Part shown: positions 1 through 64,000 of the stretch, piece by piece
Layout of the letters: every line of letters begins with the position of its first letter
How positions within the stretch are numbered: the stretch's first letter is position 1
Assembly (NCBI GenBank): GCA_017529425.1
Contig: JAFXNQ010000050.1
Location: forward strand, 1 to 64,000
Source of the DNA: Bacteroidales bacterium
GTDB taxonomy: Bacteria; Bacteroidota; Bacteroidia; Bacteroidales; UBA932
DNA length: 64,000 nucleotides
Direction: 5' to 3'
Made by a program: the position numbers and the translations under genes
The notes under the pieces: model-generated
What the model was told of the DNA's origin: nothing
Seen by the model: only the letters and a program-made list of their open reading frames with translations
Database searches by the model: none

Positions 1-21
1 CCCCTCTTCCGAAAGGGACTG

Positions 22-52
22 CAAAGATACACATCTTTTCTTTCCTTCCAAA
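22..52 (-). promoter_or_regulatory. Bacteroidetes-type promoter reading out of the window
   Basis: On the minus strand there is an exact TAnnTTTG box (22-29, read as TATCTTTG) and an exact TTTG box (49-52), separated by 19 bases. This is the consensus spacing of the Bacteroides sigma-ABfr promoter. It should drive a gene to the left of the window, divergent from the chromate transporter genes. Confidence 0.65.
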
Positions 53-92
53 TCTTTTTTAATTAATTTCGCACTCTGTCTTGACAATGCTT

Positions 93-134
93 ATGAGAAG
101 CTACTGGAACCTGTTCTGGACCTTTGTAAAGTGA
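93..134 (+). other. Out-of-frame N-terminus of the chromate transporter subunit
   Basis: An ATG at 93 (or 87) opens a short frame reading MRSYWNLFWTFVK and then TGA at 132-134. These residues are the normal beginning of a CHR-family protein. They join smoothly to the next gene if one base is added in the AAA run at 128-130. The gene therefore appears split by a -1 shift, either a real mutation or a sequencing or assembly error. Confidence 0.6.
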
Positions 135-634
135 GCGCGTTCACCATCGGCGGCGGCATGGCGATGGTGTCTGTGGTACGGGACATTCTGGTGGTAAAGC
201 GCAAGTGGATGACCGACGATGAGTTCATGGACATCCTGGCCATCTCGCAGACACTGCCCGGGCTGATGGCCGTGAACACCGCCATCTTCATCGGCTACCG
301 GCTGCTGGGGACCAAGGGGAGCATAGTCGCCACTCTGGGGAGCGTACTCCCGCCGTTTATCATCATCCTTGCCATCGCGATGGTATTTACCGGATATAAA
401 GACAATGCCGTGGTAGAGGCCATCTTCAAGGGAATCCGCCCGGCGGTGGTGGCGCTGATTGCCGTGCCCACCATAAAGATGGCCCTCCGCCAGAAATGGA
501 ACTGGGTGTACGGCATACTCGCCATCGCCACAATGCTCCTGATTGCATTCCTCAAGGTATCACCCATATATATAATATTGGTTGTGGGCGTGATTGCCGC
601 ATCTATCGCCAAATACAGGGAGGGCCGGCAATGA
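131..634 (+). CDS. Chromate transporter family protein, first half-size subunit
   Basis: This is a CHR-family (ChrA-type) inner-membrane transporter half. It is hydrophobic throughout, with the family's FTIGGG motif at residues 3-8 and an SQTLPG segment near residue 39. From the GTG at 131 the protein has 167 residues and lacks the first amphipathic stretch of the family, which is encoded out of frame just upstream (93-131). The GTG has no ribosome site, so the original start was probably ATG 93 or 87. It overlaps the second subunit by ATGA. Two half-size genes are the usual bacterial short-chain CHR arrangement. The real substrate may be chromate or another anion; the sequence does not show which. 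Function of this copy is doubtful because of the shift. Confidence 0.8.
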   Translation: MSAFTIGGGMAMVSVVRDILVVKRKWMTDDEFMDILAISQTLPGLMAVNTAIFIGYRLLGTKGSIVATLGSVLPPFIIILAIAMVFTGYKDNAVVEAIFKGIRPAVVALIAVPTIKMALRQKWNWVYGILAIATMLLIAFLKVSPIYIILVVGVIAASIAKYREGRQ

Positions 635-1185
635 TATTCTTAGAGCTCTTCTATACCTTCTTTTTCATAGGTATGTTCACCATCGGCGGCGGTTACGCCA
701 TGCTGACGCTGATTCAGCACCAGGTGGTGACGGTACACGGGTGGATAAGCGCCGAGGCATTCACCGATATCGTGGCCATCTCCCAGATGACTCCGGGGCC
801 CATCGGCATCAACAGCGCCACCTATATAGGTTACAGTGTGATTGAGGCGATGGGATATTCTCACGCCGCATGCATCGCCGGCTCTTTTCTGGCCACCAGC
901 GCAGTAGTGCTGCCCTCTTTTCTGATAACCTACTGGATCTGCCGGTTATATAGCCGGCTCAAACAGAACGCCGTTTTCAGCGAAGTGCTCAAAAGCTTCA
1001 AACCTCTGGTAATAGGGCTGCTGGGCGCAGCCACTCTGGTTTTAATCACCCCCGCGACCTTCCCGGATTATATCAGCTGGATATTGTTTGCGGCTGCCTT
1101 TGCCTTGTCGTTCTTTACCAGAATGAGCCCTATTCTCTTAATCGCGCTGGCCGGCGTCGCAGGCTATCTGATATACGGTACATAA
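631..1185 (+). CDS. Chromate transporter family protein, second half-size subunit
   Basis: A 184-residue CHR-family membrane protein, paralogous to the preceding gene. It carries FTIGGGYAM at about residues 15-23 and an SQMTPGPIG segment near residue 51, followed by several hydrophobic helices. The ATG at 631 overlaps the stop of the first subunit (ATGA) and follows a good Shine-Dalgarno sequence (agggagg), so translation is probably coupled. Longer frames from 496 are not credible because they run inside the first gene. The two halves are expected to form a heteromeric anion transporter in the inner membrane. Confidence 0.88.
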   Translation: MIFLELFYTFFFIGMFTIGGGYAMLTLIQHQVVTVHGWISAEAFTDIVAISQMTPGPIGINSATYIGYSVIEAMGYSHAACIAGSFLATSAVVLPSFLITYWICRLYSRLKQNAVFSEVLKSFKPLVIGLLGAATLVLITPATFPDYISWILFAAAFALSFFTRMSPILLIALAGVAGYLIYGT

Positions 1186-1186
1186 A

Positions 1187-1214
1187 AAAGAGCGACCATC
1201 ACGGGCCGCTCTTT
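1187..1214. terminator. Bidirectional hairpin terminator
   Basis: The stem AAAGAGCG (1187-1194) pairs with CGCTCTTT (1207-1214) around a 12-base loop. It lies between the convergent chromate transporter and carboxyltransferase genes. A or T runs flank both sides, so it can serve both strands. Confidence 0.75.
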
Positions 1215-1235
1215 CATTGCGATATCTTCTAAAGA

Positions 1236-3026
1236 TTATTTCTCCGGATTGATGAACGCCAGTATCTCGTTCTTCTTGACATTGGCGCCCTGTGCGGGAT
1301 AGACAGCCACAAACTTGCCGGTTGCGGGAGCCTTGATCTCTTCCAGACCGTAGTAGGCCTGCACGCGGCAGATGATATCACCCTCCTTAACCTTTTCACC
1401 CACATTGGGCGCGGTGGAGGTATCGGCAACGTCATACTGCCAAACAACCTGTCCGGTGGTAGGAGCCTGGACTGCGACAGCCTCGGGATAAGCCTCGGTA
1501 ACTTTGCTGATGTCAATCTTGGGAACCTCAACCACTGCGCGCTTAACGATAATCGGAGCGCCTGCCTTCTCGCGGGCTGCCTCAAGATCCTTCTCAAAGC
1601 GCTGCTTTGCGACGCCGCTCTTATAATCTAGGTACTGACGCTCGTGCATAGCAAGCTCGAAGAGCTCTTCGTCGTCCTGGCCGCAGTCCCAGCCGTGCTC
1701 CTTCATCATTGCGCGGTAGTGGTCCAGCTGATCGGGATAAGCATCCTGCGGCTCGCCGTCGTAGAACTCGTAACCCTTCTCCTTTGCAAGTGCGAGAATC
1801 TCGGGTGCGAGAGGCCCGGGCAGTTTGCCGGCCTTGCCCAGAATCATATTCCAGGTGTCGGGGTCGATGTTCTTCCAGCGAGGTTCGCCCTTGATGATGC
1901 TCATCAGGTTGAGCAGCGCGGTGTTCTTGGTGTACTGGCTGAACGGGGTTACCAATGGCGGATAACCTAGCTTGGGCCATACATATTCAACCTCCTGGAA
2001 CAACTTGACAGCAAGTTCGTCAAGGCTAAGCTCTTTCTGGCCCTGCTTCTTGAGGGACATATTGATAGCGCCCTGGAAGCCCTTGAGGTCGGCCATCATG
2101 GAGCCCATCATACCGCCGGGAAGGCCGCAGCCCACCAGCAGGGAACTCATCTTGGAGTTGGTCGGCTCAATGAAGAAGCCCAGGAAATCATCCATAAAAC
2201 TCTGGGTGAGGCGACGGACCTCCATATAAGCGTCCATGTTGAGATCCTTTACAAGGAAACCGTCGGCCTTCATCATCTCGCGGATGGTGATTACGTCGGG
2301 ATGAACCTTGCCCCATGAAAGCGGCTCCACTGCCACATCCAGATAGTCTGCGCCGGCACGCGCCACCTCCAGCATACTTGCCGGAGAGAAGCCGGGGCCG
2401 CAGTGACCATGATACTGAACCTTTATGTGGGGATATTTCTTCTTTATGCTGGAAACCAGCTGACCAAGCGCCGTAGGACGGCCGATGCCAGCCATATCTT
2501 TGAGGCAAATCTCGTCGCAGCCATACTCCACAACCTTATCCACAACACCCATATAATACTCAACTGTGTGGATGGGTGAATGGGTGATGCTAAGCGCCAC
2601 CTGGCTGATCATACCCGCCTTCTTGGCATATTCAACCGAAAGGCGCAGGTTGCGGTGGTCGTTCAAACCGCAGAAAGAACGCGAAATATTGGTACCCTGA
2701 GCGCACTTGACCTTGTACATCAGCTCTCGCACATCCTTGGGGACGGGATTCATGCGGAGGGCGTTCAAGCCACGCTCCAGCATATGAGTCTGGATGCCCA
2801 CCTTATTGAAGGGAGCGGTCCATTTACGCACCGCCACGTTGGGGTTTTCACCAAAAAGCAGATTGACCTGCTCAAACGCACCGCCGTTGGTCTCTACGCG
2901 GTCAAAGCAACCCATATCGATGATGGCGGGGGCCACCTGCAAAAGCTGATCTACCCTCGGAACATATTTGCCCGAAGACTGCCACATATCTCTGTATACC
3001 AGAGAGAATTTTATTTCGCGTGCCAT
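1236..3026 (-). CDS. Pyruvate carboxylase/oxaloacetate decarboxylase-type carboxyltransferase subunit lacking the biotin lysine
   Basis: A 596-residue protein of the OadA/PycB family. The N-terminal HMGL-like TIM barrel has the metal and substrate motifs intact: RDMWQS near residue 12, CLKDMAG with the usually carbamylated lysine, and YHGHCGPG with two metal histidines. A conserved carboxylase domain follows, then a biotinyl/lipoyl-type domain over about the last 75 residues. In that domain the EAMKM motif reads QAYYG, so the attachment lysine is Tyr559 (codon 1350-1352). The protein cannot be biotinylated at the normal place. No membrane subunits or biotin carboxylase lie nearby. Catalysis may use a separate biotin carrier or the role may have changed. 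A TAATTTTG box at 3061-3068 (minus strand) is the probable promoter. Confidence 0.88.
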   Translation of the reverse strand: MAREIKFSLVYRDMWQSSGKYVPRVDQLLQVAPAIIDMGCFDRVETNGGAFEQVNLLFGENPNVAVRKWTAPFNKVGIQTHMLERGLNALRMNPVPKDVRELMYKVKCAQGTNISRSFCGLNDHRNLRLSVEYAKKAGMISQVALSITHSPIHTVEYYMGVVDKVVEYGCDEICLKDMAGIGRPTALGQLVSSIKKKYPHIKVQYHGHCGPGFSPASMLEVARAGADYLDVAVEPLSWGKVHPDVITIREMMKADGFLVKDLNMDAYMEVRRLTQSFMDDFLGFFIEPTNSKMSSLLVGCGLPGGMMGSMMADLKGFQGAINMSLKKQGQKELSLDELAVKLFQEVEYVWPKLGYPPLVTPFSQYTKNTALLNLMSIIKGEPRWKNIDPDTWNMILGKAGKLPGPLAPEILALAKEKGYEFYDGEPQDAYPDQLDHYRAMMKEHGWDCGQDDEELFELAMHERQYLDYKSGVAKQRFEKDLEAAREKAGAPIIVKRAVVEVPKIDISKVTEAYPEAVAVQAPTTGQVVWQYDVADTSTAPNVGEKVKEGDIICRVQAYYGLEEIKAPATGKFVAVYPAQGANVKKNEILAFINPEK

Positions 3027-3060
3027 TTAAAAATTTATTTGTGTTATGTTGAATAGAGTG

Positions 3061-3068
3061 CAAAATTA
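3061..3068 (-). promoter_or_regulatory. -7 box for the carboxyltransferase gene
   Basis: The sequence reads TAATTTTG on the minus strand, an exact TAnnTTTG match 34 bases before the start codon. No convincing -33 TTTG is seen at the ideal distance. Confidence 0.45.
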
Positions 3069-3079
3069 GCCAAAAAATG

Positions 3080-3108
3080 TTGGATTTTGAAAAAAATGTT
3101 TACCTTTG
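3080..3108 (+). promoter_or_regulatory. Promoter of tRNA-His
   Basis: TACCTTTG at 3101-3108 with a TTG at 3080-3082 (18-base gap) lies 15 bases before the tRNA. It is close to the Bacteroidetes vegetative promoter consensus and runs divergently from the carboxyltransferase promoter. Confidence 0.6.
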
Positions 3109-3123
3109 CGCTCCACATAACAC

Positions 3124-3198
3124 GGTGCCTGTAGTTCAGTTGGTTAGAGCGTCAGATTGTGGTTCTGAATGTCGTGGGTTCGAGTCCCACCAGGCACC
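3124..3198 (+). tRNA. tRNA-His (GTG)
   Basis: The cloverleaf is complete. The acceptor arms are GTGCCTG (3125-3131) and CAGGCAC (3191-3197), and the anticodon stem is TCAGA/TCTGA. The loop TTGTGGT gives anticodon GTG. The extra G at 3124 facing C at 3198 is the G-1:C73 identity pair special to tRNA-His. CCA is not encoded. Confidence 0.95.
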
Positions 3199-3242
3199 CG
3201 ACGAAAAGCCAGTCTGCAGACTGGCTTTTTTCGTCGGGTGCC
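3193..3242. terminator. Very long perfect hairpin starting inside the tRNA-His 3' end
   Basis: An inverted repeat is centred at 3216/3217. Positions 3204-3216 pair with 3217-3229, then two extra T (3230-3231), then 3193-3203 pair with 3232-3242. The outer arm includes the last six bases of the tRNA gene (GGCACC). The inner stem followed by a T run resembles an intrinsic terminator, but the arms are much longer than termination needs. Confidence 0.65.
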
Positions 3243-3301
3243 GAGCACCATATTTCACTAGGGAGCTCTGCCCCCTAATACCCCCGCGGCGCAAAGCGCC
3301 G

Positions 3302-3319
3302 GCCAGTCGCATGACTGGC
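3302..3319. terminator. Second hairpin with related arms
   Basis: The stem GCCAGTC (3302-3308) and GACTGGC (3313-3319), loop GCAT, is followed by TTCTTTTT. The arm repeats the core of the preceding hairpin, which suggests the two arose from a common element. It can end transcription from the tRNA. The stretch 3243-3300 between them has no gene. Confidence 0.5.
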
Positions 3320-3349
3320 TTCTTTTTGGGGTTGCCTAACGGTGCATTT

Positions 3350-4693
3350 TCACTCGAAATGATTGTAAATAACTGTGGGGCGGGAGGTGCGGACGCTCAT
3401 CGAGGGGAACCAGATATCGGCGGGAGTGAGGCCGCAGGAATCGATGGCCTGAAGGGCGTATTCGAGGCGGCCGAATCGTGAATCTACATTGTTGGTACCA
3501 AATGTGAATTTGATGCCGCGTGCCTTGGCACGGCGGATTATGGCGAAGTTTGGGATACGGTACCGGGGGTTGATTTCCAGAGCTATCTTATATTTTTCAA
3601 GCACATCCAGGATCCTGTCTACCCGCTCCGGAGTCCATAGCATATCATAATCGGGCTGGAGGACGTCGGGGATGAAGGTAGGATTCGCATAGATGTCCGC
3701 AGGTTCGTTGGTGAGTATCAGCACGGTCTGGTCCACCAGATGGTCCATATAACCCTGTGCGTCGATACCGTCAAAGAAAACCTCCTCCGGACGGTAGATG
3801 CGGCTCAACCGACCTTTGTGATCCACAATGGTCATGGCATCGGTAAAGAGATATTCAAAGATGCCCAGTGCCTCCTTTGAGAATGTCTGGGTCCACCTGC
3901 GCCCTTCGCCCTGCACGCCAAAAAGGAATGGCTCGCCTGCAATCTCATCGTAATAAGAATACACTTCTGCATCGTCGGCAAGCATCCTGCCCACCCCGCC
4001 CTCTCCGGCATTGGGCGCCACGCCGTAGTTGATACCGTAATTCATACTCATTGCGTGGGCCATCTCTTTTGTAAGGTCACCCTTTAGGTGGACGTGATAG
4101 TCTATTACCGGGAAATCCCTCTGCTGCAGGCGGATGATACCGTCGGAGGATTCATCGACCGGCGGCAGGGTATCTGCAGGATTCCTGGTTTCTGCCGGCA
4201 GTGAGACAATCGCAAGATTGCGGAAACAGATGCTGCCCTTCTGGCATGAGATATCGATTTTGCCGGGAGCAATCTTCTGCCCGGCGTGTGCAGAGTCCCG
4301 CCATGGCCTTTCGGGCTCGGTGTAGCACACCACGTCCACGCCATTAATCCGGATACCTATGTTTTTGCCACGTACCGCCAGGCTGAAATCGAACCATTCG
4401 CCGTCAGAAGCGAGGGATCGGTACAGGTTGCGCACGGAGTGCAGACTGCCTGTCTTAAGCGAGCCATCCGGCACCCCGTTGTGGATTATCATCTCATATC
4501 CGGTATCATCGCCGCAGCGGCAGAAGCCGATGGAGGCAACCGCACCGCTATCTGAGAGCGCCTGACCGCTGATTTCAAAATTGTCGTAAACGGCACTGCC
4601 TGTCCAGCCTTCGCCCTCGGCAAGGCTGATTCTGGAGGGAAATTGTGTGCAAGCCGTCAAGGCCAGCAACAACAGGGGCAAGAATCTGGTCAT
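3350..4693 (-). CDS. Lipoprotein with DUF1080-like and PHP/amidohydrolase-like domains
   Basis: A 447-residue secreted lipoprotein. The signal peptide ends in LLALTAC, giving a lipid-anchored Cys15. Residues about 25-175 look like a 3-keto-disaccharide hydrolase (DUF1080/LamG-like) beta-sandwich. Residues about 190-447 resemble a metal-dependent PHP or amidohydrolase barrel: the DYHVHLKGD motif supplies the first histidines, and later EINPRYR and KFTFGTNNVD segments resemble late barrel motifs. Such pairs occur in Bacteroidetes and Planctomycetes sugar-degrading lipoproteins. The substrate is unknown. The gene is single, with a TAGCTTTG box at 4713-4720 on its strand. Domain assignment is from motif likeness only. 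Confidence 0.65.
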   Translation of the reverse strand: MTRFLPLLLLALTACTQFPSRISLAEGEGWTGSAVYDNFEISGQALSDSGAVASIGFCRCGDDTGYEMIIHNGVPDGSLKTGSLHSVRNLYRSLASDGEWFDFSLAVRGKNIGIRINGVDVVCYTEPERPWRDSAHAGQKIAPGKIDISCQKGSICFRNLAIVSLPAETRNPADTLPPVDESSDGIIRLQQRDFPVIDYHVHLKGDLTKEMAHAMSMNYGINYGVAPNAGEGGVGRMLADDAEVYSYYDEIAGEPFLFGVQGEGRRWTQTFSKEALGIFEYLFTDAMTIVDHKGRLSRIYRPEEVFFDGIDAQGYMDHLVDQTVLILTNEPADIYANPTFIPDVLQPDYDMLWTPERVDRILDVLEKYKIALEINPRYRIPNFAIIRRAKARGIKFTFGTNNVDSRFGRLEYALQAIDSCGLTPADIWFPSMSVRTSRPTVIYNHFE

Positions 4694-4712
4694 ATCTTCA
4701 TTATATATTGTT

Positions 4713-4758
4713 CAAAGCTAAGAATATTTTGGTGGTTGTGTAAATAATCTTACCTTTG
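4713..4758. promoter_or_regulatory. Divergent promoter region between the DUF1080 lipoprotein and rpsP
   Basis: The plus strand has TTTG (4728-4731), 19 bases, then TACCTTTG (4751-4758), an exact Bacteroidetes promoter for rpsP-rimM. The minus strand has TAGCTTTG (box 4713-4720) for the lipoprotein gene. The two -7 boxes are 30 bases apart, so RNA polymerase bound at one may hinder the other. Confidence 0.7.
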
Positions 4759-4821
4759 CAGGCCTTTTCTCGTGAAGAAGAGGAAGTTAAACCATAATAT
4801 TAACTTTTAAAACCAGTTACA

Positions 4822-5394
4822 ATGGCTGTAAAGATTCGCCTGGCTCGCCATGGCAAGAAAGATTTCGCATTTTACCACATCGTGGTAGCTGACTCCCGCG
4901 CACCCCGTAACGGTCGTTACATTGAGCAGCTCGGCACTTACAATCCCAACACCAACCCTGCAAGCATCGTTGTAAACAGCGAGCGCGCACTCTATTGGCT
5001 TGGCGTAGGTGCTCAGCCCACCCCTACCACCCGTCGCATCCTCTCTTATGAAGGTATCCTTCTTAAGAAGCACCTTGCAGGCGGTGTAGCAAAGGGTGCT
5101 CTCACCGAGGAGCAGGCTGCTGCAAAATGGGACGCTTGGAAAGCTGAGCGTGACGCAAAGGTTGCCGCTAAGGTATCTGGCGTTGCTGCAAGCAAGCGTG
5201 ACGCAGCTAAGGCCGCTAAGGAGGCTGAGGCTAAGGTCAACGACGCCCGCGCAGAGGCTATCGCAAAGAAGAAAGCAGAAGAGGCTGAAGCTGCACGCAA
5301 AGCTGCAGAAGAGGCTAAGGCTGCTGCCGAGGCTGAAGCTGCTGAGGCTCCCGCTGCTGAAGAAGCTGCAGAAGAGGCTCCCGCAGAGGCGTAA
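4822..5394 (+). CDS. rpsP: 30S ribosomal protein S16 with long Ala/Glu-rich tail
   Basis: Small-subunit ribosomal protein S16, which binds 16S rRNA during 30S assembly. Residues 1-80 are the S16 domain (start [38 protein letters not shown] at about 26-43). The total is 190 residues, about twice the Escherichia coli length. Residues from about 105 form a lysine-, alanine- and glutamate-rich, probably helical extension that turns strongly acidic at the end. Long S16 tails are common in Bacteroidetes. The gene is followed after three bases by rimM, the classical pairing, but trmD and rplS do not follow. Confidence 0.96.
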
Positions 5395-5397
5395 GCA

Positions 5398-5850
5398 ATG
5401 CGTATTCTCAAATCGTACGGAACCGAAGGTGGCGTTATCTTGAGCGCCCCTGAGGTTGACGTCGAGCAGAGAGCAAAAGAACCGGTGTTCATCATCTTTG
5501 ATGGACTGCCGGTTCCTTTTTTTATTGAAGAGGTAACCCCTCGCGGAGGGGCAAAATACTATCTCAAACTGGTGGATATCGACTCCCTTGAACTGGCAGA
5601 GGAGCTTGTGGGCAAGGAACCTTACTTTGAAGATGATGGTGATGAAGATGGCGAAGACATTACGGGCTATACCCTCTGCGACGCTTCAGGCCGCGAGATT
5701 GGCCGGATCACCGCTTTTGAAGATATCCCCGGAAACCCTTGCGTAGAGATTGAGGGGGGCGCGCTGGTCCCCTGCCCGGACGAACTGATTGTCAAGATTG
5801 ACAACCGCCGTCGCCGCCTCTGGCTTCAGATTCCGGAAGGCCTTCTTTAG
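5398..5850 (+). CDS. rimM: Ribosome maturation factor RimM
   Basis: A 150-residue protein matching RimM, a 30S assembly factor that binds S19 and acts on the 16S rRNA 3' domain. The N-terminal beta-barrel has GTEGGVIL near residue 8 and PVPFFIEEV near 39. The C-terminal PRC-like barrel includes GYTLCDASGREIG and ends PCPDELIVKID...RLWLQIPEGLL, the typical RimM finish. It is slightly shorter than the usual 165-180 residues. It is cotranscribed with rpsP. Confidence 0.92.
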   Translation: MRILKSYGTEGGVILSAPEVDVEQRAKEPVFIIFDGLPVPFFIEEVTPRGGAKYYLKLVDIDSLELAEELVGKEPYFEDDGDEDGEDITGYTLCDASGREIGRITAFEDIPGNPCVEIEGGALVPCPDELIVKIDNRRRRLWLQIPEGLL

Positions 5851-5865
5851 ATTATCTATTGAAAA

Positions 5866-6429
5866 CTATTTATCCACCTTTGCCTTATATGATGTCCGGG
5901 CAAGGCCGTGGGAGATATTGTTCAGCCGCTTTGCAATGATCTTGCGGCGTATGGGAGCCGCCTTGTCGGTGAACATTACGCCGTCCAGATGATCCAGTTC
6001 GTGCTGGACCATACGGGCTGCGAAATTGTCAAAGGTCTCCTCTTTCTCTTCCAGATTCTCATCATAATAGCGCACCGTGATTATTTTAGGGCGCTTGATA
6101 TCGGCGTCCACGCCCGGTATGGAGAGGCATCCTTCTGAATACTCTGAAATCTCTTCGCTCTCTTCCACCACTACCGGATTGACCATCTTGCGGACAAATC
6201 CCTTCAGCTCCGGATAGTTCTCTACCAATTCGTTGCCGTCCACTATGAGCATCCGCTCACTGACTCCCACCTGGGGTGCGGCCAGACCGCAGCCGTCGGC
6301 GTGCTGCATGGTCTCATGCATGTCGTTAAAGAACTGCTGCACCTGTGCCTTGTCGGCTTTTGAGATATCTACATCGGCTGCATGTTCGCGCAGCACCGGA
6401 GATCCGTAGAGATAAATGGGTAATATCAT
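5866..6429 (-). CDS. def: Peptide deformylase
   Basis: Removes the formyl group from the N-terminal methionine of new proteins in the cytoplasm. All three deformylase motifs are present: GCGLAAPQVG (46-55), EGCLS (99-103) and QHELDH (142-147). The metal ligands are therefore Cys101, His143 and His147, with Glu144 catalytic. Length (187) is normal. The start codon overlaps the ruvX stop (ATGA), so the two form an operon read leftwards. It converges on rimM with a 15-base gap. Confidence 0.97.
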   Translation of the reverse strand: MILPIYLYGSPVLREHAADVDISKADKAQVQQFFNDMHETMQHADGCGLAAPQVGVSERMLIVDGNELVENYPELKGFVRKMVNPVVVEESEEISEYSEGCLSIPGVDADIKRPKIITVRYYDENLEEKEETFDNFAARMVQHELDHLDGVMFTDKAAPIRRKIIAKRLNNISHGLARTSYKAKVDK

Positions 6430-6860
6430 GATTCTTTCAATTTTGCGTTTTCCGGACGGTCCAGCCAGGCCTGGAGGATAATAGCTGCCGATATCTTGTC
6501 CACGGCCTCCTTCTCGCGCCGGGCCATCTTCTTCATCCCTCCGTCTATCATAGCCCTGTGGGCCAGCACGGATGTGAAGCGCTCGTCTTCCAAAGTCACC
6601 GGGATGTCAGGGAACTTTTTCTTCAACAGATTCAAAAAGGCATCGACATCGCGGGCCGCCTCGCTGGGGGCACCGTTCAGGTTGATCGGGTAGCCCACCA
6701 CAAAGCGTATAATGGTCTCATTCTGGCCGTATTTTTGAAGATAATCTATTATATTTGCAGAATGGACCGTGTCCAGAGCCGAAGCAAACACCATCAGCGG
6801 GTCGCTTACCGCCAACCCGGTTCGTTTGCGCCCGAAATCGATACCGATTATTCTGTTCAT
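6426..6860 (-). CDS. ruvX: Putative pre-16S rRNA nuclease, YqgF/RuvX family
   Basis: A 144-residue YqgF-type RNase H-fold protein. It shows the opening IGIDFGRKRTGLAVSD with the catalytic Asp8, a VVGYPINLNG strand in the middle, LEDERFTSV around residue 100 and a late DKISAAIILQAW helix. In E. coli the family matures the 16S rRNA 5' end. I take the start at 6860; longer frames run into the divergent M23 gene. A minus-strand TAAATTTG box at 6867-6874 is only six bases from the ATG, so the transcript is probably leaderless. It overlaps def by four bases. Confidence 0.92.
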   Translation of the reverse strand: MNRIIGIDFGRKRTGLAVSDPLMVFASALDTVHSANIIDYLQKYGQNETIIRFVVGYPINLNGAPSEAARDVDAFLNLLKKKFPDIPVTLEDERFTSVLAHRAMIDGGMKKMARREKEAVDKISAAIILQAWLDRPENAKLKES

Positions 6861-6866
6861 CGTCCG

Positions 6867-6874
6867 CAAATTTA
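6867..6874 (-). promoter_or_regulatory. -7 box of ruvX-def, adjacent to the start codon
   Basis: An exact TAAATTTG on the minus strand with only six bases to the ruvX ATG. Transcription would begin at or next to the start codon. The -33 element is not clear. Confidence 0.5.
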
Positions 6875-6881
6875 ATGCATT

Positions 6882-7718
6882 ATGCCCAAAAATAGAAATA
6901 GCTACGATTTTTCGGTGAACGGCAGTGGCGGCAGTAAAAAGCTCCTCTCTTTCAAGGCGACTACCGGATGGGCCATTGCTGCTCTGGCGGCAGTGATTCT
7001 TGCAATAATGGTGCTCACATACATCTTGATAGATTTCACCCCGCTGAGGCAGACCGTCCGGGGCTACCCCTCCAGAGAGAGTCGCGAAACAGCTCTGGAG
7101 AACCGGCTTCTGATTGACTCGCTGCAGAAGCAGATTTCCCTCTGGGCATTCCAGGTGGGCAATATCCAGCGGGTGATGAGCGGGCGGGAACCTATAGACA
7201 TGGACAGCATCGAGACTCTCCGCAACGACGAGGGCGAGGTTGACCTGTACGCCACAATGTACGCCCATCAGGACTCCGTGCTGAGAGGGCTCGTGGAGAA
7301 GGAAGCGGCAATGACAAGTCCCGGGAACGGACCGTACGCAGATTTAAACGGACTCAAGTTTTTCACCCCCGTGAAGGGAATGGTCACGGAGAACTTTAAC
7401 AAAGCAATAAACCATCTATACATTGATATAGCTGCGGAAGAGAACACCCCCGTTTACAGCATTCTTGACGGCACGGTGGTGAGCGCCGACTGGACCGATG
7501 ATTATGGCTATGTTATGATAATCCAGCACGGTTACGACCTGGTATCGGTTTACAAACATAATGAACGCCTGCTCAAGAAGGTTGGCGACAAGGTCAAGGT
7601 CGGCACCCCCATTGCTGCGGTAGGCAATACCGGCAGGCTTTCTACCGGCAATCACCTCCATCTGGAACTCTGGCATGCCGGAGAAGCAATAGACCCCGCA
7701 AATTTTATCAGCTTCTAA
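6882..7718 (+). CDS. M23 (LytM) family metallopeptidase, membrane-anchored
   Basis: A peptidoglycan endopeptidase candidate of 278 residues. A short cytoplasmic tail is followed by one transmembrane helix at about 29-51, a coiled linker, and a LytM domain from about residue 160. The zinc ligands are present as His178 and Asp182 (HLYID) and His260 (HLHLE at 258-262), with His226 in YKHN as the catalytic base. It is therefore likely active, unlike the LytM protein at 41070. It lies one base before dxr in a rightward operon with dxr, rseP and the DUF4837 gene. Confidence 0.88.
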   Translation: MPKNRNSYDFSVNGSGGSKKLLSFKATTGWAIAALAAVILAIMVLTYILIDFTPLRQTVRGYPSRESRETALENRLLIDSLQKQISLWAFQVGNIQRVMSGREPIDMDSIETLRNDEGEVDLYATMYAHQDSVLRGLVEKEAAMTSPGNGPYADLNGLKFFTPVKGMVTENFNKAINHLYIDIAAEENTPVYSILDGTVVSADWTDDYGYVMIIQHGYDLVSVYKHNERLLKKVGDKVKVGTPIAAVGNTGRLSTGNHLHLELWHAGEAIDPANFISF

Positions 7719-7719
7719 T

Positions 7720-8883
7720 ATGCAAAACGACGGCAAAAAGCATATCGCGATTCTCGGTTCCACAGGTTCTATCGGATGCCAGACACTGGACGTAATCTCG
7801 CAGCATCCCGACCTGTTCCAGGTGGAACTGCTCACTGCCAACAGCAACAGCGCCCTCCTTATAGAGCAGGCCAGAAAGTTCCAGCCGGGCAGCGTTGTGA
7901 TTTGTGACGAAGGGAAATACACAGAGGTGTTCGCCGCCCTCGACCAGGAGGATATCAAGGTGTTCGCCGGAATGGATTCCGTATGCGACATCGTATCGGA
8001 CAGCACCATAGACATAGTGGTTGCGGCAATTGTGGGATTTGCCGGATTGCGCAGCGCAGTGGCCGCGATAAAGGCGGGCAAGACAGTTGCCCTCGCAAAT
8101 AAGGAGACCCTGGTTGCGGCCGGGTCTCTGGTGATGTCTATGGCAGCGCAGTATGGTGCCCGCATAGTCCCCGTAGACAGCGAGCACTCGGCAATCTTCC
8201 AGTGCCTGCAGGGCAACAGCGGCCGTGATGTGGAAAAACTGCTGCTCACCTGCTCCGGCGGCCCGTTCCTGTATAAGACCAAAGAAGAAATCGCACAGAT
8301 GACCCCCGAGGCAGCCCTGAAGCACCCTCGCTGGAATATGGGGGCAAAGGTCACGATAGATTCTGCAAGCCTTATGAACAAGGGGCTGGAGATGATTGAG
8401 GCCCGCTGGCTGTTTGACATGCCTGCGGAGCGCATCGAGGTGGTTGTGCACCCAGAATCCATAATTCACTCTATGGTGCAGTACCGCGACGGAGCGGTGA
8501 TTGCGCAGTTAAGCGTGCCCGATATGCGCGTCCCCATACAGTATGCGCTGGGTTACCCGGAGCGACTTGAACTGAATGCCAGCCGCATCAGTTTCCCAAA
8601 ACTGGCACAGCTCACATTCCTGGCCCCGGACACCGACCGTTTCCCCTGTCTGGATATTGCCCGCAGGGCCCTGGATCGCGGGGGTAACGCCGCCTGCGCC
8701 ATGAACGCCGCAAATGAGGTGGCAGTGGCCGCATTTTTGCAGGGCAAGATCCCGTTCTCTGCCATTCCGGAGATTATTTCGGTGGCGATGTTCCGTACCG
8801 AGTTTGTGGCTAAACCCTCGCTGGACGACATCTTTGCCACCCACGGCCGCGCACTTGAGCTGGCCGCACAAATGACTGATTGA
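7720..8883 (+). CDS. dxr: 1-deoxy-D-xylulose 5-phosphate reductoisomerase
   Basis: Second step of the MEP isoprenoid pathway: DXP plus NADPH gives MEP. The 387-residue length is standard. The NADPH-binding GSTGSIG is at 13-19. ALANKETLV and VDSEHSAIFQC, with the metal and substrate acidic residues, lie in the middle. A MNKGLEMIEARWLF helix and HPESIIHSMVQ motif follow. ispF of the same pathway occurs at 45957. The gene lies between the M23 peptidase and rseP, matching the common dxr-rseP pairing in bacteria. Confidence 0.97.
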   Translation: MQNDGKKHIAILGSTGSIGCQTLDVISQHPDLFQVELLTANSNSALLIEQARKFQPGSVVICDEGKYTEVFAALDQEDIKVFAGMDSVCDIVSDSTIDIVVAAIVGFAGLRSAVAAIKAGKTVALANKETLVAAGSLVMSMAAQYGARIVPVDSEHSAIFQCLQGNSGRDVEKLLLTCSGGPFLYKTKEEIAQMTPEAALKHPRWNMGAKVTIDSASLMNKGLEMIEARWLFDMPAERIEVVVHPESIIHSMVQYRDGAVIAQLSVPDMRVPIQYALGYPERLELNASRISFPKLAQLTFLAPDTDRFPCLDIARRALDRGGNAACAMNAANEVAVAAFLQGKIPFSAIPEIISVAMFRTEFVAKPSLDDIFATHGRALELAAQMTD

Positions 8884-8897
8884 TAATTGAACTAGAG

Positions 8898-10319
8898 ATG
8901 ATTGTTTTTGTCAAGATAATACAGGTAATATTTGCCCTCTCTATTTTGGTGCTGGTACATGAGTTTGGCCACTACACATTTGCCAAACTTTTCAAAACCA
9001 GGGTAGAGCAGTTCTACATGTTCTTCAACCCCAAATTCTCGCTGTTCCGCTGCAAATGGTTCAACGGCAAGCTGCACACAAAGTTTTTCTCGAAAAACGA
9101 CTTGCCGCTCCCGCCCGACAGCGACTTGAGCGTGCTGGACGACGAAGACTGGCGCAAATACCCCGACAACACCGAATACGGCATCGGCTGGGTTCCGCTG
9201 GGCGGCTACTGCGCCATAGGCGGAATGGTGGATGAGACCAAAAAGGCCGACGACCTGAGCAAAGAGCCGCAGCCGTGGGAATTGCGCACCAAGCCGGCAT
9301 GGCAGCGGTTCCTGATTATGTTTGGCGGCGTGCTGTTCAACTTTATACTCGCAATAGTGCTCTATGCCGCCATCCTCCATCACTGGGGAGAGGAGTATCT
9401 TCGCAACGAAGATGCTGTGTACGGTATAGCTGTCAACGACCTCTCCCGCGAGATGGGTTTCCGCAACGGCGATAAGATCCTGAGTTTTGACGGGCGCGAG
9501 GTGGAAGATTTCTCACAGCTGCAGGTGGAACTTGTGCACTCCAGGGCAAAGGAGGCGCTTGTGCTGCGCGGCCAGGATACCGTATCCATCAATATCGACG
9601 AATCTTTCCTCCCGCAGATGCTTAACTCGCCGGGAATGTTCGCACTGGCATATCCCTTTGAGGTGGCAGGTTTTATGGATAACTCCATAAACAAGGATAG
9701 CGGGTTGCAGCCCGGCGACCGTGTGGTTGCCGTCAACGGAGAGGAGATGTCACTGGTGCCCGACATCCAGGAAGCCCTGCGTGCACACAAGGGTGATTCC
9801 ATCCTGGTGGATGTTAGCCGTGCCGGGCAGAGGCAGCAGGTGGGTCTGCAGGTAGATACCACCGGTATGGTGCAGGTGATGCTGCAGAGTGACCTTACCA
9901 AATTCTTCAACATCACTCGGAACAAATACAAATTCTTCCCGGCAATCCCGGCCGGCATCCGCAAGGCCTGCAACTACATTGGGAGCTATGTAAAAGACCT
10001 GGGGCTTATCTTCTCCCCCAAGACCAAGGCATACAAGTCGGTGGGCAGTTTCATCACCATCGGACGTATATTCCCCGGCACCTGGGACTGGCAGCGGGTA
10101 TGGTCGCTCACAGCGATGCTCTCAATAATGCTCGCCGTGCTCAATATCATCCCCATCCCCGGGCTGGACGGCGGACACATACTGTTTATTTTTGTGGAGA
10201 TACTCACCGGACGCAAGCCCAGCGATAAGTTTCTGGAGATAGCGCAGACTATTGGCATGATCCTGCTCGTGGCGCTGATGGTCCTGGCGTTTGGGAACGA
10301 TATAAGAAGTTTATTTTAA
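8898..10319 (+). CDS. rseP: Site-2 protease, RseP family
   Basis: An intramembrane zinc metalloprotease (M50) that cleaves anti-sigma factors and remnant signal peptides. HEFGH is at residues 21-25 inside the first membrane helix. The second metal motif, GLDGGH, is in the C-terminal membrane segment. Two PDZ-like regions fill the periplasmic middle. The first cytoplasmic loop contains a roughly 60-residue insertion (about 45-105), as in other Bacteroidetes. I use ATG 8898 because the TTG at 8880 overlaps dxr and lacks support. The protein has 473 residues, with about 14 bases between dxr and this start. Confidence 0.94.
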   Translation: MIVFVKIIQVIFALSILVLVHEFGHYTFAKLFKTRVEQFYMFFNPKFSLFRCKWFNGKLHTKFFSKNDLPLPPDSDLSVLDDEDWRKYPDNTEYGIGWVPLGGYCAIGGMVDETKKADDLSKEPQPWELRTKPAWQRFLIMFGGVLFNFILAIVLYAAILHHWGEEYLRNEDAVYGIAVNDLSREMGFRNGDKILSFDGREVEDFSQLQVELVHSRAKEALVLRGQDTVSINIDESFLPQMLNSPGMFALAYPFEVAGFMDNSINKDSGLQPGDRVVAVNGEEMSLVPDIQEALRAHKGDSILVDVSRAGQRQQVGLQVDTTGMVQVMLQSDLTKFFNITRNKYKFFPAIPAGIRKACNYIGSYVKDLGLIFSPKTKAYKSVGSFITIGRIFPGTWDWQRVWSLTAMLSIMLAVLNIIPIPGLDGGHILFIFVEILTGRKPSDKFLEIAQTIGMILLVALMVLAFGNDIRSLF

Positions 10320-10344
10320 GAAGCTGTTTTGAAACAATACTGAT

Positions 10345-11355
10345 ATGACTAAACGGATTTTAATGTACCTGGCTCTGGCGGTGGCGGTACTGACCGGATG
10401 CAAGGGCAAAGATAAAGAGAAGATACTCCCCACCATCAGCGGAAAGGCCGGTGAGGTGGCAGTAGTATGCTCCAAGGTGGAGTGGGAATCGGAACCTGGC
10501 AGCACCATTCGTGCCCTGCTTGCAGCTGAAGTACCCTATCTGCCTCAGGTAGAGCCCATGTACGACCTCTTTAACGTGCCCCAGCAAGCCTTTAACAAGG
10601 TATTCCAGGTGCACCGTAACATCATAATAATAAACACCGACAAGAAGATAGAGAAGCCCCGGTTTTCGACCTGGACCGACGTGTGGGCTTCGCCCCAGCT
10701 GGTAATCCAGATTGACGCTCCCGACGGTCTGCGGGCAGCGGAGGTGGTGGCTAAGCAGGGGAACAAGATTCTCGCACTTCTGGAGCGGACAGAGCGTAAC
10801 CGCATTATCAGCAACATCAACAGCTTTGAAAACGCCGAGCTCCGCAAACCGGTAAACGATATGTTTGGCGGCAGCCCCTGCTTCCCAAAGGGATTCACAA
10901 TCAAGAAGACAGCCGACAACTTTATGTGGATATCCTATGAGCCGGCATATACAATCCAGGGCATCCTGATATGGAAATATCCCTATACCGGCGAGGCCGA
11001 CTTTACCGATGAGGCTCTGGCTGCAAAGCGTAACGAAATTACCAAAGAGCAGATTCCCTGCACAACCGAGGGGAGCTACATGATTCTCAATCCCGATATA
11101 TTCCCCGGATACAGGACCCTTGACTATAAGGGACGCAGCATCGCAGAGTTGCGTGGACTCTGGGAGGCATACAACGATTTTATGGGAGGTCCCTTTATTT
11201 CGCACTCTTTCCTGACTCCGGACAATCAATATGTAATAACGCTGGACGGCTTTGTCTATGCCCCCAGATACGACAAGCGGAACTATCTGCGACAGGTTGA
11301 AGCGGTACTTTATTCCTTTGACTGGAACAATATTCCGGAAGAAGAGATAAATTAA
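10345..11355 (+). CDS. DUF4837 family lipoprotein
   Basis: A 336-residue lipoprotein with a signal peptide ending in AVLTGC (Cys19). The rest matches the Bacteroidetes-only DUF4837 family: PTISGKAGEVAVV soon after the signal, an internal NIIIINTD strand, and FMWISYEP and PFISHSFLTPDNQYV segments. No catalytic motif is evident and the family function is not known to me. It follows rseP by 25 bases in the same direction, a repeated neighbour in this phylum, which suggests an envelope role. Confidence 0.8.
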   Translation: MTKRILMYLALAVAVLTGCKGKDKEKILPTISGKAGEVAVVCSKVEWESEPGSTIRALLAAEVPYLPQVEPMYDLFNVPQQAFNKVFQVHRNIIIINTDKKIEKPRFSTWTDVWASPQLVIQIDAPDGLRAAEVVAKQGNKILALLERTERNRIISNINSFENAELRKPVNDMFGGSPCFPKGFTIKKTADNFMWISYEPAYTIQGILIWKYPYTGEADFTDEALAAKRNEITKEQIPCTTEGSYMILNPDIFPGYRTLDYKGRSIAELRGLWEAYNDFMGGPFISHSFLTPDNQYVITLDGFVYAPRYDKRNYLRQVEAVLYSFDWNNIPEEEIN

Positions 11356-11356
11356 A

Positions 11357-11387
11357 TTTGCTTTAATACATTTTTTACATACCTTTG
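11357..11387 (+). promoter_or_regulatory. Promoter of tRNA-Glu and rpsT
   Basis: TTTG (11357-11360), 19 bases, then TACCTTTG (11380-11387): an exact Bacteroidetes consensus beginning just after the stop codon of the DUF4837 gene. The tRNA begins 24 bases after the box, and rpsT may be cotranscribed. Confidence 0.75.
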
Positions 11388-11411
11388 CACTCCCAAATTT
11401 GGGGGCACTTC

Positions 11412-11482
11412 GGTGGGTTCGTCTATCGGTAGGACACAAGATTTTCATTCTTGGAAGAGGAGTTCGATTCTCCTACCCACTA
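11412..11482 (+). tRNA. tRNA-Glu (TTC)
   Basis: The acceptor arm is GGTGGGT (11412-11418) with ACCCACT (11475-11481), leaving a G:U first pair. The anticodon stem is CAAGA/TCTTG with loop TTTTCAT, giving anticodon TTC. The T-arm is AGGAG/CTCCT with loop TTCGATT. The discriminator base is A and CCA is not encoded. The ends could shift by one base because of the wobble pair. Confidence 0.95.
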
Positions 11483-11505
11483 CTTATTAATAAAATATTA
11501 AAGTA

Positions 11506-11760
11506 ATGGCAAATCACGCATCAGCAGACAAGCGCTTCCGTCAAAGCGAGAAACGCAGATTGCATAACAAGTATTATGCACGCACAACCAGGAACGCCAT
11601 CAAGGCTATCCGCAACACTACAGACAAGGCAGCCGCAGAGCAGCTCGCACCCAAGGTATTTGCAATGATTGACAAACTTGCAAAAACCAACATCATTCAT
11701 AAAAACAAAGCTGCGAATTTGAAAAGCGGTATCGCACTCCACATCAACAAAATGGCATAA
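11506..11760 (+). CDS. rpsT: 30S ribosomal protein S20
   Basis: S20, a helical primary-binding protein of 16S rRNA. It has 84 residues and is rich in lysine and arginine. It opens [18 protein letters not shown] and continues with [16 protein letters not shown]; the end is [19 protein letters not shown], all typical of the family. It is 23 bases after tRNA-Glu without a promoter of its own that I can see, so it probably shares the tRNA promoter. A strong terminator follows. Confidence 0.96.
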
Positions 11761-11788
11761 TTTGAGATTTTTGTCTCAAGAGATACTC

Positions 11789-11816
11789 AAAAACTCCCCA
11801 TATTCGGGGAGTTTTT
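11789..11816 (+). terminator. Intrinsic terminator after rpsT
   Basis: AAAAACTCCCC (11789-11799) pairs with GGGGAGTTTTT (11806-11816) around a six-base loop, and more T follow. A weaker hairpin TTGAGA/TCTCAA (11762-11779) lies between the stop codon and this one. Confidence 0.88.
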
Positions 11817-11829
11817 GTTTTATATCACT

Positions 11830-12528
11830 ATGGCCAACACAAGCATCAAAGATTGGAGAAGAGAAGAAAGACCGCGTGAAAAGATGCTCGAAAGGGGCGC
11901 AAACGCCCTCACCGACGCCGAACTGCTGGCGGTATTGATTCACACCGGCAGCAGCAATTCCAGCGCGGTGGACCTTGCACGTAAGCTGCTCGATGGAGCT
12001 GGCAGCTCAATCCGGGGCTTGTCAAACTATTCATTAAACAACTTCACAAGAGTCAAGGGGATTGGAACGGCAAAGGCACTGACCCTGATGGCCGCTTTTG
12101 AGGTGGGGCGGCGGAGTATGGCCGCAGGTCGCGACTCTGAACTGGTTATTACCGACGCCCGCAGTGCTGTGGATCTGATTGCACCACGGATTGCAAACCT
12201 CAACCACGAAGAGTGCTGGGGTATATTCCTGAACCGGGCGAACAAGGTAATATTAAAGGAGCGCCTCAGCAGCGGTGGAATCTCATCCACGACATTCGAC
12301 GTACGGATGGTGGTGAAGCGGGCGGTGGATACACTCGCCTCCAGCATCATCCTGATTCACAACCACCCCAGCGGCAATCCCGAGCCGGGAGAGAACGACC
12401 GCACCCAGACGGTCGCCTTACGCAATGCCGCAGCACTGCTGGACATATCGCTTCTCGACCACATTATCGTGGCGCGGAACAAGTATTTCAGTTTCAGCGA
12501 AGAAAACTACCGGAAACGGCGGGGTTAG
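11830..12528 (+). CDS. radC: RadC family JAB/MPN-domain protein
   Basis: A 232-residue RadC-family protein. The N-terminal UPF0758 domain includes a helix-hairpin-helix RVKGIGTAKA (74-83). The C-terminal JAB/MPN domain carries the zinc motif HNHPSG...D (177-182, Asp190), intact as in active metalloenzymes. Despite the old name, a direct DNA repair role is not established. I start at ATG 11830, before MANTSIKDW; an earlier in-frame start at 11815 lies inside the terminator arm. It converges on rpoN with a four-base overlap of the two stop codons. Confidence 0.92.
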   Translation: MANTSIKDWRREERPREKMLERGANALTDAELLAVLIHTGSSNSSAVDLARKLLDGAGSSIRGLSNYSLNNFTRVKGIGTAKALTLMAAFEVGRRSMAAGRDSELVITDARSAVDLIAPRIANLNHEECWGIFLNRANKVILKERLSSGGISSTTFDVRMVVKRAVDTLASSIILIHNHPSGNPEPGENDRTQTVALRNAAALLDISLLDHIIVARNKYFSFSEENYRKRRG

Positions 12529-13943
12529 ATCTCCTTGCGAAGGCGGGCGATGGGTATGTTAAGCTGGTCGCGGTACTTTGCAACGGTACGGCGGGCAACG
12601 TTATATCCCTTTGATGAGAGCAGGTCCACAAGCTGCTCGTCTGTCATCGGCTTGTGCTTGTCTTCTGACTTGATGCTCTCCGTCAGGATGGCCTTTATCT
12701 CGCGGGTAGAGGCCTCCTCGCCCGACTTGGTTACAAGCCCCTCAGAAAAGAAGTACTTGAGGGGATAAATACCAAAGTGGGTCTGCACATATTTGCAGTT
12801 TACCACGCGGGAAATGGTGGAAATATCCAGGCCGGTGCTGTCGGCAATATTTTTGAGCACCATCGGTTTGAGCTTTGTCTCGTCGCCATCTATAAAGAAG
12901 TCGTACTGGAAAGCTACAATGGCGTTCATGGTGTTTTGCAGCGTTTTCTGCCGCTGCTTGAGCGCCTCAACAAACCACTTTGCGGAGTTGAGCTTGGATT
13001 TTACAAACGAAACCGCCTCTTTCTCCTGACGGGACGACTTGGACGCAGCCTGCATCAACAGCTCCGCATAGTTCTTGTTTACCCGCAACTCGGGAATGTT
13101 GAACCGTGGCATCGTAATCACGGGGACCCCGTCTTTGAGCTCGAGTATGAAATCGGGCACAATTTGCTGAGCCTGGTCGGAATAAGTATCGTCTATCTGG
13201 CCACCCGGCTTCGGATTCAGACGGACTATCTCCTCTATGGCATCCTTGAGCTGCTGCTCATCTATGCCGAGTTTCTGGATTATTTTGGGGTAGTGCTTCT
13301 TTGCCAGGGCATCAAAGCAGTCGCTCACTATGCGGCGGGCGTTTACCTGACTGGGGGTGGGGTTGTCCACATCCAGTTGCAGCAACAGGCACTCCCTGAG
13401 GTCCCGGGCGCCCACTCCGGCAGGCTCAAAGCTCTGTATCACCTTCAGGATCCCCTCCAGTTCCTCTACGTTGGTTTCAATATTCAGTTTGAAAGAGATA
13501 TCGTCACAGAGACTCTCCAGGTCGCGGCGCAGATAACCGTCCTCCTCAAGCATGCCAATCATAAAGAGGGCTATCTGATAGCTGCGCTCGTCCAACCTGC
13601 AGTATCCCAACTGGTTTTCCAGATTCTGCTGCAAGCTCTCCTTCACGGAGAAGGTATTGTACTGGGGTTTCTCGTCCTTGCCCTGATTGTTTACATAAAG
13701 TTTGTAAGAAGGTGTCGGATCACTGCCGGCATATTCGGTTAAAGAGACGTTCTTGGGAGCCTCTTCTTCCGGGTTATTCTCCTCCTCAGCTGCCTCGTCC
13801 AGCACCGGATTCTCCTCCAGTTCCTGCTGGACGCGACGCTGCAACTCCAGCGTAGGCAACTCCAGAAGCTTGATTGTCTGAATCTGAAGCGGCGACAGAC
13901 GCTGGGTCTGCCTCAATTCCTGTGTCAAACCCTGCTTTGCCAT
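12525..13943 (-). CDS. rpoN: RNA polymerase sigma-54 factor
   Basis: A 472-residue sigma-54. Region I is glutamine- and leucine-rich (QTQRLSPLQIQTIKLLELP), followed by an acidic region II around residues 55-65. A core-binding domain, an HTH region and the RpoN box ARRTVAKYRD (about 450-459) complete the protein. It directs transcription from -24/-12 promoters and needs AAA+ activators; none are in this window. It is the last gene of a leftward set with the SPOR protein (one-base gap) and the 14457 lipoprotein. Confidence 0.96.
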   Translation of the reverse strand: MAKQGLTQELRQTQRLSPLQIQTIKLLELPTLELQRRVQQELEENPVLDEAAEEENNPEEEAPKNVSLTEYAGSDPTPSYKLYVNNQGKDEKPQYNTFSVKESLQQNLENQLGYCRLDERSYQIALFMIGMLEEDGYLRRDLESLCDDISFKLNIETNVEELEGILKVIQSFEPAGVGARDLRECLLLQLDVDNPTPSQVNARRIVSDCFDALAKKHYPKIIQKLGIDEQQLKDAIEEIVRLNPKPGGQIDDTYSDQAQQIVPDFILELKDGVPVITMPRFNIPELRVNKNYAELLMQAASKSSRQEKEAVSFVKSKLNSAKWFVEALKQRQKTLQNTMNAIVAFQYDFFIDGDETKLKPMVLKNIADSTGLDISTISRVVNCKYVQTHFGIYPLKYFFSEGLVTKSGEEASTREIKAILTESIKSEDKHKPMTDEQLVDLLSSKGYNVARRTVAKYRDQLNIPIARLRKEI

Positions 13944-13944
13944 C

Positions 13945-14460
13945 TTACATAATTGGATAGTTGATTGTTTCGCGTACGATAAAACATGAAGGGTACGTGC
14001 CCTTTATGGAGTTCATGAACCGGCGGGCTTCCTCTTTTGTACGGAAGTCACCGACGGTAACCTTGAAATAAGGATTTTCATACTCCCTGTATACGCTTAT
14101 GCCGGGGTGCTGGCTTTTGAAGGTTCCGGCAACCCGTTCCGACTGATTGCGGGCAGTCTGCTTATTGTCAAAAAAGATGCGGACGCGGTAACCCGTCAAC
14201 CGCTTGTGGGCATTGTTTGCGATGTGGCGCGACATTGCACTGGAGACTGCGGAGGTCTGGTCTATCACAATCTTTCCTTCGCGGGAGAAGGAGCCTTGTC
14301 CGCTGCCGAGCATCTGGAAGATATCTTTACCAGCCAGGGTAGAATCCACGGCCGCGCGATTGGCATAGGTAGAGTCTACCTCAACAGCAATATCGTTCTG
14401 TGCATAGCCGGAAAGGGCAAATGCAAAAACGGCAATCAGTATCAATATCGCTTTTTTCAT
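13945..14460 (-). CDS. Secreted SPOR-domain protein
   Basis: A 171-residue exported protein with a signal peptide (cleavage near FALSGYAQ). Residues about 90-165 resemble a SPOR domain, with the alternating pattern YRVRIFFDNKQTARNQSER followed by YFKVTVGDFRTKEEARRFM. SPOR domains bind denuded peptidoglycan glycan strands at division sites. The middle (about 25-85) has no recognised domain. Its start overlaps the stop of the upstream lipoprotein gene by ATGA, and it lies one base before rpoN. Confidence 0.8.
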   Translation of the reverse strand: MKKAILILIAVFAFALSGYAQNDIAVEVDSTYANRAAVDSTLAGKDIFQMLGSGQGSFSREGKIVIDQTSAVSSAMSRHIANNAHKRLTGYRVRIFFDNKQTARNQSERVAGTFKSQHPGISVYREYENPYFKVTVGDFRTKEEARRFMNSIKGTYPSCFIVRETINYPIM

Positions 14461-14969
14461 TTTTCCAACATCTTTACAAAATCCTCAATCGGCACCTTGG
14501 TACCGCTGAATTTCTTACCGAATAATCCGGTACCGATGGTGCAATCGTAGCTCACCGTATAACCCTTCTCTCCATAGTCTGCAAGCGTCATTGCGGCCAG
14601 GCTCAGCGCAGAAAGAGGGTTGTCAAAGGTAATCTCCACAGGTATTAGCACCTCTTCGCTGCTGCGGCGGTGCAGGGTAGGTTTCGGCTCCCCTTTCTCT
14701 GCATTGAAAACCACCTGGGCCACCTCCTTGCCCCCCTTGGAATATATCCGGGCGGAGAGTTTTTGCAGCGTTATATCGCGGCATGAGGAGTTGTCGGCCT
14801 CCAGTTTAAGGTTTGTACCAAGCGACAGCTGGCCCGAGCCCAGAGAGACGTTATCCAGGCTTGCAAGCTCGCATCTGTTTATCTCAATCTGCTCACTGAG
14901 CGGCGTGCAGGCCATTGTGGCGAACGCGATTAAGAAACCTATGGCCGATATTTTGAAAAACCTCTTCAT
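14457..14969 (-). CDS. Small lipoprotein of unknown function
   Basis: A 170-residue lipoprotein whose signal ends FATMAC (Cys21). The remainder is beta-rich, with alternating segments such as LSLGTNLKLEADNSS and VEITFDNPLSALSL, resembling late-embryogenesis (LEA14-like) beta-sandwich proteins; this is only a fold guess. The start at 14969 is chosen because a signal peptide begins there. An exact minus-strand TACCTTTG box ends at 14977, only seven bases away. It heads the leftward operon with the SPOR protein and rpoN. Confidence 0.7.
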   Translation of the reverse strand: MKRFFKISAIGFLIAFATMACTPLSEQIEINRCELASLDNVSLGSGQLSLGTNLKLEADNSSCRDITLQKLSARIYSKGGKEVAQVVFNAEKGEPKPTLHRRSSEEVLIPVEITFDNPLSALSLAAMTLADYGEKGYTVSYDCTIGTGLFGKKFSGTKVPIEDFVKMLEK

Positions 14970-14976
14970 TCTTTTA

Positions 14977-15003
14977 CAAAGGTAATAATAAAAACTAACT
15001 TTG
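14977..15003. promoter_or_regulatory. Divergent -7 boxes between the lipoprotein operon and miaB
   Basis: The minus strand has TACCTTTG (14977-14984) for the 14457 lipoprotein, seven bases from its ATG. The plus strand has TAACTTTG (14996-15003) for miaB, 18 bases from its ATG. The two boxes are 11 bases apart, so their polymerase footprints must overlap. Neither has a clear -33 TTTG. Confidence 0.5.
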
Positions 15004-15021
15004 CGGTGTAATTTTTGCAAG

Positions 15022-16380
15022 ATGAGTAGTATCAATTATCGTTCCGTACGGCCCCTGATAGATTCCGCCGCCCCCCACTTGTTCATAGAGACCTATGGCT
15101 GTCAGATGAATGTCAACGACAGCGAGGTGGTGCTGTCCATATTACAGAAAGCGGGATTCACTTTGTGCCAAAAGCCAGAAGATGCTGCATTGGTGCTTAT
15201 TAACACCTGCGCCATCCGCGACAATGCGGAACAGCGCATATTGGGCCGCCTGGAATACTACCGTCAGCAGAAAAAACGCAATCCTCACCTCCTGGTGGGT
15301 GTTCTGGGTTGTATGGCGGAACGGCTCAAAGACAAACTCCTGGAGAATCCGGTAGTGGATCTGGTGGCTGGTCCCGACGCCTACCGCGACCTGCCGCGGC
15401 TTGTCGGCATTCTTGGCACCTCAGGAGAGAAACAGATAAACACACTGCTCTCTCATGAAGAGACCTACGGAGATATTTCTCCGGTAAAGATGGACCCTAA
15501 CGGAGTCAGCGCATTCATCTCCATAATGCGCGGCTGTAACAACGTATGCTCATACTGCGTGGTGCCTTACACCCGCGGCGCTGAGCGGAGCCGCGACCCG
15601 GAAAGTATCCTTAGAGAGGCTCGCGAACTGTTTGAGGCAGGCTACCGCGAGGTGGTACTGCTGGGGCAGAATGTCGATTCATACAGCTACGGTGAAACCG
15701 GGTTTGCCCGGCTGCTGGCCATGGTGGCAGAAATTTCTCCGCTTCTGCGGGTCCGCTTCTCCACATCCCACCCCAAGGACATGAAAGACGAGGTGCTACT
15801 CACCATGGCGGCCTATCCCAACATCTGCAAGCACATCCATCTTCCGGTCCAGTCCGGCAGCAACGCGATGTTGGAGAAGATGCGCCGCCGTCACACCCGC
15901 GAATGGTACCTGGAGCGGGTCGCCCGCATTCGCGAGATAATGCCTGAATGCTCAATAACCACCGATGTGATCGCAGGCTTCTGCGGCGAGACCGAAGCCG
16001 ATTTTGAAGATACTCTGGATCTGTTCCGCCAGGTTAAGTTTGATGCGGCGTTCATGTTTCAGTATTCAGAGCGCCCTGGCACCCTCGCAGCCCGCCACTA
16101 CCCCGACGATGTACCGCCAGAGGTCAAAACAGAGCGTCTGGAGCGGATTATCGCCCTGCAAAACGAACTCTCCGCGGAGAACAACCGGCGCGACGTGGGC
16201 CGCAGCTTCGAAGTGCTTGTAGAGGGCTTTTCCAAACGCTCGCAAGACGACCTGATGGGACGCACCTCCCAAAACAAGGCTTGCGTTTTCCCCGCTGCCG
16301 GCCACCACATCGGCGAATACGTCACCGTTCTGGTTAAAGACAGCACCCCCGCCACACTGTTGTGCGAGGTGGTCGAATAG
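15022..16380 (+). CDS. miaB: tRNA-2-methylthio-N6-dimethylallyladenosine synthase MiaB
   Basis: A radical-SAM methylthiotransferase that modifies A37 of tRNAs reading UNN codons. The N-terminal domain holds the auxiliary cluster cysteines Cys27 (TYGCQMN), Cys63 (NTCAIRDN) and Cys97 (LGCMAE). The radical-SAM motif CNNVCSYC gives Cys172, Cys176 and Cys179. A C-terminal TRAM domain covers the last 65 or so residues. NTCAIRDNAE matches MiaB rather than MtaB or RimO. I use ATG 15022 (452 residues) because it lies beyond the -7 box; the earlier TTG at 15001 is inside that box. Confidence 0.95.
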   Translation: MSSINYRSVRPLIDSAAPHLFIETYGCQMNVNDSEVVLSILQKAGFTLCQKPEDAALVLINTCAIRDNAEQRILGRLEYYRQQKKRNPHLLVGVLGCMAERLKDKLLENPVVDLVAGPDAYRDLPRLVGILGTSGEKQINTLLSHEETYGDISPVKMDPNGVSAFISIMRGCNNVCSYCVVPYTRGAERSRDPESILREARELFEAGYREVVLLGQNVDSYSYGETGFARLLAMVAEISPLLRVRFSTSHPKDMKDEVLLTMAAYPNICKHIHLPVQSGSNAMLEKMRRRHTREWYLERVARIREIMPECSITTDVIAGFCGETEADFEDTLDLFRQVKFDAAFMFQYSERPGTLAARHYPDDVPPEVKTERLERIIALQNELSAENNRRDVGRSFEVLVEGFSKRSQDDLMGRTSQNKACVFPAAGHHIGEYVTVLVKDSTPATLLCEVVE

Positions 16381-16386
16381 AATAGA

Positions 16387-17034
16387 CTATTCCACGAACT
16401 TAATCTTGTTCAGATCGCGAGGTTTGGCGTCGGGTTCTTCGTCGGGATAGCCGAGGCCCACGATGACGCGCAGTTTATAACCTTCACTGAAACCAAGTTT
16501 GTCCAGGAACGGCTTGGCCTCGGGGGTGGTGTTCATCATCATCACCGGACCGGCCATAACCACTGAACCGAGGCCCAGGGATTTGGCTGCCAGGCATACG
16601 TTCTCACAAAGCAGGCCGACATTTATCAGGCACATGCCTGACTCGTCATCGGGACAGGCCACTGCGATGGCGGCGGTGGCATTGCGCAGGCAGTTGCGGA
16701 ACTTGGGGTCGTCGTCACCCATCGGGAACGGAGATTTTTCCTTAATGGCTTGTGTCAGGCCGTCAAAATACTCCTGATTGTCAATGATACGTACCTCCCA
16801 CTTCTGCTGATTCATGGCGTTGGGAGCGTTAACGCCGCACTCCGCTATCTGCTGCAGCTGTTCGCGCGGCACGGCCTGGTCGGTGTAGTGGCGCACTGAC
16901 CTGCGGGCCATAATGGTTTCTATAACAGAATTTTCCTTACCATCGTAATGATTATTGACAACAGTAGTACGCACGCATCCCATACCAGCCAGGCACAGGA
17001 GTGCAATTGCAATTGTGATAACTATCTTTTTCAT
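16387..17034 (-). CDS. Exported nitroreductase-family lipoprotein
   Basis: A 215-residue protein with a lipoprotein signal (lipobox LAGMGC, Cys20) followed by a complete FMN-dependent nitroreductase fold. The typical phosphate-binding MARRSVRHY is near residue 43 and NAPNAMNQQKWEV near 70; a late GLGSVVMAG segment and VGLGYPDEEP follow. Nitroreductases are normally cytoplasmic flavoproteins, so a lipid-anchored exported copy must receive FMN outside or be exported folded. The substrate is unknown. A near-consensus TAACTTAG box (17041-17048, minus strand) is six bases from the ATG. Confidence 0.82.
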   Translation of the reverse strand: MKKIVITIAIALLCLAGMGCVRTTVVNNHYDGKENSVIETIMARRSVRHYTDQAVPREQLQQIAECGVNAPNAMNQQKWEVRIIDNQEYFDGLTQAIKEKSPFPMGDDDPKFRNCLRNATAAIAVACPDDESGMCLINVGLLCENVCLAAKSLGLGSVVMAGPVMMMNTTPEAKPFLDKLGFSEGYKLRVIVGLGYPDEEPDAKPRDLNKIKFVE

Positions 17035-17075
17035 AATGTGCTAAGTTACGAGATTGTTTTCTATTGAGAAACAGA

Positions 17076-17822
17076 TTACAGACAACTGAGGTAGACGGCG
17101 GCTGTGGCGGTCAGGGCAGCAGTTTCTATGCGGAGGCGGCTGTCGCCAAGAGAGATGAGTTGCCAGCCGTGCCGGATTGCAAGGGTCACCTCTTCGCGGG
17201 AGAAATCGCCCTCAGGGCCTATCATTATCACGAATCCGGGAGTGTTCTCCTTGTCCGAAGCGTTACTTGCCGCCGCAGCCAGCGCACGGGTGATGGGAAT
17301 CTTGGGTGCGCCCTCGACTTCCGAGCAGTAGCAGATGTATTTCTGAACATCGCCAGCAAAGTCACGAACCAGGAAATCGCGCACGGCGGTCAGCGGCTCC
17401 AGGGCAGGCACCGCTCCTTTGTGCGACTGTTTGGCCGCGGAGACGATTATGCGCTCGCAGCGGTCGCCTTTGAAGACACGGCGCTCAGAGTAATCGCCGA
17501 CCAGAGGCACAATTGTGTCGACCCCTATTTCTGTGGCCTTCTCGCAGAACCACTCGAAACGGTCAATGTTCTTGGGCGGAGCCACGGCCATCGTCAGGTT
17601 ATAGGGATGCGAACCGTAGCCTTCCACCACATTCAAAACCTCGAACCCGGTGGCAGAGGGGTTGGCGGAAACTATCCGGCATTCGTAGAGATTGCCGCAG
17701 CCGTCAATCACGTGAACGGTATCACCCTCGCGATGGCGAAGCACTTTTATGCAGTGACCTGACTCCTGCCGGTCCAGTTCGCGGACGCCCGAGGCGATTT
17801 CTCTTGAGAAAAACAGTTCCAT
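17076..17822 (-). CDS. rsmE: 16S rRNA m3U1498 methyltransferase
   Basis: An RsmE-family SPOUT methyltransferase of 248 residues, which methylates N3 of U1498 in the ribosomal decoding region. An N-terminal PUA-like part (SGHCIKVLRHREGD) is followed by the knotted SPOUT domain with MAVAPPKNIDRFEWFCEKATEIGVD (reported here as the region 85-109), the SAM-binding GFVIMIGPEGDFS near residue 196 and the final LGDSRLRIETAAL. I take ATG 17822; this leaves four bases after the phosphoesterase gene, whereas 17846 would overlap it. Confidence 0.94.
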   Translation of the reverse strand: MELFFSREIASGVRELDRQESGHCIKVLRHREGDTVHVIDGCGNLYECRIVSANPSATGFEVLNVVEGYGSHPYNLTMAVAPPKNIDRFEWFCEKATEIGVDTIVPLVGDYSERRVFKGDRCERIIVSAAKQSHKGAVPALEPLTAVRDFLVRDFAGDVQKYICYCSEVEGAPKIPITRALAAAASNASDKENTPGFVIMIGPEGDFSREEVTLAIRHGWQLISLGDSRLRIETAALTATAAVYLSCL

Positions 17823-17826
17823 GAGG

Positions 17827-18330
17827 TTATGAGCAGGCTTCTGCACGTTTCCACTCCCCTACTTCCATATCGTGGATATCACTGCCGTCTATATGGAAAC
17901 GCAACGCGGTACGGACGGCGTGGATCCCCTGGAAGCCACACGAGCCGGGGTTGAACACCATCATATCAAACTTCTTGTCGCCCATCACGCGCAAGATGTG
18001 GGAATGACCGCACACGAAAATGCGGGGTTTGTTGTGTGTTATCAGATTGAACGCTTCCCAGTCATAGCGCCCGGGGAAACCGCCTATATGGGTCATCACA
18101 ACCTTCACATCCTCCGCCATAAAAATCTGTGTAAGAGGATATGCCAGCCGCACATCACCACCGTCGCAATTGCCGTATACCCCAATCAGGGGTTTGAATG
18201 CAGCTATGGCGTCGGCACAGGCAATGCCGCCAAAATCTCCGGCATGCCAGATTACGTCCACCGGCTCCAGAAACCGCTGCACATCTTCTGCAAAAACGCC
18301 GTGGGTATCGGAAATCAGGCCTACATACAT
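17827..18330 (-). CDS. Calcineurin-like metallophosphoesterase, YfcE/MJ0936 family
   Basis: A 167-residue single-domain phosphodiesterase. The full metal-site set is visible: Asp8 and His10 (SDTH), Asp32 (HAGDFG), Asn54 (YGNCD), His81 (THIGG) and the GHSH motif with His109 and His111. Members hydrolyse phosphodiesters in vitro; the physiological substrate is unclear. It overlaps the tsaE end by 10 bases and precedes rsmE by four, so the three are probably cotranscribed. Confidence 0.9.
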   Translation of the reverse strand: MYVGLISDTHGVFAEDVQRFLEPVDVIWHAGDFGGIACADAIAAFKPLIGVYGNCDGGDVRLAYPLTQIFMAEDVKVVMTHIGGFPGRYDWEAFNLITHNKPRIFVCGHSHILRVMGDKKFDMMVFNPGSCGFQGIHAVRTALRFHIDGSDIHDMEVGEWKRAEACS

Positions 18331-18737
18331 ATCAATATCCTCCGCGTAACCTCGTCAACCGGTTCTATCCGCACCTCAACCACCTCTTCCGGCAACAGTT
18401 CCGCCACTTTCTCCGGCCACTCCATAAAACAGAAACATCCGCTGTAGAAATACTCCTCCAGGCCAAGGTCCTCGGCCTCACGCAGCGAATCAATGCGGTA
18501 AAAATCGAAATGGAAGACGCTGTCGCCATCGACGGCGCGGTACTCATTCACAATGGTAAAGGTCGGGCTGCAGACATTATCTTCCACTCCCAGTCTGCTG
18601 CAGAGCTCTTTGATAAAGGTGGTCTTACCCGCCCCGAGGTTGCCGTAGAATGCAATCAGCCGGTTATCGCCAACCGCCTCCAAAAACTCGGCGGCCGCTG
18701 CGCCCAGATTGTCCAACGTGGAGATTATCTCTTTCAT
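18321..18737 (-). CDS. tsaE: tRNA threonylcarbamoyladenosine biosynthesis ATPase TsaE
   Basis: A 138-residue P-loop ATPase that works with TsaB and TsaD in forming t6A37 of ANN-decoding tRNAs. The Walker A sequence GNLGAGKT is at 32-39, an FHFDFYRI motif is near residue 95, and MEWPEKVAELLP near 115 is typical of the family. Its partner enzyme TsaC (Sua5/YrdC) is in this window at 50525. It is the first gene of the tsaE-phosphoesterase-rsmE operon. Confidence 0.95.
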   Translation of the reverse strand: MKEIISTLDNLGAAAAEFLEAVGDNRLIAFYGNLGAGKTTFIKELCSRLGVEDNVCSPTFTIVNEYRAVDGDSVFHFDFYRIDSLREAEDLGLEEYFYSGCFCFMEWPEKVAELLPEEVVEVRIEPVDEVTRRILICM

Positions 18738-18755
18738 TTCGCTTGAAATACATCA

Positions 18756-18771
18756 CAAAGATATAAATTTG
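18756..18771. promoter_or_regulatory. Abutting back-to-back -7 boxes for tsaE and the thioesterase
   Basis: The minus-strand TATCTTTG (18756-18763, for tsaE) touches the plus-strand TAAATTTG (18764-18771, for the thioesterase) without a gap. Both match TAnnTTTG exactly. A TTG at 18743-18745 gives an 18-base gap for the plus promoter. The two promoters cannot be occupied together. Confidence 0.6.
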
Positions 18772-18779
18772 CGTTCGTT

Positions 18780-19526
18780 ATGAACGAATCCAAGATAAAT
18801 ACATACTCATATACGGTGATGCCGCAGGATCTGGACGGCAAACGTCACTTCAGAGCCGTATCACTGGAGATGATGCTGCTCAACATCGCCGGCAAAGCCG
18901 CAAACGAACGCAATTTCGGAGCCTTCAAACTGATTGACAACGGCGGTATCAGCTGGGTGCTGCTTAAGTTCGCTGTCGAGATGAGTTCTATGCCCGTTGA
19001 AGACGAGATTCTGAGCGTCAGCACATGGGTGGGGAAGGTCGGCAGCCTGCTCACGACCCGTAACTTTGAAATCCGCAATCAGTCAGGAGAGGTCATCGGC
19101 TACGCCGCCACTGAATGGGCCCTCATCAACCTTGAGACCAGGCGCCCCATTAACATCGCGGCCGACAATGAGATAGCTGAGTGCGCAACCGGGGTGACAG
19201 TGCCGGTGACACTGCCCGGGCGGCTCACCGTACCGGAACCTGACCAGAACACTCCCAGACACACGGTCAAGGTATCATACAGCGATATCGACTTCAACGG
19301 CCATACCAACAGTACGCAGTATCTGCAGTGGATGCTGGATGCCTATCCCATAGAGAAGATATATGAAAGCCGGATAGCCCGCCTGGAGATAATCTATGTC
19401 CACGAGGTGCTGTACGGCGAAACGGTGGATGTTTACCATATGGACCAGAATGACGGCCCAACCCTGTTTGTCGTGAAAGACCAGAAGGGTAACGACTGCG
19501 TCCGCGCCCGAATCTTATGGAAATAA
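18780..19526 (+). CDS. Acyl-ACP thioesterase
   Basis: A 248-residue double hot-dog protein of the FatA/FatB-like acyl-ACP thioesterase family, which releases free fatty acids from acyl carrier protein. N-terminal hot dog: about residues 8-135, including TEWALINLETRRP. C-terminal hot dog: about 150-248, with the conserved SYSDIDFNGHTNSTQYLQW stretch that carries the Asp, Asn and His typical of the active site. The -7 box lies eight bases before the ATG, suggesting a leaderless message. The nucleoside hydrolase gene follows after four bases. The acyl-phosphate module at 56.6-61.4 kb could reuse the fatty acids it frees. Confidence 0.9.
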   Translation: MNESKINTYSYTVMPQDLDGKRHFRAVSLEMMLLNIAGKAANERNFGAFKLIDNGGISWVLLKFAVEMSSMPVEDEILSVSTWVGKVGSLLTTRNFEIRNQSGEVIGYAATEWALINLETRRPINIAADNEIAECATGVTVPVTLPGRLTVPEPDQNTPRHTVKVSYSDIDFNGHTNSTQYLQWMLDAYPIEKIYESRIARLEIIYVHEVLYGETVDVYHMDQNDGPTLFVVKDQKGNDCVRARILWK

Positions 19527-19530
19527 GCTT

Positions 19531-20526
19531 ATGAGACACACATCCTTGATATTTACCCTTGCAGCATCGTTCCTGATTGCGGCATGCGCCCCGAAACAGG
19601 CTGCAGAAGCACCGGTCAATGTGATTTTTGAGACCGATATGGGCAACGACATAGACGATGCCATGGCGCTTGACATGCTCTACAAATATGTGGAGGATGG
19701 CAAGATCAACCTGCTGGCGGTTATGATAAACAAAGAGGGGAGCGCACCGGCAGAGTTTGTCGATATAATGAACACCTTCTATGGTCATCAGGTTCCGATC
19801 GGGGTACGATATGGCGGCGACCCGGCAGAGAAGGGGGGCGTGAATTTCGCTGAAGTTATCTCCGGCATGAAAGACGATGCCGGGCAGCCGGTTTTCCAGC
19901 GCACACTGGAACACTGCGACACCCTGCCGGATGCCCTGTCGCTTTACCGCAAAATCCTTTCAGAAGTACCAGACAAGTCGGTGAAAATCATATCGGTAGG
20001 ATTCTTTGGCAATCTCGGCGCCCTGCTTGAGAATGAGCCGGAGCTGGTAGAGAAGAAGGTCGTTTCGCTCACCACCATGGGGGGCTGTTTCTTTGCACCA
20101 AACGGGGAGTTCAATCTGCTGGGAGACCTGGAGGCAAGCCGCAAAGTATTTGACAATTGGCCCACGGAGATTGTAACGTCGCCCTTTGAAGTGGGCATCG
20201 CCATCTGTTATCCGGGAGAGAGCATTGAGAATGATTTGGAGTGGGGCATCCCCCACCCGATGCGAGAGGGCTATCTGGCCTACTGCCCTATGCCCCACGA
20301 CCGTCCGTGCTGGGATCTGACCGCCACACTGTATGCTGTGGAGGGCGGGGAGTGGTTCACCATATCGGAACCGGGAATAATTTCTGTAGGGGAGGACGGT
20401 GTGGCTACCTTTACGGCCGATTCAGCGGGAAAGCAACGATATCTGGCCGTAACGCCGGAACAGGCGACCGCCATCCGGGAGCATTTTGTGGAAATCCTTA
20501 CCCGCAAACCTGCAAATCTGAAGTAG
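19531..20526 (+). CDS. Secreted nucleoside hydrolase (IUNH family) lipoprotein
   Basis: A 331-residue inosine-uridine nucleoside N-ribohydrolase-family protein with a lipoprotein signal ending LIAAC (Cys19). The calcium and ribose motif reads ETDMGNDIDDA (35-45), giving Asp36, Asp40, Asp42 and Asp43; a GEFNLLGD segment near 192 and a late CWDLTATLYAV complete the site. It should cleave nucleosides to a base plus ribose in the periplasm or on the surface. It is next to and convergent with the LacI gene of the ribose locus, five bases between stops, although its upstream neighbour is the thioesterase. The location fits supply of ribose to RbsK. Confidence 0.88.
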   Translation: MRHTSLIFTLAASFLIAACAPKQAAEAPVNVIFETDMGNDIDDAMALDMLYKYVEDGKINLLAVMINKEGSAPAEFVDIMNTFYGHQVPIGVRYGGDPAEKGGVNFAEVISGMKDDAGQPVFQRTLEHCDTLPDALSLYRKILSEVPDKSVKIISVGFFGNLGALLENEPELVEKKVVSLTTMGGCFFAPNGEFNLLGDLEASRKVFDNWPTEIVTSPFEVGIAICYPGESIENDLEWGIPHPMREGYLAYCPMPHDRPCWDLTATLYAVEGGEWFTISEPGIISVGEDGVATFTADSAGKQRYLAVTPEQATAIREHFVEILTRKPANLK

Positions 20527-20531
20527 GCTCC

Positions 20532-21545
20532 TTAACAACTTGAGCGCACCACCAGGGTGGGCGGTATAAGTCTTTGGCAGACTGTCGGCTCCGGGAGTCC
20601 TTCGCGGCGGGAATCAATGATACCGAAAAGGGTCTCTACCGCTATCTCCGATGCCTCGCGCAACGGTTGTTCTATGCGGGTGACCGCAGGGTCAAGGAAA
20701 TCAAGGAAACCGTTGTTGTCGTAGGATATTATTCCCACATCCCTCTTTACCTCAATATTGAGTCTCCTGAACGCATCTATCGCCCCCAGCAGGATTGTGG
20801 CGCTGAATGCGAATACCGCATCGAAAGGACGCGCGCCATCAGAGAAACAATTCATTATCTCATCGTGACCATTCTCCACGGAGAAGGCATTACCCACCAC
20901 GGCATAGTGTACCGGCTTCCCCTTGATTGCATCGGTAAAGCCGCGAAGTCGTTCCTGGTTAGGCATAGATGTCGGAACCCCCTGGATTGCAAGTATGCTT
21001 TTGTATCCCTTGTCCAGCAGAAAGTCAGTAGCCATACGTGCTCCAAGGTAGTTGTCGGTACATACGTACGGCAACGAAGTATGATTGAAGTGCCTGTCTA
21101 TAAGCACCATCGGGATGTCGCGACTAATCTGCTCGTGAAGCTCGGCAGAGGCTGCCACAGGAACCGATATAATGCCGTCTACCTTGCGTCCGGCAAACAT
21201 CTGCAACGCCATCTCCTCTTCAACATCGGACTCTCTGGAGTCGGCCAGCAGGGTGTGATAGCCCCTGTCGGCCAATAGTTTAATTATGATACCCGACAAG
21301 GTCGCAAAAAAAGGATTGTCGATTCCGGGCACCAGTAGGCCTATGGTTTTCGATTGTTTGGTCCGCAGAGACTGCGCCACAAGGTTGGGCTGGTAATTGA
21401 CCTGGCGGGCGGTCTCGGAAATCAGGTCTATCGCCTTTTTGCTGATACGGTATTTTTCCGCCTGTCCGGTGAGGACACGAGACACGGTGGAGACCGAATA
21501 ACCGGTCCTGGACGCTATTGTGAATATGTTACTTTTGCCTTCCAT
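20532..21545 (-). CDS. LacI-family transcriptional regulator of the ribose locus
   Basis: A 337-residue LacI/PurR-type repressor. The helix-turn-helix is FTIASRTGYSVSTVSRVLTG at residues 8-27, with a short hinge and a periplasmic-binding-protein-like effector domain from about 60 (KTIGLLVPGIDNPFFATL). I take ATG 21545 because the longer frame adds 80 residues of intergenic sequence. It is divergent from rbsK across 112 bases containing two mirror-image -7 boxes and a palindrome with a central CG, a LacI-type operator. Autoregulation and control of rbsK and genes downstream are therefore likely. The effector is probably ribose or a phosphorylated derivative (inference). Confidence 0.92.
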   Translation of the reverse strand: MEGKSNIFTIASRTGYSVSTVSRVLTGQAEKYRISKKAIDLISETARQVNYQPNLVAQSLRTKQSKTIGLLVPGIDNPFFATLSGIIIKLLADRGYHTLLADSRESDVEEEMALQMFAGRKVDGIISVPVAASAELHEQISRDIPMVLIDRHFNHTSLPYVCTDNYLGARMATDFLLDKGYKSILAIQGVPTSMPNQERLRGFTDAIKGKPVHYAVVGNAFSVENGHDEIMNCFSDGARPFDAVFAFSATILLGAIDAFRRLNIEVKRDVGIISYDNNGFLDFLDPAVTRIEQPLREASEIAVETLFGIIDSRREGLPEPTVCQRLIPPTLVVRSSC

Positions 21546-21580
21546 CGCACTATACGCTTGTAAAGTTAAGCATTTTTTTG

Positions 21581-21622
21581 TATTTTTGCGTAAAGCTTTG
21601 CTCAAACGATTGCGCAAAAATA
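21581..21622. promoter_or_regulatory. Divergent promoters and LacI-type operator between lacI-like gene and rbsK
   Basis: The perfect inverted repeat tatttttgcg (21581-21590) and cgcaaaaata (21613-21622) contains a TAnnTTTG -7 box on each strand, facing one another. A TTG at 21558-21560 may be the rbsK -33 element. Between and overlapping them, gctcaaacgattgcgc (21600-21615) is a 16-base palindrome (6 of 8 pairs) with a central CG, closely resembling PurR/LacI-family operators. It would cover both start sites. Confidence 0.65.
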
Positions 21623-21657
21623 ATAAAGATTCAAAAAACAGATAAAAAATATACACT

Positions 21658-22557
21658 ATGAGCAAAATTCTCATTATCGGAAGTTCAAATACCGACCTTG
21701 TGGTAAAGACAGACCACATCCCCGAACCGGGAGAGACCATTCTGGGTGACAACTTTATGATTGCTGCAGGCGGCAAGGGCGCCAACCAGGCAGTGGCAGC
21801 TGCCCGACTTGGCGGCGATGTAGCTTTTATAGCCTGCGTAGGCGACGATATGTTTGGCCGCCAGACGCTGGAGAACTATAAAAAAGAGCATATGGACATC
21901 TCCCATATCCGCACCGACAAGGCAGCCCCCAGCGGCGTGGCGCTTATCAGCGTGGCCGCCGACGGTGAAAACTGCATCGTGGTTGCCCCCGGCGCCAATT
22001 CATCCCTCTCCACAGCCGATATCGACGCTGCGGACAGCCTTTTCCGCGAAGCCGATTATATCCTTATGCAGCTTGAGATTCCGATGCCGGTGATCGAATA
22101 TGCCGCAGCTAAAGGCAAGGAATATGGCAAGAAGGTCATCATCAATCCCGCTCCGGCAGCGCCGCTGAGCGATGCCCTGCTCAAGGGACTCTACCTGATT
22201 ACCCCCAACAAGACAGAATGCCGCCAGCTTACCGGAATTGATATAGAGAACGACGCCGACCTTGACCGCGCCGCCACCTGCCTGATGGCCAAGGGGGTGG
22301 AGAATGTGGTCATCACTCTCGGCTCCAAAGGGTCGTATGTAAGGACTCCCTCCGGAAGCAGCGTGGTGCCTACAATGAAGGTGAAAGCGATGGACACCAC
22401 CGGAGCCGGTGACACCTACAACGGTTCTCTGCTGGTTGCACTCTCGGAAGGCCAGCCTCTGGAAAAAGCCGTAAGCTTTGCCAGCAAGGCTGCTGCCATC
22501 TCTGTTACCAGGATGGGTGCGCAGCCCTCTATTCCTTTCCGTAAAGAACTCGAATAA
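21658..22557 (+). CDS. rbsK: Ribokinase
   Basis: A PfkB-family sugar kinase of 299 residues that converts D-ribose to ribose 5-phosphate. The N-terminal substrate region NTDLVVKTDHIPEPGETILG (11-30) and GGKGANQA (38-45) are typical of ribokinase. The C-terminal signature DTTGAGDTYNG starts at Asp246, with catalytic Asp252. The sequence is closer to RbsK than to fructokinases because of the N-D at 11-13 and the GGKGANQA motif. It is the first gene of the rightward locus with the permease, SusC/SusD and hydrolases. Confidence 0.94.
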   Translation: MSKILIIGSSNTDLVVKTDHIPEPGETILGDNFMIAAGGKGANQAVAAARLGGDVAFIACVGDDMFGRQTLENYKKEHMDISHIRTDKAAPSGVALISVAADGENCIVVAPGANSSLSTADIDAADSLFREADYILMQLEIPMPVIEYAAAKGKEYGKKVIINPAPAAPLSDALLKGLYLITPNKTECRQLTGIDIENDADLDRAATCLMAKGVENVVITLGSKGSYVRTPSGSSVVPTMKVKAMDTTGAGDTYNGSLLVALSEGQPLEKAVSFASKAAAISVTRMGAQPSIPFRKELE

Positions 22558-22580
22558 TAAACAATTAAAAATATACTTCT

Positions 22581-23594
22581 ATGTACATCGTTGGCAGTTA
22601 CACACTTGCAGTCATTTTCTGCTTTGTTACAATGCTCTGCTGGGGTTCCTGGGGCAACACTCAGAAACTTGCCGCCAAGAGTTGGAGATACGAACTCTTC
22701 TATTGGGACTATGTAATCGGCATGGTCATCTTCTCGCTGCTCCTCGCCTTCACCGCAGGCAGCATCGGCAGCCAGGGCCGCCCTTTCATGCAGGATCTCG
22801 CACAGGTCAGCTGGGCCAGCATCGGCTGGGTCGTTTTGGGCGCCGTGATATTCAACGTATCTAATATCCTGCTCTCGGCCTCTGTTTCGCTGGCAGGCAT
22901 GGCGGTAGCATTCCCGCTGGGCGTGGGCATCGCGCTGGTTATGGGCGTGCTCAACAACCTCCTGCTCCACCCTACCGCAGGCCAGAACACCACCCTGCTC
23001 TGGATTGGCGTAGTGCTGGTGGTTCTTGCGGTAATCGTGAACGGTATCGCCTCCGGCAAGGTTTCCGGCGAGCAACGTGACCCCAAACAGAACCGCAAGG
23101 GCATCATCCTCGCGCTGCTGGCAGGTATCATCATGTCGTTCTTCTCCGCACTGGTTTACAACGGCGTGGACCTCGACAATTTTGCATCTCCCGCAGCCGG
23201 CAAGATGACACCCTACACCGCCATGGTAATCTTTGCGCTGGGCGTATTCCTGAGCAACTTTATCGTGAACACTATCGTGATGAAGAAACCCTTCGTGGGC
23301 GAGCCTGTCACCTATAAGCAATATTTTGCAGGCAATTTCAAGACCCATCTGGTAGGTGTCCTGGGAGGTTGCATCTGGGCGCTGGGTACATCCCTCAACT
23401 ACATTTGCGCAGGTACTGCCGGCGCAGCCGTTTCTTATGCACTCGGCCAGGGCGCACCCATGATTGCCGCCATCTGGGGCGTATTCATCTGGAAAGAGTT
23501 CAAGGGTGCTCCCAAGAAGGTATACTGGCTGCTTGCACTTATGTTTGCCCTTTTCGTAGCAGGTCTGGCCTGCGTTGTCAAAGCCGGCATGTAA
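22581..23594 (+). CDS. Sugar permease of the DMT/GRP type (probable ribose transporter)
   Basis: A 337-residue inner-membrane protein with about ten hydrophobic helices, resembling the glucose/ribose uptake (GRP) and RhaT branch of the drug/metabolite transporter superfamily. It has WGSWGNTQK near residue 19, an internal loop rich in KRKQ-like charge (GEQRDPKQNRKG, near 160), and GGCIWALGTSLNYI in the second half. Its place between rbsK and susC implies ribose import across the inner membrane. Ribose loci of Bacteroides have a comparable RbsP-type permease (recalled, not checked). Confidence 0.85.
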   Translation: MYIVGSYTLAVIFCFVTMLCWGSWGNTQKLAAKSWRYELFYWDYVIGMVIFSLLLAFTAGSIGSQGRPFMQDLAQVSWASIGWVVLGAVIFNVSNILLSASVSLAGMAVAFPLGVGIALVMGVLNNLLLHPTAGQNTTLLWIGVVLVVLAVIVNGIASGKVSGEQRDPKQNRKGIILALLAGIIMSFFSALVYNGVDLDNFASPAAGKMTPYTAMVIFALGVFLSNFIVNTIVMKKPFVGEPVTYKQYFAGNFKTHLVGVLGGCIWALGTSLNYICAGTAGAAVSYALGQGAPMIAAIWGVFIWKEFKGAPKKVYWLLALMFALFVAGLACVVKAGM

Positions 23595-23606
23595 CAAATC
23601 TTTACT

Positions 23607-26513
23607 ATGAAAAAATTCATTCTCTCTATAGCCGCCTTCCTGCTGGCATGGAGCGCCGTGGCCCAGAACGTAACCGTGTCGGGCACCGTTTCTGACGAAA
23701 ACGGCGAGCCGCTGCCCGCAGCAGCCATTCTGGCGGGCGGTGACTACACCACCAGCGACTTGGACGGCAAGTATGCATTGAAGACCAAATCCGGAGCCAC
23801 GGTGGTTGTCACTTATATGGGTTATGAAGATTATTCTTTTACCGTGCCGCAAGGAGGAGGTAAGGTGGATGTCAATATGACCCCTTCCCAGGCTCTGATG
23901 CTGGATGAGACGGTGGTTATCGGTTACGGTACCACTACCAAGAAGGAGACCACCGGAAGTGTGGCCAGCCTAAAGTCTGAAAACCTTGACCTCGGCTCGT
24001 ATATCAACGCCGGGGCGATGCTGCAGGGCAAAGTGGCCGGCCTCTCCGTGGTGAACCCCGACGGCGGCGACCCCAACGCCTCCTATCAGTTCCTGCTCCG
24101 CGGCACCAACACCCTGGCTTCCGGCCAGGGACCGCTGATCATCATAGACGGCGTGGTGGATGCCGACCTGCGCAACATCAACTTCCAGGAGGTAGAGAGC
24201 ATCGACGTGCTTAAGGACGGTTCGGCCGCCGCGATTTACGGTACCCGTGGTACCAACGGCGTGGTGATTATCACCACCCGCCGCGCCCGCGCCGGCACCA
24301 CCAGCGTGGAGTATGACGGCCAGGTATCTGTCCAGACCGTACAGAGCCGCGCCATGCCTATGACGGCGGAGGAATTTGAATATACCATCCGCAACTATGC
24401 CCCGGCCAAGGTAGGCTCCCTGTACGGCAGCGATACCGACTGGTTCAAGGAGATAACCCGCACCCCTATCAGCCACAAGCACAGCCTGGCGGTGAGCGGC
24501 GGCAACGACCTCTTCTCCCACCGCACGGTGCTCAACGTTGAGCAGAACCAGGGACTGCAGAAGGGCAACGACGCCTCCAAGTACCTGATCAAGACTAACA
24601 TCACCCAGCATCTGCTTCAGGGATGGCTGGATATGGACTATAATCTGGGTTATGTGAAACGCAAAGCCTCGCCCGCCAACTACGGCGCGTTCCGCCAGGC
24701 CTTTACCCATAACCCAACCGAACCGATTTACGACGAGTCGGCCACCGCATACGGCGGTTACTTCACAATCCCCGAATCTGACTACCAGAATCCCGTGGCA
24801 ATGCTCAACGAGCGTTCTGCATTCGACGAGACCAGCACCGTAAACGCCACCGTGCGTGCCACCCTCAACATCCTCCCCGTCAAGGGGCTCAAGTGGGACA
24901 ACTTTTTCAGCTACTCCGACGAAAAGTACTTCGGGGGCGAGTACAAGACCAGTTACTACCCCGGCAGCGTAGGTAAGAAGGGTGTTGCATACGTCTCTGC
25001 GAACGCTTACGACAATTTCCAGTGGGAGAGCACGGTGCAGTATTCCCGTATGTTCGGCGACCACTCCATCCAGGCCATCGGCGGCTACACATGGCAGAAG
25101 CAGATGAGCTGGAGCACCAATATGGAGAACTTCGGTTTTGACTCCGACTTTTACAAATACAACAATATGGGTGGCGGCACGGCCCTCAAGGAGGGTCTGG
25201 CCGACCAGTACACCAACCGCTCCTCCAGCCGCTATATCGCCTTCTTCGGGCGCGTGCTGTGGAACTACAAAGAGAAATATCTCGCCTCTGTGAGCCTGCG
25301 CCGCGACGGCAGCACCCGCTTCGGTAAAGATCACAAGTGGGGCTGGTTCCCCGCTGTCAGCGCCGGCTGGCGCATCAGCCAGGAAGATTTCATGAAGGAT
25401 ATCGACTGGATCAGTGAACTCAAGCTGCGCGCCGGATTCGGCGTCACCGGCAACCAGGACTTCTCCAACTACAAGTCGCTGATGCTGATGAGCTCCTCTA
25501 CCAGCTTCTACTACGACGGCGAGTGGATCAACTCCTACGCTCCAGCCTCCAACGCCAACCCCGACCTGCGCTGGGAGCGCAAGAACGAGTTCAACGTCGG
25601 TCTTGACTTCTCATTCTTCCAGGGACGTCTGGGCGGTACCCTGGACTACTACTACCGCCTGACCACCGACCTGTTGTACGACTACAACGTGCCGGTGCCC
25701 CCGTACGACTACAAGACCCTCTTCACCAACGTGGGTTCCATCAGCAACACCGGTATAGAGCTCTCGCTCTACGCTACTCCTGTGAAGACCCGCAACATGG
25801 TGTGGACCACCAGTCTTGTGGCCGCACACAACCGCAACAAACTCATCAAGTTCACCAACGAGGAGTTCAAGAACCAGGATTATGAAATCGGCTGGATAGC
25901 CACCCCCGTAGGGGCTTACGTACAGCGCCTGATGGAGGGGGAGAGCCTGGGCTCTTTCTACGCCCCCTGGTGGGACCATGTGGGGGCCGACGGCAGCGAT
26001 GTGCTGAAGGATGAATTTATGGGCAAGGTACCCGTCGCCAAGTGGAGCCTGATAGGCCACGCCTATCCCGACGTAACCCTTGGCTGGAGCAACACCCTGC
26101 GCCTGCACGACTGGACTTTCAGCATGACCTGGCGCGGCGCCATCGGCGGCAAGGTGTTCAACAGCTACCGGGCAAACTACGAGAGCCTTCACCAGATCGG
26201 CCTGAGGAATATCCTTGCTTCGTGGCTGGACAATACCGATTATACCGGTGAAATCCGCTACTCTTCAAAGTATATAGAGGATGCATCTTATCTCAAGCTG
26301 GACAATCTCTCTGTAAGCTACGACCTTCCGTTCCACAACCAATACCTGCACTCTGCCAAGGTATTCCTCAGCGGGCAGAACCTGCTGTGCATTACAGGAT
26401 ACAAAGGCGTAGACCCCGAGGTGAGCCTCAGCGGCCTGACCCCGGGTATCGAGAGCACCAGCTACTACCCCCGCACCCGCACCTTCTCTCTTGGCGTAAA
26501 TCTCACATTCTAA
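23607..26513 (+). CDS. SusC-like TonB-dependent outer-membrane transporter
   Basis: A 968-residue SusC-family protein. Signal peptide 1-19 (ending AVAQ) is followed by a carboxypeptidase-D regulatory-like domain (about 22-95) and a TonB-box-like DETVVIGYGTTTK near 97-109. The plug holds LRGTNTLASGQGPLIIIDGV and a typical DVLKDGSAAAIYGTRGTNGV. The beta-barrel ends in the characteristic RTRTFSLGVNLTF with a terminal Phe. With the SusD partner it should import a glycan, nucleoside-linked or glycoconjugate ligand into the periplasm. No STN domain is present, so no direct anti-sigma signalling is expected. Confidence 0.95.
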   Translation: MKKFILSIAAFLLAWSAVAQNVTVSGTVSDENGEPLPAAAILAGGDYTTSDLDGKYALKTKSGATVVVTYMGYEDYSFTVPQGGGKVDVNMTPSQALMLDETVVIGYGTTTKKETTGSVASLKSENLDLGSYINAGAMLQGKVAGLSVVNPDGGDPNASYQFLLRGTNTLASGQGPLIIIDGVVDADLRNINFQEVESIDVLKDGSAAAIYGTRGTNGVVIITTRRARAGTTSVEYDGQVSVQTVQSRAMPMTAEEFEYTIRNYAPAKVGSLYGSDTDWFKEITRTPISHKHSLAVSGGNDLFSHRTVLNVEQNQGLQKGNDASKYLIKTNITQHLLQGWLDMDYNLGYVKRKASPANYGAFRQAFTHNPTEPIYDESATAYGGYFTIPESDYQNPVAMLNERSAFDETSTVNATVRATLNILPVKGLKWDNFFSYSDEKYFGGEYKTSYYPGSVGKKGVAYVSANAYDNFQWESTVQYSRMFGDHSIQAIGGYTWQKQMSWSTNMENFGFDSDFYKYNNMGGGTALKEGLADQYTNRSSSRYIAFFGRVLWNYKEKYLASVSLRRDGSTRFGKDHKWGWFPAVSAGWRISQEDFMKDIDWISELKLRAGFGVTGNQDFSNYKSLMLMSSSTSFYYDGEWINSYAPASNANPDLRWERKNEFNVGLDFSFFQGRLGGTLDYYYRLTTDLLYDYNVPVPPYDYKTLFTNVGSISNTGIELSLYATPVKTRNMVWTTSLVAAHNRNKLIKFTNEEFKNQDYEIGWIATPVGAYVQRLMEGESLGSFYAPWWDHVGADGSDVLKDEFMGKVPVAKWSLIGHAYPDVTLGWSNTLRLHDWTFSMTWRGAIGGKVFNSYRANYESLHQIGLRNILASWLDNTDYTGEIRYSSKYIEDASYLKLDNLSVSYDLPFHNQYLHSAKVFLSGQNLLCITGYKGVDPEVSLSGLTPGIESTSYYPRTRTFSLGVNLTF

Positions 26514-26519
26514 GGAGGA
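26512..26519 (+). promoter_or_regulatory. Strong Shine-Dalgarno site for the susD-like gene
   Basis: AAGGAGGA starts inside the susC stop codon and lies six bases before the susD ATG. Such a strong site is unusual for this phylum, where most starts in this window have none. Confidence 0.6.
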
Positions 26520-26525
26520 ACTGTT

Positions 26526-28046
26526 ATGAAAAAGATACTTTACCTGATATTCTGTGTAGCCGCCCTTGCAGCCTGCACCAACCTGGACGAAGAGATTTAC
26601 TCCAAGATTTCCAAGGATAACTTCTTCACTACTGAAGACCAGTTTGTGAAATATTCCGCCCGTGCATATTCTTCACTGCAGCATTGGGGCACAGAGAAGA
26701 GCCTCTGGACCTTCAATATCCAGAACACCAACGAGGTGTGCGTCCCGGTCAACCCCAACGGTGGTTGGTGGGACGACGGCCGCTACAATGAGGTCCACGT
26801 GCACAGCATCCCCTCCAGCAACCGCCTTCTGGAGATGGCTTGGGATTACTGGTCCAGCGGCATCACCGCCTGCAACGACGTGCTGGATATGTTCGAGAGC
26901 GTTGAGAAGGATTTCGACGCCAAGAACCGCGTGGTTGCCGAGGTCAAGGTGCTCCGCGCCTATTATTTCCTCTGCGGCATCGACGGCTGGGGATATGTCC
27001 CCTTCTCCATCAGCAAGAAAGACAAGAGCTACCCTGAGAAGAAAGACCGCGCCTTTATGTTCGACTTTATCGAGAAGGAGATAAAGGACAATATCGACTA
27101 TCTGCAGGTGGAGCCCACTCCGGCTTATTATGGCCGCATCACCCGTGGCGCCGCAGAAGCTATCCTGGCCAAGCTCTACCTCAATGCAGAGAAATGGATA
27201 GGCAAGCCGATGTGGAAAGAGGCTGAGGATGTATGCCATGCCCTGATAAGCCGCGGCCATTACCGCCTGGCAGAGAAATACAACGACAACTTCAAGGTAT
27301 ACAACGAGACTTCGCCGGAGCAGATCTTTGCCATCCCCTACAGCACCGTATATACCACCGACGACCATCACGCCTTCCTGATCTATATGTCCACCCTCCC
27401 CGCCGATCTGTGTGCCCCGCTGGGCATCCCCGCCAAGGCGTGGGACGGCCTCTGCGGCGAACCGGACTTTCTGGCAAGTTACGAGGATGGCGACACCCGC
27501 AAGAAGGACACATGGTTATTCGGTCAAATTTATGACAAGGACGGCAATCCGGTGATGTACGACGAGAATACCCCTTATGTAATTGACCCCGATATGCCGG
27601 AGAGCGTTTATGGTAAGGACAGCCAACGCGAAGCCCTGCAGGGCGCCCGTATCTGCAAGTGGACCTACCAGAGCGACGGCCGCTTGACCGGCGGCCAGGT
27701 CGGTCAGGAGAATGACTTCTTCCTGCTGCGCTATGCCGATGTGGTGCTGATGTATGTGGAGGCTCTGGTGCGCCAGAACCGCGCAGCAGAGGCTGCCGAG
27801 GTGGCCGACTTCAAAGCCATCCGCACCCGCGCCGGGCTGAAGCCTTTCACCGCAGGACAGCTCACCCTGGACAATCTCTATTGGGAGCGTGCCCACGAGC
27901 TGGCCATCGAGGGGTGGCAGCGTCAGGATATGATCCGCTTTGACAAATATCTTGAGGCCTGGTGGGCTAAACCTGCCAAGGATGCTTCCGACCTGCTGCT
28001 CCCCATTCCCAAGACCGCAGCGGCCGCCAATCCTAACCTGAAATAA
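26526..28046 (+). CDS. SusD-like outer-membrane ligand-binding lipoprotein
   Basis: A RagB/SusD-family lipoprotein of 506 residues. The signal ends AALAAC (Cys17). The TPR-containing N-terminal half includes VVAEVKVLRAYYFLCGIDGWG (around 137-157), the usual SusD helix, and a GRITRGAAEAILAKLYL segment. The C-terminal part has FFLLRYADVVLMYVEALVRQN and LYWERAHELAIEGWQRQDMIRF, standard family motifs. It captures the substrate for SusC on the cell surface. Together with SusC this defines a polysaccharide-utilisation-type locus. Confidence 0.95.
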   Translation: MKKILYLIFCVAALAACTNLDEEIYSKISKDNFFTTEDQFVKYSARAYSSLQHWGTEKSLWTFNIQNTNEVCVPVNPNGGWWDDGRYNEVHVHSIPSSNRLLEMAWDYWSSGITACNDVLDMFESVEKDFDAKNRVVAEVKVLRAYYFLCGIDGWGYVPFSISKKDKSYPEKKDRAFMFDFIEKEIKDNIDYLQVEPTPAYYGRITRGAAEAILAKLYLNAEKWIGKPMWKEAEDVCHALISRGHYRLAEKYNDNFKVYNETSPEQIFAIPYSTVYTTDDHHAFLIYMSTLPADLCAPLGIPAKAWDGLCGEPDFLASYEDGDTRKKDTWLFGQIYDKDGNPVMYDENTPYVIDPDMPESVYGKDSQREALQGARICKWTYQSDGRLTGGQVGQENDFFLLRYADVVLMYVEALVRQNRAAEAAEVADFKAIRTRAGLKPFTAGQLTLDNLYWERAHELAIEGWQRQDMIRFDKYLEAWWAKPAKDASDLLLPIPKTAAAANPNLK

Positions 28047-28047
28047 T

Positions 28048-29814
28048 ATGAAAAGATTATTTGCAATACTGCTCACTGCAGCGCTTCTGATTTCCTGTGC
28101 CGACTCCGGCAAGAAGGAGATAACCCGCACCCAGCTCAAGGAGAAGATTGCCGGTGCATGGATCGGGCAGATGGTGGGCAACATCTACGGCCTTGAATAT
28201 GAGAACAAGTTTGTGGATGAGCCCGGTGAAGGCCCTTTCGTGTTCAACAAGGCTATCACCAAGATGACCGCGGTGGACGGCGCTTTTTCCGACGACGACA
28301 CCGACGTGGAGTATCTCTATCTGCTGATGATGGAGAAATACGGCATCGACATCACCTACGAGCAGGTGAAGGAGGGCTGGATGTACCACATCCGCGACCG
28401 CGTATGGCTGGCGAACCGTGCGGCCCTGGGGCTTATGCACTACGGTTTCACCCCGCCCTACACCGGCAAAAAGGAATACAATCCCCACTGGTTTCAGATT
28501 GACCCTCAGTTAATAAACGAAATCTGGGCCTACACCGCTCCCGGAATGCCCGCCTATGCAGCCGGCATCTCCGACTGGGCAGCCCGCATCACCTCCGATG
28601 ACTGGGCAGTATCCCCCACTGTGGTATATGGCGCAATGTATTCCGAAGCCTTCTTTGAGAGCGACATCCCCACCCTGGTGCGCCACGCTAAAGAGTATCT
28701 CCCGAAAGAGGACCGCTTCCGCGCCATAATAGACGAGTGTCTGGAGCTCTGGCAGCAGAATCCCGACGACTGGCATGCCGCCCGCAAGGCGATTGCCGAT
28801 GAATTGTATGTCAACGAGCCCGACATCACCAAGAGCATCTGGAATGCCGACCTCAACGGGGCAATGGGCATCCTGGCGCTGCTCTACGGCGAAGGCGATA
28901 TTGAGAAGACCCTCCTGATAGGCTGCGCGCTGGGCTTTGACTGCGACAACCAGACCGCCACCATATGCGGCCTGCTGGGCGTGATCAATGGCGTGCAGAG
29001 CGTTCCGCTGGACCGCGCAATGCCTTTTGAGCACTGGACCAAACCATTCAACGACCGCTACATCAACGTCACCCGCTACGATATGCCCGATGCCTCTATA
29101 GAAGATATCATAGAGCGCACGGTGGTGCTGGCGGAGAAGATTATCCTTGCACGCGGCGGCAGCGTCCGCGAAGAGAACGGCGAAAAGATATACACCATCA
29201 ACACCAAGGCCGTATTCAAACCGGCTCCGGTTGCGGCCAGCACCTTTGCGCTGCCTGCAGACCGCGGCCGCAATCTGGCCCCCGAGGCTGCTGAAATCCT
29301 GGCACTGACCTGCGAAACCGACGTTGCAACACTCGATTCCTGCTGGCTGACAATCCCCAAGACCTATCGCGCGTATACCGTAGATGTAATCAATGACGGT
29401 GTGGTTGGCGGACCCGGCGCGGCTTTCTATTCGCTGGGAGAGAAATCCAACGCCCCCAAGCAGGACTATTTCGGCTACCGCTGGGATAACCCCATAACGG
29501 CCGATATGGTATCGTTCCACTACGGACCCCTGGAGGAATTCGGCGGATGGTACAGTAATCTGCACGTTGAGTATCAGGATGAGAATGGTGAGTGGAAGGC
29601 CCTTGAGGCGGCCGTTACCCCCGAATGGCCATCCAGCGACGAGGTATTCTTCCAGCCGCATAACGGAGAGTTCATATTCACTTTCCCCGCTGTCACCACC
29701 ACCGCCATTCGCGTGATTGGCGACGACGCAGTGCTCATCCACTGGAACAAATACACCAAGGACGTATCGGCATTCATTTCGATAACAGAACTGCAGGTTT
29801 ATGAAGCGAAGTAG
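28048..29814 (+). CDS. ADP-ribosylglycohydrolase-family lipoprotein with discoidin-like tail (paralogue 1)
   Basis: A 588-residue lipoprotein (signal ending LLISC, Cys17). Residues about 28-400 have the ARH/DraG all-helical fold: KIAGAWIGQMVGNIYG, the first metal motif S-D-D-D-T (81-85) and the second GFDCDNQ with Asp298 and Asp300. Both DraG-type metal clusters therefore look usable. Residues about 440-588 look like an F5/8 type C (discoidin) beta-sandwich, suggesting carbohydrate binding. It should hydrolyse an N-, O- or S-glycosidic ADP-ribosyl or ribofuranosyl bond outside the cytoplasm. It begins one base after the susD stop and overlaps paralogue 2 by 14 bases. Confidence 0.88.
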   Translation: MKRLFAILLTAALLISCADSGKKEITRTQLKEKIAGAWIGQMVGNIYGLEYENKFVDEPGEGPFVFNKAITKMTAVDGAFSDDDTDVEYLYLLMMEKYGIDITYEQVKEGWMYHIRDRVWLANRAALGLMHYGFTPPYTGKKEYNPHWFQIDPQLINEIWAYTAPGMPAYAAGISDWAARITSDDWAVSPTVVYGAMYSEAFFESDIPTLVRHAKEYLPKEDRFRAIIDECLELWQQNPDDWHAARKAIADELYVNEPDITKSIWNADLNGAMGILALLYGEGDIEKTLLIGCALGFDCDNQTATICGLLGVINGVQSVPLDRAMPFEHWTKPFNDRYINVTRYDMPDASIEDIIERTVVLAEKIILARGGSVREENGEKIYTINTKAVFKPAPVAASTFALPADRGRNLAPEAAEILALTCETDVATLDSCWLTIPKTYRAYTVDVINDGVVGGPGAAFYSLGEKSNAPKQDYFGYRWDNPITADMVSFHYGPLEEFGGWYSNLHVEYQDENGEWKALEAAVTPEWPSSDEVFFQPHNGEFIFTFPAVTTTAIRVIGDDAVLIHWNKYTKDVSAFISITELQVYEAK

Positions 29815-31411
29815 CATACTGGCCCTTCTGCTGCTCATGCTGGCAGGTTGCGGTGCCCCCGATGCTCCGCAAAGCGTCACCATGACCCGCGAGGCGCTTA
29901 TGGACAAGATCCGCGGCGGCTGGGCCGGCCAGACCATAGGGGTCGTTTACGGCGCACCCACGGAGTTCAAATTCACCGGCACTTTGATTCCCGACAACCA
30001 GCCCATCAGCTGGGGCGAGGGTTATGTCAAATACTGGTGGGACCGCAAACCGGGCCTTTTCGACGACGTGTACAACGACCTTACGTTTGCCGAGGCCTTC
30101 GAACAGCTTGGCCTGGACGCTACGTCAGAGCAGCTGGGCATGAGGTTCGCTTACGCACCTTATCATCTGGCCCACGCCAATCAGGCTGGGCGATACAACA
30201 TCCGCCAGGGCATCATGCCGCCCGAATCGGGCAACTGGATGAACAACCCGCACGCCGACGACCTCGACTTCCAGATCGAGGCCGACTTCATAGGCCTTAT
30301 GTCGCCCGGCATGATTCCCCAGGCGCTTGACATCGCCGACCGCGTAGGACACATAATGAACAGCGGCGACGGCTTTTACGGCGGTGCGTTCGTGGCCGGA
30401 CTTTACAGTGCGGCTTTCGTGGAGAGCGACCCCGCACGCATAGTGGACATGGCGCTGGAGGGCATCCCCGAGCAGAGCACCTTCTGGCAGTGCGTGAATG
30501 ATGTTCGCGTGTTCCACAAAAAGTATCCGGACGACTGGAAACAAGCCTGGTTCGAACTCCTCAAGAAATGGGGCTCCGATACCGGCTGCCCAAAGGGGGT
30601 CTTCCTGAGCTTTGACATAGACGCCAAGATCAATTCCGCCTATGTGGCGATGGGCCTGCTCTACGGCGGCGGCGACTTTGGCCGCTCGATGGAGATTGCA
30701 ACCCGCTGTGGCCAGGATTCCGACTGCAACCCCGCCACCGTGGGTGGTGTGCTGGGCGTTGCCCTGGGCCTAGAGAATATCCCCGCCTTCTGGAAAGACC
30801 CCGTTATGGAGATCTGTGACCTCGACTTTGAAGGAACCGACGTCTCGCTGGCCAAAGGCTCGCAATACTCCTTTGACCAGGCGCTGCAGCTGATAGAGCG
30901 GAATGGAGGCCAGGTTAACGGGAGTGACGTCGTCATTCCCATCTCGAAGCCCGACGTGCTGCCTCTGGAACAGAATTTTGTGGATACCTACCCCATCTAC
31001 CGCGACCAGAAAGACGACTGGATGCGCGATACCTACGAGTTTGACTTTTCCGGCAACGGATTCGTGATCTGGGGCAACCTGGTGTGCCTTCGCGGCATCA
31101 GCGCCGACTACGCCGCCCGCGTGAGCAAGAAACACGTCGGCAGCGAAGTATTTGCCCTGGCTGAAGAAAACGACGACTATGTGGCCGAAATCGAGGTATG
31201 GATAGACGGAGAACTGGATCAGGTATCCATCCTTCCTATGAAGGGGACCTCCCGCAAGCTGGAACCCGCCTGGAAATATGGTATGGAGACCGGACGCCAC
31301 ACCGTTAAAATGGTTTGGCGCAATCCCAAACCCGACGAGTATCTGCTGCGCATCAACGCCATCCAATATTACGGAGATGCTCCTATAACCGACACTTACT
31401 ATCACAATTAA
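29801..31411 (+). CDS. ADP-ribosylglycohydrolase-family lipoprotein (paralogue 2)
   Basis: A 536-residue lipoprotein (signal ending MLAGC, Cys17). The ARH-type domain spans about 27-350. It opens MDKIRGGWAGQTIGVVYGAP. The first metal motif is changed to FDDVYNDLTF (Asp88, Asp89, Asp93) instead of the usual (S/T)DDT; the second reads QDSDCNPAT (Asp306, Asp308). After a linker, residues about 405-536 form a beta-rich domain with EIEVWIDGELDQVSI, likely a carbohydrate-binding or sandwich accessory domain. It shares long nearly identical DNA blocks with paralogue 3, indicating recent duplication. The altered motif suggests a related but different substrate. Confidence 0.85.
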   Translation: MKRSSILALLLLMLAGCGAPDAPQSVTMTREALMDKIRGGWAGQTIGVVYGAPTEFKFTGTLIPDNQPISWGEGYVKYWWDRKPGLFDDVYNDLTFAEAFEQLGLDATSEQLGMRFAYAPYHLAHANQAGRYNIRQGIMPPESGNWMNNPHADDLDFQIEADFIGLMSPGMIPQALDIADRVGHIMNSGDGFYGGAFVAGLYSAAFVESDPARIVDMALEGIPEQSTFWQCVNDVRVFHKKYPDDWKQAWFELLKKWGSDTGCPKGVFLSFDIDAKINSAYVAMGLLYGGGDFGRSMEIATRCGQDSDCNPATVGGVLGVALGLENIPAFWKDPVMEICDLDFEGTDVSLAKGSQYSFDQALQLIERNGGQVNGSDVVIPISKPDVLPLEQNFVDTYPIYRDQKDDWMRDTYEFDFSGNGFVIWGNLVCLRGISADYAARVSKKHVGSEVFALAEENDDYVAEIEVWIDGELDQVSILPMKGTSRKLEPAWKYGMETGRHTVKMVWRNPKPDEYLLRINAIQYYGDAPITDTYYHN

Positions 31412-31415
31412 TTCA

Positions 31416-32927
31416 ATGAGAAGACTCCTCATACCGCTTCTGGTGCTGCTTACCGCCTGCACAACGGCCCCCAAGGTGCCCTACGGGCAGACCGTAAAGA
31501 TGGACGATGCCACGCTTATGGACAAGATCCGCGGCGGCTGGTACGGCCAGACCATAGGCTGCACCTACGGCGGCCCCACCGAATTCAAGTACAAGGGTGG
31601 AATCATTATGGAAGAGATTCCCATCCCCTGGTACGACAATTACATCTACGACACCTACATAGAGGATCCCGGCCTGTACGACGATGTCTATATGGACCTG
31701 ACATTTCTGGAGACTATGCTGCAGTACGGCATTGATGCACCGGCAGACAAGTATGCAGAGGCCTTTGCAAATGCCGACTACAAGCTATGGCACGCCAACC
31801 AGGCGGCGCGGTACAACATACTGAACGGCCACGGCGCTCCCGATTCGGGCCACTGGAAAAACAACCCGCACGCCGATGACATCGACTTCCAGATCGAGGC
31901 CGACTTCATAGGTATGCTCTATCCCGGCCAGGCCAATAAAGCCTCCGGCCTCAGCGACCGCATAGGCCACATAATGAACTATGGCGACGGCTGGTACGGC
32001 GGTGTTTATATCGGCGCTATGTACTGCCTGGCGTATGTATGTGACGACATCCCCACAATAGTGACCGAGGCCCTCAAGACCATCCCGGAAGGTACCAAGT
32101 TCCACAGCACCATTTCTGACGTCATCAAATACTGGAAGCAGTATCCCGACGATTGGAAGCAGTGCTGGTTTGAGGTGACCAACCGCCACGCCAACGACGT
32201 CGGCTGCCCGGAGGGTGTATGGAACGGCTTCAACATAGACGCCACCATCAACTCTGCCTTTGTTGTCATCGGACTGCTGTACGGCGGCGGGGATTTCTTC
32301 AAGACGATTGACATCTCTACCCGCTGCGGCAACGACTCCGACTGCAATCCCGCCTCCGCTGCAGGCATTCTGGGTGTGATGTACGGCTACAGTGCCATCC
32401 CCGATAAATGGAAACGTGGAGCGGAGCGCATCAAGGAGATCCCATTCCCCTACACCAGCCTCAGCCTGGAGGCTGTATGCCGGGAAAACTTTGACCTTGT
32501 GAAAAAACTTGCCTCCAAAAGTGATAATATGGGGGAGTATTGCATTTACATAGAGGTGGAAAAGCCTCAGGCAGTACGTTACGAACAGAGCTTTGAAGGG
32601 ATCAAACCGGTAGAGAAGCGGGTGCTCAAGAAGGCTTTCACCGATAGCGTGGATTTGCAGTTCACTGGCAACAGCATCGTTGTGGAGGGGAGCGTACGCA
32701 AGACCGGACATGCCGACGACAGCTATGTAGCCAACATTACCGCCCTGCTGGACGGCACCGAAGTAGAGAACTTTAACATGCCTGTAGATTATATCACACG
32801 CAAGTACGAAATATTCTCTAAATATTGTTTCCCCAGTGGCGGACATACGCTGACTCTGCGGCTCAACAATCCTCATCCCGACTACGAACTTTATGCATCT
32901 GAAATGGTTGTTTATGATGAAGAATAG
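31416..32927 (+). CDS. ADP-ribosylglycohydrolase-family lipoprotein (paralogue 3)
   Basis: A 503-residue lipoprotein (signal ending LLTAC, Cys15). Its ARH-like domain resembles paralogue 2: MDKIRGGWYGQTIGCTYGGP, YDDVYMDLTF with Asp89, Asp90 and Asp94, and NDSDCNPAS with Asp307 and Asp309. A beta-rich tail covers about 390-503 (TALLDGTEVENFNMP, GGHTLTLRLNNP). It starts four bases after paralogue 2, and the esterase start codon lies within its last codons. It is probably exposed at the surface or in the periplasm, acting with the other two enzymes on one substrate class. Confidence 0.85.
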   Translation: MRRLLIPLLVLLTACTTAPKVPYGQTVKMDDATLMDKIRGGWYGQTIGCTYGGPTEFKYKGGIIMEEIPIPWYDNYIYDTYIEDPGLYDDVYMDLTFLETMLQYGIDAPADKYAEAFANADYKLWHANQAARYNILNGHGAPDSGHWKNNPHADDIDFQIEADFIGMLYPGQANKASGLSDRIGHIMNYGDGWYGGVYIGAMYCLAYVCDDIPTIVTEALKTIPEGTKFHSTISDVIKYWKQYPDDWKQCWFEVTNRHANDVGCPEGVWNGFNIDATINSAFVVIGLLYGGGDFFKTIDISTRCGNDSDCNPASAAGILGVMYGYSAIPDKWKRGAERIKEIPFPYTSLSLEAVCRENFDLVKKLASKSDNMGEYCIYIEVEKPQAVRYEQSFEGIKPVEKRVLKKAFTDSVDLQFTGNSIVVEGSVRKTGHADDSYVANITALLDGTEVENFNMPVDYITRKYEIFSKYCFPSGGHTLTLRLNNPHPDYELYASEMVVYDEE

Positions 32928-34431
32928 GTTTTTCATACTGTTTGTCTGCACCTTGATGGTGATATCTTCCTGCGGCAGCTGTTCCAAGAACCGCAAGCTG
33001 CCCGACGTGGACCCGGTGCCCCTGCCGCGCTACAACACCGGAATCACATTTTCCAGCAAGGCTATAAACACCACCGTCACATATGACATAATGCTCCCCA
33101 GGGAGTATAACGACAACAAGGAGAAACGGTACCCCGTGGTCTATTGCCTGCACGGCTATGGCGATGACAATACCTCATGGAACGGCCACTATATGGCCTG
33201 CGAAGCCAAGATCACCAGTCTGGAAAACAACGGCCTGGAGCCGATGATATACGTCTTCCCCAACGGCTGGAAGACCTACTGGTGCGACCGCTACGACGGC
33301 ACTTTCCCCTACATGACGATGCTGGCCACCGAGCTTGTTCCCCTTATCGATGCCACCTACCGCACAATTGCCGACCGGGGACACCGCGCCATCACCGGTT
33401 ATTCGATGGGCGGCTTCGGCGCCATGGTGACGGCTATGAAGCACCCCGAGCTCTTCTCAATGAGCGCTCCGCTGTCGATGTCTTTCCGCACCGACGAGCA
33501 ATATATGACCGAATCGCAAGATGGCTGGAACAACCAGTGGGGCAAGGTATTCGGAGGCGTGGGCCAGACCGGCGAAGGACGCATTACCGACTATTACAAG
33601 GCGCACTGCCCCCTGCACCAGTTTACCGCAGAGAATAGGGACAAATATTCTTCTGTACACTGGTTCCTTACCTGTGGCGACGACGAGCAGCAGCTGCTGT
33701 TCGCCAACGATGACCTGCACGTGATGATGCGCGACAACGGATATGAGCACGAGTATCGCGTAGGCAACGGCGGACACACCACTTCATACTGGAAAACCGC
33801 CCTCGAGGAGATTCTGCCCTGGTTCTCCGCACTGATGGCGGGAGAGACCACCTGGCAGAAGACTATCCGCGAAGTGGACGTGCCGCAGGGTTGCACTTTC
33901 ACCTCCGATGGAAATTATATCTCCGACGGATATGTTGCCGCAGGCAACAGTGGCGGCACCGCCCTTTTCATCGCCCACGACGGAGTATCGGAAGAGTGGC
34001 TCAAGAGCGCCATGGCCATAATCCAGCGCGGAATGACCTCCAAGAAGTTTGCCCTACTTCCCTGCAACCTGGAGGTCCGCACCCTGTCAGAGTGGGTAAG
34101 CTACTACAGGGATATATACCCCACCGACGCCTGTCAGGTACTGGCAATCGGCAAGGCTGGCACAGAGGCCATCCAGAAGCAGTCCCTCTTCAGCGCGCTC
34201 TACTTTGAGAGTGCTGAAATCAACGGCGACATTACCGTTTCCAGCGACAGGAGTTATTTCTTCACAGACACCGACGACGGCCCATATTACAAATCGGCCA
34301 ACGCCTTGTATAAAGCATGCAAGAGGGGCGGCGTGACGTTCGAATACCGCTGCCGCAACAATCTGGACGACGCACAGGCCAATTTCCTCACCGGGATAGA
34401 ATATGTAAAATCTAGTTTATATAACTTCTAA
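32914..34431 (+). CDS. Secreted alpha/beta-hydrolase esterase (CE1/esterase D-like) lipoprotein
   Basis: A 505-residue lipoprotein (MVISSC lipobox, counted from ATG 32914) with an esterase domain at about 35-310. It shows YPVVYCLHGYGDD (oxyanion region), the nucleophile elbow GYSMGG with Ser164, and a later GNGGHTTSYW with the probable catalytic His. This resembles feruloyl/acetyl esterases (CE1) and S-formylglutathione hydrolases. About 180 further residues (330-505) have no domain I recognise and contain a Gly/Ser-rich and Tyr-rich pattern. Within a ribose/ADP-ribose locus it could remove acyl groups from sugars or acylated ADP-ribose; this is inference. The start overlaps the previous gene. 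Confidence 0.8.
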   Translation: MMKNRFFILFVCTLMVISSCGSCSKNRKLPDVDPVPLPRYNTGITFSSKAINTTVTYDIMLPREYNDNKEKRYPVVYCLHGYGDDNTSWNGHYMACEAKITSLENNGLEPMIYVFPNGWKTYWCDRYDGTFPYMTMLATELVPLIDATYRTIADRGHRAITGYSMGGFGAMVTAMKHPELFSMSAPLSMSFRTDEQYMTESQDGWNNQWGKVFGGVGQTGEGRITDYYKAHCPLHQFTAENRDKYSSVHWFLTCGDDEQQLLFANDDLHVMMRDNGYEHEYRVGNGGHTTSYWKTALEEILPWFSALMAGETTWQKTIREVDVPQGCTFTSDGNYISDGYVAAGNSGGTALFIAHDGVSEEWLKSAMAIIQRGMTSKKFALLPCNLEVRTLSEWVSYYRDIYPTDACQVLAIGKAGTEAIQKQSLFSALYFESAEINGDITVSSDRSYFFTDTDDGPYYKSANALYKACKRGGVTFEYRCRNNLDDAQANFLTGIEYVKSSLYNF

Positions 34432-34465
34432 CAATCAATCACTAACCATTTAAATCAACAACAAA

Positions 34466-35191
34466 ATGAAAAAAGTTCTTTTTGCAATTGCAATGATTGC
34501 TGTTGTGGCTCTCTCCGGCTGCTCCAAACCCGAACCCAAGATTCAGAAGCGTCTTGTTATGTGCGGTGACGAGTGGGACAAGTATGCATTCACCTATGGC
34601 GCTGACGGCAAGATTTCCGTTGTAAACCGCAACGAGGGTGAGCGTACCTGGACTTTCACATGGAACGGCAACACCGCTACCGTTGCTTATGTAAAGGAAG
34701 GCGAAGTTCAGGATCCGTACACCTTTACCCTTGGCGCAAACGGTTTCGTATCTACCTATACCGACACCTGGGGTGACGTTCGCAACTGCACCTACGATGC
34801 AGAAGGCCACCTTCTCAAAGTTGACAAGGCAGGTGAGGTTAAGTGCAACTGCGTATGGAAAGACGGCGACCTGGAGAAATGGTCCCGCTTCAGCGACGGT
34901 GCTGAGCAGTTCAAGATCCAGAGCTTCCTGGTTGACGAGAACGTGGGTGGCATCTTCCCCGACGCTACCGACAAGGCAGGCATCGACCGCTGGATGATCG
35001 AGATCGGTCTCTTTGGCAAGCCCTCTAAACACCTCCTCGACCAGGCTACCTGGGACGGCAGCGGCGCTATCGCTGTTCAGACCTACGAGAAAGACGAGGA
35101 CGGCTTCGTAACCAAGGTCAGCAAGGTTTACGACGGCGGCGATCCCGAGATCTACGAGTACGCATGGGAAACCATCACTCCTGCTAAATAA
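34466..35191 (+). CDS. Small beta-repeat lipoprotein of unknown function
   Basis: A 241-residue lipoprotein (signal ending ALSGC, Cys20). The body is made of short repeated strands such as KYAFTYGADGKI, TFTLGANGFV, NCTYDAEGHLL and VQTYEKDEDGFV, like DUF4595 or YD-type repeats. The sequence is rich in aromatic and charged residues, with no catalytic motif. It may be a surface glycan-binding protein of the locus; this is inference from position. It has an A-rich leader and its own terminator, so it probably ends the main operon. Confidence 0.7.
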   Translation: MKKVLFAIAMIAVVALSGCSKPEPKIQKRLVMCGDEWDKYAFTYGADGKISVVNRNEGERTWTFTWNGNTATVAYVKEGEVQDPYTFTLGANGFVSTYTDTWGDVRNCTYDAEGHLLKVDKAGEVKCNCVWKDGDLEKWSRFSDGAEQFKIQSFLVDENVGGIFPDATDKAGIDRWMIEIGLFGKPSKHLLDQATWDGSGAIAVQTYEKDEDGFVTKVSKVYDGGDPEIYEYAWETITPAK

Positions 35192-35208
35192 TCCTTTCCG
35201 GGTTTTTC

Positions 35209-35240
35209 AAAAAGTCCGACTCTCCGGAGCCGGACTTTTT
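35209..35240 (+). terminator. Intrinsic terminator between the small lipoprotein and GH127
   Basis: AAAAAGTCCG (35209-35218) pairs with CGGACTTTTT (35231-35240), followed by TT. The hairpin ends the ribose operon and is immediately followed by the GH127 gene's probable -7 box. Confidence 0.85.
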
Positions 35241-35243
35241 TTG

Positions 35244-35251
35244 TACCTTAG
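35244..35251 (+). promoter_or_regulatory. Near-consensus -7 box for the GH127 gene
   Basis: TACCTTAG differs from TAnnTTTG at one base and lies four bases before the ATG. It would give a leaderless message. There is no clear -33 element. Confidence 0.3.
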
Positions 35252-35255
35252 CTGT

Positions 35256-37118
35256 ATGAAAAACTTTATCCCTTTGCTGACTGTTGCCGCTGCTGCAATT
35301 GTTGTTGCTGCCTGCTCCGGCAACGAAACATCCGACACACATAAACTCATTACCCCGGTCGGTTTTGCCGACGTGAAAATTGACGACGCATTCTGGAGCC
35401 CCAGACTGCAGAGCCACAAGGATGTAACCCTGCAGGTTTGCATTGACCAGATTGAGAACCAGACCGGCCGAATACGCAATTTTGAGAATGCCGCCAAGGG
35501 AACCGGCGAACACTCGGGAATATACTTTGACGATTCCGACGTGTACAAGGCGCTGGAGGGGATGGCCTATTCGCTGCAGAACAACCCTGACCCTGAACTG
35601 GAGGCCAAGTGTGACGAATGGATAGACAAGTTTGCCGCAGCCCAGCAGGATGACGGCTACATTAACACATACTATACCCTGACCGGGCTGGACGGGCGCT
35701 GGATTGACATGACCCGGCACGAGATGTACTGCGCCGGCCATATGACAGAGGCGGCGGTGGCATACTACAACGTCACCGGCAAGCGCAAGCTGCTGGATGT
35801 CGCCATACGGATGGCAGACCATATGATGACCGTCTTCGGCCCCGGCAAGCGCCACTGGGTCCCCGGACACGAAGAGATAGAGTTGGCGCTGGTCAAACTG
35901 TTCCAGGCCACCGGCAAGAAAAAATACCTCGATTTCGCCGAGTGGCTGATAGACGAACGCGGCCACGGCTACGGCACATGGGGCAACCCTCCCGAGCCTT
36001 GGGAGGCTGAATACTTCCAGGATGACAAGCCCGTGCGCGAGATGACCGACATAGCCGGACACGCCGTGCGCGCCATGTATTTATACTGCGGAATGGCCGA
36101 CGTTGCCGCATACACCGGAGACCAGGGCTATATCGACGCCCTGAACCGCCTCTGGGACGATGTGGTACTGCGCAACATGTACATTACCGGCGGCATCGGG
36201 CAGAGCTCCCACAACGAGGGGTTCACCAACGATTACAGCCTTCCCAATCTGACCGCTTACTGCGAGACTTGCGCCTCTGTGGGGATGGTGCTCTGGAACT
36301 GGCGTATGAACCAGTTTACTGCCGATTCCAAGTATATCGATGTGCTGGAGCGTGCGCTCTACAACGGTGCACTGGCGGGTATATCGCTGGAAGGGAACAA
36401 CTTCTTTTACGTTAATCCCCTGGAATCTATGGGCAATCATCACCGCCAGGCATGGTACGGCTGCGCCTGCTGTCCCAGCCAGATTTGCCGCTTCCTCCCC
36501 TCGATTGGCAACTACATCTACGGCGTTGCCAAGGACGGCATCTACGTAAACCTCTATATGGGCAATACCGCCACCATGAAACTGGGCCGCCGCAAGGTAA
36601 CACTGACCCAGGAGACCGAATATCCATGGGACAGAAACGTGACAATCACCGTGGGTACCGGGAAACCTCTTAAAACCATTCTTCGGCTCCGGCTGCCCAA
36701 CTGGTGCCACAGCTGCTCGGTTTCACTTAACGGACAGGCCGTAGATACACGCATCCACAAAGGATACGCAGAGATAGACCGCGAATGGAACAATGGTGAC
36801 CAGATTCTGCTGACTTTTGATATGCCGGTAGAGATGGTGGCCGCCGACCCCCGCGTGAAGGAAGACGAAGGGATGCGTGCAGTGCAGCGCGGACCGCTGG
36901 TATACTGCATGGAAGAGGTTGACAACCCCGACTACGACAATCTCTGCCTATCTTCTGATGCCCAGTTCGGGACCACCTGGGAAGGAGACCTGCTGCACGG
37001 CATAACGACAATCACCGCCACCTGCGGCGAACGGACCCTCAAGCTCATCCCCTACTACGCCTGGGACAACCGCGCCCCCGGCAAGATGCGGGTCTGGATA
37101 CCATTTACGGACAAATAG
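35256..37118 (+). CDS. GH127 (DUF1680) beta-L-arabinofuranosidase-type lipoprotein
   Basis: A 620-residue lipoprotein (signal ending VVAAC, about Cys22) with an (alpha/alpha)6 barrel of family GH127. The five catalytic and zinc residues of HypBA1 are all present at nearly the same numbers: acid/base Glu321, zinc ligands Glu337 and Cys339 (CETC), and the pair Cys405-Cys406 (GCACCPS), where Cys405 would be the nucleophile. Known GH127 enzymes release beta-L-arabinofuranose. It lies after the terminator of the ribose operon and converges on hicB with five bases between. Its furanosidase activity matches a locus directed at pentofuranosides. Confidence 0.9.
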   Translation: MKNFIPLLTVAAAAIVVAACSGNETSDTHKLITPVGFADVKIDDAFWSPRLQSHKDVTLQVCIDQIENQTGRIRNFENAAKGTGEHSGIYFDDSDVYKALEGMAYSLQNNPDPELEAKCDEWIDKFAAAQQDDGYINTYYTLTGLDGRWIDMTRHEMYCAGHMTEAAVAYYNVTGKRKLLDVAIRMADHMMTVFGPGKRHWVPGHEEIELALVKLFQATGKKKYLDFAEWLIDERGHGYGTWGNPPEPWEAEYFQDDKPVREMTDIAGHAVRAMYLYCGMADVAAYTGDQGYIDALNRLWDDVVLRNMYITGGIGQSSHNEGFTNDYSLPNLTAYCETCASVGMVLWNWRMNQFTADSKYIDVLERALYNGALAGISLEGNNFFYVNPLESMGNHHRQAWYGCACCPSQICRFLPSIGNYIYGVAKDGIYVNLYMGNTATMKLGRRKVTLTQETEYPWDRNVTITVGTGKPLKTILRLRLPNWCHSCSVSLNGQAVDTRIHKGYAEIDREWNNGDQILLTFDMPVEMVAADPRVKEDEGMRAVQRGPLVYCMEEVDNPDYDNLCLSSDAQFGTTWEGDLLHGITTITATCGERTLKLIPYYAWDNRAPGKMRVWIPFTDK

Positions 37119-37123
37119 CCGTT

Positions 37124-37525
37124 CTATGCGAACCGTACTGCCGTCAGTTCGCGGGCAAAGCGCTCCACACCCTGCTGAATCTTGTCAATTGTCTTACGAG
37201 TAGGTTTGCGGCGACCGTGGAGATAGTGACCGAGTTGAGCTTGATTGACGCCGGTAATTATCTCCAGCCCGGCAAGACTGAAGGTTTTGCTGTATGCCGC
37301 AAGAAAACTCTCAGTATCGTAAAAGAATTCGTATTCGATTTCTTCGAAGGGTTTGCCTATTCTGCGATAAAAATCGCGCATACCGTCGTAAGCCAGATCA
37401 AAGTCATGCATCGTTTCTTCTACTGTCTGACCTTCACCTATAAGCCCGTAATCCAGATCATTATCTTCCATATAGGCGGAATACTCGTCCTTACCTTTTT
37501 CTATAAATACCTTTATTTTCTTCAT
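37124..37525 (-). CDS. hicB: HicB-family antitoxin
   Basis: A 133-residue antitoxin. Residues about 5-60 are the HicB partial RNase H fold (EYSAYMEDNDLDYGLIGEGQ, TVEETMHDFDLAYDGM). Residues about 82-128 form an XRE-type helix-turn-helix (GLEIITGVNQAQLGHYLHG) for operator binding. It should neutralise HicA and repress the pair. Its start overlaps the hicA stop by ATGA, the usual toxin-first order. Confidence 0.88.
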   Translation of the reverse strand: MKKIKVFIEKGKDEYSAYMEDNDLDYGLIGEGQTVEETMHDFDLAYDGMRDFYRRIGKPFEEIEYEFFYDTESFLAAYSKTFSLAGLEIITGVNQAQLGHYLHGRRKPTRKTIDKIQQGVERFARELTAVRFA

Positions 37526-37710
37526 CTTAATCCTGCGTCTTTCAATATTGAGTGTAAAGTTTTGGGGTTCACTTCAAAACTCGCATGGTTGCTCATCCTG
37601 AACAGTTTTCCAGTTCTCGGACTATACCATAAAGGGTGGCCACTTTGTTCTTGCCCAGTATTATAACACCCTATCCTCCTCAGTTTCCTTTCAAGCTCAC
37701 TATACTTCAT
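37522..37710 (-). CDS. hicA: HicA-family mRNA interferase toxin
   Basis: A 62-residue YcfA/HicA toxin with double-stranded-RNA-binding-like fold. It has KLRRIGCYNTGQEQSGHPLWYSP, in which His36 or so is the catalytic histidine, then FRMSNHASFEVNPKTLHSILKDAGL. It cleaves mRNA and tmRNA to stop translation under stress. I start at ATG 37710; the 37743 start would add an untypical leader. The promoter box lies two bases before this ATG. Confidence 0.88.
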   Translation of the reverse strand: MKYSELERKLRRIGCYNTGQEQSGHPLWYSPRTGKLFRMSNHASFEVNPKTLHSILKDAGLR

Positions 37711-37712
37711 CA

Positions 37713-37744
37713 CAAACGTATAAAAAATCCTACTACTTGGCAAA
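37713..37744 (-). promoter_or_regulatory. hicAB promoter
   Basis: On the minus strand TTTG (37741-37744), 20 bases, then TACGTTTG (37713-37720). The start codon is only two bases after the -7 box, so the message is likely leaderless. HicB would be expected to bind here. Confidence 0.55.
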
Positions 37745-37745
37745 T

Positions 37746-39272
37746 TTATCTTTCGAAGCGGTCGAGGTTGCGGTATTGCAGGGCCTCAGCGATAGCTTCC
37801 TGAGTGATATCCTTCTCGCCAGCAAGGTCCGATATGGTCCGGGACAGTTTCAGTATCCGGCTGTATGCACGTGCAGAGAGGCCCAGCCTGTCTATGATTT
37901 TGTCCAGAAACTCCCGCTGCTTCACCGTGAGCTGGCAGTATCTGGTGAGCATGTTTGCCGACATTGCAGAATTGGTAAAAATCCCCTCTGAGGCAGACCG
38001 ACGCTGCTGTATTGCCCTGGCACGGGCAACACGGGCCGCAATTGCGCTGCTGGGCTCCGCCGACGGCTCTGACACGAGCAATTCTGACGGGACCCTCTCA
38101 ACGTAAACATGCATGTCTATGCGGTCCATCAAGGGGCCCGATACCCGGGAGAGATAGTGCGCAATCTCCCGTTCGGAGCACTTGCACTTGTGTGTCGGAT
38201 CTCCATAATAGCCGCACGGACAAGGATTCATAGATGCTACAAACATAAACTCACAAGGATACTCTACACGGTAGCGTGCCCGCGATATCACTATCTTTCC
38301 GTCCTCCAACGGCTGCCTCAGCAGATCCAGGGTCATCTTGCTGAACTGCGTCACCTCGTCCAGATAGAGCACCCCGTTATGAGCAAGCGAAATCTCCCCG
38401 GGCATAGCCATTGCACCGCCACCCAGCAGCGACACCACGCTGGCGCTGTTGTGAGGTGACCGGAAGGGGCGCTCCAGCAACAGGCCGCACCTCCCGATTG
38501 ACTTTCCCGCCACAGAATAAATCTTGCTGGTCTGCACCGATTCTTCTTTGGTCATCGGGGGCAGTATAGACGGCATACAGCTGGCCATCAGGGTCTTGCC
38601 GCACCCGGGACTCCCAATTAGAATAAGGTTGTGCCCCCCGGCGGCAGCAATTTCCAGCCCGCGTTTTGCCACTTGCTGGCCTTTTACATCTTTGAAATCG
38701 TTAGAGATGCTGGGGATAAAAGCCCCCTGCTGCGGACGCTGCATCACGAACGACTCGGACTCTATATCACCGTTGAGTATCGCTATCACATCGGCCAGAG
38801 TGCGCACGCCGTAGATGGTCACTCCCTCCAGATCCACCGCCTCCATTGCCGAGTCGTGCGGCAAAATGAACTTGGAAAAGCCTCGCTCGCGGCTGGTATC
38901 GGCAATAGGCAGGGCGCCATAGATGTCTCGTATCTTGCCATCCAGCGCCAGCTCCCCCATTACAATAAAGTCAGAGAGGCGGGAGGCATCAATCACCTCC
39001 ATGGCACACAACAGCGCCACGGCAATTGCCAGATCGAAAGAAGAGCCCTCCTTGCGGATATCAGCGGGTGCCAGATTTATGACAACACGCTTGCCCGGAA
39101 TCGAGTAGCCATAGCTGCGCAAGGCGGTTGTGATGCGCATAAGGCTCTCCTTAACAGCAATGTCGGGCATCCCGACTATGTACAATCCTATCCCGGCCGA
39201 GATATCGGCCTCTACCGTGACGGTCACCACCTGCAACCCGATGCATGCCGCCGCGTATGTCTTGCAAATCAT
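37746..39272 (-). CDS. YifB/ComM-family Mg-chelatase-like AAA+ ATPase
   Basis: A 508-residue protein of the ComM/YifB family. An N-terminal Lon-substrate-like domain (about 1-170) is followed by an Mg-chelatase AAA+ core with Walker A GSPGCGKT near residue 220 and Walker B VLYLDEV. A PCPCGYYGD zinc-like motif near 358 and a C-terminal four-helix bundle follow. ComM in Vibrio is a branch-migration helicase for natural transformation. No competence genes are near. A TAAATTTG box at 39287-39294 (minus strand) is its likely promoter. Confidence 0.92.
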   Translation of the reverse strand: MICKTYAAACIGLQVVTVTVEADISAGIGLYIVGMPDIAVKESLMRITTALRSYGYSIPGKRVVINLAPADIRKEGSSFDLAIAVALLCAMEVIDASRLSDFIVMGELALDGKIRDIYGALPIADTSRERGFSKFILPHDSAMEAVDLEGVTIYGVRTLADVIAILNGDIESESFVMQRPQQGAFIPSISNDFKDVKGQQVAKRGLEIAAAGGHNLILIGSPGCGKTLMASCMPSILPPMTKEESVQTSKIYSVAGKSIGRCGLLLERPFRSPHNSASVVSLLGGGAMAMPGEISLAHNGVLYLDEVTQFSKMTLDLLRQPLEDGKIVISRARYRVEYPCEFMFVASMNPCPCGYYGDPTHKCKCSEREIAHYLSRVSGPLMDRIDMHVYVERVPSELLVSEPSAEPSSAIAARVARARAIQQRRSASEGIFTNSAMSANMLTRYCQLTVKQREFLDKIIDRLGLSARAYSRILKLSRTISDLAGEKDITQEAIAEALQYRNLDRFER

Positions 39273-39286
39273 AATGTTTTTTCTGG

Positions 39287-39294
39287 CAAATTTA
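39287..39294 (-). promoter_or_regulatory. -7 box of the ComM-like gene
   Basis: Exact TAAATTTG on the minus strand, 14 bases from the ATG. The plus-strand stretch 39295-39415 up to the TPR gene's box holds no gene. Confidence 0.4.
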
Positions 39295-39415
39295 GGTCTG
39301 CCCGACCTGCTGTCATACTCTTAAAACTTCCATGCTGTCAAGTTTTTATGTTTTTAAAATGATGTATGCGTTTTCAAAAAAGGAGGTTGGACTGGTTTTT
39401 GTTAAAAGATATCCG

Positions 39416-39423
39416 TAATTTTG
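39416..39423 (+). promoter_or_regulatory. -7 box of the TPR gene, adjacent to its ATG
   Basis: Exact TAATTTTG six bases before ATG 39430, implying a leaderless message. An aggagg string at 39381-39386 lies upstream of the box and so cannot serve this start. Confidence 0.45.
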
Positions 39424-39429
39424 TGTGAT

Positions 39430-41073
39430 ATGATAAAGAGGTTCAGATTTTTCCTGATTTCACTTGCTTTCTGCCTGTACTTTGCAACGGGGGCAAACGC
39501 CCAGTCAGAGGCATTTATCGAGGCCATCCGGCTCTACTATGCAAACGATGTTAGGGCGGCGTATAACCAATTCAAAAAAGTTATTGCAGAAGAGCCAGAC
39601 AACGACGCTGCATACTACTACCTGAGCACCATGCTGCGCGACACCTCCGCTTGCGCCGAACAACTTGAGAAGGCAGTGGCGCTGGACCCCGATAACTACT
39701 GGTATAACTACTCCCTGTCGCAGAACTATATCTCTCAGGGCAAGTATGAAGACGCTGCCGAGATTCTGGAGAAACTGGCAGCCGACCACCCCAAGAAGAC
39801 CTCCCTCTACACCGATCTGATTGGAGTGTACAGCGCCTCCAAACAGTACGACAAGGCTTTGGATGCCATTGACAAGATAGAGAACAGAGTGGGTCCTTCC
39901 GATGCACTGGCCACCATCCGCACAGATATGCTGCTCTCACAGGGCAAAGCCCAGGAAGCCTACGACTATATGCTGGGCTATTACCAGCAGCACCGGTCTC
40001 CGCGGGCAGCCTGCTTTCTGGCGCAGTATAACGCCGCCAGCTTCAACAACCAGGAGGCGCTGAGGTTTTATGACGAGGCTTTGGAGATGAACCCGTTCGA
40101 CACCGAGGCCCGCTATGGCAAAGCTCACGTACACAGGGCCATGGGGCAATATGACCTCTACTTTGAGAACATTAACCCCTTCCTGGCAAACCCGGACATA
40201 CTCCCCTCTGCCAAGGCAGAATATATGTCTGACGTGCTGCAGCAGCAACAGTTTGTATTCACCTTCGCACCTCAGGTGGATACGATGATGATGAATCTCT
40301 ACGCCAGCGCCCCGGCCGATTCGTCGATATGCGCCCTCACCAGCACCTATCTCTATCAGCGGGGACGGGTGGATGACGCCCTGTTGCTTGCAAAACTCAA
40401 CGCAGACAACTATCCTGAGAGCTACAACCTCAATTTCACATATCCTCTGATGCAATATTACAGCGGCGATTATCCCGCCGTGACAGCAAGTGCCACCGTT
40501 GCCCTCCAGCGGTTCCCTGACGATTGCGATTTGCTGCAGCTGCGCGCCTCCAGTTTCTGGCAGATGGGCGAATATGACAGTGCCATTGAGGATTACGTTA
40601 CCTGCGCCGAGGCCGCGCAAAAGGGGAGCGACATCCATCTGCGCTGCTACAGCGCATTGGGTGACCTGTACCACCTCAAGGGGGATCAGAAGGCAGCCTT
40701 TGGCTATTACGACAAAGCTCTGAAGATTGACCCCAACTACGTCCCGGTGCTTAACAACTATGCATACTACATCAGTGAACGCTATCCCACCCCGGTAAAC
40801 AGGGCGACCAGAGACCTTAAAAAAGCCCTTGACATGAGCCGTATCACCATAGAGAAGGAGCCAGACAATGCCACATACCTGGACACATACGCCTGGATCC
40901 TGCACCTTATGGGACTCGACCTTGAGGCGAAGGCCCATTTCAAACACGCCATGATTCATGGAGGCAAGGAGAGCGGGGTTATCCTGAGGCATTACGCCAC
41001 CGTGCTTAAAGCCCTTGGGGAGAATGATTTGGCAGAGATTTATTCAGATCAGGCATCCAGGTTGGGAGAATGA
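39430..41073 (+). CDS. Secreted tetratricopeptide-repeat protein
   Basis: A 547-residue exported protein with a signal peptide (cleavage near GANAQ). The rest is a solenoid of TPR units; examples are DAAYYYLSTMLRDTS, YWYNYSLSQNYISQGKYEDAAEIL (two adjoining helices), and the late YVPVLNNYAYYISER. It probably acts as a scaffold in the periplasm. The EnvC-like gene follows with an ATGA overlap, so a role in cell-wall or division regulation is plausible (inference). I use ATG 39430; the TTG at 39421 lies within the promoter box. Confidence 0.82.
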   Translation: MIKRFRFFLISLAFCLYFATGANAQSEAFIEAIRLYYANDVRAAYNQFKKVIAEEPDNDAAYYYLSTMLRDTSACAEQLEKAVALDPDNYWYNYSLSQNYISQGKYEDAAEILEKLAADHPKKTSLYTDLIGVYSASKQYDKALDAIDKIENRVGPSDALATIRTDMLLSQGKAQEAYDYMLGYYQQHRSPRAACFLAQYNAASFNNQEALRFYDEALEMNPFDTEARYGKAHVHRAMGQYDLYFENINPFLANPDILPSAKAEYMSDVLQQQQFVFTFAPQVDTMMMNLYASAPADSSICALTSTYLYQRGRVDDALLLAKLNADNYPESYNLNFTYPLMQYYSGDYPAVTASATVALQRFPDDCDLLQLRASSFWQMGEYDSAIEDYVTCAEAAQKGSDIHLRCYSALGDLYHLKGDQKAAFGYYDKALKIDPNYVPVLNNYAYYISERYPTPVNRATRDLKKALDMSRITIEKEPDNATYLDTYAWILHLMGLDLEAKAHFKHAMIHGGKESGVILRHYATVLKALGENDLAEIYSDQASRLGE

Positions 41074-42233
41074 AACGCATTGGCAGAGAGATTATTCTGA
41101 TATCGGCAGCGCTGCTTATTGCAACTGCGCTGGATGCACAGGATGTCTCAAAGCAGAATGAATCGATAGCACGCCTCAAAGAGGAGATAAGCTTTATTGA
41201 CAAGGAGCTCAAAGAGGCCTCTTCAAAGCACAAAGCATCCTATAACCAATTGCTCCTGCTTCAGAAAAAGAGTTCCAGCCGCAAGAAACTGGTAGACGAG
41301 TCTGACCGTGCCATAAGAGACTTGCAGGGGCAGATAAACCTCAAAGACCGCGAAATAGGTAAGCTGCAGGCGCAGATAGATACCCTTGAGAAATACTACT
41401 CTACCCTGGTTTACAACACATACAAGAACCGGGATAACCGTGTATGGTTTATGTATCTGCTCGCCAGCGAAAACCCCGGACAGGGCTACCGCAGGTTCTC
41501 CTACTTAAGAAATCTCTCTGCTGCTATGAACTCAGAGGCCGAGGAGATTATTGCGGCCAAAGAACAGCTGGCCGGACAGAAGGCGGAACTGAAACAAATG
41601 TACAACGAGGCCGACGAACTCAAGAGAGAGAGACAGAAGGAATACAACACCTTGATGTCAGAAGAGCAGAAAACCCGCGCCGTGGTAAACACCCTGGCTA
41701 AGGACAAAAAGAAGTATCAGGCAGAGCTTGACCGCAAACGCAAGGAGATGGAGCGCCTGAACAAGGAGGTGCAACGCATCCTGGGCAAGGAGATGGCCAA
41801 AAAGGATAAGATTGACTACACCGTGTCGGGCAAGTTCGAACAAAACAAGGGCAACCTGCCATGGCCGGTCAAAGGGGTTGTTACAGAACTTTTCGGGACG
41901 CAGACCCACCCTGTTTACAAGAACATCACTCTCCCGGCCAACAACGGCATCACCATAGCCGCCAAGAAGGGAAGCGACGCAAAATGCGTATTTGAAGGGG
42001 TTGTAAAGCAAATAATGATAATGCCTGGATACAACCACTGTGTACTGGTGCAGCACGGAGAATACTTTACCTTCTATTGCAAACTGGCCAAAGCCTCCGT
42101 CAAGAACGGCCAGAAGGTCAACGCCGGTGACTCGCTGGGGCCGCTGGAGAATGCAGAAGACGGCACCGCACAGCTTCATTTCCAGATATGGAAGGGGAAC
42201 GCCAAGCAAAACCCTTCACAGTGGCTCAGATAG
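41070..42233 (+). CDS. EnvC-like amidase activator with degenerate LytM domain
   Basis: A 387-residue exported protein. A signal peptide is followed by a long coiled coil (about 25-245) with heptad segments such as IARLKEEISFIDKELKEASSK. A LytM domain occupies about 270-387. Its zinc site is lost: the usual HxxxD position reads NNGITIAA and the final HxH reads QLHFQIW. This is the pattern of EnvC and NlpD, which activate cell-wall amidases instead of cutting peptidoglycan. It overlaps the TPR gene by four bases and the zinc-ribbon gene on the other strand by eight. Confidence 0.88.
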   Translation: MKRIGREIILISAALLIATALDAQDVSKQNESIARLKEEISFIDKELKEASSKHKASYNQLLLLQKKSSSRKKLVDESDRAIRDLQGQINLKDREIGKLQAQIDTLEKYYSTLVYNTYKNRDNRVWFMYLLASENPGQGYRRFSYLRNLSAAMNSEAEEIIAAKEQLAGQKAELKQMYNEADELKRERQKEYNTLMSEEQKTRAVVNTLAKDKKKYQAELDRKRKEMERLNKEVQRILGKEMAKKDKIDYTVSGKFEQNKGNLPWPVKGVVTELFGTQTHPVYKNITLPANNGITIAAKKGSDAKCVFEGVVKQIMIMPGYNHCVLVQHGEYFTFYCKLAKASVKNGQKVNAGDSLGPLENAEDGTAQLHFQIWKGNAKQNPSQWLR

Positions 42234-42585
42234 CGCCGTCTGTATACCGGGTAATCCTGCATATTCTCCCACCCGCAATCAAATACCCGAATTCATAGCA
42301 GCGGTACGCCGTCCTCCGCAACGGATATCTTTTCACTGCAGTACAATACCGGAAGTCAAAACCCTTCAACCGGTCATCTGCAAGGCTGATTTCGCGGACG
42401 CCAGTCTCACACAACAGGGCCAGGATGCGCCTGTTAGCTCTTAGTATACTGTTGATTCGCGCAGTATCATGCCATTGCTCACGATACTTGCGGTTGTGGT
42501 ATGCCGTGCGGCAGGCATCAGAACAGAACTGTTTATCGGAGCGGCCTGCCAGCGGGGCCGCACATTCCCTGCATACTTTCCCCAT
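42226..42585 (-). CDS. Zinc-ribbon protein of unknown function
   Basis: A 119-residue protein found in many Bacteroidetes. A treble-clef/zinc-ribbon start holds CRECAAPL and FCSDACRTAYHNRKY (ligands Cys5, Cys8, Cys21 and Cys25, by eye). The rest (RINSILRANRRILALL, then a short beta-rich end) is uncharacterised but conserved in my memory of the family. Nucleic-acid binding is possible. A minus-strand TACCTTTG box at 42605-42612 lies 19 bases before the ATG. Confidence 0.75.
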   Translation of the reverse strand: MGKVCRECAAPLAGRSDKQFCSDACRTAYHNRKYREQWHDTARINSILRANRRILALLCETGVREISLADDRLKGFDFRYCTAVKRYPLRRTAYRCYEFGYLIAGGRICRITRYTDGAI

Positions 42586-42604
42586 AGCTCTTTATATTCC
42601 TTTT

Positions 42605-42612
42605 CAAAGGTA
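42605..42612 (-). promoter_or_regulatory. -7 box of the zinc-ribbon gene
   Basis: Exact TACCTTTG on the minus strand. The 225-base gap 42586-42810 also contains TTCCTTTG at 42753-42760 with TTG at 42730-42732, a near-consensus plus-strand promoter for the ssb gene. Confidence 0.45.
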
Positions 42613-42810
42613 CTTCTACCAGGGCCCTGTTAAATCCGATGTTCCGGTAATCCTTCGGGTTTTTTACCATTTTTGAAAATGCACAAATGCCACCTGCCCG
42701 TTTTTAAACGTTTATAAACGTCTTAATTATTGCTATGGCTCTGCCGACACTGTTCCTTTGCGTTAAAAAGCGTAGGCCGGATACTATTAACTGTTATTTA
42801 TCATTTCATT

Positions 42811-43179
42811 ATGGAGAGATTGACCATCAACCGTGTCGAGATTTTAGGAAGGGTCGGAACCGATCCGAAGGTCGCTGCTGCAGGACAGACACGCATAGCC
42901 CGCTTCCCGGTAGCCACCAACGAGCATTACAAAGACCGCAACGGAATGTTGCACGAGGAGACCACCTGGCATAACGTGTCTGTGTGGCAAGGCAAGGGTA
43001 TAGAAGATTTTGACGGAATACGGAAAGGGGTGCTTGTGCATATCTACGGCCGCATCCGCAACTCCAAATACAAAGGGGCCGACGGAGAGGAAAAATACTT
43101 CTCAGAAATTACAGCCAACCATCTGAATATCTGCAAAGAAGAAAACGAGACTGCTGTCGCTCCCGGAGGGTTCAGATAG
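42811..43179 (+). CDS. ssb: Single-stranded DNA-binding protein
   Basis: A 122-residue OB-fold SSB. Residues 5-110 include VEILGRVGTDPKVAAAG, ARFPVATNEHYKDRNG, TTWHNVSVWQGKGI and VHIYGRIRNSKY, all typical SSB strands. The C-terminal tail is short and lacks the acidic DDDIPF tip used for partner binding, ending in GGFR. This makes it an accessory paralogue, not the principal replication SSB. It sits alone, with the cysS promoter starting just after it. Confidence 0.88.
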   Translation: MERLTINRVEILGRVGTDPKVAAAGQTRIARFPVATNEHYKDRNGMLHEETTWHNVSVWQGKGIEDFDGIRKGVLVHIYGRIRNSKYKGADGEEKYFSEITANHLNICKEENETAVAPGGFR

Positions 43180-43189
43180 CAGTCATGTA

Positions 43190-43221
43190 TTTTGTCTTTT
43201 GACAAAAACCAGTTAAATTTG
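43190..43221 (+). promoter_or_regulatory. cysS promoter with overlapping inverted repeat
   Basis: TTTG (43191-43194), 19 bases, TAAATTTG (43214-43221): exact consensus. The -33 element sits inside the perfect hairpin TTTTGTC (43190-43196), TTTT, GACAAAA (43201-43207), which may be an operator or a weak terminator of ssb. Confidence 0.65.
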
Positions 43222-43251
43222 CGTTTTGTACCATTTTACAAGCGCAATAAT

Positions 43252-44724
43252 ATGTCAAGAGCCATCTATCTTTACAACACGCAGTCGAGGCTTAAAGAGT
43301 TGTTCAAACCTATTCACGAGGGGCATGTCGGCATTTATGTCTGTGGTCCTACCGTTTATGGAGACGCTCATCTGGGTCACGCCCGTCCCGGCATCACCTA
43401 CGATGTGCTGGTGCGACTGCTGCGCAACCTGGGCTATAAGGTGCGCTATGTAAGGAACATCACAGATGTGGGACATCTTGAGAACGACGCCGATGAGGGG
43501 GAGGACAAGATTGCAAAGAAGGCCCGTCTCGAGCAGCTTGAGCCAATGGAGGTAGTGCAGTACTACACCATCCGCTATGAAGAGGCCATGAAACGGCTGG
43601 GAGTCAATCCCCCCTCCATCGAGCCTCGTGCTTCCGGGCACATCATTGAGCAGATTGCCCTGGTACAGAAGATTCTGGACAACGGCTACGCTTATGTGAG
43701 CAACGGAAGCGTCTATTTCGACGTTGCAAAATACAATCAGGACCACAATTATGGCGTACTCTCCGGCCGCGAGATAGGCGAGATGATCTCCAACACCCGC
43801 GAGCTGGACGGCCAGAGCGACAAACGCTCTCCCTTTGATTTTGCCCTTTGGAAGAAAGCAGCTCCCGAGCACATAATGCACTGGCCCTCACCATGGAGCG
43901 AAGGGTTCCCCGGCTGGCACCTGGAGTGCTCTGCAATGAGCGCCAAGTATCTGGGCGAGGAGTTTGACATCCACGGCGGCGGCATGGACCTGCTGTTCCC
44001 CCACCACGAGTGCGAGTTGGCCCAGAATACAGCCGCCCGCGGTCGCGGCGGGGTACACTATTGGATCCACAACAACATGATCACCATCAACGGCAAGAAG
44101 ATGGGCAAATCGTACGGCAACTTCATCACTCTGGAGGAGCTCTTCAACGGCACCCATCCCCTGCTGCAGAAGGCATACAGCCCCATGACCATCCGCTTCT
44201 TCATACTGCAGGCACACTACCGCAGCACGCTGGACTTCAGCAACGAAGCGCTGCAGTCGGCAGAGAAGGGGCTCAAGAAACTGTTCCAGGCAGCCCGCGA
44301 CGCAGAGAAGCTGGAGGCAACCTCCGGTGCCCCCGACAGCGGCCTGGCAAAGATTTATGAGGATGTTTATGACGCGCTCTGCGATGACCTCAACACCCCC
44401 ATCGCCCTGGCCCACATATTTGAGGCTGTGAACATTGTGAACCGCGCCAAGGAGAAGGCCATCAAGATAGGCCCCGCCGACAAGATGCTCCTGGGCAAGA
44501 TATTCAAGGATGTCCTCAACGGCATCCTTGGTCTGGAAGATGAGCAAAGCGCCAGCGCCGGCACCGAGGCCATTTCCGGACTGATGGATATCATCCTGGA
44601 AGAGCGTCAGGCTGCCCGCGCAGAGAAGAACTGGGCCAAGTGCGACGCACTCCGCGACCGCCTCGCAGCGCTGGGCATCCGCATCAAGGATACCAAAGAG
44701 GGAAGCGAGTGGAGCCTGGAATAA
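43252..44724 (+). CDS. cysS: Cysteinyl-tRNA synthetase
   Basis: A class I synthetase of 490 residues. The zinc- and cysteine-binding Cys31 starts the [17 protein letters not shown] region with the HIGH signature as HLGH (40-43). Other signatures are [25 protein letters not shown] and KKMGKSYGN, a KMSKS motif with Met-Gly. The DALR-like C-terminal domain follows. The start at 43252 is used because the promoter box lies at 43214-43221, so the in-frame GTG at 43192 is upstream of transcription. Confidence 0.97.
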
Positions 44725-44740
44725 TCCTTAGAAAAGTAGC

Positions 44741-45952
44741 ATGACGGCCTTTATCCTCACCATAATCGCGACAATACTGATCTCCTTCCTGTGTTCGGTG
44801 CTGGAGGCGACGCTTATGTCCACCCCCATTTCTTACCTTTCCATGCGGGAAGAGGATGGGAGCAAGGCGGCCGCTCAGTTCAAGAAATACAAGACCGACA
44901 TTGACCGCCCCCTGGCCTCGATTCTGGTGCTGAACACCATAGCCAACACCATGGGAGCCGCTATCATCGGCGGTATCGCCGCCAAGCTGTGGAACAGCAC
45001 CGCGGTGGGAATCGTATCGGCCGTGATGACCATCATGATACTGGTCTTCGCCGAGATTATCCCCAAGACCATCGGCGCCACCTACTGGAAGAAGCTCACC
45101 GGCTTCACCGCCGGCATGATAAGCGTGCTGATAGTTATCACCTACCCTTTTGTGATTATTGCGGAGTGGATTACCCGCATAATCGGCGGTGACGAAGACG
45201 AGCAGACCGTGAGCCGCGAAGAGGTCTCCGCCATGGCCAACATCGGAGAGGAAGAGGGTGTGTTCGAGAAGAGCGAGAACAAAATTATCCAGAACATCAT
45301 CAAGCTGGACAACATCAAGGCATTTGACGTGATGACCCCCCGCGTGGTGGCGGCCATCGCCCCCGAGAAGATGACCCTGGCGCAGTTCTACAAGGACCCC
45401 GCCTTCAACCACCACTCCCGCATCCCGGTGTATGCCGACAGCCCCGAATACATCACCGGCTATGTCCTCCGCACAGAGGCTCTTGAGAAGCTCGCCAACG
45501 ACCAGTTCAAAGTCCGTCTGGGCGACATCAAGCGCGACATCACCCTCTTCAACGAGGAGATTGCAATCAGCGATATCTGGGAGCAGCTGCTCAAGAACAA
45601 GGAGCAGATAGGCTTGATTATAGACGAATACGGCTGCTTCACCGGCATCATCACATTAGAAGATATCATTGAGACAATCTTCGGCCTGGAAATCATAGAC
45701 GAGATGGACGAGGTGAGCGACATGCAGCAGTATGCCCGCGACCGCTGGGAGCGCCGCCAGAAACGCTACCGCCAGATTGAACTCCCGGACGACGACGATG
45801 ACGACGATGACAGCGACGACGATGACGAGCCGCAACCTGTAATTATGCGTACAGACGTGGAAAACAAGTTCACCGCCGACCCCGACCCCGAGCACAGCAC
45901 CGAGGCGCACGACACCGTTGACATCCGCTACGGTAAATCAGAAGGGAAATAG
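44741..45952 (+). CDS. CNNM/HlyC-CorC family transporter with CBS domains
   Basis: A 403-residue membrane protein of the CNNM/CorB family, implicated in magnesium or cobalt transport. The DUF21 membrane domain occupies about 1-150 with AEIIPKTIGATY near 104. A CBS pair lies at about 205-330 (FDVMTPRVVAAIA; LIIDEYGCFTGIITLEDIIE). The usual CorC_HlyC domain is missing. Instead a charged tail contains an almost pure aspartate run encoded by GAC/GAT repeats at about 45787-45828. cysS precedes it by 16 bases. Confidence 0.9.
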   Translation: MTAFILTIIATILISFLCSVLEATLMSTPISYLSMREEDGSKAAAQFKKYKTDIDRPLASILVLNTIANTMGAAIIGGIAAKLWNSTAVGIVSAVMTIMILVFAEIIPKTIGATYWKKLTGFTAGMISVLIVITYPFVIIAEWITRIIGGDEDEQTVSREEVSAMANIGEEEGVFEKSENKIIQNIIKLDNIKAFDVMTPRVVAAIAPEKMTLAQFYKDPAFNHHSRIPVYADSPEYITGYVLRTEALEKLANDQFKVRLGDIKRDITLFNEEIAISDIWEQLLKNKEQIGLIIDEYGCFTGIITLEDIIETIFGLEIIDEMDEVSDMQQYARDRWERRQKRYRQIELPDDDDDDDDSDDDDEPQPVIMRTDVENKFTADPDPEHSTEAHDTVDIRYGKSEGK

Positions 45953-45956
45953 CCCC

Positions 45957-46442
45957 CTATTCCTTACATATCAGCACTGCGGCATAGGCTTCAACACCCT
46001 CTTCCCGACCGGTGAAGCCAAGTTTTTCTGTGGTGGTGGCTTTCACGGATACCGCATCCACGGGGACATCCAGAACTGCGGCCAGCGTCTGGCGCATCTG
46101 CATCACGTAGGGCGCAATCTTGGGGGCCTGCAGCAGCAGGGTGATGTCGGCGTTCACCAGGGAGTAGCCCCGCTCCTGAATCATAACATATGTCCGGCGG
46201 AGCAGTACCTTGCTGTCGATACCTGCAAACTCAGCGGAGGTGTCGGGGAAGTGGTGCCCGATGTCTCCGAGGGCCAGCGCGCCCAGCAGGGCATCGCACA
46301 GCGCGTGGATAATCACATCCCCGTCGGAGTGCGCCACACACCCCTTTGTGTGTGGAATTTCAACCCCGCCCAGCACAAGTTTGAGTCCTGGTGCCAGCCG
46401 GTGAACATCGTAACCGTTGCCTATTCTGATATCGCAATTCAT
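45957..46442 (-). CDS. ispF: 2-C-methyl-D-erythritol 2,4-cyclodiphosphate synthase
   Basis: Fifth step of the MEP pathway, cyclising CDP-ME 2-phosphate with loss of CMP. The 161-residue length is standard for the trimeric enzyme. Metal ligands are Asp12 and His14 (GYDVH) and His46 (HSDGDVIIH). The conserved ALGDIGHHFPDT and final TTTEKLGFTGREEGVEAYA segments are present. dxr of the same pathway lies at 7720. It converges on the CNNM gene with four bases between stops. Confidence 0.97.
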   Translation of the reverse strand: MNCDIRIGNGYDVHRLAPGLKLVLGGVEIPHTKGCVAHSDGDVIIHALCDALLGALALGDIGHHFPDTSAEFAGIDSKVLLRRTYVMIQERGYSLVNADITLLLQAPKIAPYVMQMRQTLAAVLDVPVDAVSVKATTTEKLGFTGREEGVEAYAAVLICKE

Positions 46443-46467
46443 ACTGAAGTCTTTCGTACAAAATTAT

Positions 46468-46475
46468 TACCTTTG
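46468..46475 (+). promoter_or_regulatory. -7 box upstream of the small membrane protein and mutL
   Basis: Exact TACCTTTG, 21 bases before ATG 46497. It probably drives the 46497 gene, mutL, the rhomboid gene and further genes downstream. Confidence 0.5.
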
Positions 46476-46496
46476 CTTGAATTAAACAATATTGCC

Positions 46497-46913
46497 ATGG
46501 CCATCACTTTCTTTCCCAGACCGAAGCACAGGGTGTTCAACTACACTCCCCGTTATTATGACGAGCGCAAGGAGCGCCTGAAAGAGCTATATGCCAAGTA
46601 TGGCAAGGAGTACCCGGGCGATGACAAGGCCACCGTGCAGCAGGCTGCGGAGGATTTGAAAGATGTGGCTTCTTACAGTGAGGTACGTCAAGTGATGGAT
46701 TCCGACGGCGGACAGCGCAAAAATGCCAGCGGCGCCACTTACATCCCGGGCCAGTATGTCCGCAGCGCATACCGCAAGGGCACTGCAGAACGTATCAGCG
46801 ACAGAAAGGGGGACACCTCTCCCCTGAGAACCATCATTATAATGCTCACCGTCATCGCGGCCATAGCCGTGGCATACTATCTCAGCCAGGGTCTGGTAGA
46901 GTTGTTCAGATAG
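46497..46913 (+). CDS. Small single-span membrane protein of unknown function
   Basis: A 138-residue protein with a basic, aromatic N-terminal part (FFPRPKHRVFNYTPRYYD) followed by KERLKELYAKYGK, then one transmembrane helix at about 112-132 and a very short C-terminus. The N-in orientation is likely. It resembles short Bacteroidetes hypotheticals that precede mutL; I cannot assign a function. A longer frame begins at 45918 inside ispF antisense and is rejected. mutL follows after four bases. Confidence 0.75.
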   Translation: MAITFFPRPKHRVFNYTPRYYDERKERLKELYAKYGKEYPGDDKATVQQAAEDLKDVASYSEVRQVMDSDGGQRKNASGATYIPGQYVRSAYRKGTAERISDRKGDTSPLRTIIIMLTVIAAIAVAYYLSQGLVELFR

Positions 46914-46917
46914 AGTT

Positions 46918-48732
46918 ATGATCAGGGTCCTTCCAAGCAATATTGCCAATCTGATTGCGGCGGGCGAGGTTGTCGGCCGTCCCGCTTCTGTGGTAAAGGA
47001 GTTGATGGAGAATAGCATCGACGCCGGAGCCACCACCGTGAGCGTGAGTGTATTGGATGCCGGACGGACGCTGATCCAGGTTATAGACGACGGCTGCGGA
47101 ATGAGCGCAGAAGATGCCTCTCTCTGCTTTGAGCGCCACGCCACCAGCAAGATTGCAGAGGCGGCAGACCTTGAGAAGATACTCACCTACGGCTTCCGCG
47201 GCGAAGCGCTAGCCTCTATTGCTGCGGTGGCACAAATCACACTCAAGACCCGTCAGGAAGAAGACGAAACCGGCGTTCAGATAGAGGTTGCCGATTCCCG
47301 CATCCTCTCATCCAAACCGGTAGCGGCCCCCCGAGGCTGCAACATATCGGTGAGCAATCTGTTCTATAACGTCCCTGCGCGGCGCAAGTTCCTCAAATCT
47401 GATGCGGCGGAGATGCGTCACATAGAGCAGGAATTCATCCGTGTGGCGGCATCGCACCCGGACAAGGCTTTTTCGCTCAGGCACAACGGCCGTGACCTTT
47501 ACAGCATCCGTCCTGCCTCCAGCCTCAAGCAGCGTATCAGCGACTTGTGCGGCCGCGACCTGGCAAACGAGCTGGTGGAGGTGTCCAACACCACCGATAT
47601 AGTGAAGATATCGGGCTTCATCGGCAGTCCGCTGGATGCCCGCAAAACCCCGGGAAGCCAGTATTTTTTCATCAACGGGCGCTATTTCCGCAGCCCGTTC
47701 CTCCACAAGGCGGTGTGCAAACCATACGAGAAACTAATTCGAGAAGGGTATGTTCCGTCGTATTTCATCTTCCTGGAGTGCGACCCGACCACGGTGGATG
47801 TAAATATCCATCCGCAAAAAACCGAGGTGAAGTTCACAGAAGAACACATTATATTTGAGATACTTACCGCTTGCGTGCGCGAAGCTTTGGGGCGGGGAGC
47901 ATTCGGTCCTGCCATAGATTTTGAATCGGGCGAGGTGCTGGACTTCCCGGCGATGGGACAAGGCACGGTCGGCAGCTATGGCAGCTCACCGGGCGGCTAC
48001 GGCGGAGGTTCCGGTCATATCCGTCCCCCGAAGATGGATTACACCCCCCTGTTTGACCAGTTTGAGCGACGTCAGCCCTCTGATGAGTTGCTGCCTGGCG
48101 GCACAGATGCGGGAAATGTCCGCTACACCACCCCGAGCAACAGCTACGGCCCGCCGCTGGAAGAGGAAGGTGCGTCCGGAGCGGATGTCCTGGTGCTGGA
48201 CGGCAGGCTGATTCTGGCCCCCGTGCGTGAAGGCCTGGCCGTCATCAACATCAAAAAGGCGCAGGAGGCCATCCTTTACCACAAATACTTTGAGTTCCTC
48301 TCGCAGGAGCATTTCATCTCGCAGCGGTCGCTGTATCCGCAGCAGGTGGCGCTCCGCAGCGACATTCACTCTATTGTGCTGGAGAATATCGAGAGCATAT
48401 CGCAGCTGGGCTTCGACATCCGCGACTTTGGCGACAACACCATCATCGTTTATGCCGTGCCCGACGGGTTCCCCGCCGACGAAGATGCGCTCAAGGAGGT
48501 TATGGACAATTTGGCAGCATCCCTCGACCGGGAGATTTCTGGCGACCGAACCAGATCTTATGCATCCACCCTGGCGGAATCGGCAGCCAAACGGCTGTCA
48601 CACAACCTTAATGCGGCTCAGGCCCGGATGATTGCAGATCAGGTGCTCATATTGCGCGCCACTTATGGCCCGGACCTTGCAACACGGTGCATTACCATAT
48701 TATCAACTGAAGAACTGGAGAAAAGAGTATGA
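46918..48732 (+). CDS. mutL: DNA mismatch repair protein MutL
   Basis: A 604-residue MutL. The GHKL ATPase domain has the family motifs IAAGEVV, KELMENSIDAGA, DDGCGM, RHATSKI and YGFRGEAL in order. The C-terminal dimerisation domain starts after a glycine- and serine-rich linker around residues 345-365. It ends ILRATYGPDLATRCITILSTEELEKR. The linker includes repeated GGYGGGSG-like sequence. The typical endonuclease DQHA-E motif is not evident. It couples MutS mismatch recognition to repair. Confidence 0.95.
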   Translation: MIRVLPSNIANLIAAGEVVGRPASVVKELMENSIDAGATTVSVSVLDAGRTLIQVIDDGCGMSAEDASLCFERHATSKIAEAADLEKILTYGFRGEALASIAAVAQITLKTRQEEDETGVQIEVADSRILSSKPVAAPRGCNISVSNLFYNVPARRKFLKSDAAEMRHIEQEFIRVAASHPDKAFSLRHNGRDLYSIRPASSLKQRISDLCGRDLANELVEVSNTTDIVKISGFIGSPLDARKTPGSQYFFINGRYFRSPFLHKAVCKPYEKLIREGYVPSYFIFLECDPTTVDVNIHPQKTEVKFTEEHIIFEILTACVREALGRGAFGPAIDFESGEVLDFPAMGQGTVGSYGSSPGGYGGGSGHIRPPKMDYTPLFDQFERRQPSDELLPGGTDAGNVRYTTPSNSYGPPLEEEGASGADVLVLDGRLILAPVREGLAVINIKKAQEAILYHKYFEFLSQEHFISQRSLYPQQVALRSDIHSIVLENIESISQLGFDIRDFGDNTIIVYAVPDGFPADEDALKEVMDNLAASLDREISGDRTRSYASTLAESAAKRLSHNLNAAQARMIADQVLILRATYGPDLATRCITILSTEELEKRV

Positions 48733-49394
48733 ACGGCACAGGGTGGCGGAATTATTTCTATTCAATCCCGCCTGTAACAAGAAATCTGATAGTAATCAAC
48801 ACCATCGTGCTGATTTTCACCGCACTTACCGGTGACAAGATGTATGAGCTTTTCTCGCTGTTTGCCTTCTCCTCCCCTATGTACAAGCCTTACCAACTTG
48901 TCACTCACATGTTTATGCATGGCGGCTTCTGGCATCTGTTCTTCAATATGTACACGCTGATGATATTCGGCACCACTCTGGAGCGCACCTGGGGCAGCAA
49001 GAAGTTCCTGTTGTTCTACTTTGTGACCGGAATCGGGGCGGCTTTGTGTCATAATCTTGTGGTACAGTGGCAGATAAAGAGCCTTCTGGCTGCCGGCAAA
49101 ACGGCTGCTGCACAAACCGCTATGATGACCCCTACGGTAGGTGCATCGGGTGCGATATACGGCGTTCTTCTCGGATTCGGGATGCTCTGGCCCAATACGG
49201 AGCTGCAGTTGATATTTCCTCCAATCAGGCTCACTGCAAAATGGTTTGTAATCATCTTCGGTATCATAGAGTTGTTTACCGGCCTCACCGGCATGGGTGG
49301 CAATGTGGCCCATTTTGCCCATCTGGGCGGAATGCTGTTTGCTCTGGTGCTGATTTTGTATTGGAAGAAACGGGGTAAAATGTACAGCGATTAG
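48729..49394 (+). CDS. Rhomboid-family intramembrane serine protease
   Basis: A 221-residue membrane protein with about six helices. The rhomboid features are all visible: MFMHGGFWHLFFNMYTL in helix 2, the catalytic serine in GASGAIYG (Ser140) and the catalytic His198 in HFAHLGGM. It cleaves membrane-protein substrates inside the bilayer. The start overlaps the mutL stop (ATGA). Confidence 0.93.
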   Translation: MNGTGWRNYFYSIPPVTRNLIVINTIVLIFTALTGDKMYELFSLFAFSSPMYKPYQLVTHMFMHGGFWHLFFNMYTLMIFGTTLERTWGSKKFLLFYFVTGIGAALCHNLVVQWQIKSLLAAGKTAAAQTAMMTPTVGASGAIYGVLLGFGMLWPNTELQLIFPPIRLTAKWFVIIFGIIELFTGLTGMGGNVAHFAHLGGMLFALVLILYWKKRGKMYSD

Positions 49395-49395
49395 T

Positions 49396-50520
49396 ATGGC
49401 CAAGATTCACTATCCCAAAGAAGAGAAACCCAAGCGCAACAAGACCTGGTACAAGAAAAAGACGGAGCGAGGCCTCTCCGCAGGGCAGATTGCATTCCGG
49501 GTCCTGGTCATAATCAGCGCGGTGATGCTGTGTATTTCTTACCTCTCCATATTCATCGACCCGGCGTTTATGGCGCTGCCCTACTTTTTTGGCCTGTACT
49601 ACATCCCCATCTTCCTGCTTAACATCGCCTTGCTGATGGTGGGTTTGATAAAAATGCGCCGCTATCTGACAGTCAGCCTGGTGGCGCTTCTCCCGTCGCT
49701 CTTTTTCGCAGACCTGTTTGTGAAGTTCGGGAGCGAAGAGAAAAGCGTAAGCGGAGATGAGGTTAAGGTGATGACCTATAACGTAGGCGGATTTGGCCTG
49801 GCCGCCAAGGGGATGGACAGTTCTCAGGCTCTTGCCAAGATATGCGAATTCGCCGCCAGGGAGGCGCCGGACATTTTATGTATACAGGAATTCCACACAA
49901 AAGACAGTACAATCCTTGCCGGCATTCTCAAGTTCCTCCCCTACCGTCACAGCTCTTTCAGCGATGGCAAACACCTTACCGGGGACATCACCTTCAGCCG
50001 CTATCCTATTGTAGACTGCGGGTATATCCACTTCAATGAAAGCATCAGCAAAAGTATATGGTGCGATATCCGCATCAACGACGTCACCGTACGCGTATAT
50101 AACTGCCACCTGCAGTCCACAACCTTCTCATTCGCAGGCACCCTGGAACGGATTGCCCATAAGGGTGAGATCACCGATGAGTTAAAGAGCGTTCACGAAC
50201 GCCTGTCGTACACCAATATCCAGCGTAGCCAGCAGGTCGGTGCCATCCACGACCATATTGCCGCCTGCCCCATCCAAACCATAGTTTGCGGGGACTTCAA
50301 CGACACTCCGATGTCCTATACCTATCACCACCTTGCCTCCGGGCATCAAGACAGTTTTGCAGAAGGCGGCAACGGGCTTGGAGCCACCTTCTCCATCTTG
50401 TGGCCCCTGCTGCGCATAGATTACATCCTGGTACCGGAGAATGTCGCGTGCGACCGCACCACAGTCACCCGCTTGCCATATTCCGATCACTACCCCGTAA
50501 GCACACTGATATACTTCTAA
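49396..50520 (+). CDS. Membrane-anchored endonuclease/exonuclease/phosphatase-family protein
   Basis: A 374-residue protein with a basic cytoplasmic N-terminus, three transmembrane helices (about 32-110) and an EEP domain (about 120-374). The domain includes VMTYNVGGFG (Asn ligand), CIQEFHT (Glu), VCGDFNDTPMSY (Asp, Asn) and YSDHYPV (Asp-His). It is thus a complete metal-dependent nuclease or phosphodiesterase site facing the periplasm. Substrate unknown; sphingomyelinase-like and phosphatase activities are also seen in the superfamily. Confidence 0.85.
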   Translation: MAKIHYPKEEKPKRNKTWYKKKTERGLSAGQIAFRVLVIISAVMLCISYLSIFIDPAFMALPYFFGLYYIPIFLLNIALLMVGLIKMRRYLTVSLVALLPSLFFADLFVKFGSEEKSVSGDEVKVMTYNVGGFGLAAKGMDSSQALAKICEFAAREAPDILCIQEFHTKDSTILAGILKFLPYRHSSFSDGKHLTGDITFSRYPIVDCGYIHFNESISKSIWCDIRINDVTVRVYNCHLQSTTFSFAGTLERIAHKGEITDELKSVHERLSYTNIQRSQQVGAIHDHIAACPIQTIVCGDFNDTPMSYTYHHLASGHQDSFAEGGNGLGATFSILWPLLRIDYILVPENVACDRTTVTRLPYSDHYPVSTLIYF

Positions 50521-50524
50521 CGAT

Positions 50525-51100
50525 ATGAATGAAGATTTAAAATATGAAATCGACTCCGCTGTGAAGGCGCTTAAGGAGGGCGACATCATCCTCTACCCGA
50601 CAGACACTGTATGGGGCCTGGGCTGTGACGCCACCAACGGCGATGCTGTGCAGCGCATTTTTGACCTCAAGCAACGTGACGACAGCAAATCCGTAATAGT
50701 TCTCGTAAGCGACGCCGATATGCTGTGCAAATACGTCCGCCAGATACCGCCGATAGCGATTGACCTGCTTGAGGTCAACGACAAGCCTATGACCATCATC
50801 TATCCCGGGGGGCTCAATCTCTCCGATAAGGTGATTGCTCCAGACGGCAGCGTTGCCATCCGCATCCCGCAGAACGAATTCTGCGTCGAGATGATCCGCC
50901 GCTTTGGTAAGCCGGTGGTATCTACATCGGCCAACATCGCAGGAGAAGAAACCCCCTGCTGCTTTGCCGATATCAATGCCGGGATTCTGGATGGCGTTGA
51001 GCATATCGTTGAGCCATCTCTGGAAGAAACATCCTCCGGAAAAGCCTCCCAGATCATCAAAATAGGGATGGACGGCGAGGTGAAGGTGATAAGAGAATAA
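50525..51100 (+). CDS. Threonylcarbamoyl-AMP synthase, Sua5/YciO/YrdC family
   Basis: A 191-residue YrdC-domain protein. The fold signatures are EGDIILYPTDTVWGLGCDAT, FDLKQRDDSKSVIVLVSD and PVVSTSANIAGEE. It makes the threonylcarbamoyl-adenylate used for t6A37 in tRNA with TsaB, TsaD and TsaE (tsaE is at 18321). The short form without a Sua5 domain suggests TsaC. I leave the name open because YciO paralogues look alike. It lies four bases after the EEP gene. Confidence 0.88.
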   Translation: MNEDLKYEIDSAVKALKEGDIILYPTDTVWGLGCDATNGDAVQRIFDLKQRDDSKSVIVLVSDADMLCKYVRQIPPIAIDLLEVNDKPMTIIYPGGLNLSDKVIAPDGSVAIRIPQNEFCVEMIRRFGKPVVSTSANIAGEETPCCFADINAGILDGVEHIVEPSLEETSSGKASQIIKIGMDGEVKVIRE

Positions 51101-51103
51101 TTT

Positions 51104-51134
51104 TTTGGTGTATCCGATTTTTCGTTTACCTTTG
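51104..51134 (+). promoter_or_regulatory. Promoter of tRNA-Met
   Basis: TTTG (51104-51107), 19 bases, TACCTTTG (51127-51134): exact consensus directly after the preceding gene, 14 bases before the tRNA. Confidence 0.78.
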
Positions 51135-51148
51135 CACTCCAATCTTTT

Positions 51149-51225
51149 GGCGGGATAGCTCAGCTGGTTAGAGCGTATGATTCATAATCATAAGGTCCCC
51201 AGTTCAATCCTGGGTCCCGCTACCA
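51149..51225 (+). tRNA. tRNA-Met (CAT), CCA encoded
   Basis: Acceptor GGCGGGA (51149-51155) pairs with TCCCGCT (51215-51221), with a G:U first pair. The discriminator is A and the 3' CCA (51223-51225) is encoded, unlike the other two tRNAs. Anticodon stem TATGA/TCATA, loop TTCATAA, anticodon CAT. The sequence fits elongator Met, though an Ile tRNA with a lysidine-modified CAT anticodon cannot be ruled out. Confidence 0.9.
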
Positions 51226-51231
51226 GAATTT

Positions 51232-51248
51232 AGGGGGCTATGCCCCCT
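51232..51248. terminator. Terminator after tRNA-Met
   Basis: AGGGGGC (51232-51238), TAT, GCCCCCT (51242-51248), followed by TTTTCT. Confidence 0.8.
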
Positions 51249-51316
51249 TTTCTATTATCCCTACTGGTCCGGCTTTGCTATCCACTTCCTCCATTGCCCG
51301 CGCAAATTCCATTCAT

Positions 51317-51347
51317 TTTGTGACAAAACCTTCTTGTAGTATCTTTG
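51317..51347 (+). promoter_or_regulatory. Promoter of the ABC-F gene, abutting the start codon
   Basis: TTTG (51317-51320), 19 bases, TATCTTTG (51340-51347): exact consensus. The ATG at 51352 is four bases after the box, so transcription should start at the start codon. Confidence 0.7.
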
Positions 51348-51351
51348 CAGT

Positions 51352-53148
51352 ATGCCAAGCTACCTACAGGTACAGAACATCTCCAAGTCGTACGGTCCAA
51401 AGGTCCTGTTCGAGAACATCTCTTTCAACATTAACGAGGGGGACAAGATTGCCCTCATCGCTCCCAACGGCACGGGTAAGAGTTCCCTGCTGAGCATTCT
51501 GGCCGGCAAGGACAGCAGCGATCGCGGTGGTGAAATCAAATTCCTCAAAAACATTGTAATCGCATTTCTTGAGCAGGAGACGATGCTGGATCCGGGCAAG
51601 ACCATCATGGAGCAGGTCATTAGCGGCATCGCCCCCGGAGCGGTGCACCGCGACAGCTGGGAGCTGGAAACCGAGGTCAAGCAGATACTCACTTCGCTGG
51701 GGCTGAGCGACTTTGACTGTCCATGTTCCAGCTTGTCAGGAGGCGAGTCAAAACGGGTTGCGATTGCCTCGGTACTTGCCTCCAACGCCGACTTCCTGGT
51801 ACTTGACGAGCCCACCAACCATCTGGACCTGGATGCTATCGAATATCTGGAAGATTACCTCTCCAAGAGCCGCCGGACGCTGTTCATGGTGACCCACGAC
51901 CGCTACTTTCTGGACCGCGTGTGCAACACCATCCTGGAGCTGGACGGCGGCAACCTGTACACTTATAAGGGCAATTATCAATATTATCTGGAGAAGCGCG
52001 AAGAGCGGCTGGCGGTGGCCAGCGCCCTGAACGAGAAATACCGCAACATCTACCGGCGGGAGCTGGAGTGGATGCGCTCTACCCCCTGCGCCCGCACCGG
52101 CAAGGCCCGCTACCGCGAAAACGCCTTCTATGACCTGCAGGAGAAGGCTGCGCCGATTCGGGAGACCAGACAGATGGAGATCAACCTGGGCAGCGCGCGC
52201 CTCGGGCGCAAGATTGTTAACTGCCGTGACGTCGGCTTCAGCTACGGTGACCGCTGTATCCTTCAGCATTTCACCTACAACTTTGCCCAGGGTGAGAAGG
52301 TGGGCATAGTGGGGGCCAACGGTATCGGCAAGAGCACTTTCCTGAACCTGCTCACCGGCACTATGCAACCATCATGCGGCGAGATAGACCGCGGAGAGAC
52401 GGTCCGTTTTGGCTATTACCGTCAGGAGGGGATTTCCTTCCGGGAAGACCAGACGGTGCTGGAGGCGGTGCAGGACATCGCTGAAACGGTGCGCGACGCC
52501 ACCGGCGCCCAGATTGCCGTGACCAGCTTCTTGCAGCAGTTCCTCTTCCCGGTGGAGATGTTCAACACCCGCATTTCGCGCCTTTCGGGCGGCGAGAAAC
52601 GGCGCCTGTATCTGCTCACCGTACTGATGCAGCGCCCCAACGTGTTGATTTTGGACGAGCCGGCCAATGACCTGGACATAGTGACCCTCAACGTGTTGGA
52701 GAACTATCTCAAAGATTATGACGGCTGCGTGATACTGGTCTCCCACGACCGCTTCTTCCTGGACAAGATAGTGGACCACCTGTTTGTGTTCACCGGCGGA
52801 GGCCATGTGAAGGACTTTGTTGGCAGCTACAGCGAATATCGCGAGTTTATGCAGGAGCGGCGGCGGGCCGAGGCGCGGGCCGCCCGTGCAGAAAAACCTG
52901 CTGCCGCACCACGCGAGAATTCTGCACAGGTATCTGACAAAAAGAAACTAACCTGGAAAGAGCAGCGCGAGAAGGAGCAGATAGAAGCAGAACTACCTGT
53001 GCTTGAGGCCCGCAAGGCCGCCCTGGAAGAGGAGATGAGCTCCGGAGCGCTGGACATCGCCACCCTCACCGCCAAATCCCGCGAAATCGAACAGATCATC
53101 TCCGACATCGAATTCAAAGAACTCCGCTGGATTGAGCTATCGGAATAA
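51352..53148 (+). CDS. ABC-F family ATPase (Uup-like)
   Basis: A 598-residue soluble protein with two ABC domains and no membrane segment. Domain 1 has APNGTGKSS, LSGGESKRV and DFLVLDEPTNHLDL. The linker (about 190-280) joins it to domain 2 with GANGIGKST, LSGGEKRRL and NVLILDEPANDLD. The C-terminal 90 residues are a basic coiled coil, as in Uup. Such proteins act on the ribosome or DNA. Uup-like is more probable than the antibiotic-protection ABC-F class because of the C-terminal coil. Confidence 0.93.
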   Translation: MPSYLQVQNISKSYGPKVLFENISFNINEGDKIALIAPNGTGKSSLLSILAGKDSSDRGGEIKFLKNIVIAFLEQETMLDPGKTIMEQVISGIAPGAVHRDSWELETEVKQILTSLGLSDFDCPCSSLSGGESKRVAIASVLASNADFLVLDEPTNHLDLDAIEYLEDYLSKSRRTLFMVTHDRYFLDRVCNTILELDGGNLYTYKGNYQYYLEKREERLAVASALNEKYRNIYRRELEWMRSTPCARTGKARYRENAFYDLQEKAAPIRETRQMEINLGSARLGRKIVNCRDVGFSYGDRCILQHFTYNFAQGEKVGIVGANGIGKSTFLNLLTGTMQPSCGEIDRGETVRFGYYRQEGISFREDQTVLEAVQDIAETVRDATGAQIAVTSFLQQFLFPVEMFNTRISRLSGGEKRRLYLLTVLMQRPNVLILDEPANDLDIVTLNVLENYLKDYDGCVILVSHDRFFLDKIVDHLFVFTGGGHVKDFVGSYSEYREFMQERRRAEARAARAEKPAAAPRENSAQVSDKKKLTWKEQREKEQIEAELPVLEARKAALEEEMSSGALDIATLTAKSREIEQIISDIEFKELRWIELSE

Positions 53149-53180
53149 TTATTGCATTATTTGCCAAAACTGACATTGAT

Positions 53181-54035
53181 ATGAAACGTGCCATCATTGT
53201 AATATTCGCTGCATTTCTGGCGCTGGGTGCCTCCGCGCAGGAGAACTTTATGCAGACAGTGCGCTGCAGCAAGGCATCGCCCGCGATATTTGAAAAAGTA
53301 ACGGCGGCTGTGGAGCCTTATAAAGACGAACCGGCAAGCGATCTTATGGTGCGCATAGCCAAAGAGTTTCTGGGCACTGCGTACGTCGCCGGCACGCTGG
53401 AGCAAGAGCCGGAGCAGCTCACCGTTAACATGGACAAGACCGACTGCATCCTGTTTGTGGAGATGTGCCTGGCGCTGACCCAGACCATAAAGAGCGACGA
53501 TCCCACCTTCGAAAACTTCTGCCGCTACACCCAGAAGCTGCGTTACAGGGATGGCAAGGTGGACGGTTATGCCTCACGCAATCACTACACATCGTCGTGG
53601 ATCAGGCAGGGCCAGGAGAACGGCATCTTCTGCGAAGTGTCCAAAGACCTGGGCGGCAGCCCCCTGAACCAGCACGTAGACTTCATGAGCACCCACCTGG
53701 AGTCATACAAGCAGCTGAAGGATAATCCCGGAATGGTGGTGAAAATCATGCAGGCAGAATCTGAGTTGAACAAGGATAAATACTACTTCCTTCCCCAGAA
53801 CGACCTCCCCACCCTGGCTAAAGGGATTAAGGAGGGCGACATCATCTGTTTTGTCACCACCGTAGACGGCCTTGACATTGGCCATGTGGCCATTGCCGTT
53901 AAGCAAAACGGCCAGATGCACTTCATCCACGCCTCAACCAACGCAATGAAGGTAATCATTGACAAGCAGACCATCGCAGATTACGTTCTCACCCACAAAT
54001 CTTCCAAAGGCGTACGGGTTGTAAGAATAAACTAA
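53181..54035 (+). CDS. DUF1460 (probable cell-wall amidase) protein
   Basis: A 284-residue exported protein (signal ending ASAQ). It matches the DUF1460 family, an NlpC/P60-like fold: NMDKTDCILFVEMCLAL with the probable nucleophile Cys91, then SWIRQGQENGIF, HVDFMSTHLESY and a final DIGHVAIAVK with the partner histidine. Members cleave N-acetylmuramoyl-L-alanine or related bonds. It stands alone before the MMPL gene, 56 bases away; a promoter box lies between them. Confidence 0.85.
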   Translation: MKRAIIVIFAAFLALGASAQENFMQTVRCSKASPAIFEKVTAAVEPYKDEPASDLMVRIAKEFLGTAYVAGTLEQEPEQLTVNMDKTDCILFVEMCLALTQTIKSDDPTFENFCRYTQKLRYRDGKVDGYASRNHYTSSWIRQGQENGIFCEVSKDLGGSPLNQHVDFMSTHLESYKQLKDNPGMVVKIMQAESELNKDKYYFLPQNDLPTLAKGIKEGDIICFVTTVDGLDIGHVAIAVKQNGQMHFIHASTNAMKVIIDKQTIADYVLTHKSSKGVRVVRIN

Positions 54036-54041
54036 AATGGT

Positions 54042-54049
54042 TATCTTTG
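54042..54049 (+). promoter_or_regulatory. -7 box of the MMPL-fakAB operon
   Basis: Exact TATCTTTG, with TTG at 54019-54021 (20-base gap), 42 bases before the MMPL start codon. It could serve the whole operon to 61935. Confidence 0.55.
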
Positions 54050-54091
54050 CTGATTATTTATTAGCAAGATGCGCGTTTTAGTTTAGATTAG

Positions 54092-56578
54092 ATGCACAGG
54101 ATATTTTTGCCGATATACAGGTTTTTCTGCCGCAACAAAGCGCTCCTGTATATACTTCTGACTGTAACAACCGTTGTTTTTGCCACCTTCGGGCTGAGGG
54201 TGACTTATCAGGAAGATATAACCGAACTGCTCCCCACCAGCAGCGTTGAGAGCGAGCTGGCGTTCGGCTCCATTGGGCTAAAGGACAAGATTTACATTCA
54301 GGTCACATCTGCCGGTGAAAGGCTCAGCACAGAAGAACTCGCAGAGCGCACCGACGCATTTGTTGCTCTGCTGGAGAAAAAGGATTCCACCGGTAAATTT
54401 ATAAGCAACATTCTCAGCAAACTGGAAACCGAGACTGCGCTCAACGCTCTGGACTTTGTACTGGGGCACATACCCTCCTTTATTGACACAAATGCCTACC
54501 CTGCTTTCGCCGAAGCGGTAACACCCTCCGCTATACGCGAGAAGCTTGAGGCTGATGCCGCCATCATAATGGAAGACGAAACGGGCGATGCCACACAGGC
54601 CATCGGGTACGACCCGCTTAACCTGCGCGACGCGGTGATCGGCGACCTGCTGGGCGACGTTTCCGGCGGATACAACATAATTGACGGCCACTTCTTCTGC
54701 CCCGACAGCACCGTGGCGATGGCATATCTTGCCCCCGCCTTCAAGACCCTTGACAGCGGCACCGCAACCGCTTTCTCCAGGATGATGCGCGCCACAGTGC
54801 GTGAGTTTGAAAAGAGCTATCCCGACGCCAACGTGCTTTACCACGGCGAACCCATCGGCAGCGTATCCAACGCCACCAGAATCAAAGGCGATCTGGCATT
54901 GACGGTGGGCATATCCATAGTGCTGATACTCATCCTTCTGATGATTTGCTTTAAGAGTATCTCGCTCGTGTGGCGGATTCTGGTGCCGATTATTTACGGT
55001 TCTCTGTTCGCCCTGGCGTGCGTATTCTGGATTAAGGGAGAGATGTCTCTGATGGCGCTGGGATTCGGCGCGATAGTGCTGGGCGTGGCCATCAGTTACT
55101 GCCTCCACCTGCTCATACATCACTACTACGTTGGCGACGTGGAGAAACTGCTCATAGAAGAGTCGACCCCGGTATTCCTGGGGTGCGTGACCACTATCGG
55201 CGCCTTCCTGAGCCTGCTTTTCACCGACAGTGAGCTGCTGCGTGACTTTGGGATGTTCTCTTCGCTGGCGCTTGCCGGGAGCACGCTGTTTGCGCTGATA
55301 TTCCTCCCCCACTTCCTCCCGAAGAAGAAAGGGAATACCGATAAAGCGACATTCAAGGCCATCGACAAGATCAACTCCTTCCCGTATGACCGCAACAAAT
55401 GGATTCTTTCCATACTGTCGCTGATTATAATAGTGGGCATATTCTTCTCACCTTACGTCAAGTTTGACAGCGACCTGCGCAACCTCGATTACAACTCTGC
55501 CGATGAGTTGGAGAGCGAAGCTCTGTTCAACGCCAAAAACAACGACGGATACGAGCATCTCTATTATGCCACCGTATCTACCGATTTGGACGAAGCGCTG
55601 GAGGCTAACCTGGCCCTCTCCGGCATACTGGACTCTCTGCTAAAAGCCGGAACGGTGCACAGCTACTCCGACATGGTATCCAAGTTGTTTATCACAAACG
55701 ATTTGCAGCAGCAGCGCATCAATGCCTGGAACAAGTTCTGGACCCCGCGCCTGAAAAGCGAGGTGCTCTCCACAATAACCGCAGAGGCGGGCCGCGCGGG
55801 TATCTATCCCGATATGTTCCAAGGGTTTGAAACCATCCTGAACACCCCCTACGAGCCGGCATCACTGCTGGAAGCCGGTGTTATCCCCGACAATCTGCTG
55901 TGCAACTATATCGAACGCAACGCCGATGACCAGTATATGGTGTTCAGCGACGTGTCAATGGCGGCAGAAGATAAGGACATCGTCACCGTAGAAGCGGTAA
56001 AGAACCCCAGGACGTTTATCCTGGACCCCTTCTACTACTGCAAAGATATGGTGCAGATGATTCACGACGACTTCAACATCGCCGTGTGGATATCTTCTCT
56101 GTTTGTGCTGCTGATACTGTTGCTCAGCTACCGCAACATCATCACTGCCCTGCTGAGCTTTATCCCGATGGGCGTCAGCTGGTTTGTGGTGCAGGGATAT
56201 ATGGCCTTAATCGGTCTGGAATTCAATCTGATCAACATAGTTGTCTCAACATTCATTTTTGGCGTCGGAGTGGACTACAGCATCTTCATTACTGAGGGTT
56301 TGCTGTCAGAAGCGCGCACCGGCAGCCGGGCTATGTTAGGCCACCATAAGGCGGCTATCTTCTTCTCTGCCGCAATCCTTGCGATTGTGACCTCCTCGCT
56401 GCTGTTCGCCCGCCATCCTGCCATCCGCTCCATCGGTCTTGCGACCCTGATCGGTATGGCATCGACAATTATGATCTCCTATTCTCTGCAGCCATTCCTC
56501 TTCCGTCAGATGATGAAGATTCCGGCCTATAGGAAAAGTGTTATGAAAAAGAAACCTTATGTCGCAGATAATAGATAG
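54092..56578 (+). CDS. MMPL-type RND exporter
   Basis: An 828-residue RND-superfamily membrane protein with two membrane bundles. Membrane span 1 follows the basic N-terminus. A large periplasmic domain (about 40-265) precedes helices 2-6 with GAIVLGVAISYCLHLLIHHYY. After a second periplasmic domain comes FIFGVGVDYSIFITEGLL, matching the first half. The sequence resembles MMPL/hydrophobe exporters of lipids. The overlap with fakA is 20 bases, strong evidence for one operon. Fatty acids or lipids are plausible cargo. Confidence 0.88.
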   Translation: MHRIFLPIYRFFCRNKALLYILLTVTTVVFATFGLRVTYQEDITELLPTSSVESELAFGSIGLKDKIYIQVTSAGERLSTEELAERTDAFVALLEKKDSTGKFISNILSKLETETALNALDFVLGHIPSFIDTNAYPAFAEAVTPSAIREKLEADAAIIMEDETGDATQAIGYDPLNLRDAVIGDLLGDVSGGYNIIDGHFFCPDSTVAMAYLAPAFKTLDSGTATAFSRMMRATVREFEKSYPDANVLYHGEPIGSVSNATRIKGDLALTVGISIVLILILLMICFKSISLVWRILVPIIYGSLFALACVFWIKGEMSLMALGFGAIVLGVAISYCLHLLIHHYYVGDVEKLLIEESTPVFLGCVTTIGAFLSLLFTDSELLRDFGMFSSLALAGSTLFALIFLPHFLPKKKGNTDKATFKAIDKINSFPYDRNKWILSILSLIIIVGIFFSPYVKFDSDLRNLDYNSADELESEALFNAKNNDGYEHLYYATVSTDLDEALEANLALSGILDSLLKAGTVHSYSDMVSKLFITNDLQQQRINAWNKFWTPRLKSEVLSTITAEAGRAGIYPDMFQGFETILNTPYEPASLLEAGVIPDNLLCNYIERNADDQYMVFSDVSMAAEDKDIVTVEAVKNPRTFILDPFYYCKDMVQMIHDDFNIAVWISSLFVLLILLLSYRNIITALLSFIPMGVSWFVVQGYMALIGLEFNLINIVVSTFIFGVGVDYSIFITEGLLSEARTGSRAMLGHHKAAIFFSAAILAIVTSSLLFARHPAIRSIGLATLIGMASTIMISYSLQPFLFRQMMKIPAYRKSVMKKKPYVADNR

Positions 56579-58190
56579 TACCCTCTATTCCGACATGCTC
56601 CGTCAGGGGGCTGCCAGCCTCTATAAAGACAAGACCGCCGTAAATGACCTCAACGTATTCCCTATCCCTGACGGCGACACTGGCGACAACATGTACATGA
56701 CCCTCAAAGCGGGGGCTGGTGAAGCTGGCGGGAAGCAGGGAACCCTTTCCCAAACTGCACACAATGCAGCTCAGGGTATGCTGCTGGGCGCCCGCGGCAA
56801 TTCCGGCGTGATACTCTCGCGCATCTTCGCCGGACTGGCAAAGGGGCTGGAGGGGCTGGAGGAGGCCGATGCCGCAGCTTTTGCGCGGGCCATGTCGGCC
56901 GCAGTCGAGGAGGCCTACGGGGCCATCCCCGTTCCTGTTGAAGGGACCATAATCACCGTACTCCGCGAAGGGGCGGAAGGGGCATCCGGCCGTTCACTCG
57001 AGGAGTATTTCGATACCCTGCTGGAGGCGATGCAAATCTCCCTGGACCGCACCCCGGAGAAGCTGGAGGTGTTAAAGCAGGCTGGAGTGGTGGACAGCGG
57101 CGGCGCCGGATTACTCTGTATATTCCGGGGTATGAACGAGGCGCTGCACGGAATCCGCCAGGCAGAAGATGCCGCCCCCGCAGCGGCACCTCAGGCGGCA
57201 GCCGTCAATCTTTCTAAATTCACGGAAGACAGCACCCTGGAGTTTGGATACTGCACCGAGTTCCTGCTGCGCCTGACCCGCGCAAAAACAAATCTGGAGA
57301 CATTTGACGTCAAGGAGCTGATTGATTGGCTGAACGCCAATGGCGAGAGCGTCGTTGCCTTCCGCGACGGCTCTATAGTGAAGGTGCATGTGCATACTTT
57401 CACCCCCGGACAGATCCTGGACCACTGCCAGCAATACGGAGAGTTCCTCACCCTCAAGATAGAGAACATGACGCTGCAGCACCACCAGGAGAGCAACCAG
57501 AACAACGCCTCCTTCAAGCGTCCCAAACAGAACTACGGCATTGTAACGGTGGCTGCGGGCGAGGGGCTGATAGCCGCCTTCAAGGAGAGCGGGGCCGACG
57601 TGGTGATTCCCGGCGGACAGACCATGAACCCCTCTACACAGGACTTTGTACAGGCGTTTGAACAGATAAACGCCGACACCATACTGGTATTCCCCAACAA
57701 CTCCAACATCAAGATGGCGGCAGAACAGGCCGCCAGCCTCTACAAGCAGGCCGATGTGAGGGTACTCCCCTCCACGACCATCGGCGAGGGATACTACTCG
57801 ATAGCCGCTGCCGACCGCGACTGCACAGACATCGACCGGGTTGTCTCCGACATCACCGCTGTGATGGAGAGCGTGGAGACCGGCATGATCTCCCGTGCCA
57901 TCCGCGATGCTGAAGGCGAAGGGGTAGATGTGGTAAAGGGCGATTTTGTGGGCTACCGGGGCAAGAGTATCCTCTCCGATTCACCCAACCGCGCCGAGGC
58001 GGCTTCCGCCCTGCTGGATAAGATGGGTGCCGGAGAGCGCGACGTACTGCTTGCCTTCACAGGCGAAGAGGTGAGCGAAGCCGAGGCTGAGCAGCTCCAG
58101 AACGAACTCAGCGCTAAATATCCCATGCTTGAAATAATGTTTAATTGCGGCCAACAGCCCATTTACGATTATATTTTTGTTCTATGCTGA
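56559..58190 (+). CDS. Fatty acid kinase subunit FakA-like (DAK2 domain)
   Basis: A 543-residue DhaL/DAK2-domain protein. The nucleotide- and Mg-binding motif DGDTGDNM is at 38-45 (Asp38, Asp40, Asp43). LGARGNSGVILSRIF and VVDSGGAGLLCIFRG also belong to the DAK2 domain (1-200). The rest, about 220-543, is the YloV/FakA-type C-terminal portion with VFPNNSNIKMAAEQAA. It should phosphorylate a fatty acid held by FakB to acyl-phosphate. It overlaps the MMPL gene at its start and fakB by seven bases at its end. Confidence 0.9.
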   Translation: MSQIIDSTLYSDMLRQGAASLYKDKTAVNDLNVFPIPDGDTGDNMYMTLKAGAGEAGGKQGTLSQTAHNAAQGMLLGARGNSGVILSRIFAGLAKGLEGLEEADAAAFARAMSAAVEEAYGAIPVPVEGTIITVLREGAEGASGRSLEEYFDTLLEAMQISLDRTPEKLEVLKQAGVVDSGGAGLLCIFRGMNEALHGIRQAEDAAPAAAPQAAAVNLSKFTEDSTLEFGYCTEFLLRLTRAKTNLETFDVKELIDWLNANGESVVAFRDGSIVKVHVHTFTPGQILDHCQQYGEFLTLKIENMTLQHHQESNQNNASFKRPKQNYGIVTVAAGEGLIAAFKESGADVVIPGGQTMNPSTQDFVQAFEQINADTILVFPNNSNIKMAAEQAASLYKQADVRVLPSTTIGEGYYSIAAADRDCTDIDRVVSDITAVMESVETGMISRAIRDAEGEGVDVVKGDFVGYRGKSILSDSPNRAEAASALLDKMGAGERDVLLAFTGEEVSEAEAEQLQNELSAKYPMLEIMFNCGQQPIYDYIFVLC

Positions 58191-59053
58191 CATTTTTCTC
58201 TGACACGGACTGCGACATCACCCCCAAAGAGTGTGCGCAGTATGGTATAAAGCTCATAAGCATGCCTTATACCGTAGATGACAAAGTCATTTATCCCTAC
58301 ATAGACTGGCAGGAATTCGACGCCCACGCTTTCTATGACATGCTCCGCCGCGGCACCATGCCCACTACGAGCGCCATGAGCGAAGAGTTTTACGTAAAGA
58401 CCTTCGAGCCGGAGTTCGCCGCAGGCAATGACATCCTCTACGTACACTTCTCATCTGCCACCTCCAACACTTTCACCATCATGAATCAGGCGCTGGAGAA
58501 GCTGCTGAAGAAGTACCCGGAGCGTAAATTTCATCATATCGACACTTTGGGCATCACTGCCCTCTCATATAACATCGTGCTGGAGGTTGCCGACCTGCTC
58601 AAAGAGGGCAAAACCCCAGAAGAGGTCGTGGAATGGGCCAAGGCAGAGGTTCCTAAATTCCCGATGTACTTCTTTGCCGATGACCTCAAATTCTTCCGCC
58701 GCAGCGGTCGCGTGAGCGGCCTTGCAGCCACCATGGGCGGCCTGATAGGCATCCGTCCCATAATCCATCTGGATGACACCGGCACCATGGTATCCATCGG
58801 CAAGGAGACCGGCCGCGCCAAGGCCATCGCCCGTCTGGTGCAGTATGTCGTGGATCTTGGAGACAACGTCAAGGATCATAGGGTGGTAATCGGGCACACT
58901 GACGTTCCCGAAATCGCCGCCGAAGCCGAGCGCCAGCTAAAGGCCAAATTCGGGGACGACCTGAACGTCATCATCCAGAACGTGAACCCCACCATTGGCA
59001 GTCACTGCGGCCCGAATGCACTGGGTATCTGCTTCCACGCAATCCACCGCTAA
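58184..59053 (+). CDS. Fatty acid-binding DegV protein, FakB-like
   Basis: A 289-residue DegV-family protein. It opens FFSDTDCDITPKECAQ and has the DegV motifs MPTTSAMSEEFY, VHFSSATSNTF and FFRRSGRVSG; a late VVIGHTDVPE strand follows. DegV proteins bind one fatty acid in a buried tunnel and present it to FakA. I use ATG 58184 since the 58145 frame runs through fakA. Together with fakA this is a complete acyl-phosphate-making pair. Confidence 0.9.
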   Translation: MLTFFSDTDCDITPKECAQYGIKLISMPYTVDDKVIYPYIDWQEFDAHAFYDMLRRGTMPTTSAMSEEFYVKTFEPEFAAGNDILYVHFSSATSNTFTIMNQALEKLLKKYPERKFHHIDTLGITALSYNIVLEVADLLKEGKTPEEVVEWAKAEVPKFPMYFFADDLKFFRRSGRVSGLAATMGGLIGIRPIIHLDDTGTMVSIGKETGRAKAIARLVQYVVDLGDNVKDHRVVIGHTDVPEIAAEAERQLKAKFGDDLNVIIQNVNPTIGSHCGPNALGICFHAIHR

Positions 59054-59065
59054 ATCCATCCGTAA

Positions 59066-60187
59066 ATGATAACCGTAGAACAGGTCACCACCAAACGGCA
59101 GCAGAAGGAGTTCTTAGAGTTCCCGCTGAAGCTGTACAAGGGTAACCCATGCTATACTCCCGCACTGTATATGGACGAAAAGAAGATGTTCCGCAATGAT
59201 TTCGTCTATAACGACATGTGCGAGCACGTCTACTTCAACGCCTATAAAGACGGCGTGATGGCGGGCCGCATCTCCGGCATTGTCCAGCGCGCCGCCAACA
59301 AAAAAAATAACCAGCGTCGCTGCCGCTTTATCCGCTTCGATGTGATAAATGACTTTGAAGTGGCAAAGAAGCTTTTCGATACCGTGGAGGCTTGGGCCCG
59401 CGCACAGGGGATGACAGAAGTCGTGGGGCCGCTGAGCTTCTCGGACCTGGAGCGGGAAGGATTGCTGATTGGCGGCTACGAATATCCCGCCACCTTTGAG
59501 GAGACATACAACTTCCCCTACTACGGCGAATTTATAGAGCGGCTGGGCTATCACAAGGAGGTCGACTGGACCAGCAGCCGCCTGCGCCTGGCCAAAGACT
59601 ATAACGGAGAGCTGGAGCAGATGGCAGATTATGTGCTGCGCCGCTACAACCTGCACCTGGCCACCGCCCGCAACACAAAGGAATATCTGGCTAAATATTC
59701 CGACGCATTCTTTGAACTGCTTGACAAGTCGTACGAGAACATCTACGGCTCGGTACCTTTCACTGATGCCATGAAAAAGCTGATGATGGACAACTTCAGC
59801 CTGATACTTAGCAAAGAGAATCTTATAATAGTGCTTGACGAGAACGAAAAGATGATCTGCATGGGGCTGGCATTCCCGGCTATCGGCGATGCCCTGAGAC
59901 CCTCCGGCGGACGTCTCACCCCAGGTGCGCTGATACGCGTGTTGCGCGCCATCAAGCATCCCAAGGTGCTGGATCTTGGACTGGTTGGTGTCGACCCCGA
60001 ATGGCTTAACCGCGGCATCAGCGTGGTAATTTCTGCCGCAATGGTCAAGATGCTCAAGATGCCCGGGGTGCTTTATGCAGAGACCAACATGAACCTGGAG
60101 GACAACTACGCCATCCAGAACCAGTGGAAACGCTTTGACGAACAGAAGATAAAACTGCATCGCTGCTATGTTAAAAATCTTGGTTGA
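59066..60187 (+). CDS. GNAT-like acyltransferase-family protein
   Basis: A 373-residue protein conserved in Bacteroidetes. It opens with a long region (EFLEFPLKLYKGNPCYTPAL) and shows two GNAT-like halves, ending VLYAETNMNLEDNYAIQNQW. The core GNAT acetyl-CoA loop (R/QxxGxG/A) is not obvious to me, so family membership rests on overall pattern. It lies between fakB and plsX (12-base gap, 20-base overlap), suggesting transfer of an acyl group from acyl-ACP, acyl-CoA or acyl-phosphate to an envelope lipid. That role is inference. Confidence 0.7.
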   Translation: MITVEQVTTKRQQKEFLEFPLKLYKGNPCYTPALYMDEKKMFRNDFVYNDMCEHVYFNAYKDGVMAGRISGIVQRAANKKNNQRRCRFIRFDVINDFEVAKKLFDTVEAWARAQGMTEVVGPLSFSDLEREGLLIGGYEYPATFEETYNFPYYGEFIERLGYHKEVDWTSSRLRLAKDYNGELEQMADYVLRRYNLHLATARNTKEYLAKYSDAFFELLDKSYENIYGSVPFTDAMKKLMMDNFSLILSKENLIIVLDENEKMICMGLAFPAIGDALRPSGGRLTPGALIRVLRAIKHPKVLDLGLVGVDPEWLNRGISVVISAAMVKMLKMPGVLYAETNMNLEDNYAIQNQWKRFDEQKIKLHRCYVKNLG

Positions 60188-61187
60188 TTGCTTTGGCGGT
60201 GACCATAGCCCTCAGGCCAATGTAGAGGGGGCGTTGATTGCCCTGAAACAATTCTGCGACATTCACATAATACTCACCGGTGATGAGGCGGCCATACGGG
60301 GCTGCCTTGAGGGCAAAGAGTATGACGCCGGCCGACTTGAGATAGTCCACGCACCCGAGGTTATCGGATGTGATGAAAAGCCCACCAGCGCTATCCGCCT
60401 CAAACGGGAGAGCTCCCTGATGAAGGCCATCCGTATGTTGCGCGACGACGACAGTACAGCCGCAGTGGTCTCCACCGGCAGCACCGGGGCATTGGTTTCA
60501 GCCGCCCTGACTCGCATCGGCCGTGTGCGCGGAGTGATACGCCCCGCCTTCTGCCCCATCCTGCCTACAATGGACGGCGGTCTGGTGGGCATCTGCGACA
60601 GCGGCGCAAACGTAGAGGTAAAGCCGGAGATGCTGCGCCAGTTCGCAATCATGTCCAGCCTCTATATGAAGCATGTCTATGGCGTCGACAGCCCCCGTAT
60701 TGCATTGCTGAACGTGGGCGAGGAGCCCGAAAAGGGTGATGAAATTCATCAAAAGGCACACATTTTGCTCACAGAAACTCCCGAAATCAATTTCGTGGGC
60801 AATATGGAGAGCCGCGACCTGCTTTCAGGACGCTACGACGTGGTTGTAGCCGACGGTTTTTCTGGCAACGTGCTGGTAAAGACAACAGAAGGCACCGCAC
60901 TGGAACTGCTCAAGAAGCTGAAGAAGGATATCTTCTCGCGCACCATATACAAGGTTGGGGCGCTGCTGATGAAGAAAATGTTTGCCGATGAAAAAGAGTT
61001 CATGAACTACCAGAACTACGGTGGAAGCGTGCTGCTGGGATGCTCCAAGACCGTTGTGAAGGGGCACGGTTCAAGCAATGCCGTATCGGTGGCAAAATGC
61101 ATTGAACAGGCCTATCGCATGGAACAAAGCTCCCTGGCCGCAAAGACAGAAAAAGTTATACTTAAATACGAGCATTACGAAGATTAG
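60168..61187 (+). CDS. plsX: Phosphate acyltransferase PlsX
   Basis: A 339-residue PlsX that interconverts acyl-ACP and acyl-phosphate. GGDHSP is at 10-15, STGSTGALVSAAL near 105, and a NVGEEPEKGDE motif near 184. VVADGFSGNVLVKTTEGTA and YGGSVLLGCSKTVVKGHGSS match the family. Here it converts acyl-phosphate from FakAB into acyl-ACP for elongation, or feeds phospholipid synthesis. It overlaps the GNAT gene by 20 bases and precedes the ACP by two. Confidence 0.95.
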   Translation: MLKILVDCFGGDHSPQANVEGALIALKQFCDIHIILTGDEAAIRGCLEGKEYDAGRLEIVHAPEVIGCDEKPTSAIRLKRESSLMKAIRMLRDDDSTAAVVSTGSTGALVSAALTRIGRVRGVIRPAFCPILPTMDGGLVGICDSGANVEVKPEMLRQFAIMSSLYMKHVYGVDSPRIALLNVGEEPEKGDEIHQKAHILLTETPEINFVGNMESRDLLSGRYDVVVADGFSGNVLVKTTEGTALELLKKLKKDIFSRTIYKVGALLMKKMFADEKEFMNYQNYGGSVLLGCSKTVVKGHGSSNAVSVAKCIEQAYRMEQSSLAAKTEKVILKYEHYED

Positions 61188-61189
61188 AC

Positions 61190-61417
61190 ATGTTTGACGA
61201 AGTTAGAACCATACTATCACGCCAACTTCGCGTCTCCCCCGATAAAGTGACCCTGGAGGCACATTTCAAGCGCGACCTGCACGCCGATTCGCTGGATATC
61301 CTCCAGCTTCTCATGCGGCTGGAAGACGATTACGGCGTGAGGATTCCCGACGAGGCCCTGGCAAAGTTCGAGACCGTGGGCGATGTTGTAACCTATTTGG
61401 ATTCTTTAGAAAAATGA
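61190..61417 (+). CDS. Acyl carrier protein
   Basis: A 75-residue four-helix ACP. The phosphopantetheine site is Ser34 in HADSLDILQL. The acidic helix II and RIPDEALAKFETVGDVVTYL end are typical. It is a second carrier beside plsX and may be dedicated to this cassette; the main fatty-acid ACP may be elsewhere. Its stop overlaps the following gene's start (ATGA). Confidence 0.93.
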   Translation: MFDEVRTILSRQLRVSPDKVTLEAHFKRDLHADSLDILQLLMRLEDDYGVRIPDEALAKFETVGDVVTYLDSLEK

Positions 61418-61935
61418 AACGCATAACTCTGATTGTCTGCTGCCTGATGCTCTCCCTGGCATCATTTGCACAGAAGTACGACACCGGCTTCAAGCAGACC
61501 CACCGCCTGAGAATTTCTGGCAAGACCACCATCATGAAAGGGCAGCTTACCTATGACGGGGAAGAGCAGCTCTCTATGATTTACTCCGATCCCGAAGGTG
61601 ACTATTTCATCATCGACGGCACCCAGATCAAGATGAACCTGCTGGGAAAGAAAGCCACCGTGGACTCAGATAAAGTCCCGATGACAAAACTGCAGCGCGC
61701 CACCCTGCTCAACTGCCTCAACGGCAACTGGGAACAGGCTGCCAAGGACAACAATGCAAAATCGACGGTAAACGAAAAGCTTGGCTTCCGCACCGTGGAA
61801 ATAGCATCGGACAAAGTGGTTCCCCGCGGCGGATATAAATCACTCAGTATTACTTATCGCATCAAAGACGGCAAGGTAACCCGCCTGGTTCTGGAAGACG
61901 CAGTCGGTATAGAAGACACCTACGAAATGCAGTAG
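61414..61935 (+). CDS. LolA-like periplasmic lipid-carrier candidate
   Basis: A 173-residue secreted protein (signal ending ASFAQ). Beta-strand-rich sequence (TTIMKGQLTYDGEEQLSMIY, then YFIIDGTQIKMNL) and a half-barrel length resemble the LolA/outer-membrane lipoprotein carrier fold. It overlaps the ACP gene by four bases and closes the FakAB-PlsX cassette. LolA-like proteins with an MMPL exporter and ACP occur in aryl polyene and related lipid gene clusters. Function here is inference. Confidence 0.7.
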   Translation: MKRITLIVCCLMLSLASFAQKYDTGFKQTHRLRISGKTTIMKGQLTYDGEEQLSMIYSDPEGDYFIIDGTQIKMNLLGKKATVDSDKVPMTKLQRATLLNCLNGNWEQAAKDNNAKSTVNEKLGFRTVEIASDKVVPRGGYKSLSITYRIKDGKVTRLVLEDAVGIEDTYEMQ

Positions 61936-61941
61936 TTTTCA

Positions 61942-61949
61942 TATCTTCG
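61942..61949 (+). promoter_or_regulatory. Near-consensus -7 box for the M64 gene
   Basis: TATCTTCG differs from TAnnTTTG at one base and lies five bases before ATG 61955. This is another case of a box next to a start codon. Confidence 0.3.
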
Positions 61950-61954
61950 TGATT

Positions 61955-63586
61955 ATGAAACGTTTCGGCAGGTTGTTCCCGGGCTGGCTAATCGCGGCGG
62001 CGGCAGTCGTGGCGATGGCTGCTCACTGCAGGCCCGAACCTCCCGAACCTCCTGACCCGCCGAAGCCTGAGGTACTGTTCATTGATACCGCCTACGATAT
62101 CTCGTGCGATGGGGCGACCATAACTTTCACGCTCGAAGTGACCGATGCCTGGAAAGCCACCGTTATCGGCGGCGGTTCCTGGTGCACCCTGGACAAGACT
62201 TCTGGCCCGGCCGGAACAATGTGCATCGTGGCCACCATTACCCCCAATAAGGAGCTCATTCCCAGAAATTGTCTTATAAAGCTGAAGATTGGCGATACCA
62301 CGGGAGAGATAACCATCAATCAGGCACAACTCAATGTTCTCACCGCCAGTCCAGACCAGTTTCAGGTACCGGCAGAAGGTGGTGTCTTCACCACGGAGAT
62401 TACCACCAACATAACATACGAGGTTACCCTGTCAGATGAGTGGATTACCTGGGACAACGGTTCCATAACCGTTTCAAGCAACCCTGACAGCGATGAACGG
62501 ACTGCCACGATCATACTGTCCGGCTCTGGCCTCACAAGCACCATTGCCATAACCCAATCCGGCATGACGCTCCCGCCTGAACCGCTGGACGGGATAGTTA
62601 CAGTGATGCAGAGCCACGCCAGAGGTAACGGTATCCCCCTGATTCTCATGGGCGACGCCTTCACCGCCGGGATGAATGAAGACGGGACCTACCGGGCCGC
62701 GATGGAGAGCGCTGTTGAAGCCTTCTTTGGTGAAGAACCGTACACCACCTTCCGGGATATGTTTGACGTGTATATGGTAAACGTCGTCTCTGACCAGTAT
62801 ACCGATTTCTCATCGGGTACATCCACTACTCTGGGGACCGGCTTCCATGGCGATGATATCGTAAGTGTAAACCTTGACAAATGCCAGGAATATGCACTGC
62901 TGGCTGTGGAAGAGGAATCTGTCCTGGACAGGTCCGTTATAATAGTACTGGCCAACCGCGAGACCCACTCCGGGCGATGCTTCCTCACCTTTATCGACAG
63001 GCAAGATGGTGCCGGCGAAGACGGAATATGCGGCCTGGCGGTGGCTGTCTCCGCACTGGGAACCAGTCACGACGACTTTGTGGGTCTGATACAGCACGAG
63101 GCCGGCGGACACGGCTTTGGCAAACTGGCAGATGAATATTCCTATGAGGGCATCGGTGCTATTCCGGAATCGGTCACAGAGACCTACAAAAGGCTTCAGG
63201 CGACTCACCACGCCTATGTGAACGTAGATTTTACCGACAATCCGGAGAGTGTTCTTTGGAGCCGGTTCATTGCCGACGAAAGGTACCGGGCAGAGAGTAT
63301 TGGAATATTTCCGGGCGGGTTCGGATACGAACTGGGGGTATGGCACCCCACCGGGCAGAGCATAATGAACCTTGATTATGGCGGTTACAACGCCCCTTCA
63401 CGTGAAGCTATCTACATAAGGCTGCACAAACTTGCATTCGGTGCCGGGTGGGAATATGACTTTGATGAGTTCGCGGCGTTCGATATCAAAAGTGAAGAGG
63501 TGATATCGCAGCAGGCACGTCACGCCGCCCGCTCCCTGCAACGGAAGATGGCACCCTGCCCGCCGCCGGTAATTATCGCCAGATAG
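61955..63586 (+). CDS. M64-family peptidase with two BACON domains
   Basis: A 543-residue secreted protein (signal ends near MAAHC; the -1 residue makes the lipobox uncertain). A proline-rich PEPPDPP segment precedes two BACON-like beta domains (about 45-118 and 120-205). The M64 peptidase domain has the zinc motif HEAGGHGFGKLADEY at 381-395 (His381, Glu382, His386, Asp393), with one residue more between the histidines than the HExxH in clostridial IgA proteases. M64 enzymes of gut Bacteroidales are thought to cut host or microbial proteins. It is followed by a convergent gene. Confidence 0.85.
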   Translation: MKRFGRLFPGWLIAAAAVVAMAAHCRPEPPEPPDPPKPEVLFIDTAYDISCDGATITFTLEVTDAWKATVIGGGSWCTLDKTSGPAGTMCIVATITPNKELIPRNCLIKLKIGDTTGEITINQAQLNVLTASPDQFQVPAEGGVFTTEITTNITYEVTLSDEWITWDNGSITVSSNPDSDERTATIILSGSGLTSTIAITQSGMTLPPEPLDGIVTVMQSHARGNGIPLILMGDAFTAGMNEDGTYRAAMESAVEAFFGEEPYTTFRDMFDVYMVNVVSDQYTDFSSGTSTTLGTGFHGDDIVSVNLDKCQEYALLAVEEESVLDRSVIIVLANRETHSGRCFLTFIDRQDGAGEDGICGLAVAVSALGTSHDDFVGLIQHEAGGHGFGKLADEYSYEGIGAIPESVTETYKRLQATHHAYVNVDFTDNPESVLWSRFIADERYRAESIGIFPGGFGYELGVWHPTGQSIMNLDYGGYNAPSREAIYIRLHKLAFGAGWEYDFDEFAAFDIKSEEVISQQARHAARSLQRKMAPCPPPVIIAR

Positions 63587-64000
63587 CTATTCTTTTAACG
63601 GTTCGCCTTTCATAGCAGCCATACGCTTGTCCCGTTTTTTCTTCTCCCGTCCGGCGGTCGATTTCATATAGCGGGCCCACTGCTCTTCAGTGAATATTTT
63701 CTGGTATTCACTGTCAAAAAAGTCCGCCCATTTATCGGTAACACTCTGAAATGAGGCACTTTGCGCTGCGCCAGAATCCTTCACCCGCTTTATCTCGGCA
63801 CTATATATCGGGACAAAATGCTGCAGCAGCGTGTCCAGTTTGAAAGCCTGGTAATCGTCCAGATTATAGCGCTCCACCATATCCTCTATCTGCTTTGCGG
63901 CAACCTCCTCGATAGACAACTCTTTCTGGGGGTTGGCCTGCTGGGCCAGACACACGGTCTGCGAGAGAGAAAAAATCAGAGCAGACACTAATATGAATTT
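63587..64000 (-). CDS. Small secreted protein, start beyond the window
   Basis: The frame continues to the window edge. Read from the edge it begins KFILVSALIFSLSQTVCLAQ, clearly the end of a signal peptide, so the true start lies a few codons outside; the GTG at 63988 is internal. The mature part (about 115 residues) is helical and highly charged (YQAFKLDTLLQHFVPIYSAEI, then KIFTEEQWARYMKS), ending in a lysine-rich KKKRDKRMAAMKGEP. It resembles Spy/CpxP-like or DUF4890-type periplasmic proteins, but only loosely. Confidence 0.65.
   Translation of the reverse strand, partial: KFILVSALIFSLSQTVCLAQQANPQKELSIEEVAAKQIEDMVERYNLDDYQAFKLDTLLQHFVPIYSAEIKRVKDSGAAQSASFQSVTDKWADFFDSEYQKIFTEEQWARYMKSTAGREKKKRDKRMAAMKGEPLKE

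Follow-up and report, generated by a model that had tools for sequence, protein, structure and literature searches.

Gene content of the locus

The stretch of DNA analysed here (the window, 64,000 nucleotides from a Bacteroidales bacterium) harbors, between positions 19531 and 37118, a set of genes arranged around three tandem lipoprotein genes, referred to below as ARH1, ARH2 and ARH3 (paralogues 1, 2 and 3). ARH1 (28048..29814, + strand, 588 aa) combines an ARH-fold catalytic domain with a C-terminal discoidin/CBM32-like domain. ARH2 (29801..31411, +, 536 aa) carries the same type of catalytic domain followed by a C-terminal beta domain, while in ARH3 (31416..32927, +, 503 aa) it is joined to a jelly roll resembling the N-terminal domain of CE2 esterases. 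These reading frames are present as described in an earlier note on this DNA, and all three translations score well above the cut-off of the Pfam profile PF03747 (100.8, 120.1 and 132.2 bits for ARH1, ARH2 and ARH3, respectively, versus 26.2). No further PF03747 gene exists in the 2.17-Mb genome. ARH2 and ARH3 share 44% protein identity, and ARH1 shares 25% with either of them.

The trio is preceded by genes for a ribokinase (21658..22557, +; 371.5 bits versus a curated cut-off of 341), an inner-membrane sugar transporter of the GRP/ureide-permease type (22581..23594, +), a SusC-type TonB-dependent transporter (23607..26513, +), which was assigned from its translation and its position ahead of SusD rather than from Pfam, and a SusD-type surface lipoprotein (26526..28046, +). 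Downstream follow a secreted CE1-type esterase (PF00756; 32893..34431, +), a DUF4595-like lipoprotein with a weak Pfam match (34466..35191, +) and a protein resembling GH127 β-L-arabinofuranosidases (35241..37118, +). The latter was also considered as an aceric-acid hydrolase, a name that was not assigned because the score of 468 bits fell short of the cut-off of 950. At the upstream end lie a LacI-type regulator on the reverse strand (20532..21785, −), the real start of which is likely internal to the open reading frame, and a nucleoside-hydrolase-like lipoprotein (PF01156; 19531..20526, +). The flanking genes that were scanned (a thioesterase, an RNA methyltransferase and a Mg-chelatase-like ComM) have no apparent relation to the operon. 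A role of the locus in phage defence was dismissed, as PADLOC gave no match.

A conserved operon in Bacteroidota

An ARH1 alignment, used to scan named genomes, retrieved 156 relatives, of which 80 were taken; 55 of the loci span at least 18 kb. Among these long loci, the order ribokinase – (GRP) – SusC – SusD – ARH1 – ARH2 – ARH3 – esterase(s) – (GRP) recurs. ARH2, ARH3, the esterase, SusC and SusD are found in all 55, ribokinase in 53, the GRP transporter in 52 and a DUF4595 homologue in 49. ARH1 occurs as a separate gene in 52 loci and is fused to ARH2 in the other three; its presence is given by construction because the loci were gathered by ARH1, which does not hold for the other genes. 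The nucleoside hydrolase (5/55) and GH127 (3/55) are so rare that they must be regarded as local additions, and the former was accordingly ruled out as a core component. Among the remaining operon neighbours, there is no recurrent family of nucleotidases, pyrophosphatases or phosphatases. The operon is carried by rumen Bacteroidales, Alistipes, a Prevotellaceae MAG, Gelidibacter, Lutibacter and a Cyclobacteriaceae genome, among others; two carriers, Alistipes sp. Marseille-P5061 and Gelidibacter salicanalis, are cultured. The earlier note had suggested a division of labour within the trio; what supports it is the co-retention of all three types in each of the 55 long loci, with the three fusions included.

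Age of the trio

The earlier note had further proposed that paralogues 2 and 3 arose by recent tandem duplication or gene conversion, since they share nearly identical DNA blocks. Such blocks do exist: positions 29895-29975 and 31513-31593 are 83% identical, positions 30173-30310 and 31791-31928 are 79% identical, and the spacing is a constant 1618. Moreover, the best 16-codon stretch shared by ARH2 and ARH3 (46/48) exceeds 500 synonymous-codon draws, a small excess that the comparison of orthologues does not attribute to conversion.

A recent origin is nevertheless hardly credible, given the protein identity of only 44% between the two copies and the relationships of each to genes elsewhere. 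In rumen Bacteroidales, Alistipes, Prevotellaceae, Flavobacteriaceae and Cyclobacteriaceae, all three genes have one-to-one orthologues with the gene order preserved. Trees built from the catalytic domains group the paralogues by type across genomes of different families and classes, not by genome. When ARH2 and ARH3 of the window are constrained to pair, the log-likelihood falls by 441 units (p-AU 5.8e-34), so that the two are not each other's closest relatives. Because single-copy relatives lie close to ARH3, strict-clade support in the careful tree is moderate (73/100 for ARH2; a single ARH3 clade in 74% of the bootstraps). At fourfold sites, ARH2 and ARH3 are about as similar within a genome (0.47) as between genomes (0.43); the window's own pair agrees at 0.50, with 0.42 expected from codon usage. 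The blocks themselves tell the same story, as the ARH3 block 31513-31593 is identical in the ARH3 of the nearest relative, whose own ARH2 differs, and ARH2 of another relative matches ARH3 of the window at 65 of 78 positions, versus 64 of 78 for the window's own ARH2. Invariant motifs are encoded in the near-identical blocks, which bear no signal of gene conversion. The trio is old and has been kept together in many Bacteroidota, and is not the product of a fresh duplication.

Fold, tail domains and metal sites

Direct searches with the single proteins gave no sequence matches in the PDB, for which alignment profiles were required; with the ARH1 profile, no match was found there. Metal-free AlphaFold models were obtained for ARH3 (pLDDT 92.1) and ARH1 (83.5), while ARH2 aligns with ARH3 over its full length. 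Both models display the all-α ARH fold. Their best match is Latimeria ARH3 (6g1p), with Z 33.0 and an rmsd of 2.5 over 300 residues for the window's ARH3 and Z 27.5 and an rmsd of 3.2 over 303 residues for its ARH1; DraG is matched at Z 27.7 and 23.6, respectively. Profile and predicted fold, including the structural matches to DraG and ARH3, thus place the trio in PF03747, in line with the family assignment of the earlier note. The different tails it had noticed are likewise seen in the models: that of ARH1 resembles CBM32/discoidin-type modules (Z about 12–13; 4cub, Z 12.8), and that of ARH3 the N-terminal jelly roll of CE2 esterases, with a middling value (2waa, Z 9.8).

Published ARHs carry the motifs E...SDDT...DSDS or E...[T/S]DDT...DTDT and require both metals, and loss of a single Mg-coordinating residue abolishes the activity of the published enzymes ARH1 and ARH3 (PMC6309922). 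In the window, the corresponding residues are E52, S81-DDD-T85 and D298-C-D300-N301 in ARH1, E55, F87-D88-D89-V-Y-N-D93 (LFDDV) and D306-S-D308-C309-N310 in ARH2, and E56, Y88-D89-D90-V-Y-M-D94 (LYDDV) and D307-S-D309-C310-N311 in ARH3. The catalytic residue of the Glu flap corresponds to E52, E55 and E56, which coincide when the three proteins are aligned and match the Glu of MJ1187 and DraG. Profile alignments with MJ1187, Tri1 and DraG match the DD of FDDV/YDDV to its canonical counterpart and DSDC to the canonical DxD[T/S]. All three proteins retain the four Asp positions, and none has the complete binuclear motif [T/S]DDT ... DxD[T/S].

Each motif set is a fixed property of its type (SDDDT/D[CA]DN in ARH1, FDDV/DSDC in ARH2, YDDV/DSDC in ARH3). 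E52, D82, D83, D84, T85, D298, D300 and N301 do not vary among 31 ARH1 sequences, nor do E56, D89, D90, D307, D309, C310 and N311 (ARH3 numbering) among 47 sequences of the ARH2/3 type. The two different motif sets reported in the earlier note are therefore real and invariant within their classes. Its statement that paralogue 1 keeps SDDDT and DCDN stands insofar as these motifs are present; they are not canonical, though, as SDDDT has an extra Asp compared with SDDT and DCDN replaces DTDT or DSDS. As judged from these alignments, the acidic core is retained and the hydroxyl metal ligands are replaced, in different ways in ARH1 and in ARH2/3.

Since one lost Mg ligand suffices to abolish the published activities, a site without its hydroxyl ligands may either be inactive or rely on a different metal. 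One or two members of the trio could hence be binding proteins that have kept the fold and lost hydrolysis, in accordance with the binuclear centre of ARH2/3, where both hydroxyl ligands are replaced. Yet, the Glu, the four Asp, the Cys and the Asn are invariant in 47 diverse sequences, which speaks at the sequence level for a metal site in paralogues 2 and 3; the predicted fold is retained at Z 33, and single-copy relatives located beside ribokinase are the only ARH found there. A non-catalytic role thus appears improbable.

The substrate pocket

Alignment with canonical bacterial members indicates that HADDIDFQIEAD in ARH2/3 and HWFQIDPQLINEIW in ARH1 take the place of the GNGSLMR loop, and that the canonical TH pair aligns with MN or TS in the window-type ARHs; identity is approximately 15%, and the placement of the His is less certain than that of the loop. 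In published ARH structures, the pyrophosphate is contacted by a conserved His and the neighbouring backbone (PMC6309922). According to our reading of the alignment, this residue would be the His of the TH pair. Both the GNG loop and the pyrophosphate-binding His, features of active ADP-ribosylhydrolases, appear to be missing; added to the incomplete binuclear metal motif, this would leave the trio without two defining sequence features of working ADP-ribosylhydrolases. Acidic residues at the former GNG loop would suit a neutral sugar better than a pyrophosphate, an argument that is suggestive in view of the low identity of the alignment.

A link to ribose

The SusC/SusD pair adjoins a ribokinase and a ribose-type inner-membrane transporter, as is typical of rus-like PULs. 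Ribokinase orthologues from five distant loci all score above the curated TIGR02152 cut-off. The association extends to single-copy ARH3-type genes, which have ribokinase as a direct or close neighbour in five of eight genomes sampled from the phylum and also in genome G043, on a Parabacteroides distasonis plasmid and in Spirosoma. For a third ARH type (GADDDT), one of four genes lies near ribokinase.

The action of ARHs on ADP-ribose conjugates yields ADP-ribose and not ribose; that the operon also encodes a ribokinase speaks for an enzyme product that is free ribose. A diet of ADP-ribose would require a pyrophosphatase, a nucleotidase or a phosphatase ahead of ribokinase, and the lack of any recurrent candidate counts in favor of a different substrate. 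These considerations, together with the acidic or polar residues aligned to the GNG loop and the pyrophosphate His and the scarcity of the nucleoside hydrolase at the loci, make it unlikely that the trio represents true extracellular ADP-ribosylhydrolases feeding on ADP-ribosylated proteins, poly(ADP-ribose) or NAD-derived compounds of lysed cells, even though the fold and Pfam family match, the Glu and the four metal-centre Asp are retained, and the window's own locus has a nucleoside-hydrolase-like gene.

The same gene, close to ribokinase, might instead point toward a nucleoside-scavenging locus in which the ARHs act as nucleosidases on the N-ribosidic bonds of nucleoside-like or α-ribosyl compounds (α-ribazole and similar). 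The P. distasonis plasmid, where a module of the order ribokinase–ARH–nucleoside hydrolase–GRP transporter joins both enzyme types, fits this idea. However, the nucleoside hydrolase is an accessory gene, and the invariant esterase, the SusC/SusD pair and the carbohydrate-binding-like tails would be left unexplained, so that we give nucleosidases little credence.

SusC/SusD and the esterases imply an oligomeric, esterified substrate. We lean slightly toward a ribose-utilisation locus in which the ARH trio are metal-dependent hydrolases whose action on a ribofuranosyl compound distinct from ADP-ribose sets ribose free. Fragments of this substrate would be imported by SusC/SusD and stripped of acyl groups by the CE1-type esterase. 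ARH1–3 may, as metal-dependent glycoside hydrolases outside the cytoplasm, cut the ribosyl bonds, for which the fold family suggests an α linkage. Finally, the GRP transporter could take up ribose for phosphorylation by ribokinase. We infer from the available data the location outside the cytoplasm (surface or periplasm), the hydrolytic activity, the anomer, the substrate and the role of each enzyme. As ARH1 and ARH2/3 differ in the remodelling of their metal sites and in their carbohydrate-binding-like tails, the two types probably target different linkages, or different positions, within a single substrate.

A possible tricarboxylate ester

A lead to the esterified group comes from marine and lake relatives, whose clade has two esterases per operon. 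In eight of nine untruncated loci of this clade, a DASS-type anion transporter is found at the operon; the one that was checked scores above the TIGR00785 cut-off. Three of these DASS loci contain CitD-CitE and CitF homologues between the transporter and ribokinase, with scores below the equivalog cut-offs. CitF is present in nine of ten marine/lake-clade genomes examined, versus one of four gut genomes, and a search of the window's genome for CitF found none. An ester of citrate or a similar acid on a ribose compound is conceivable, but kinship of the genomes could also account for the CitF/DASS pattern. A more specific version of the ribose reading, which we regard as rather unlikely, would see in the trio an unrecognised secreted ARH-fold glycoside-hydrolase family that degrades a widespread ribose polymer or conjugate with an ester-linked tricarboxylate. 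The ARHs would free the ribose and the esterases the acid, which in marine and lake bacteria could be imported by DASS and split by citrate lyase.

Comparison with known systems

Taken together, the window contains an old, conserved, rus-like ribose locus built around three predicted ARH-fold hydrolases. To our knowledge, the ARH fold is known almost exclusively for the removal of ADP-ribose, and a search of the available literature for secreted ARHs in ribose loci or for ribofuranosidases found no paper. If the proposed function is true, digestive cleavage of glycosides at a remodelled metal centre would be a further use of the fold, and automatic annotation as "ADP-ribosylglycohydrolase" would be misleading for a large group of gut and marine proteins. 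The locus points toward a source of ribose common enough to maintain it in bacteria of the rumen, gut, lakes and sea.

With the PF03747 ARHs DraG, ARH1, ARH3 and Tri1, the trio has in common the fold, the catalytic Glu, the DD pair and the DxD pair. In contrast to these enzymes, its members are secreted lipoproteins with extra C-terminal beta domains, are devoid of the hydroxyl metal ligands and the GNG loop, show no aligned pyrophosphate His and are encoded in a ribose-catabolism operon. The rus system of Bacteroides resembles the window's locus in its SusC/SusD pair, ribokinase, ribose-type transporter and nucleoside hydrolase. Here, however, the core consists of an obligate ARH-fold trio and a CE1 esterase, whereas the nucleoside hydrolase is optional. 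In their 2020 study of rus, Glowacki et al. are said to have found rus-like loci across Bacteroidota, some of them with ADP-ribosylglycohydrolases, which provides a lead. PULs for gut and plant glycans likewise comprise a SusC/SusD pair, lipoprotein hydrolases, an esterase and a LacI-type regulator, but the core described here differs from typical PULs in that no classical glycoside hydrolase recurs, with GH127 confined to three of the 55 loci.

Ribokinase and operon neighbours

The ribokinase of the window (21658-22557) has strong matches, of about 577-631 bits, only in its nearest kin, whereas scores against the ribokinases of most other carriers of the three-ARH operon are far lower (about 260-375 bits). 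This restriction of high scores suggests that the ribokinase may have been replaced in the window lineage, along with the gain of a nucleoside hydrolase. In several loci the ribokinase is preceded by a protein of some 510 aa, for instance at L139:2801-4330 and L067:5544-7061 (both minus strand), which is divergent and has no Pfam match or only a weak TPR match; it could possibly regulate the operon. At the marine/lake loci, which form one clade of carriers among Bacteroidota, a DASS-type anion transporter is found at the operon in eight of nine untruncated cases (L121, L124, L126, L128, L133, L134, L139 and L140), and is adjoined by CitD-CitE and CitF homologues in L121, L126 and L128.

ARH paralogues, fusions and relatives

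ARH2 and ARH3, the second and third of the three adjacent ARH-fold lipoproteins, share a 16-codon stretch with 46 of 48 bases identical, exceeding all 500 synonymous-codon randomisations; comparison of this stretch against orthologues gave no conversion signal. Judging by the DNA repeat at 29895-29940 (ARH2) and 31513-31558 (ARH3), the stretch probably lies in that block. Elsewhere, ARH1 and ARH2 are joined in a single ORF of about 1175 aa (L109:10001-13519, L132:9995-13522 and L143:9995-13522).

Another ARH class, with the motifs WG[A/S]DDDTDIEY and GWDSDNPTAT, occurs in several Bacteroidota (L161-L173); a ribokinase adjoins one of four genes checked, and L187 exemplifies the class with both ribokinase and GRP transporter. 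A compact module lacking SusC/SusD, ordered ribokinase, ARH, nucleoside hydrolase and GRP transporter (L067:7293-11822), lies close to a site-specific integrase on the Parabacteroides distasonis plasmid NZ_OY725755.1, a 93-kb record.

Follow-up and report, generated by a model that had tools for sequence, protein, structure and literature searches.

A conserved FakAB–PlsX–ACP gene cassette with a YghO/CerS-family acyltransferase in Bacteroidales and Clostridia, accompanied in many Bacteroidales by MMPL and LolA-like genes

The window, that is, the whole 64,000-nucleotide stretch of Bacteroidales DNA analysed here, contains a block of seven ORFs at 54092–61935, all on the + strand, in the order MMPL-FakA-FakB-GNAT-PlsX-ACP-LolA. 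These genes and the gene immediately downstream are:

54092..56578, + strand, MMPL/HAE-3 (HpnN-like) RND lipid exporter (predicted), 828 aa (PF03176, TIGR03480)
56559..58190, + strand, FakA, fatty acid kinase catalytic subunit, 543 aa (TIGR03599; DAK2, FakA_M and FakA_C)
58184..59053, + strand, FakB/DegV fatty-acid-binding subunit, 289 aa (PF02645, TIGR00762)
59066..60187, + strand, tandem-GNAT acyltransferase of the YghO/CerS family, 373 aa (hhalign, predicted fold, SPT-adjacent paralogues)
60168..61187, + strand, PlsX, acyl-ACP:phosphate acyltransferase (TIGR00182)
61190..61417, + strand, dedicated acyl carrier protein (ACP), 75 aa, DSL site (PF00550 and NF002148, over cut-off)
61414..61935, + strand, LolA-like periplasmic lipid chaperone (predicted), 173 aa, signal-like N-terminus (model, Foldseek)
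61949..63586, + strand, BACON and M64-peptidase-like gene (PF13004, PF09471)

The sequence-only reading of this DNA had described seven genes joined by overlaps or by gaps of no more than 12 bases, and the layout bears this out: all the ORFs are present, the largest gap is 12 bases (FakB–GNAT; the PlsX–ACP gap is 2), and the overlaps are 20 bases for MMPL/FakA and for GNAT/PlsX, 7 for FakA/FakB and 4 for ACP/LolA. The FakB start codon is the ATG at 58184. Scans for promoters and terminators revealed no convincing break within the block. An AmiA-like gene stops 56 bases 5′ of MMPL and the BACON/M64 ORF begins 13 bases 3′ of LolA; because these genes lie so close, the transcript may be longer than the seven genes, and the BACON/M64 gene is possibly co-transcribed with them. 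The latter also adjoins the cassette in three other loci (L042, L045 and L046) and lies outside the conserved core.

FakA scored 522 bits against TIGR03599 (cut-off 396), carries the DAK2, middle and C-terminal Pfam domains over cut-off (PF02734, PF21645, PF13684) and matches 7w7h_A over its full length (E 1e-110). FakB scored 194 bits against the DegV family PF02645 and is matched by FakB1 structures in the PDB at E 5e-15 to 4e-13. Both fall below the NCBIfam equivalogs (NF038248 FakA_VfrB, 429.6 against 975 bits needed; NF038249 FakB1, 92.2 against 350) and are assigned by profile score at the family level, not as FakA_VfrB and FakB1. PlsX passes the TIGR00182 equivalog (345.5 bits, cut-off 243.4) and is the sole PlsX copy detected in the window's assembly. 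In Firmicutes, exogenous fatty acids are described as being handled by FakAB, PlsX and ACP, and purified Enterococcus faecalis FakA, FakB, PlsX and dedicated AcpB as yielding acyl-AcpB (PMC12594616); the kinase pair, the PlsX, the separate ACP and the conversion of acyl-phosphate to acyl-ACP would all be in common with the cassette. The earlier suggestion that FakAB makes acyl-phosphate, which PlsX and the ACP then convert, is the best reading, with acyl-ACP as the probable product; PlsX would thus run from acyl-phosphate to acyl-ACP, and acyl-ACP would be the donor for the GNAT protein. FakAB as such proved unexceptional in Bacteroidales, with sub-cut-off FakA matches in 68/344 genomes (the one examined more closely is a fusion, FakA(DAK2 + middle)-DegV); unfused FakA above cut-off is rare (4/344). 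The thioesterase gene at 18780, put forward as a supplier of fatty acids, is real, but nothing ties it to the cassette.

The GNAT protein has no over-cut-off match in Pfam or NCBIfam (17.2 bits against PF00583, cut-off 20.7). Profile alignment to YghO-type proteins of proteobacterial ceramide clusters gave a probability of 100 (hhalign, E 5.2e-42, 353 columns, 25% identity), and YghO-type proteins of E. coli PN43, Rahnella, Roseomonas and Diaphorobacter are full-length homologues. The neighbours of those genes are fatty acyl-AMP ligase, ACP, epimerase and SPT-like genes (SPT, serine palmitoyltransferase), or LptF/G and nucleotidyltransferase genes, and yghO has been listed together with CC_1154, the Caulobacter gene needed for dihydroceramide (PMC9386255). 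The AlphaFold model (pLDDT 90.6) is a tandem GNAT fold (Z 21.5), whose nearest solved folds are glucosamine and other small-amine acetyltransferases and also N-myristoyltransferases. The fold searches listed no long-chain-base N-acyltransferase, which does not exclude one, and sequence searches for solved GNAT relatives found nothing at E≤1 using the protein alone and only weak matches using the profile. We place the protein on sequence grounds in the YghO/CerS family, as a relative of bacterial ceramide synthase. Acyl transfer by a GNAT-like protein to an unknown acceptor had been proposed; the acyl-transfer step remains the best reading, but the protein is not anonymous. A glycine-lipid acyltransferase of the GlsB type was considered and rejected: the GlsB/GlsA-like genes elsewhere in the window's genome (G000, L033) belong to other Pfam families and are unlike the GNAT gene, with no blastp match below E 1.

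MMPL scored 69.6 bits against PF03176 (cut-off 20.5). Its best PDB match by sequence is HpnN (5khn), and it lies far under the HpnN equivalog scores (NF052374, 65.7 against 1100 bits; TIGR03480, 123.7 against 751.9), so that its profile scores assign it to the MMPL superfamily only, not as an HpnN hopanoid transporter. The LolA-like protein scored 13.8 bits against Pfam LolA, under the gathering cut-off of 23.6, and its sole NCBIfam match, LolA2_flexi (NF053544, 43 bits), is under the cut-off of 125. Its model (pLDDT 89) has LolA structures as top Foldseek matches (E 8.8e-9, TMq 0.65, 17% identity); structure prediction, recommended earlier for this protein and the GNAT, thus gave a LolA and a tandem GNAT fold.

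Besides the loci of the host's family, 80 further cassette loci from named records were examined, the phylum labels being those of the record titles, some of which say only 'Clostridia bacterium'. Among loci with enough flank, FakA, FakB, GNAT and PlsX are all present in 36/39 from Bacteroidales and 18/28 from Clostridia, and both phyla have GNAT flanked by FakB and PlsX. This synteny survey, which the sequence-only reading had advised, excludes a chance arrangement, since the gene order is conserved in relatives. Within the host's family, FakB-GNAT-PlsX is consecutive in 11 of 12 other orthologue loci (in one of them PlsX is truncated at the edge of its contig). The remaining locus (L003, genome G033) is divided between two contigs, with GNAT-PlsX-ACP-LolA on the first and MMPL-FakA close to the end of the second, either a real split or a misassembly. 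The ACP is absent from 15/32 Clostridia loci, and a motif search of ~1.6 kb downstream in 16 loci, for ACPs missed by tblastn, yielded just a single antisense match, which looks like chance. MMPL and LolA are both present in 17 of 32 Bacteroidales loci, both absent in 10 and single in 5 (Fisher p 1.4e-4, uncorrected for phylogeny), and neither occurs in any of 13 Clostridia loci. Apart from MMPL, LolA and one ORF cluster, no cluster of neighbours recurs in more than 7 of the 80 loci. That ORF cluster is found in 43 loci, and its named representative lies antisense over cassette genes.

The core is FakA-FakB-GNAT-PlsX(-ACP), which Clostridia also have; MMPL and LolA are an addition of the diderm hosts. 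The core has been transferred horizontally: in the PlsX phylogeny, the Bacteroidales cassette copies are nested inside the Clostridia cassette copies, as expected from one transfer, and the cassette probably reached Bacteroidales from clostridial stock.

GNAT paralogues adjoin SPT in 7 of 17 loci, and SPT, KdsR-like and GNAT genes form one row in Bacteroidales (G015, L264). These paralogues are homologous to the cassette GNAT over its full length, but the cassette GNAT forms a separate clade (support 100/100), has its own acyl supply and has no adjoining SPT. The window's genome holds two further paralogues. One stands behind an AMP-ligase and an ACP, a parallel ligase-ACP-GNAT module. One of the two (C8), likely the counterpart of the SPT-adjacent gene of genome G014, is a better ceramide-synthase candidate than the cassette GNAT. 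The genome's SPT (639.6 bits to NF047600, cut-off 640) is followed by a KdsR-like gene and has no genomic link to the cassette GNAT, lying on contig C63 with the cassette on C32. Searching the 80 cassette loci for SPT/Kbl-type genes gave a single match (L117, 36%). Most carriers tested own an SPT-like gene; the SPT search found none in cassette genomes G051 (99% complete), G131, G135, G143 and G155, and only weaker Kbl/BioF-like matches in G128, G137 and G149. In one Clostridia family, counted by hand (SPT-like, at least 390 bits; cassette-type GNAT, at least 440 bits, plus the split gene of G562), SPT-like genes occur in 37/40 genomes with the cassette and 49/63 without (Fisher p 0.06), and 24/31 genomes without any GNAT homologue still carry one. 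SPT as an obligate cassette partner in Clostridia is thus unsupported.

We propose that the cassette is a transferable lipid-assembly operon, a reading to which we give a probability of about 0.5. FakB would bind a free fatty acid, FakA would phosphorylate it, and PlsX would pass the chain of the resulting acyl-phosphate on to the ACP encoded in the operon. The tandem-GNAT enzyme, as a CerS/YghO relative, would use the acyl-ACP to N-acylate an amine lipid. In diderm hosts, the MMPL transporter and LolA-like carrier would bring the product to the outer membrane, and such an export pair, as first suggested, is the best reading. The likeliest single acceptor would be a long-chain (sphingoid) base, perhaps giving dihydroceramide or a close analogue. 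The fuller proposal, a kinase-driven N-acylation of sphingolipids or similar lipids that crossed between Clostridia and Bacteroidales, with diderms gaining an outer-membrane route of their own through MMPL and LolA, is held tentatively.

With the acyl-ACP supply and the N-acyltransferase unchanged, the acceptor could instead be an amine other than a sphingoid base, for example an amino acid, a small peptide or an amino sugar, and the product an N-acyl amino lipid. This is possible, if somewhat doubtful: the negative SPT searches in several carriers, one of them 99% complete, the distinct cassette clade and the small-amine acetyltransferases among the nearest folds point towards it, but such functional links as the family shows lead to ceramide clusters, and the SPT-like gene is present in most carriers tested. 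Nor need MMPL and LolA handle the core's lipid; they might be neighbours only, engaged in exporting an aryl polyene-like pigment or in serving lipoproteins. A more distant MMPL relative in G041 does sit in an aryl-polyene-like cluster with LolA, ketoacyl synthase, thioesterase, SDR and acyltransferase genes, and 10 of the 32 Bacteroidales cassettes lack both genes. However, the pair co-occurs around the cassette, no ketoacyl synthase or other aryl-polyene gene was among the ORFs tested around 54092–61935, and all full-length MMPL matches of at least 49% identity in the family are confined to cassette genomes, which makes this explanation doubtful.

Firmicute-style scavenging or recycling of fatty acids into phospholipid, with the GNAT a passenger or a regulatory protein acetyltransferase, would agree with the known exogenous route (PMC12594616), and acyl-ACP could serve PlsC or elongation. 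It is unlikely, however, given that GNAT is flanked by FakB and PlsX in either phylum, and given the distribution of PlsX and PlsY. The 13 cassette genomes of the host's family have PlsX in 13/13 and PlsY in 0/13 (not all assemblies being complete), against PlsY in 51/119 genomes of the family overall and 46/57 of its other PlsX genomes; because of this absence, acyl-phosphate cannot feed PlsXY phospholipid synthesis in the family's carriers. Moreover, 13 of 40 orthologue-bearing genomes searched, nearly all Clostridia, have at least two PlsX genes over cut-off, which makes the cassette copy an additional set in those genomes. Direct use of acyl-phosphate from FakAB by the GNAT, with PlsX and ACP merely sending surplus chains to fatty acid synthesis, would suit four Clostridia loci that have FakA-FakB-GNAT without PlsX and ACP (L095, L101, L107, L116). 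We consider it quite improbable, since five others have GNAT and ACP without FakAB nearby (L078, L097, L098, L102, L112) and the paralogue module is ligase-ACP-GNAT.

The individual parts of the proposed operon are already known; their combination here is a new variation. In contrast to Firmicute FakAB/PlsX, the cassette is one operon with a CerS-family acyltransferase, to which diderms add exporter genes, and PlsY was not found in the Bacteroidales carriers examined. The Rhodobacterial ceramide cluster (aasR-acpR-spt-cerR-cerS/yghO) likewise has, close to a YghO/CerS-family acyltransferase, its own fatty-acid activation step and its own ACP to receive the chain, but the cassette has FakAB and PlsX in place of the acyl-AMP ligase, MMPL/LolA in place of LptF/G-type genes, and no SPT or reductase. 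Aryl polyene and flexirubin clusters share the MMPL exporter, LolA-like carrier and ACP, whereas the cassette lacks ketoacyl synthase and polyene genes and its chain would derive from a free fatty acid.

Rumen bacteria of two phyla have in common a gene set whose probable role is to charge a carrier protein with free fatty acids and to pass these to a relative of bacterial ceramide synthase. If the proposed reading is true, fatty acid kinase gains a role beyond phospholipid synthesis, and a lipid pathway has crossed between monoderms and diderms, its envelope-specific part being a later addition. Clostridia from gut and rumen that carry SPT-like and reductase genes would then join the candidate sphingolipid makers. 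Inner- to outer-membrane sphingolipid transport in diderm bacteria was called unknown in 2024 (PMC11324152); if MMPL and LolA carry the cassette's product, they would provide a lead on lipid transport to the cell surface that is testable via two genes.

The seven open reading frames that a sequence-only reading had placed at 54092-61935 on the + strand are present and tightly spaced, with the FakB start codon at ATG 58184. Curated models back five of the seven (MMPL, FakA, FakB, PlsX and ACP). Structure prediction, as that reading had proposed, was applied to the remaining two proteins: the predicted folds are that of LolA for the last gene and a tandem GNAT (mean pLDDT 90.6) for the GNAT-like protein, which scores under the Pfam cut-off. 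The top VIA-align matches to the GNAT model were tandem GNATs (Z 20-21.5, rmsd 3.6-3.9, ∼300 residues), with N-myristoyltransferases ranking next (Z ∼15), such likeness of fold being by itself no proof of function. A BACON/M64-peptidase-like gene, lipoprotein-like in appearance at its N-terminus, lies 13 bases downstream of LolA (61949-63586) and also adjoins the cassette in loci L042, L045 and L046. The acyl-ACP thioesterase suggested as a fatty acid source at 18780 is real (18780-19526; PF01643, PF20791), but no link to the cassette was seen; a nucleoside hydrolase gene follows it.

Some GNAT homologue is found in 111 of the 119 genomes of the window's family, and orthologues (53-87% identity) occur in 12 of them besides the window's own genome, G000, spread over three genera. 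FakB, GNAT and PlsX are consecutive in 11 of these 12; the exception, G033, has GNAT-PlsX-ACP-LolA on one contig and MMPL-FakA on another, and L041, a named record of the contig bearing its GNAT part, has 3.4 kb of other sequence ahead of GNAT. A wider survey, with one genome per species, gave 80 loci (the best 80 of 430 relatives), sorted by record title into 45 Bacteroidales/Bacteroidia, 34 Clostridia-type and one unassigned. The FakA-FakB-GNAT-PlsX order whose conservation had been in question is indeed conserved, all four genes being present in 36/39 Bacteroidales and 18/28 Clostridia loci with sufficient flank among these best 80. The Bacteroidales exceptions are L041 and L056, which lack FakA and FakB, and L111, a Bacteroidales record whose GNAT orthologue (56%) stands without any cassette partner nearby. 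At least one partner is missing from ten Clostridia loci; GNAT and ACP occur without FakAB in L078, L097, L098, L102 and L112 (short flank on one side in L097 and L102), and FakA-FakB-GNAT without PlsX in L095, L101, L107 and L116. ACP is present in 41/43 Bacteroidales and 17/32 Clostridia loci. An AMP-ligase fused to a PP-binding domain (L075:13524-15416) lies 2.4 kb downstream of one ACP-less clostridial cassette.

Identity of the window PlsX falls from 69-91% with the other Bacteroidales cassette copies to 57-69% with those of Clostridia, 38-46% with the further PlsX of Clostridia carriers and 33-35% with the native PlsX proteins of the window's family. In a PlsX tree (79 rows) all cassette copies form one clade (100/100), within which those of Bacteroidales group together (100/93) amid those of Clostridia, and native Bacteroidales PlsX is separate (100/100). 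Transfer from Clostridia to Bacteroidales is thus the likely direction on these sequences, rather than a certain one, because the tree carries a long-branch warning and the forks nesting the Bacteroidales copies have moderate bootstraps of 81-92. The GNAT tree (54 rows) also gives a cassette clade (100/100), with Bacteroidales and Clostridia poorly separated inside it.

The window GNAT matched 44 plasmid records, including E. coli YghO (full-length match at 25% identity, E 5e-32), and profile comparison with YghO-type proteins gave Prob 100, E 5.2e-42. YghO-type genes are surrounded in E. coli PN43 and Rahnella by a fatty acyl-AMP ligase, an NAD-dependent epimerase, ACP and an SPT-like aminotransferase; in Diaphorobacter by LptF/G, CDP-alcohol transferases, ligase, ACP and an SPT-like gene; and in Roseomonas by LptF/G, an NTP transferase and other lipid genes, with SPT absent in the stretch viewed. 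Matches in Vescimonas, Bacteroides and Chloroflexota sit amid unrelated genes. One paper names yghO together with CC_1154, needed for dihydroceramide in Caulobacter (PMC9386255), and another locates bCerS in the cytoplasm (PMC11087976). Within the window's family, SPT lies near 7 of 17 GNAT paralogue loci (flank just 1.5 kb), and in four of the seven the aligned parts are 22-42 bases apart; in genome G015, SPT, a KdsR-like gene and GNAT are consecutive. G000 has two paralogues besides the cassette copy: that on contig C8, 57% identical to the SPT-adjacent gene of genome G014, is flanked by the genes of HtpG and of a DnaJ/TerB protein, and that on C38 is preceded by an AMP-ligase and ACP. The latter grouping is seen in these loci:

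L033:7214-10060, AMP-ligase, ACP and GNAT paralogue together
L047:12164-15021, ligase-ACP-GNAT operon, tail to tail with the cassette
L052:12015-14854, ligase-ACP-GNAT operon, tail to tail with the cassette

The three genes also stand together in L038, where the AMP-ligase and GNAT paralogue are divergently oriented. A GNAT (PF13444) and acyltransferase pair at L033:12306-14188 resembles GlsB/GlsA of glycine lipid synthesis. The ligase-ACP-GNAT operon parallels the cassette, and the analogy suggests that a dedicated ACP passes acyl groups to members of this GNAT family, with either a ligase or FakAB together with PlsX activating the fatty acid. An in vitro precedent, with FakA, FakB, PlsX and AcpB acting together, is given in PMC12594616.

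A sphingoid base is the likeliest single candidate for the acceptor. In G000, SPT is followed by a KdsR-like gene, and SPT-like genes occur in most carriers tested, including nine Clostridia (38-45% identity to E. coli SPT). The SPT search gave no match in carriers G051, G131, G135, G143 and G155, and only weaker Kbl/BioF-like matches in G128, G137 and G149. In one clostridial family (103 genomes), SPT-like genes are present in 37/40 carriers versus 49/63 others (86/103 in all, a hand count), and many of its SPT-bearing genomes have no GNAT at all. A GNAT-profile search of 23 clostridial-type genomes found the cassette-type gene to be the sole full homologue in 22; G126 holds a second, and G137 adds only a stop-containing fragment. 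The cassette-type GNAT would thus usually be the sole CerS-family candidate in SPT-bearing Clostridia carriers.

PlsX occurs in 70/119 family genomes and PlsY in 51/119; cassette genomes have PlsX in 13/13 and PlsY in 0/13, whereas 46/57 PlsX genomes without the cassette have PlsY (Fisher 5e-8, ignoring kinship). The lack of PlsY characterises the lineage and is no effect of the cassette, since the cassette-free genomes G014 (100% complete), G066 and G079 of the same genus also lack PlsY, and PlsX as well. The cassette in the window's family reads as something other than a phospholipid route. Over-cut-off PlsX was found in 38 of 40 orthologue-bearing genomes searched, 13 having two or three copies. 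FakA exceeds the cut-off in 14/119 family genomes, the 13 with the cassette and G083, a member without it where FakA adjoins PlsY (G083:C13:101215-104433), which could be transfer or contamination. Sub-cut-off FakA matches occur in 68/344 genomes of the order Bacteroidales; the only one opened (L202:1438-3249) is a single protein of DAK2, FakA middle and DegV domains, a fused FakA-FakB.

MMPL lies upstream and LolA downstream of the cassette. Of 32 long-flank Bacteroidales loci, 17 have both, 10 neither, four LolA only and one MMPL only; 13 Clostridia loci have neither. Among relatives of the window LolA has the operon's direction, and in another lineage it is convergent; cassette genomes G051 and G113 have no MMPL match genome-wide. 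Full-length MMPL matches of at least 49% identity were confined to cassette genomes; G080 (48%, interrupted) and G041 (47%) are not among these genomes. Of six stretches taken around MMPL genes outside the cassette (38-47% identity), three contain a LolA match and two an ACP match. The wide neighbour search, made for G041 alone, found LolA (107 bits to LolA2_flexi), ketoacyl synthase, thioesterase, SDR, FAD oxidoreductase and acyltransferase, a set like that of aryl-polyene or flexirubin clusters. Such a cluster may be the source from which the exporter pair was recruited.

The cassette exists, is conserved, has been transferred and makes functional sense as a whole. Its parts are all known; the assembly was not found in the searches of open-licence papers, which gave none on FakA with PlsX in Bacteroidales, a scope too narrow to call the cassette unpublished. 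Judged by their titles, the papers there on fatty acid kinase and ceramide dealt with staphylococci, skin or other matters, and among the matches listed in a further search no title concerned such a cassette. The predicted roles, feeding acyl groups to a CerS-family enzyme and export in diderms alone, yield testable predictions. SPT-like and KdsR-like gene pairs also occur in rumen and gut Clostridia carriers (loci L226-L233, L257-L263), possible unrecognised sphingolipid makers among monoderms.
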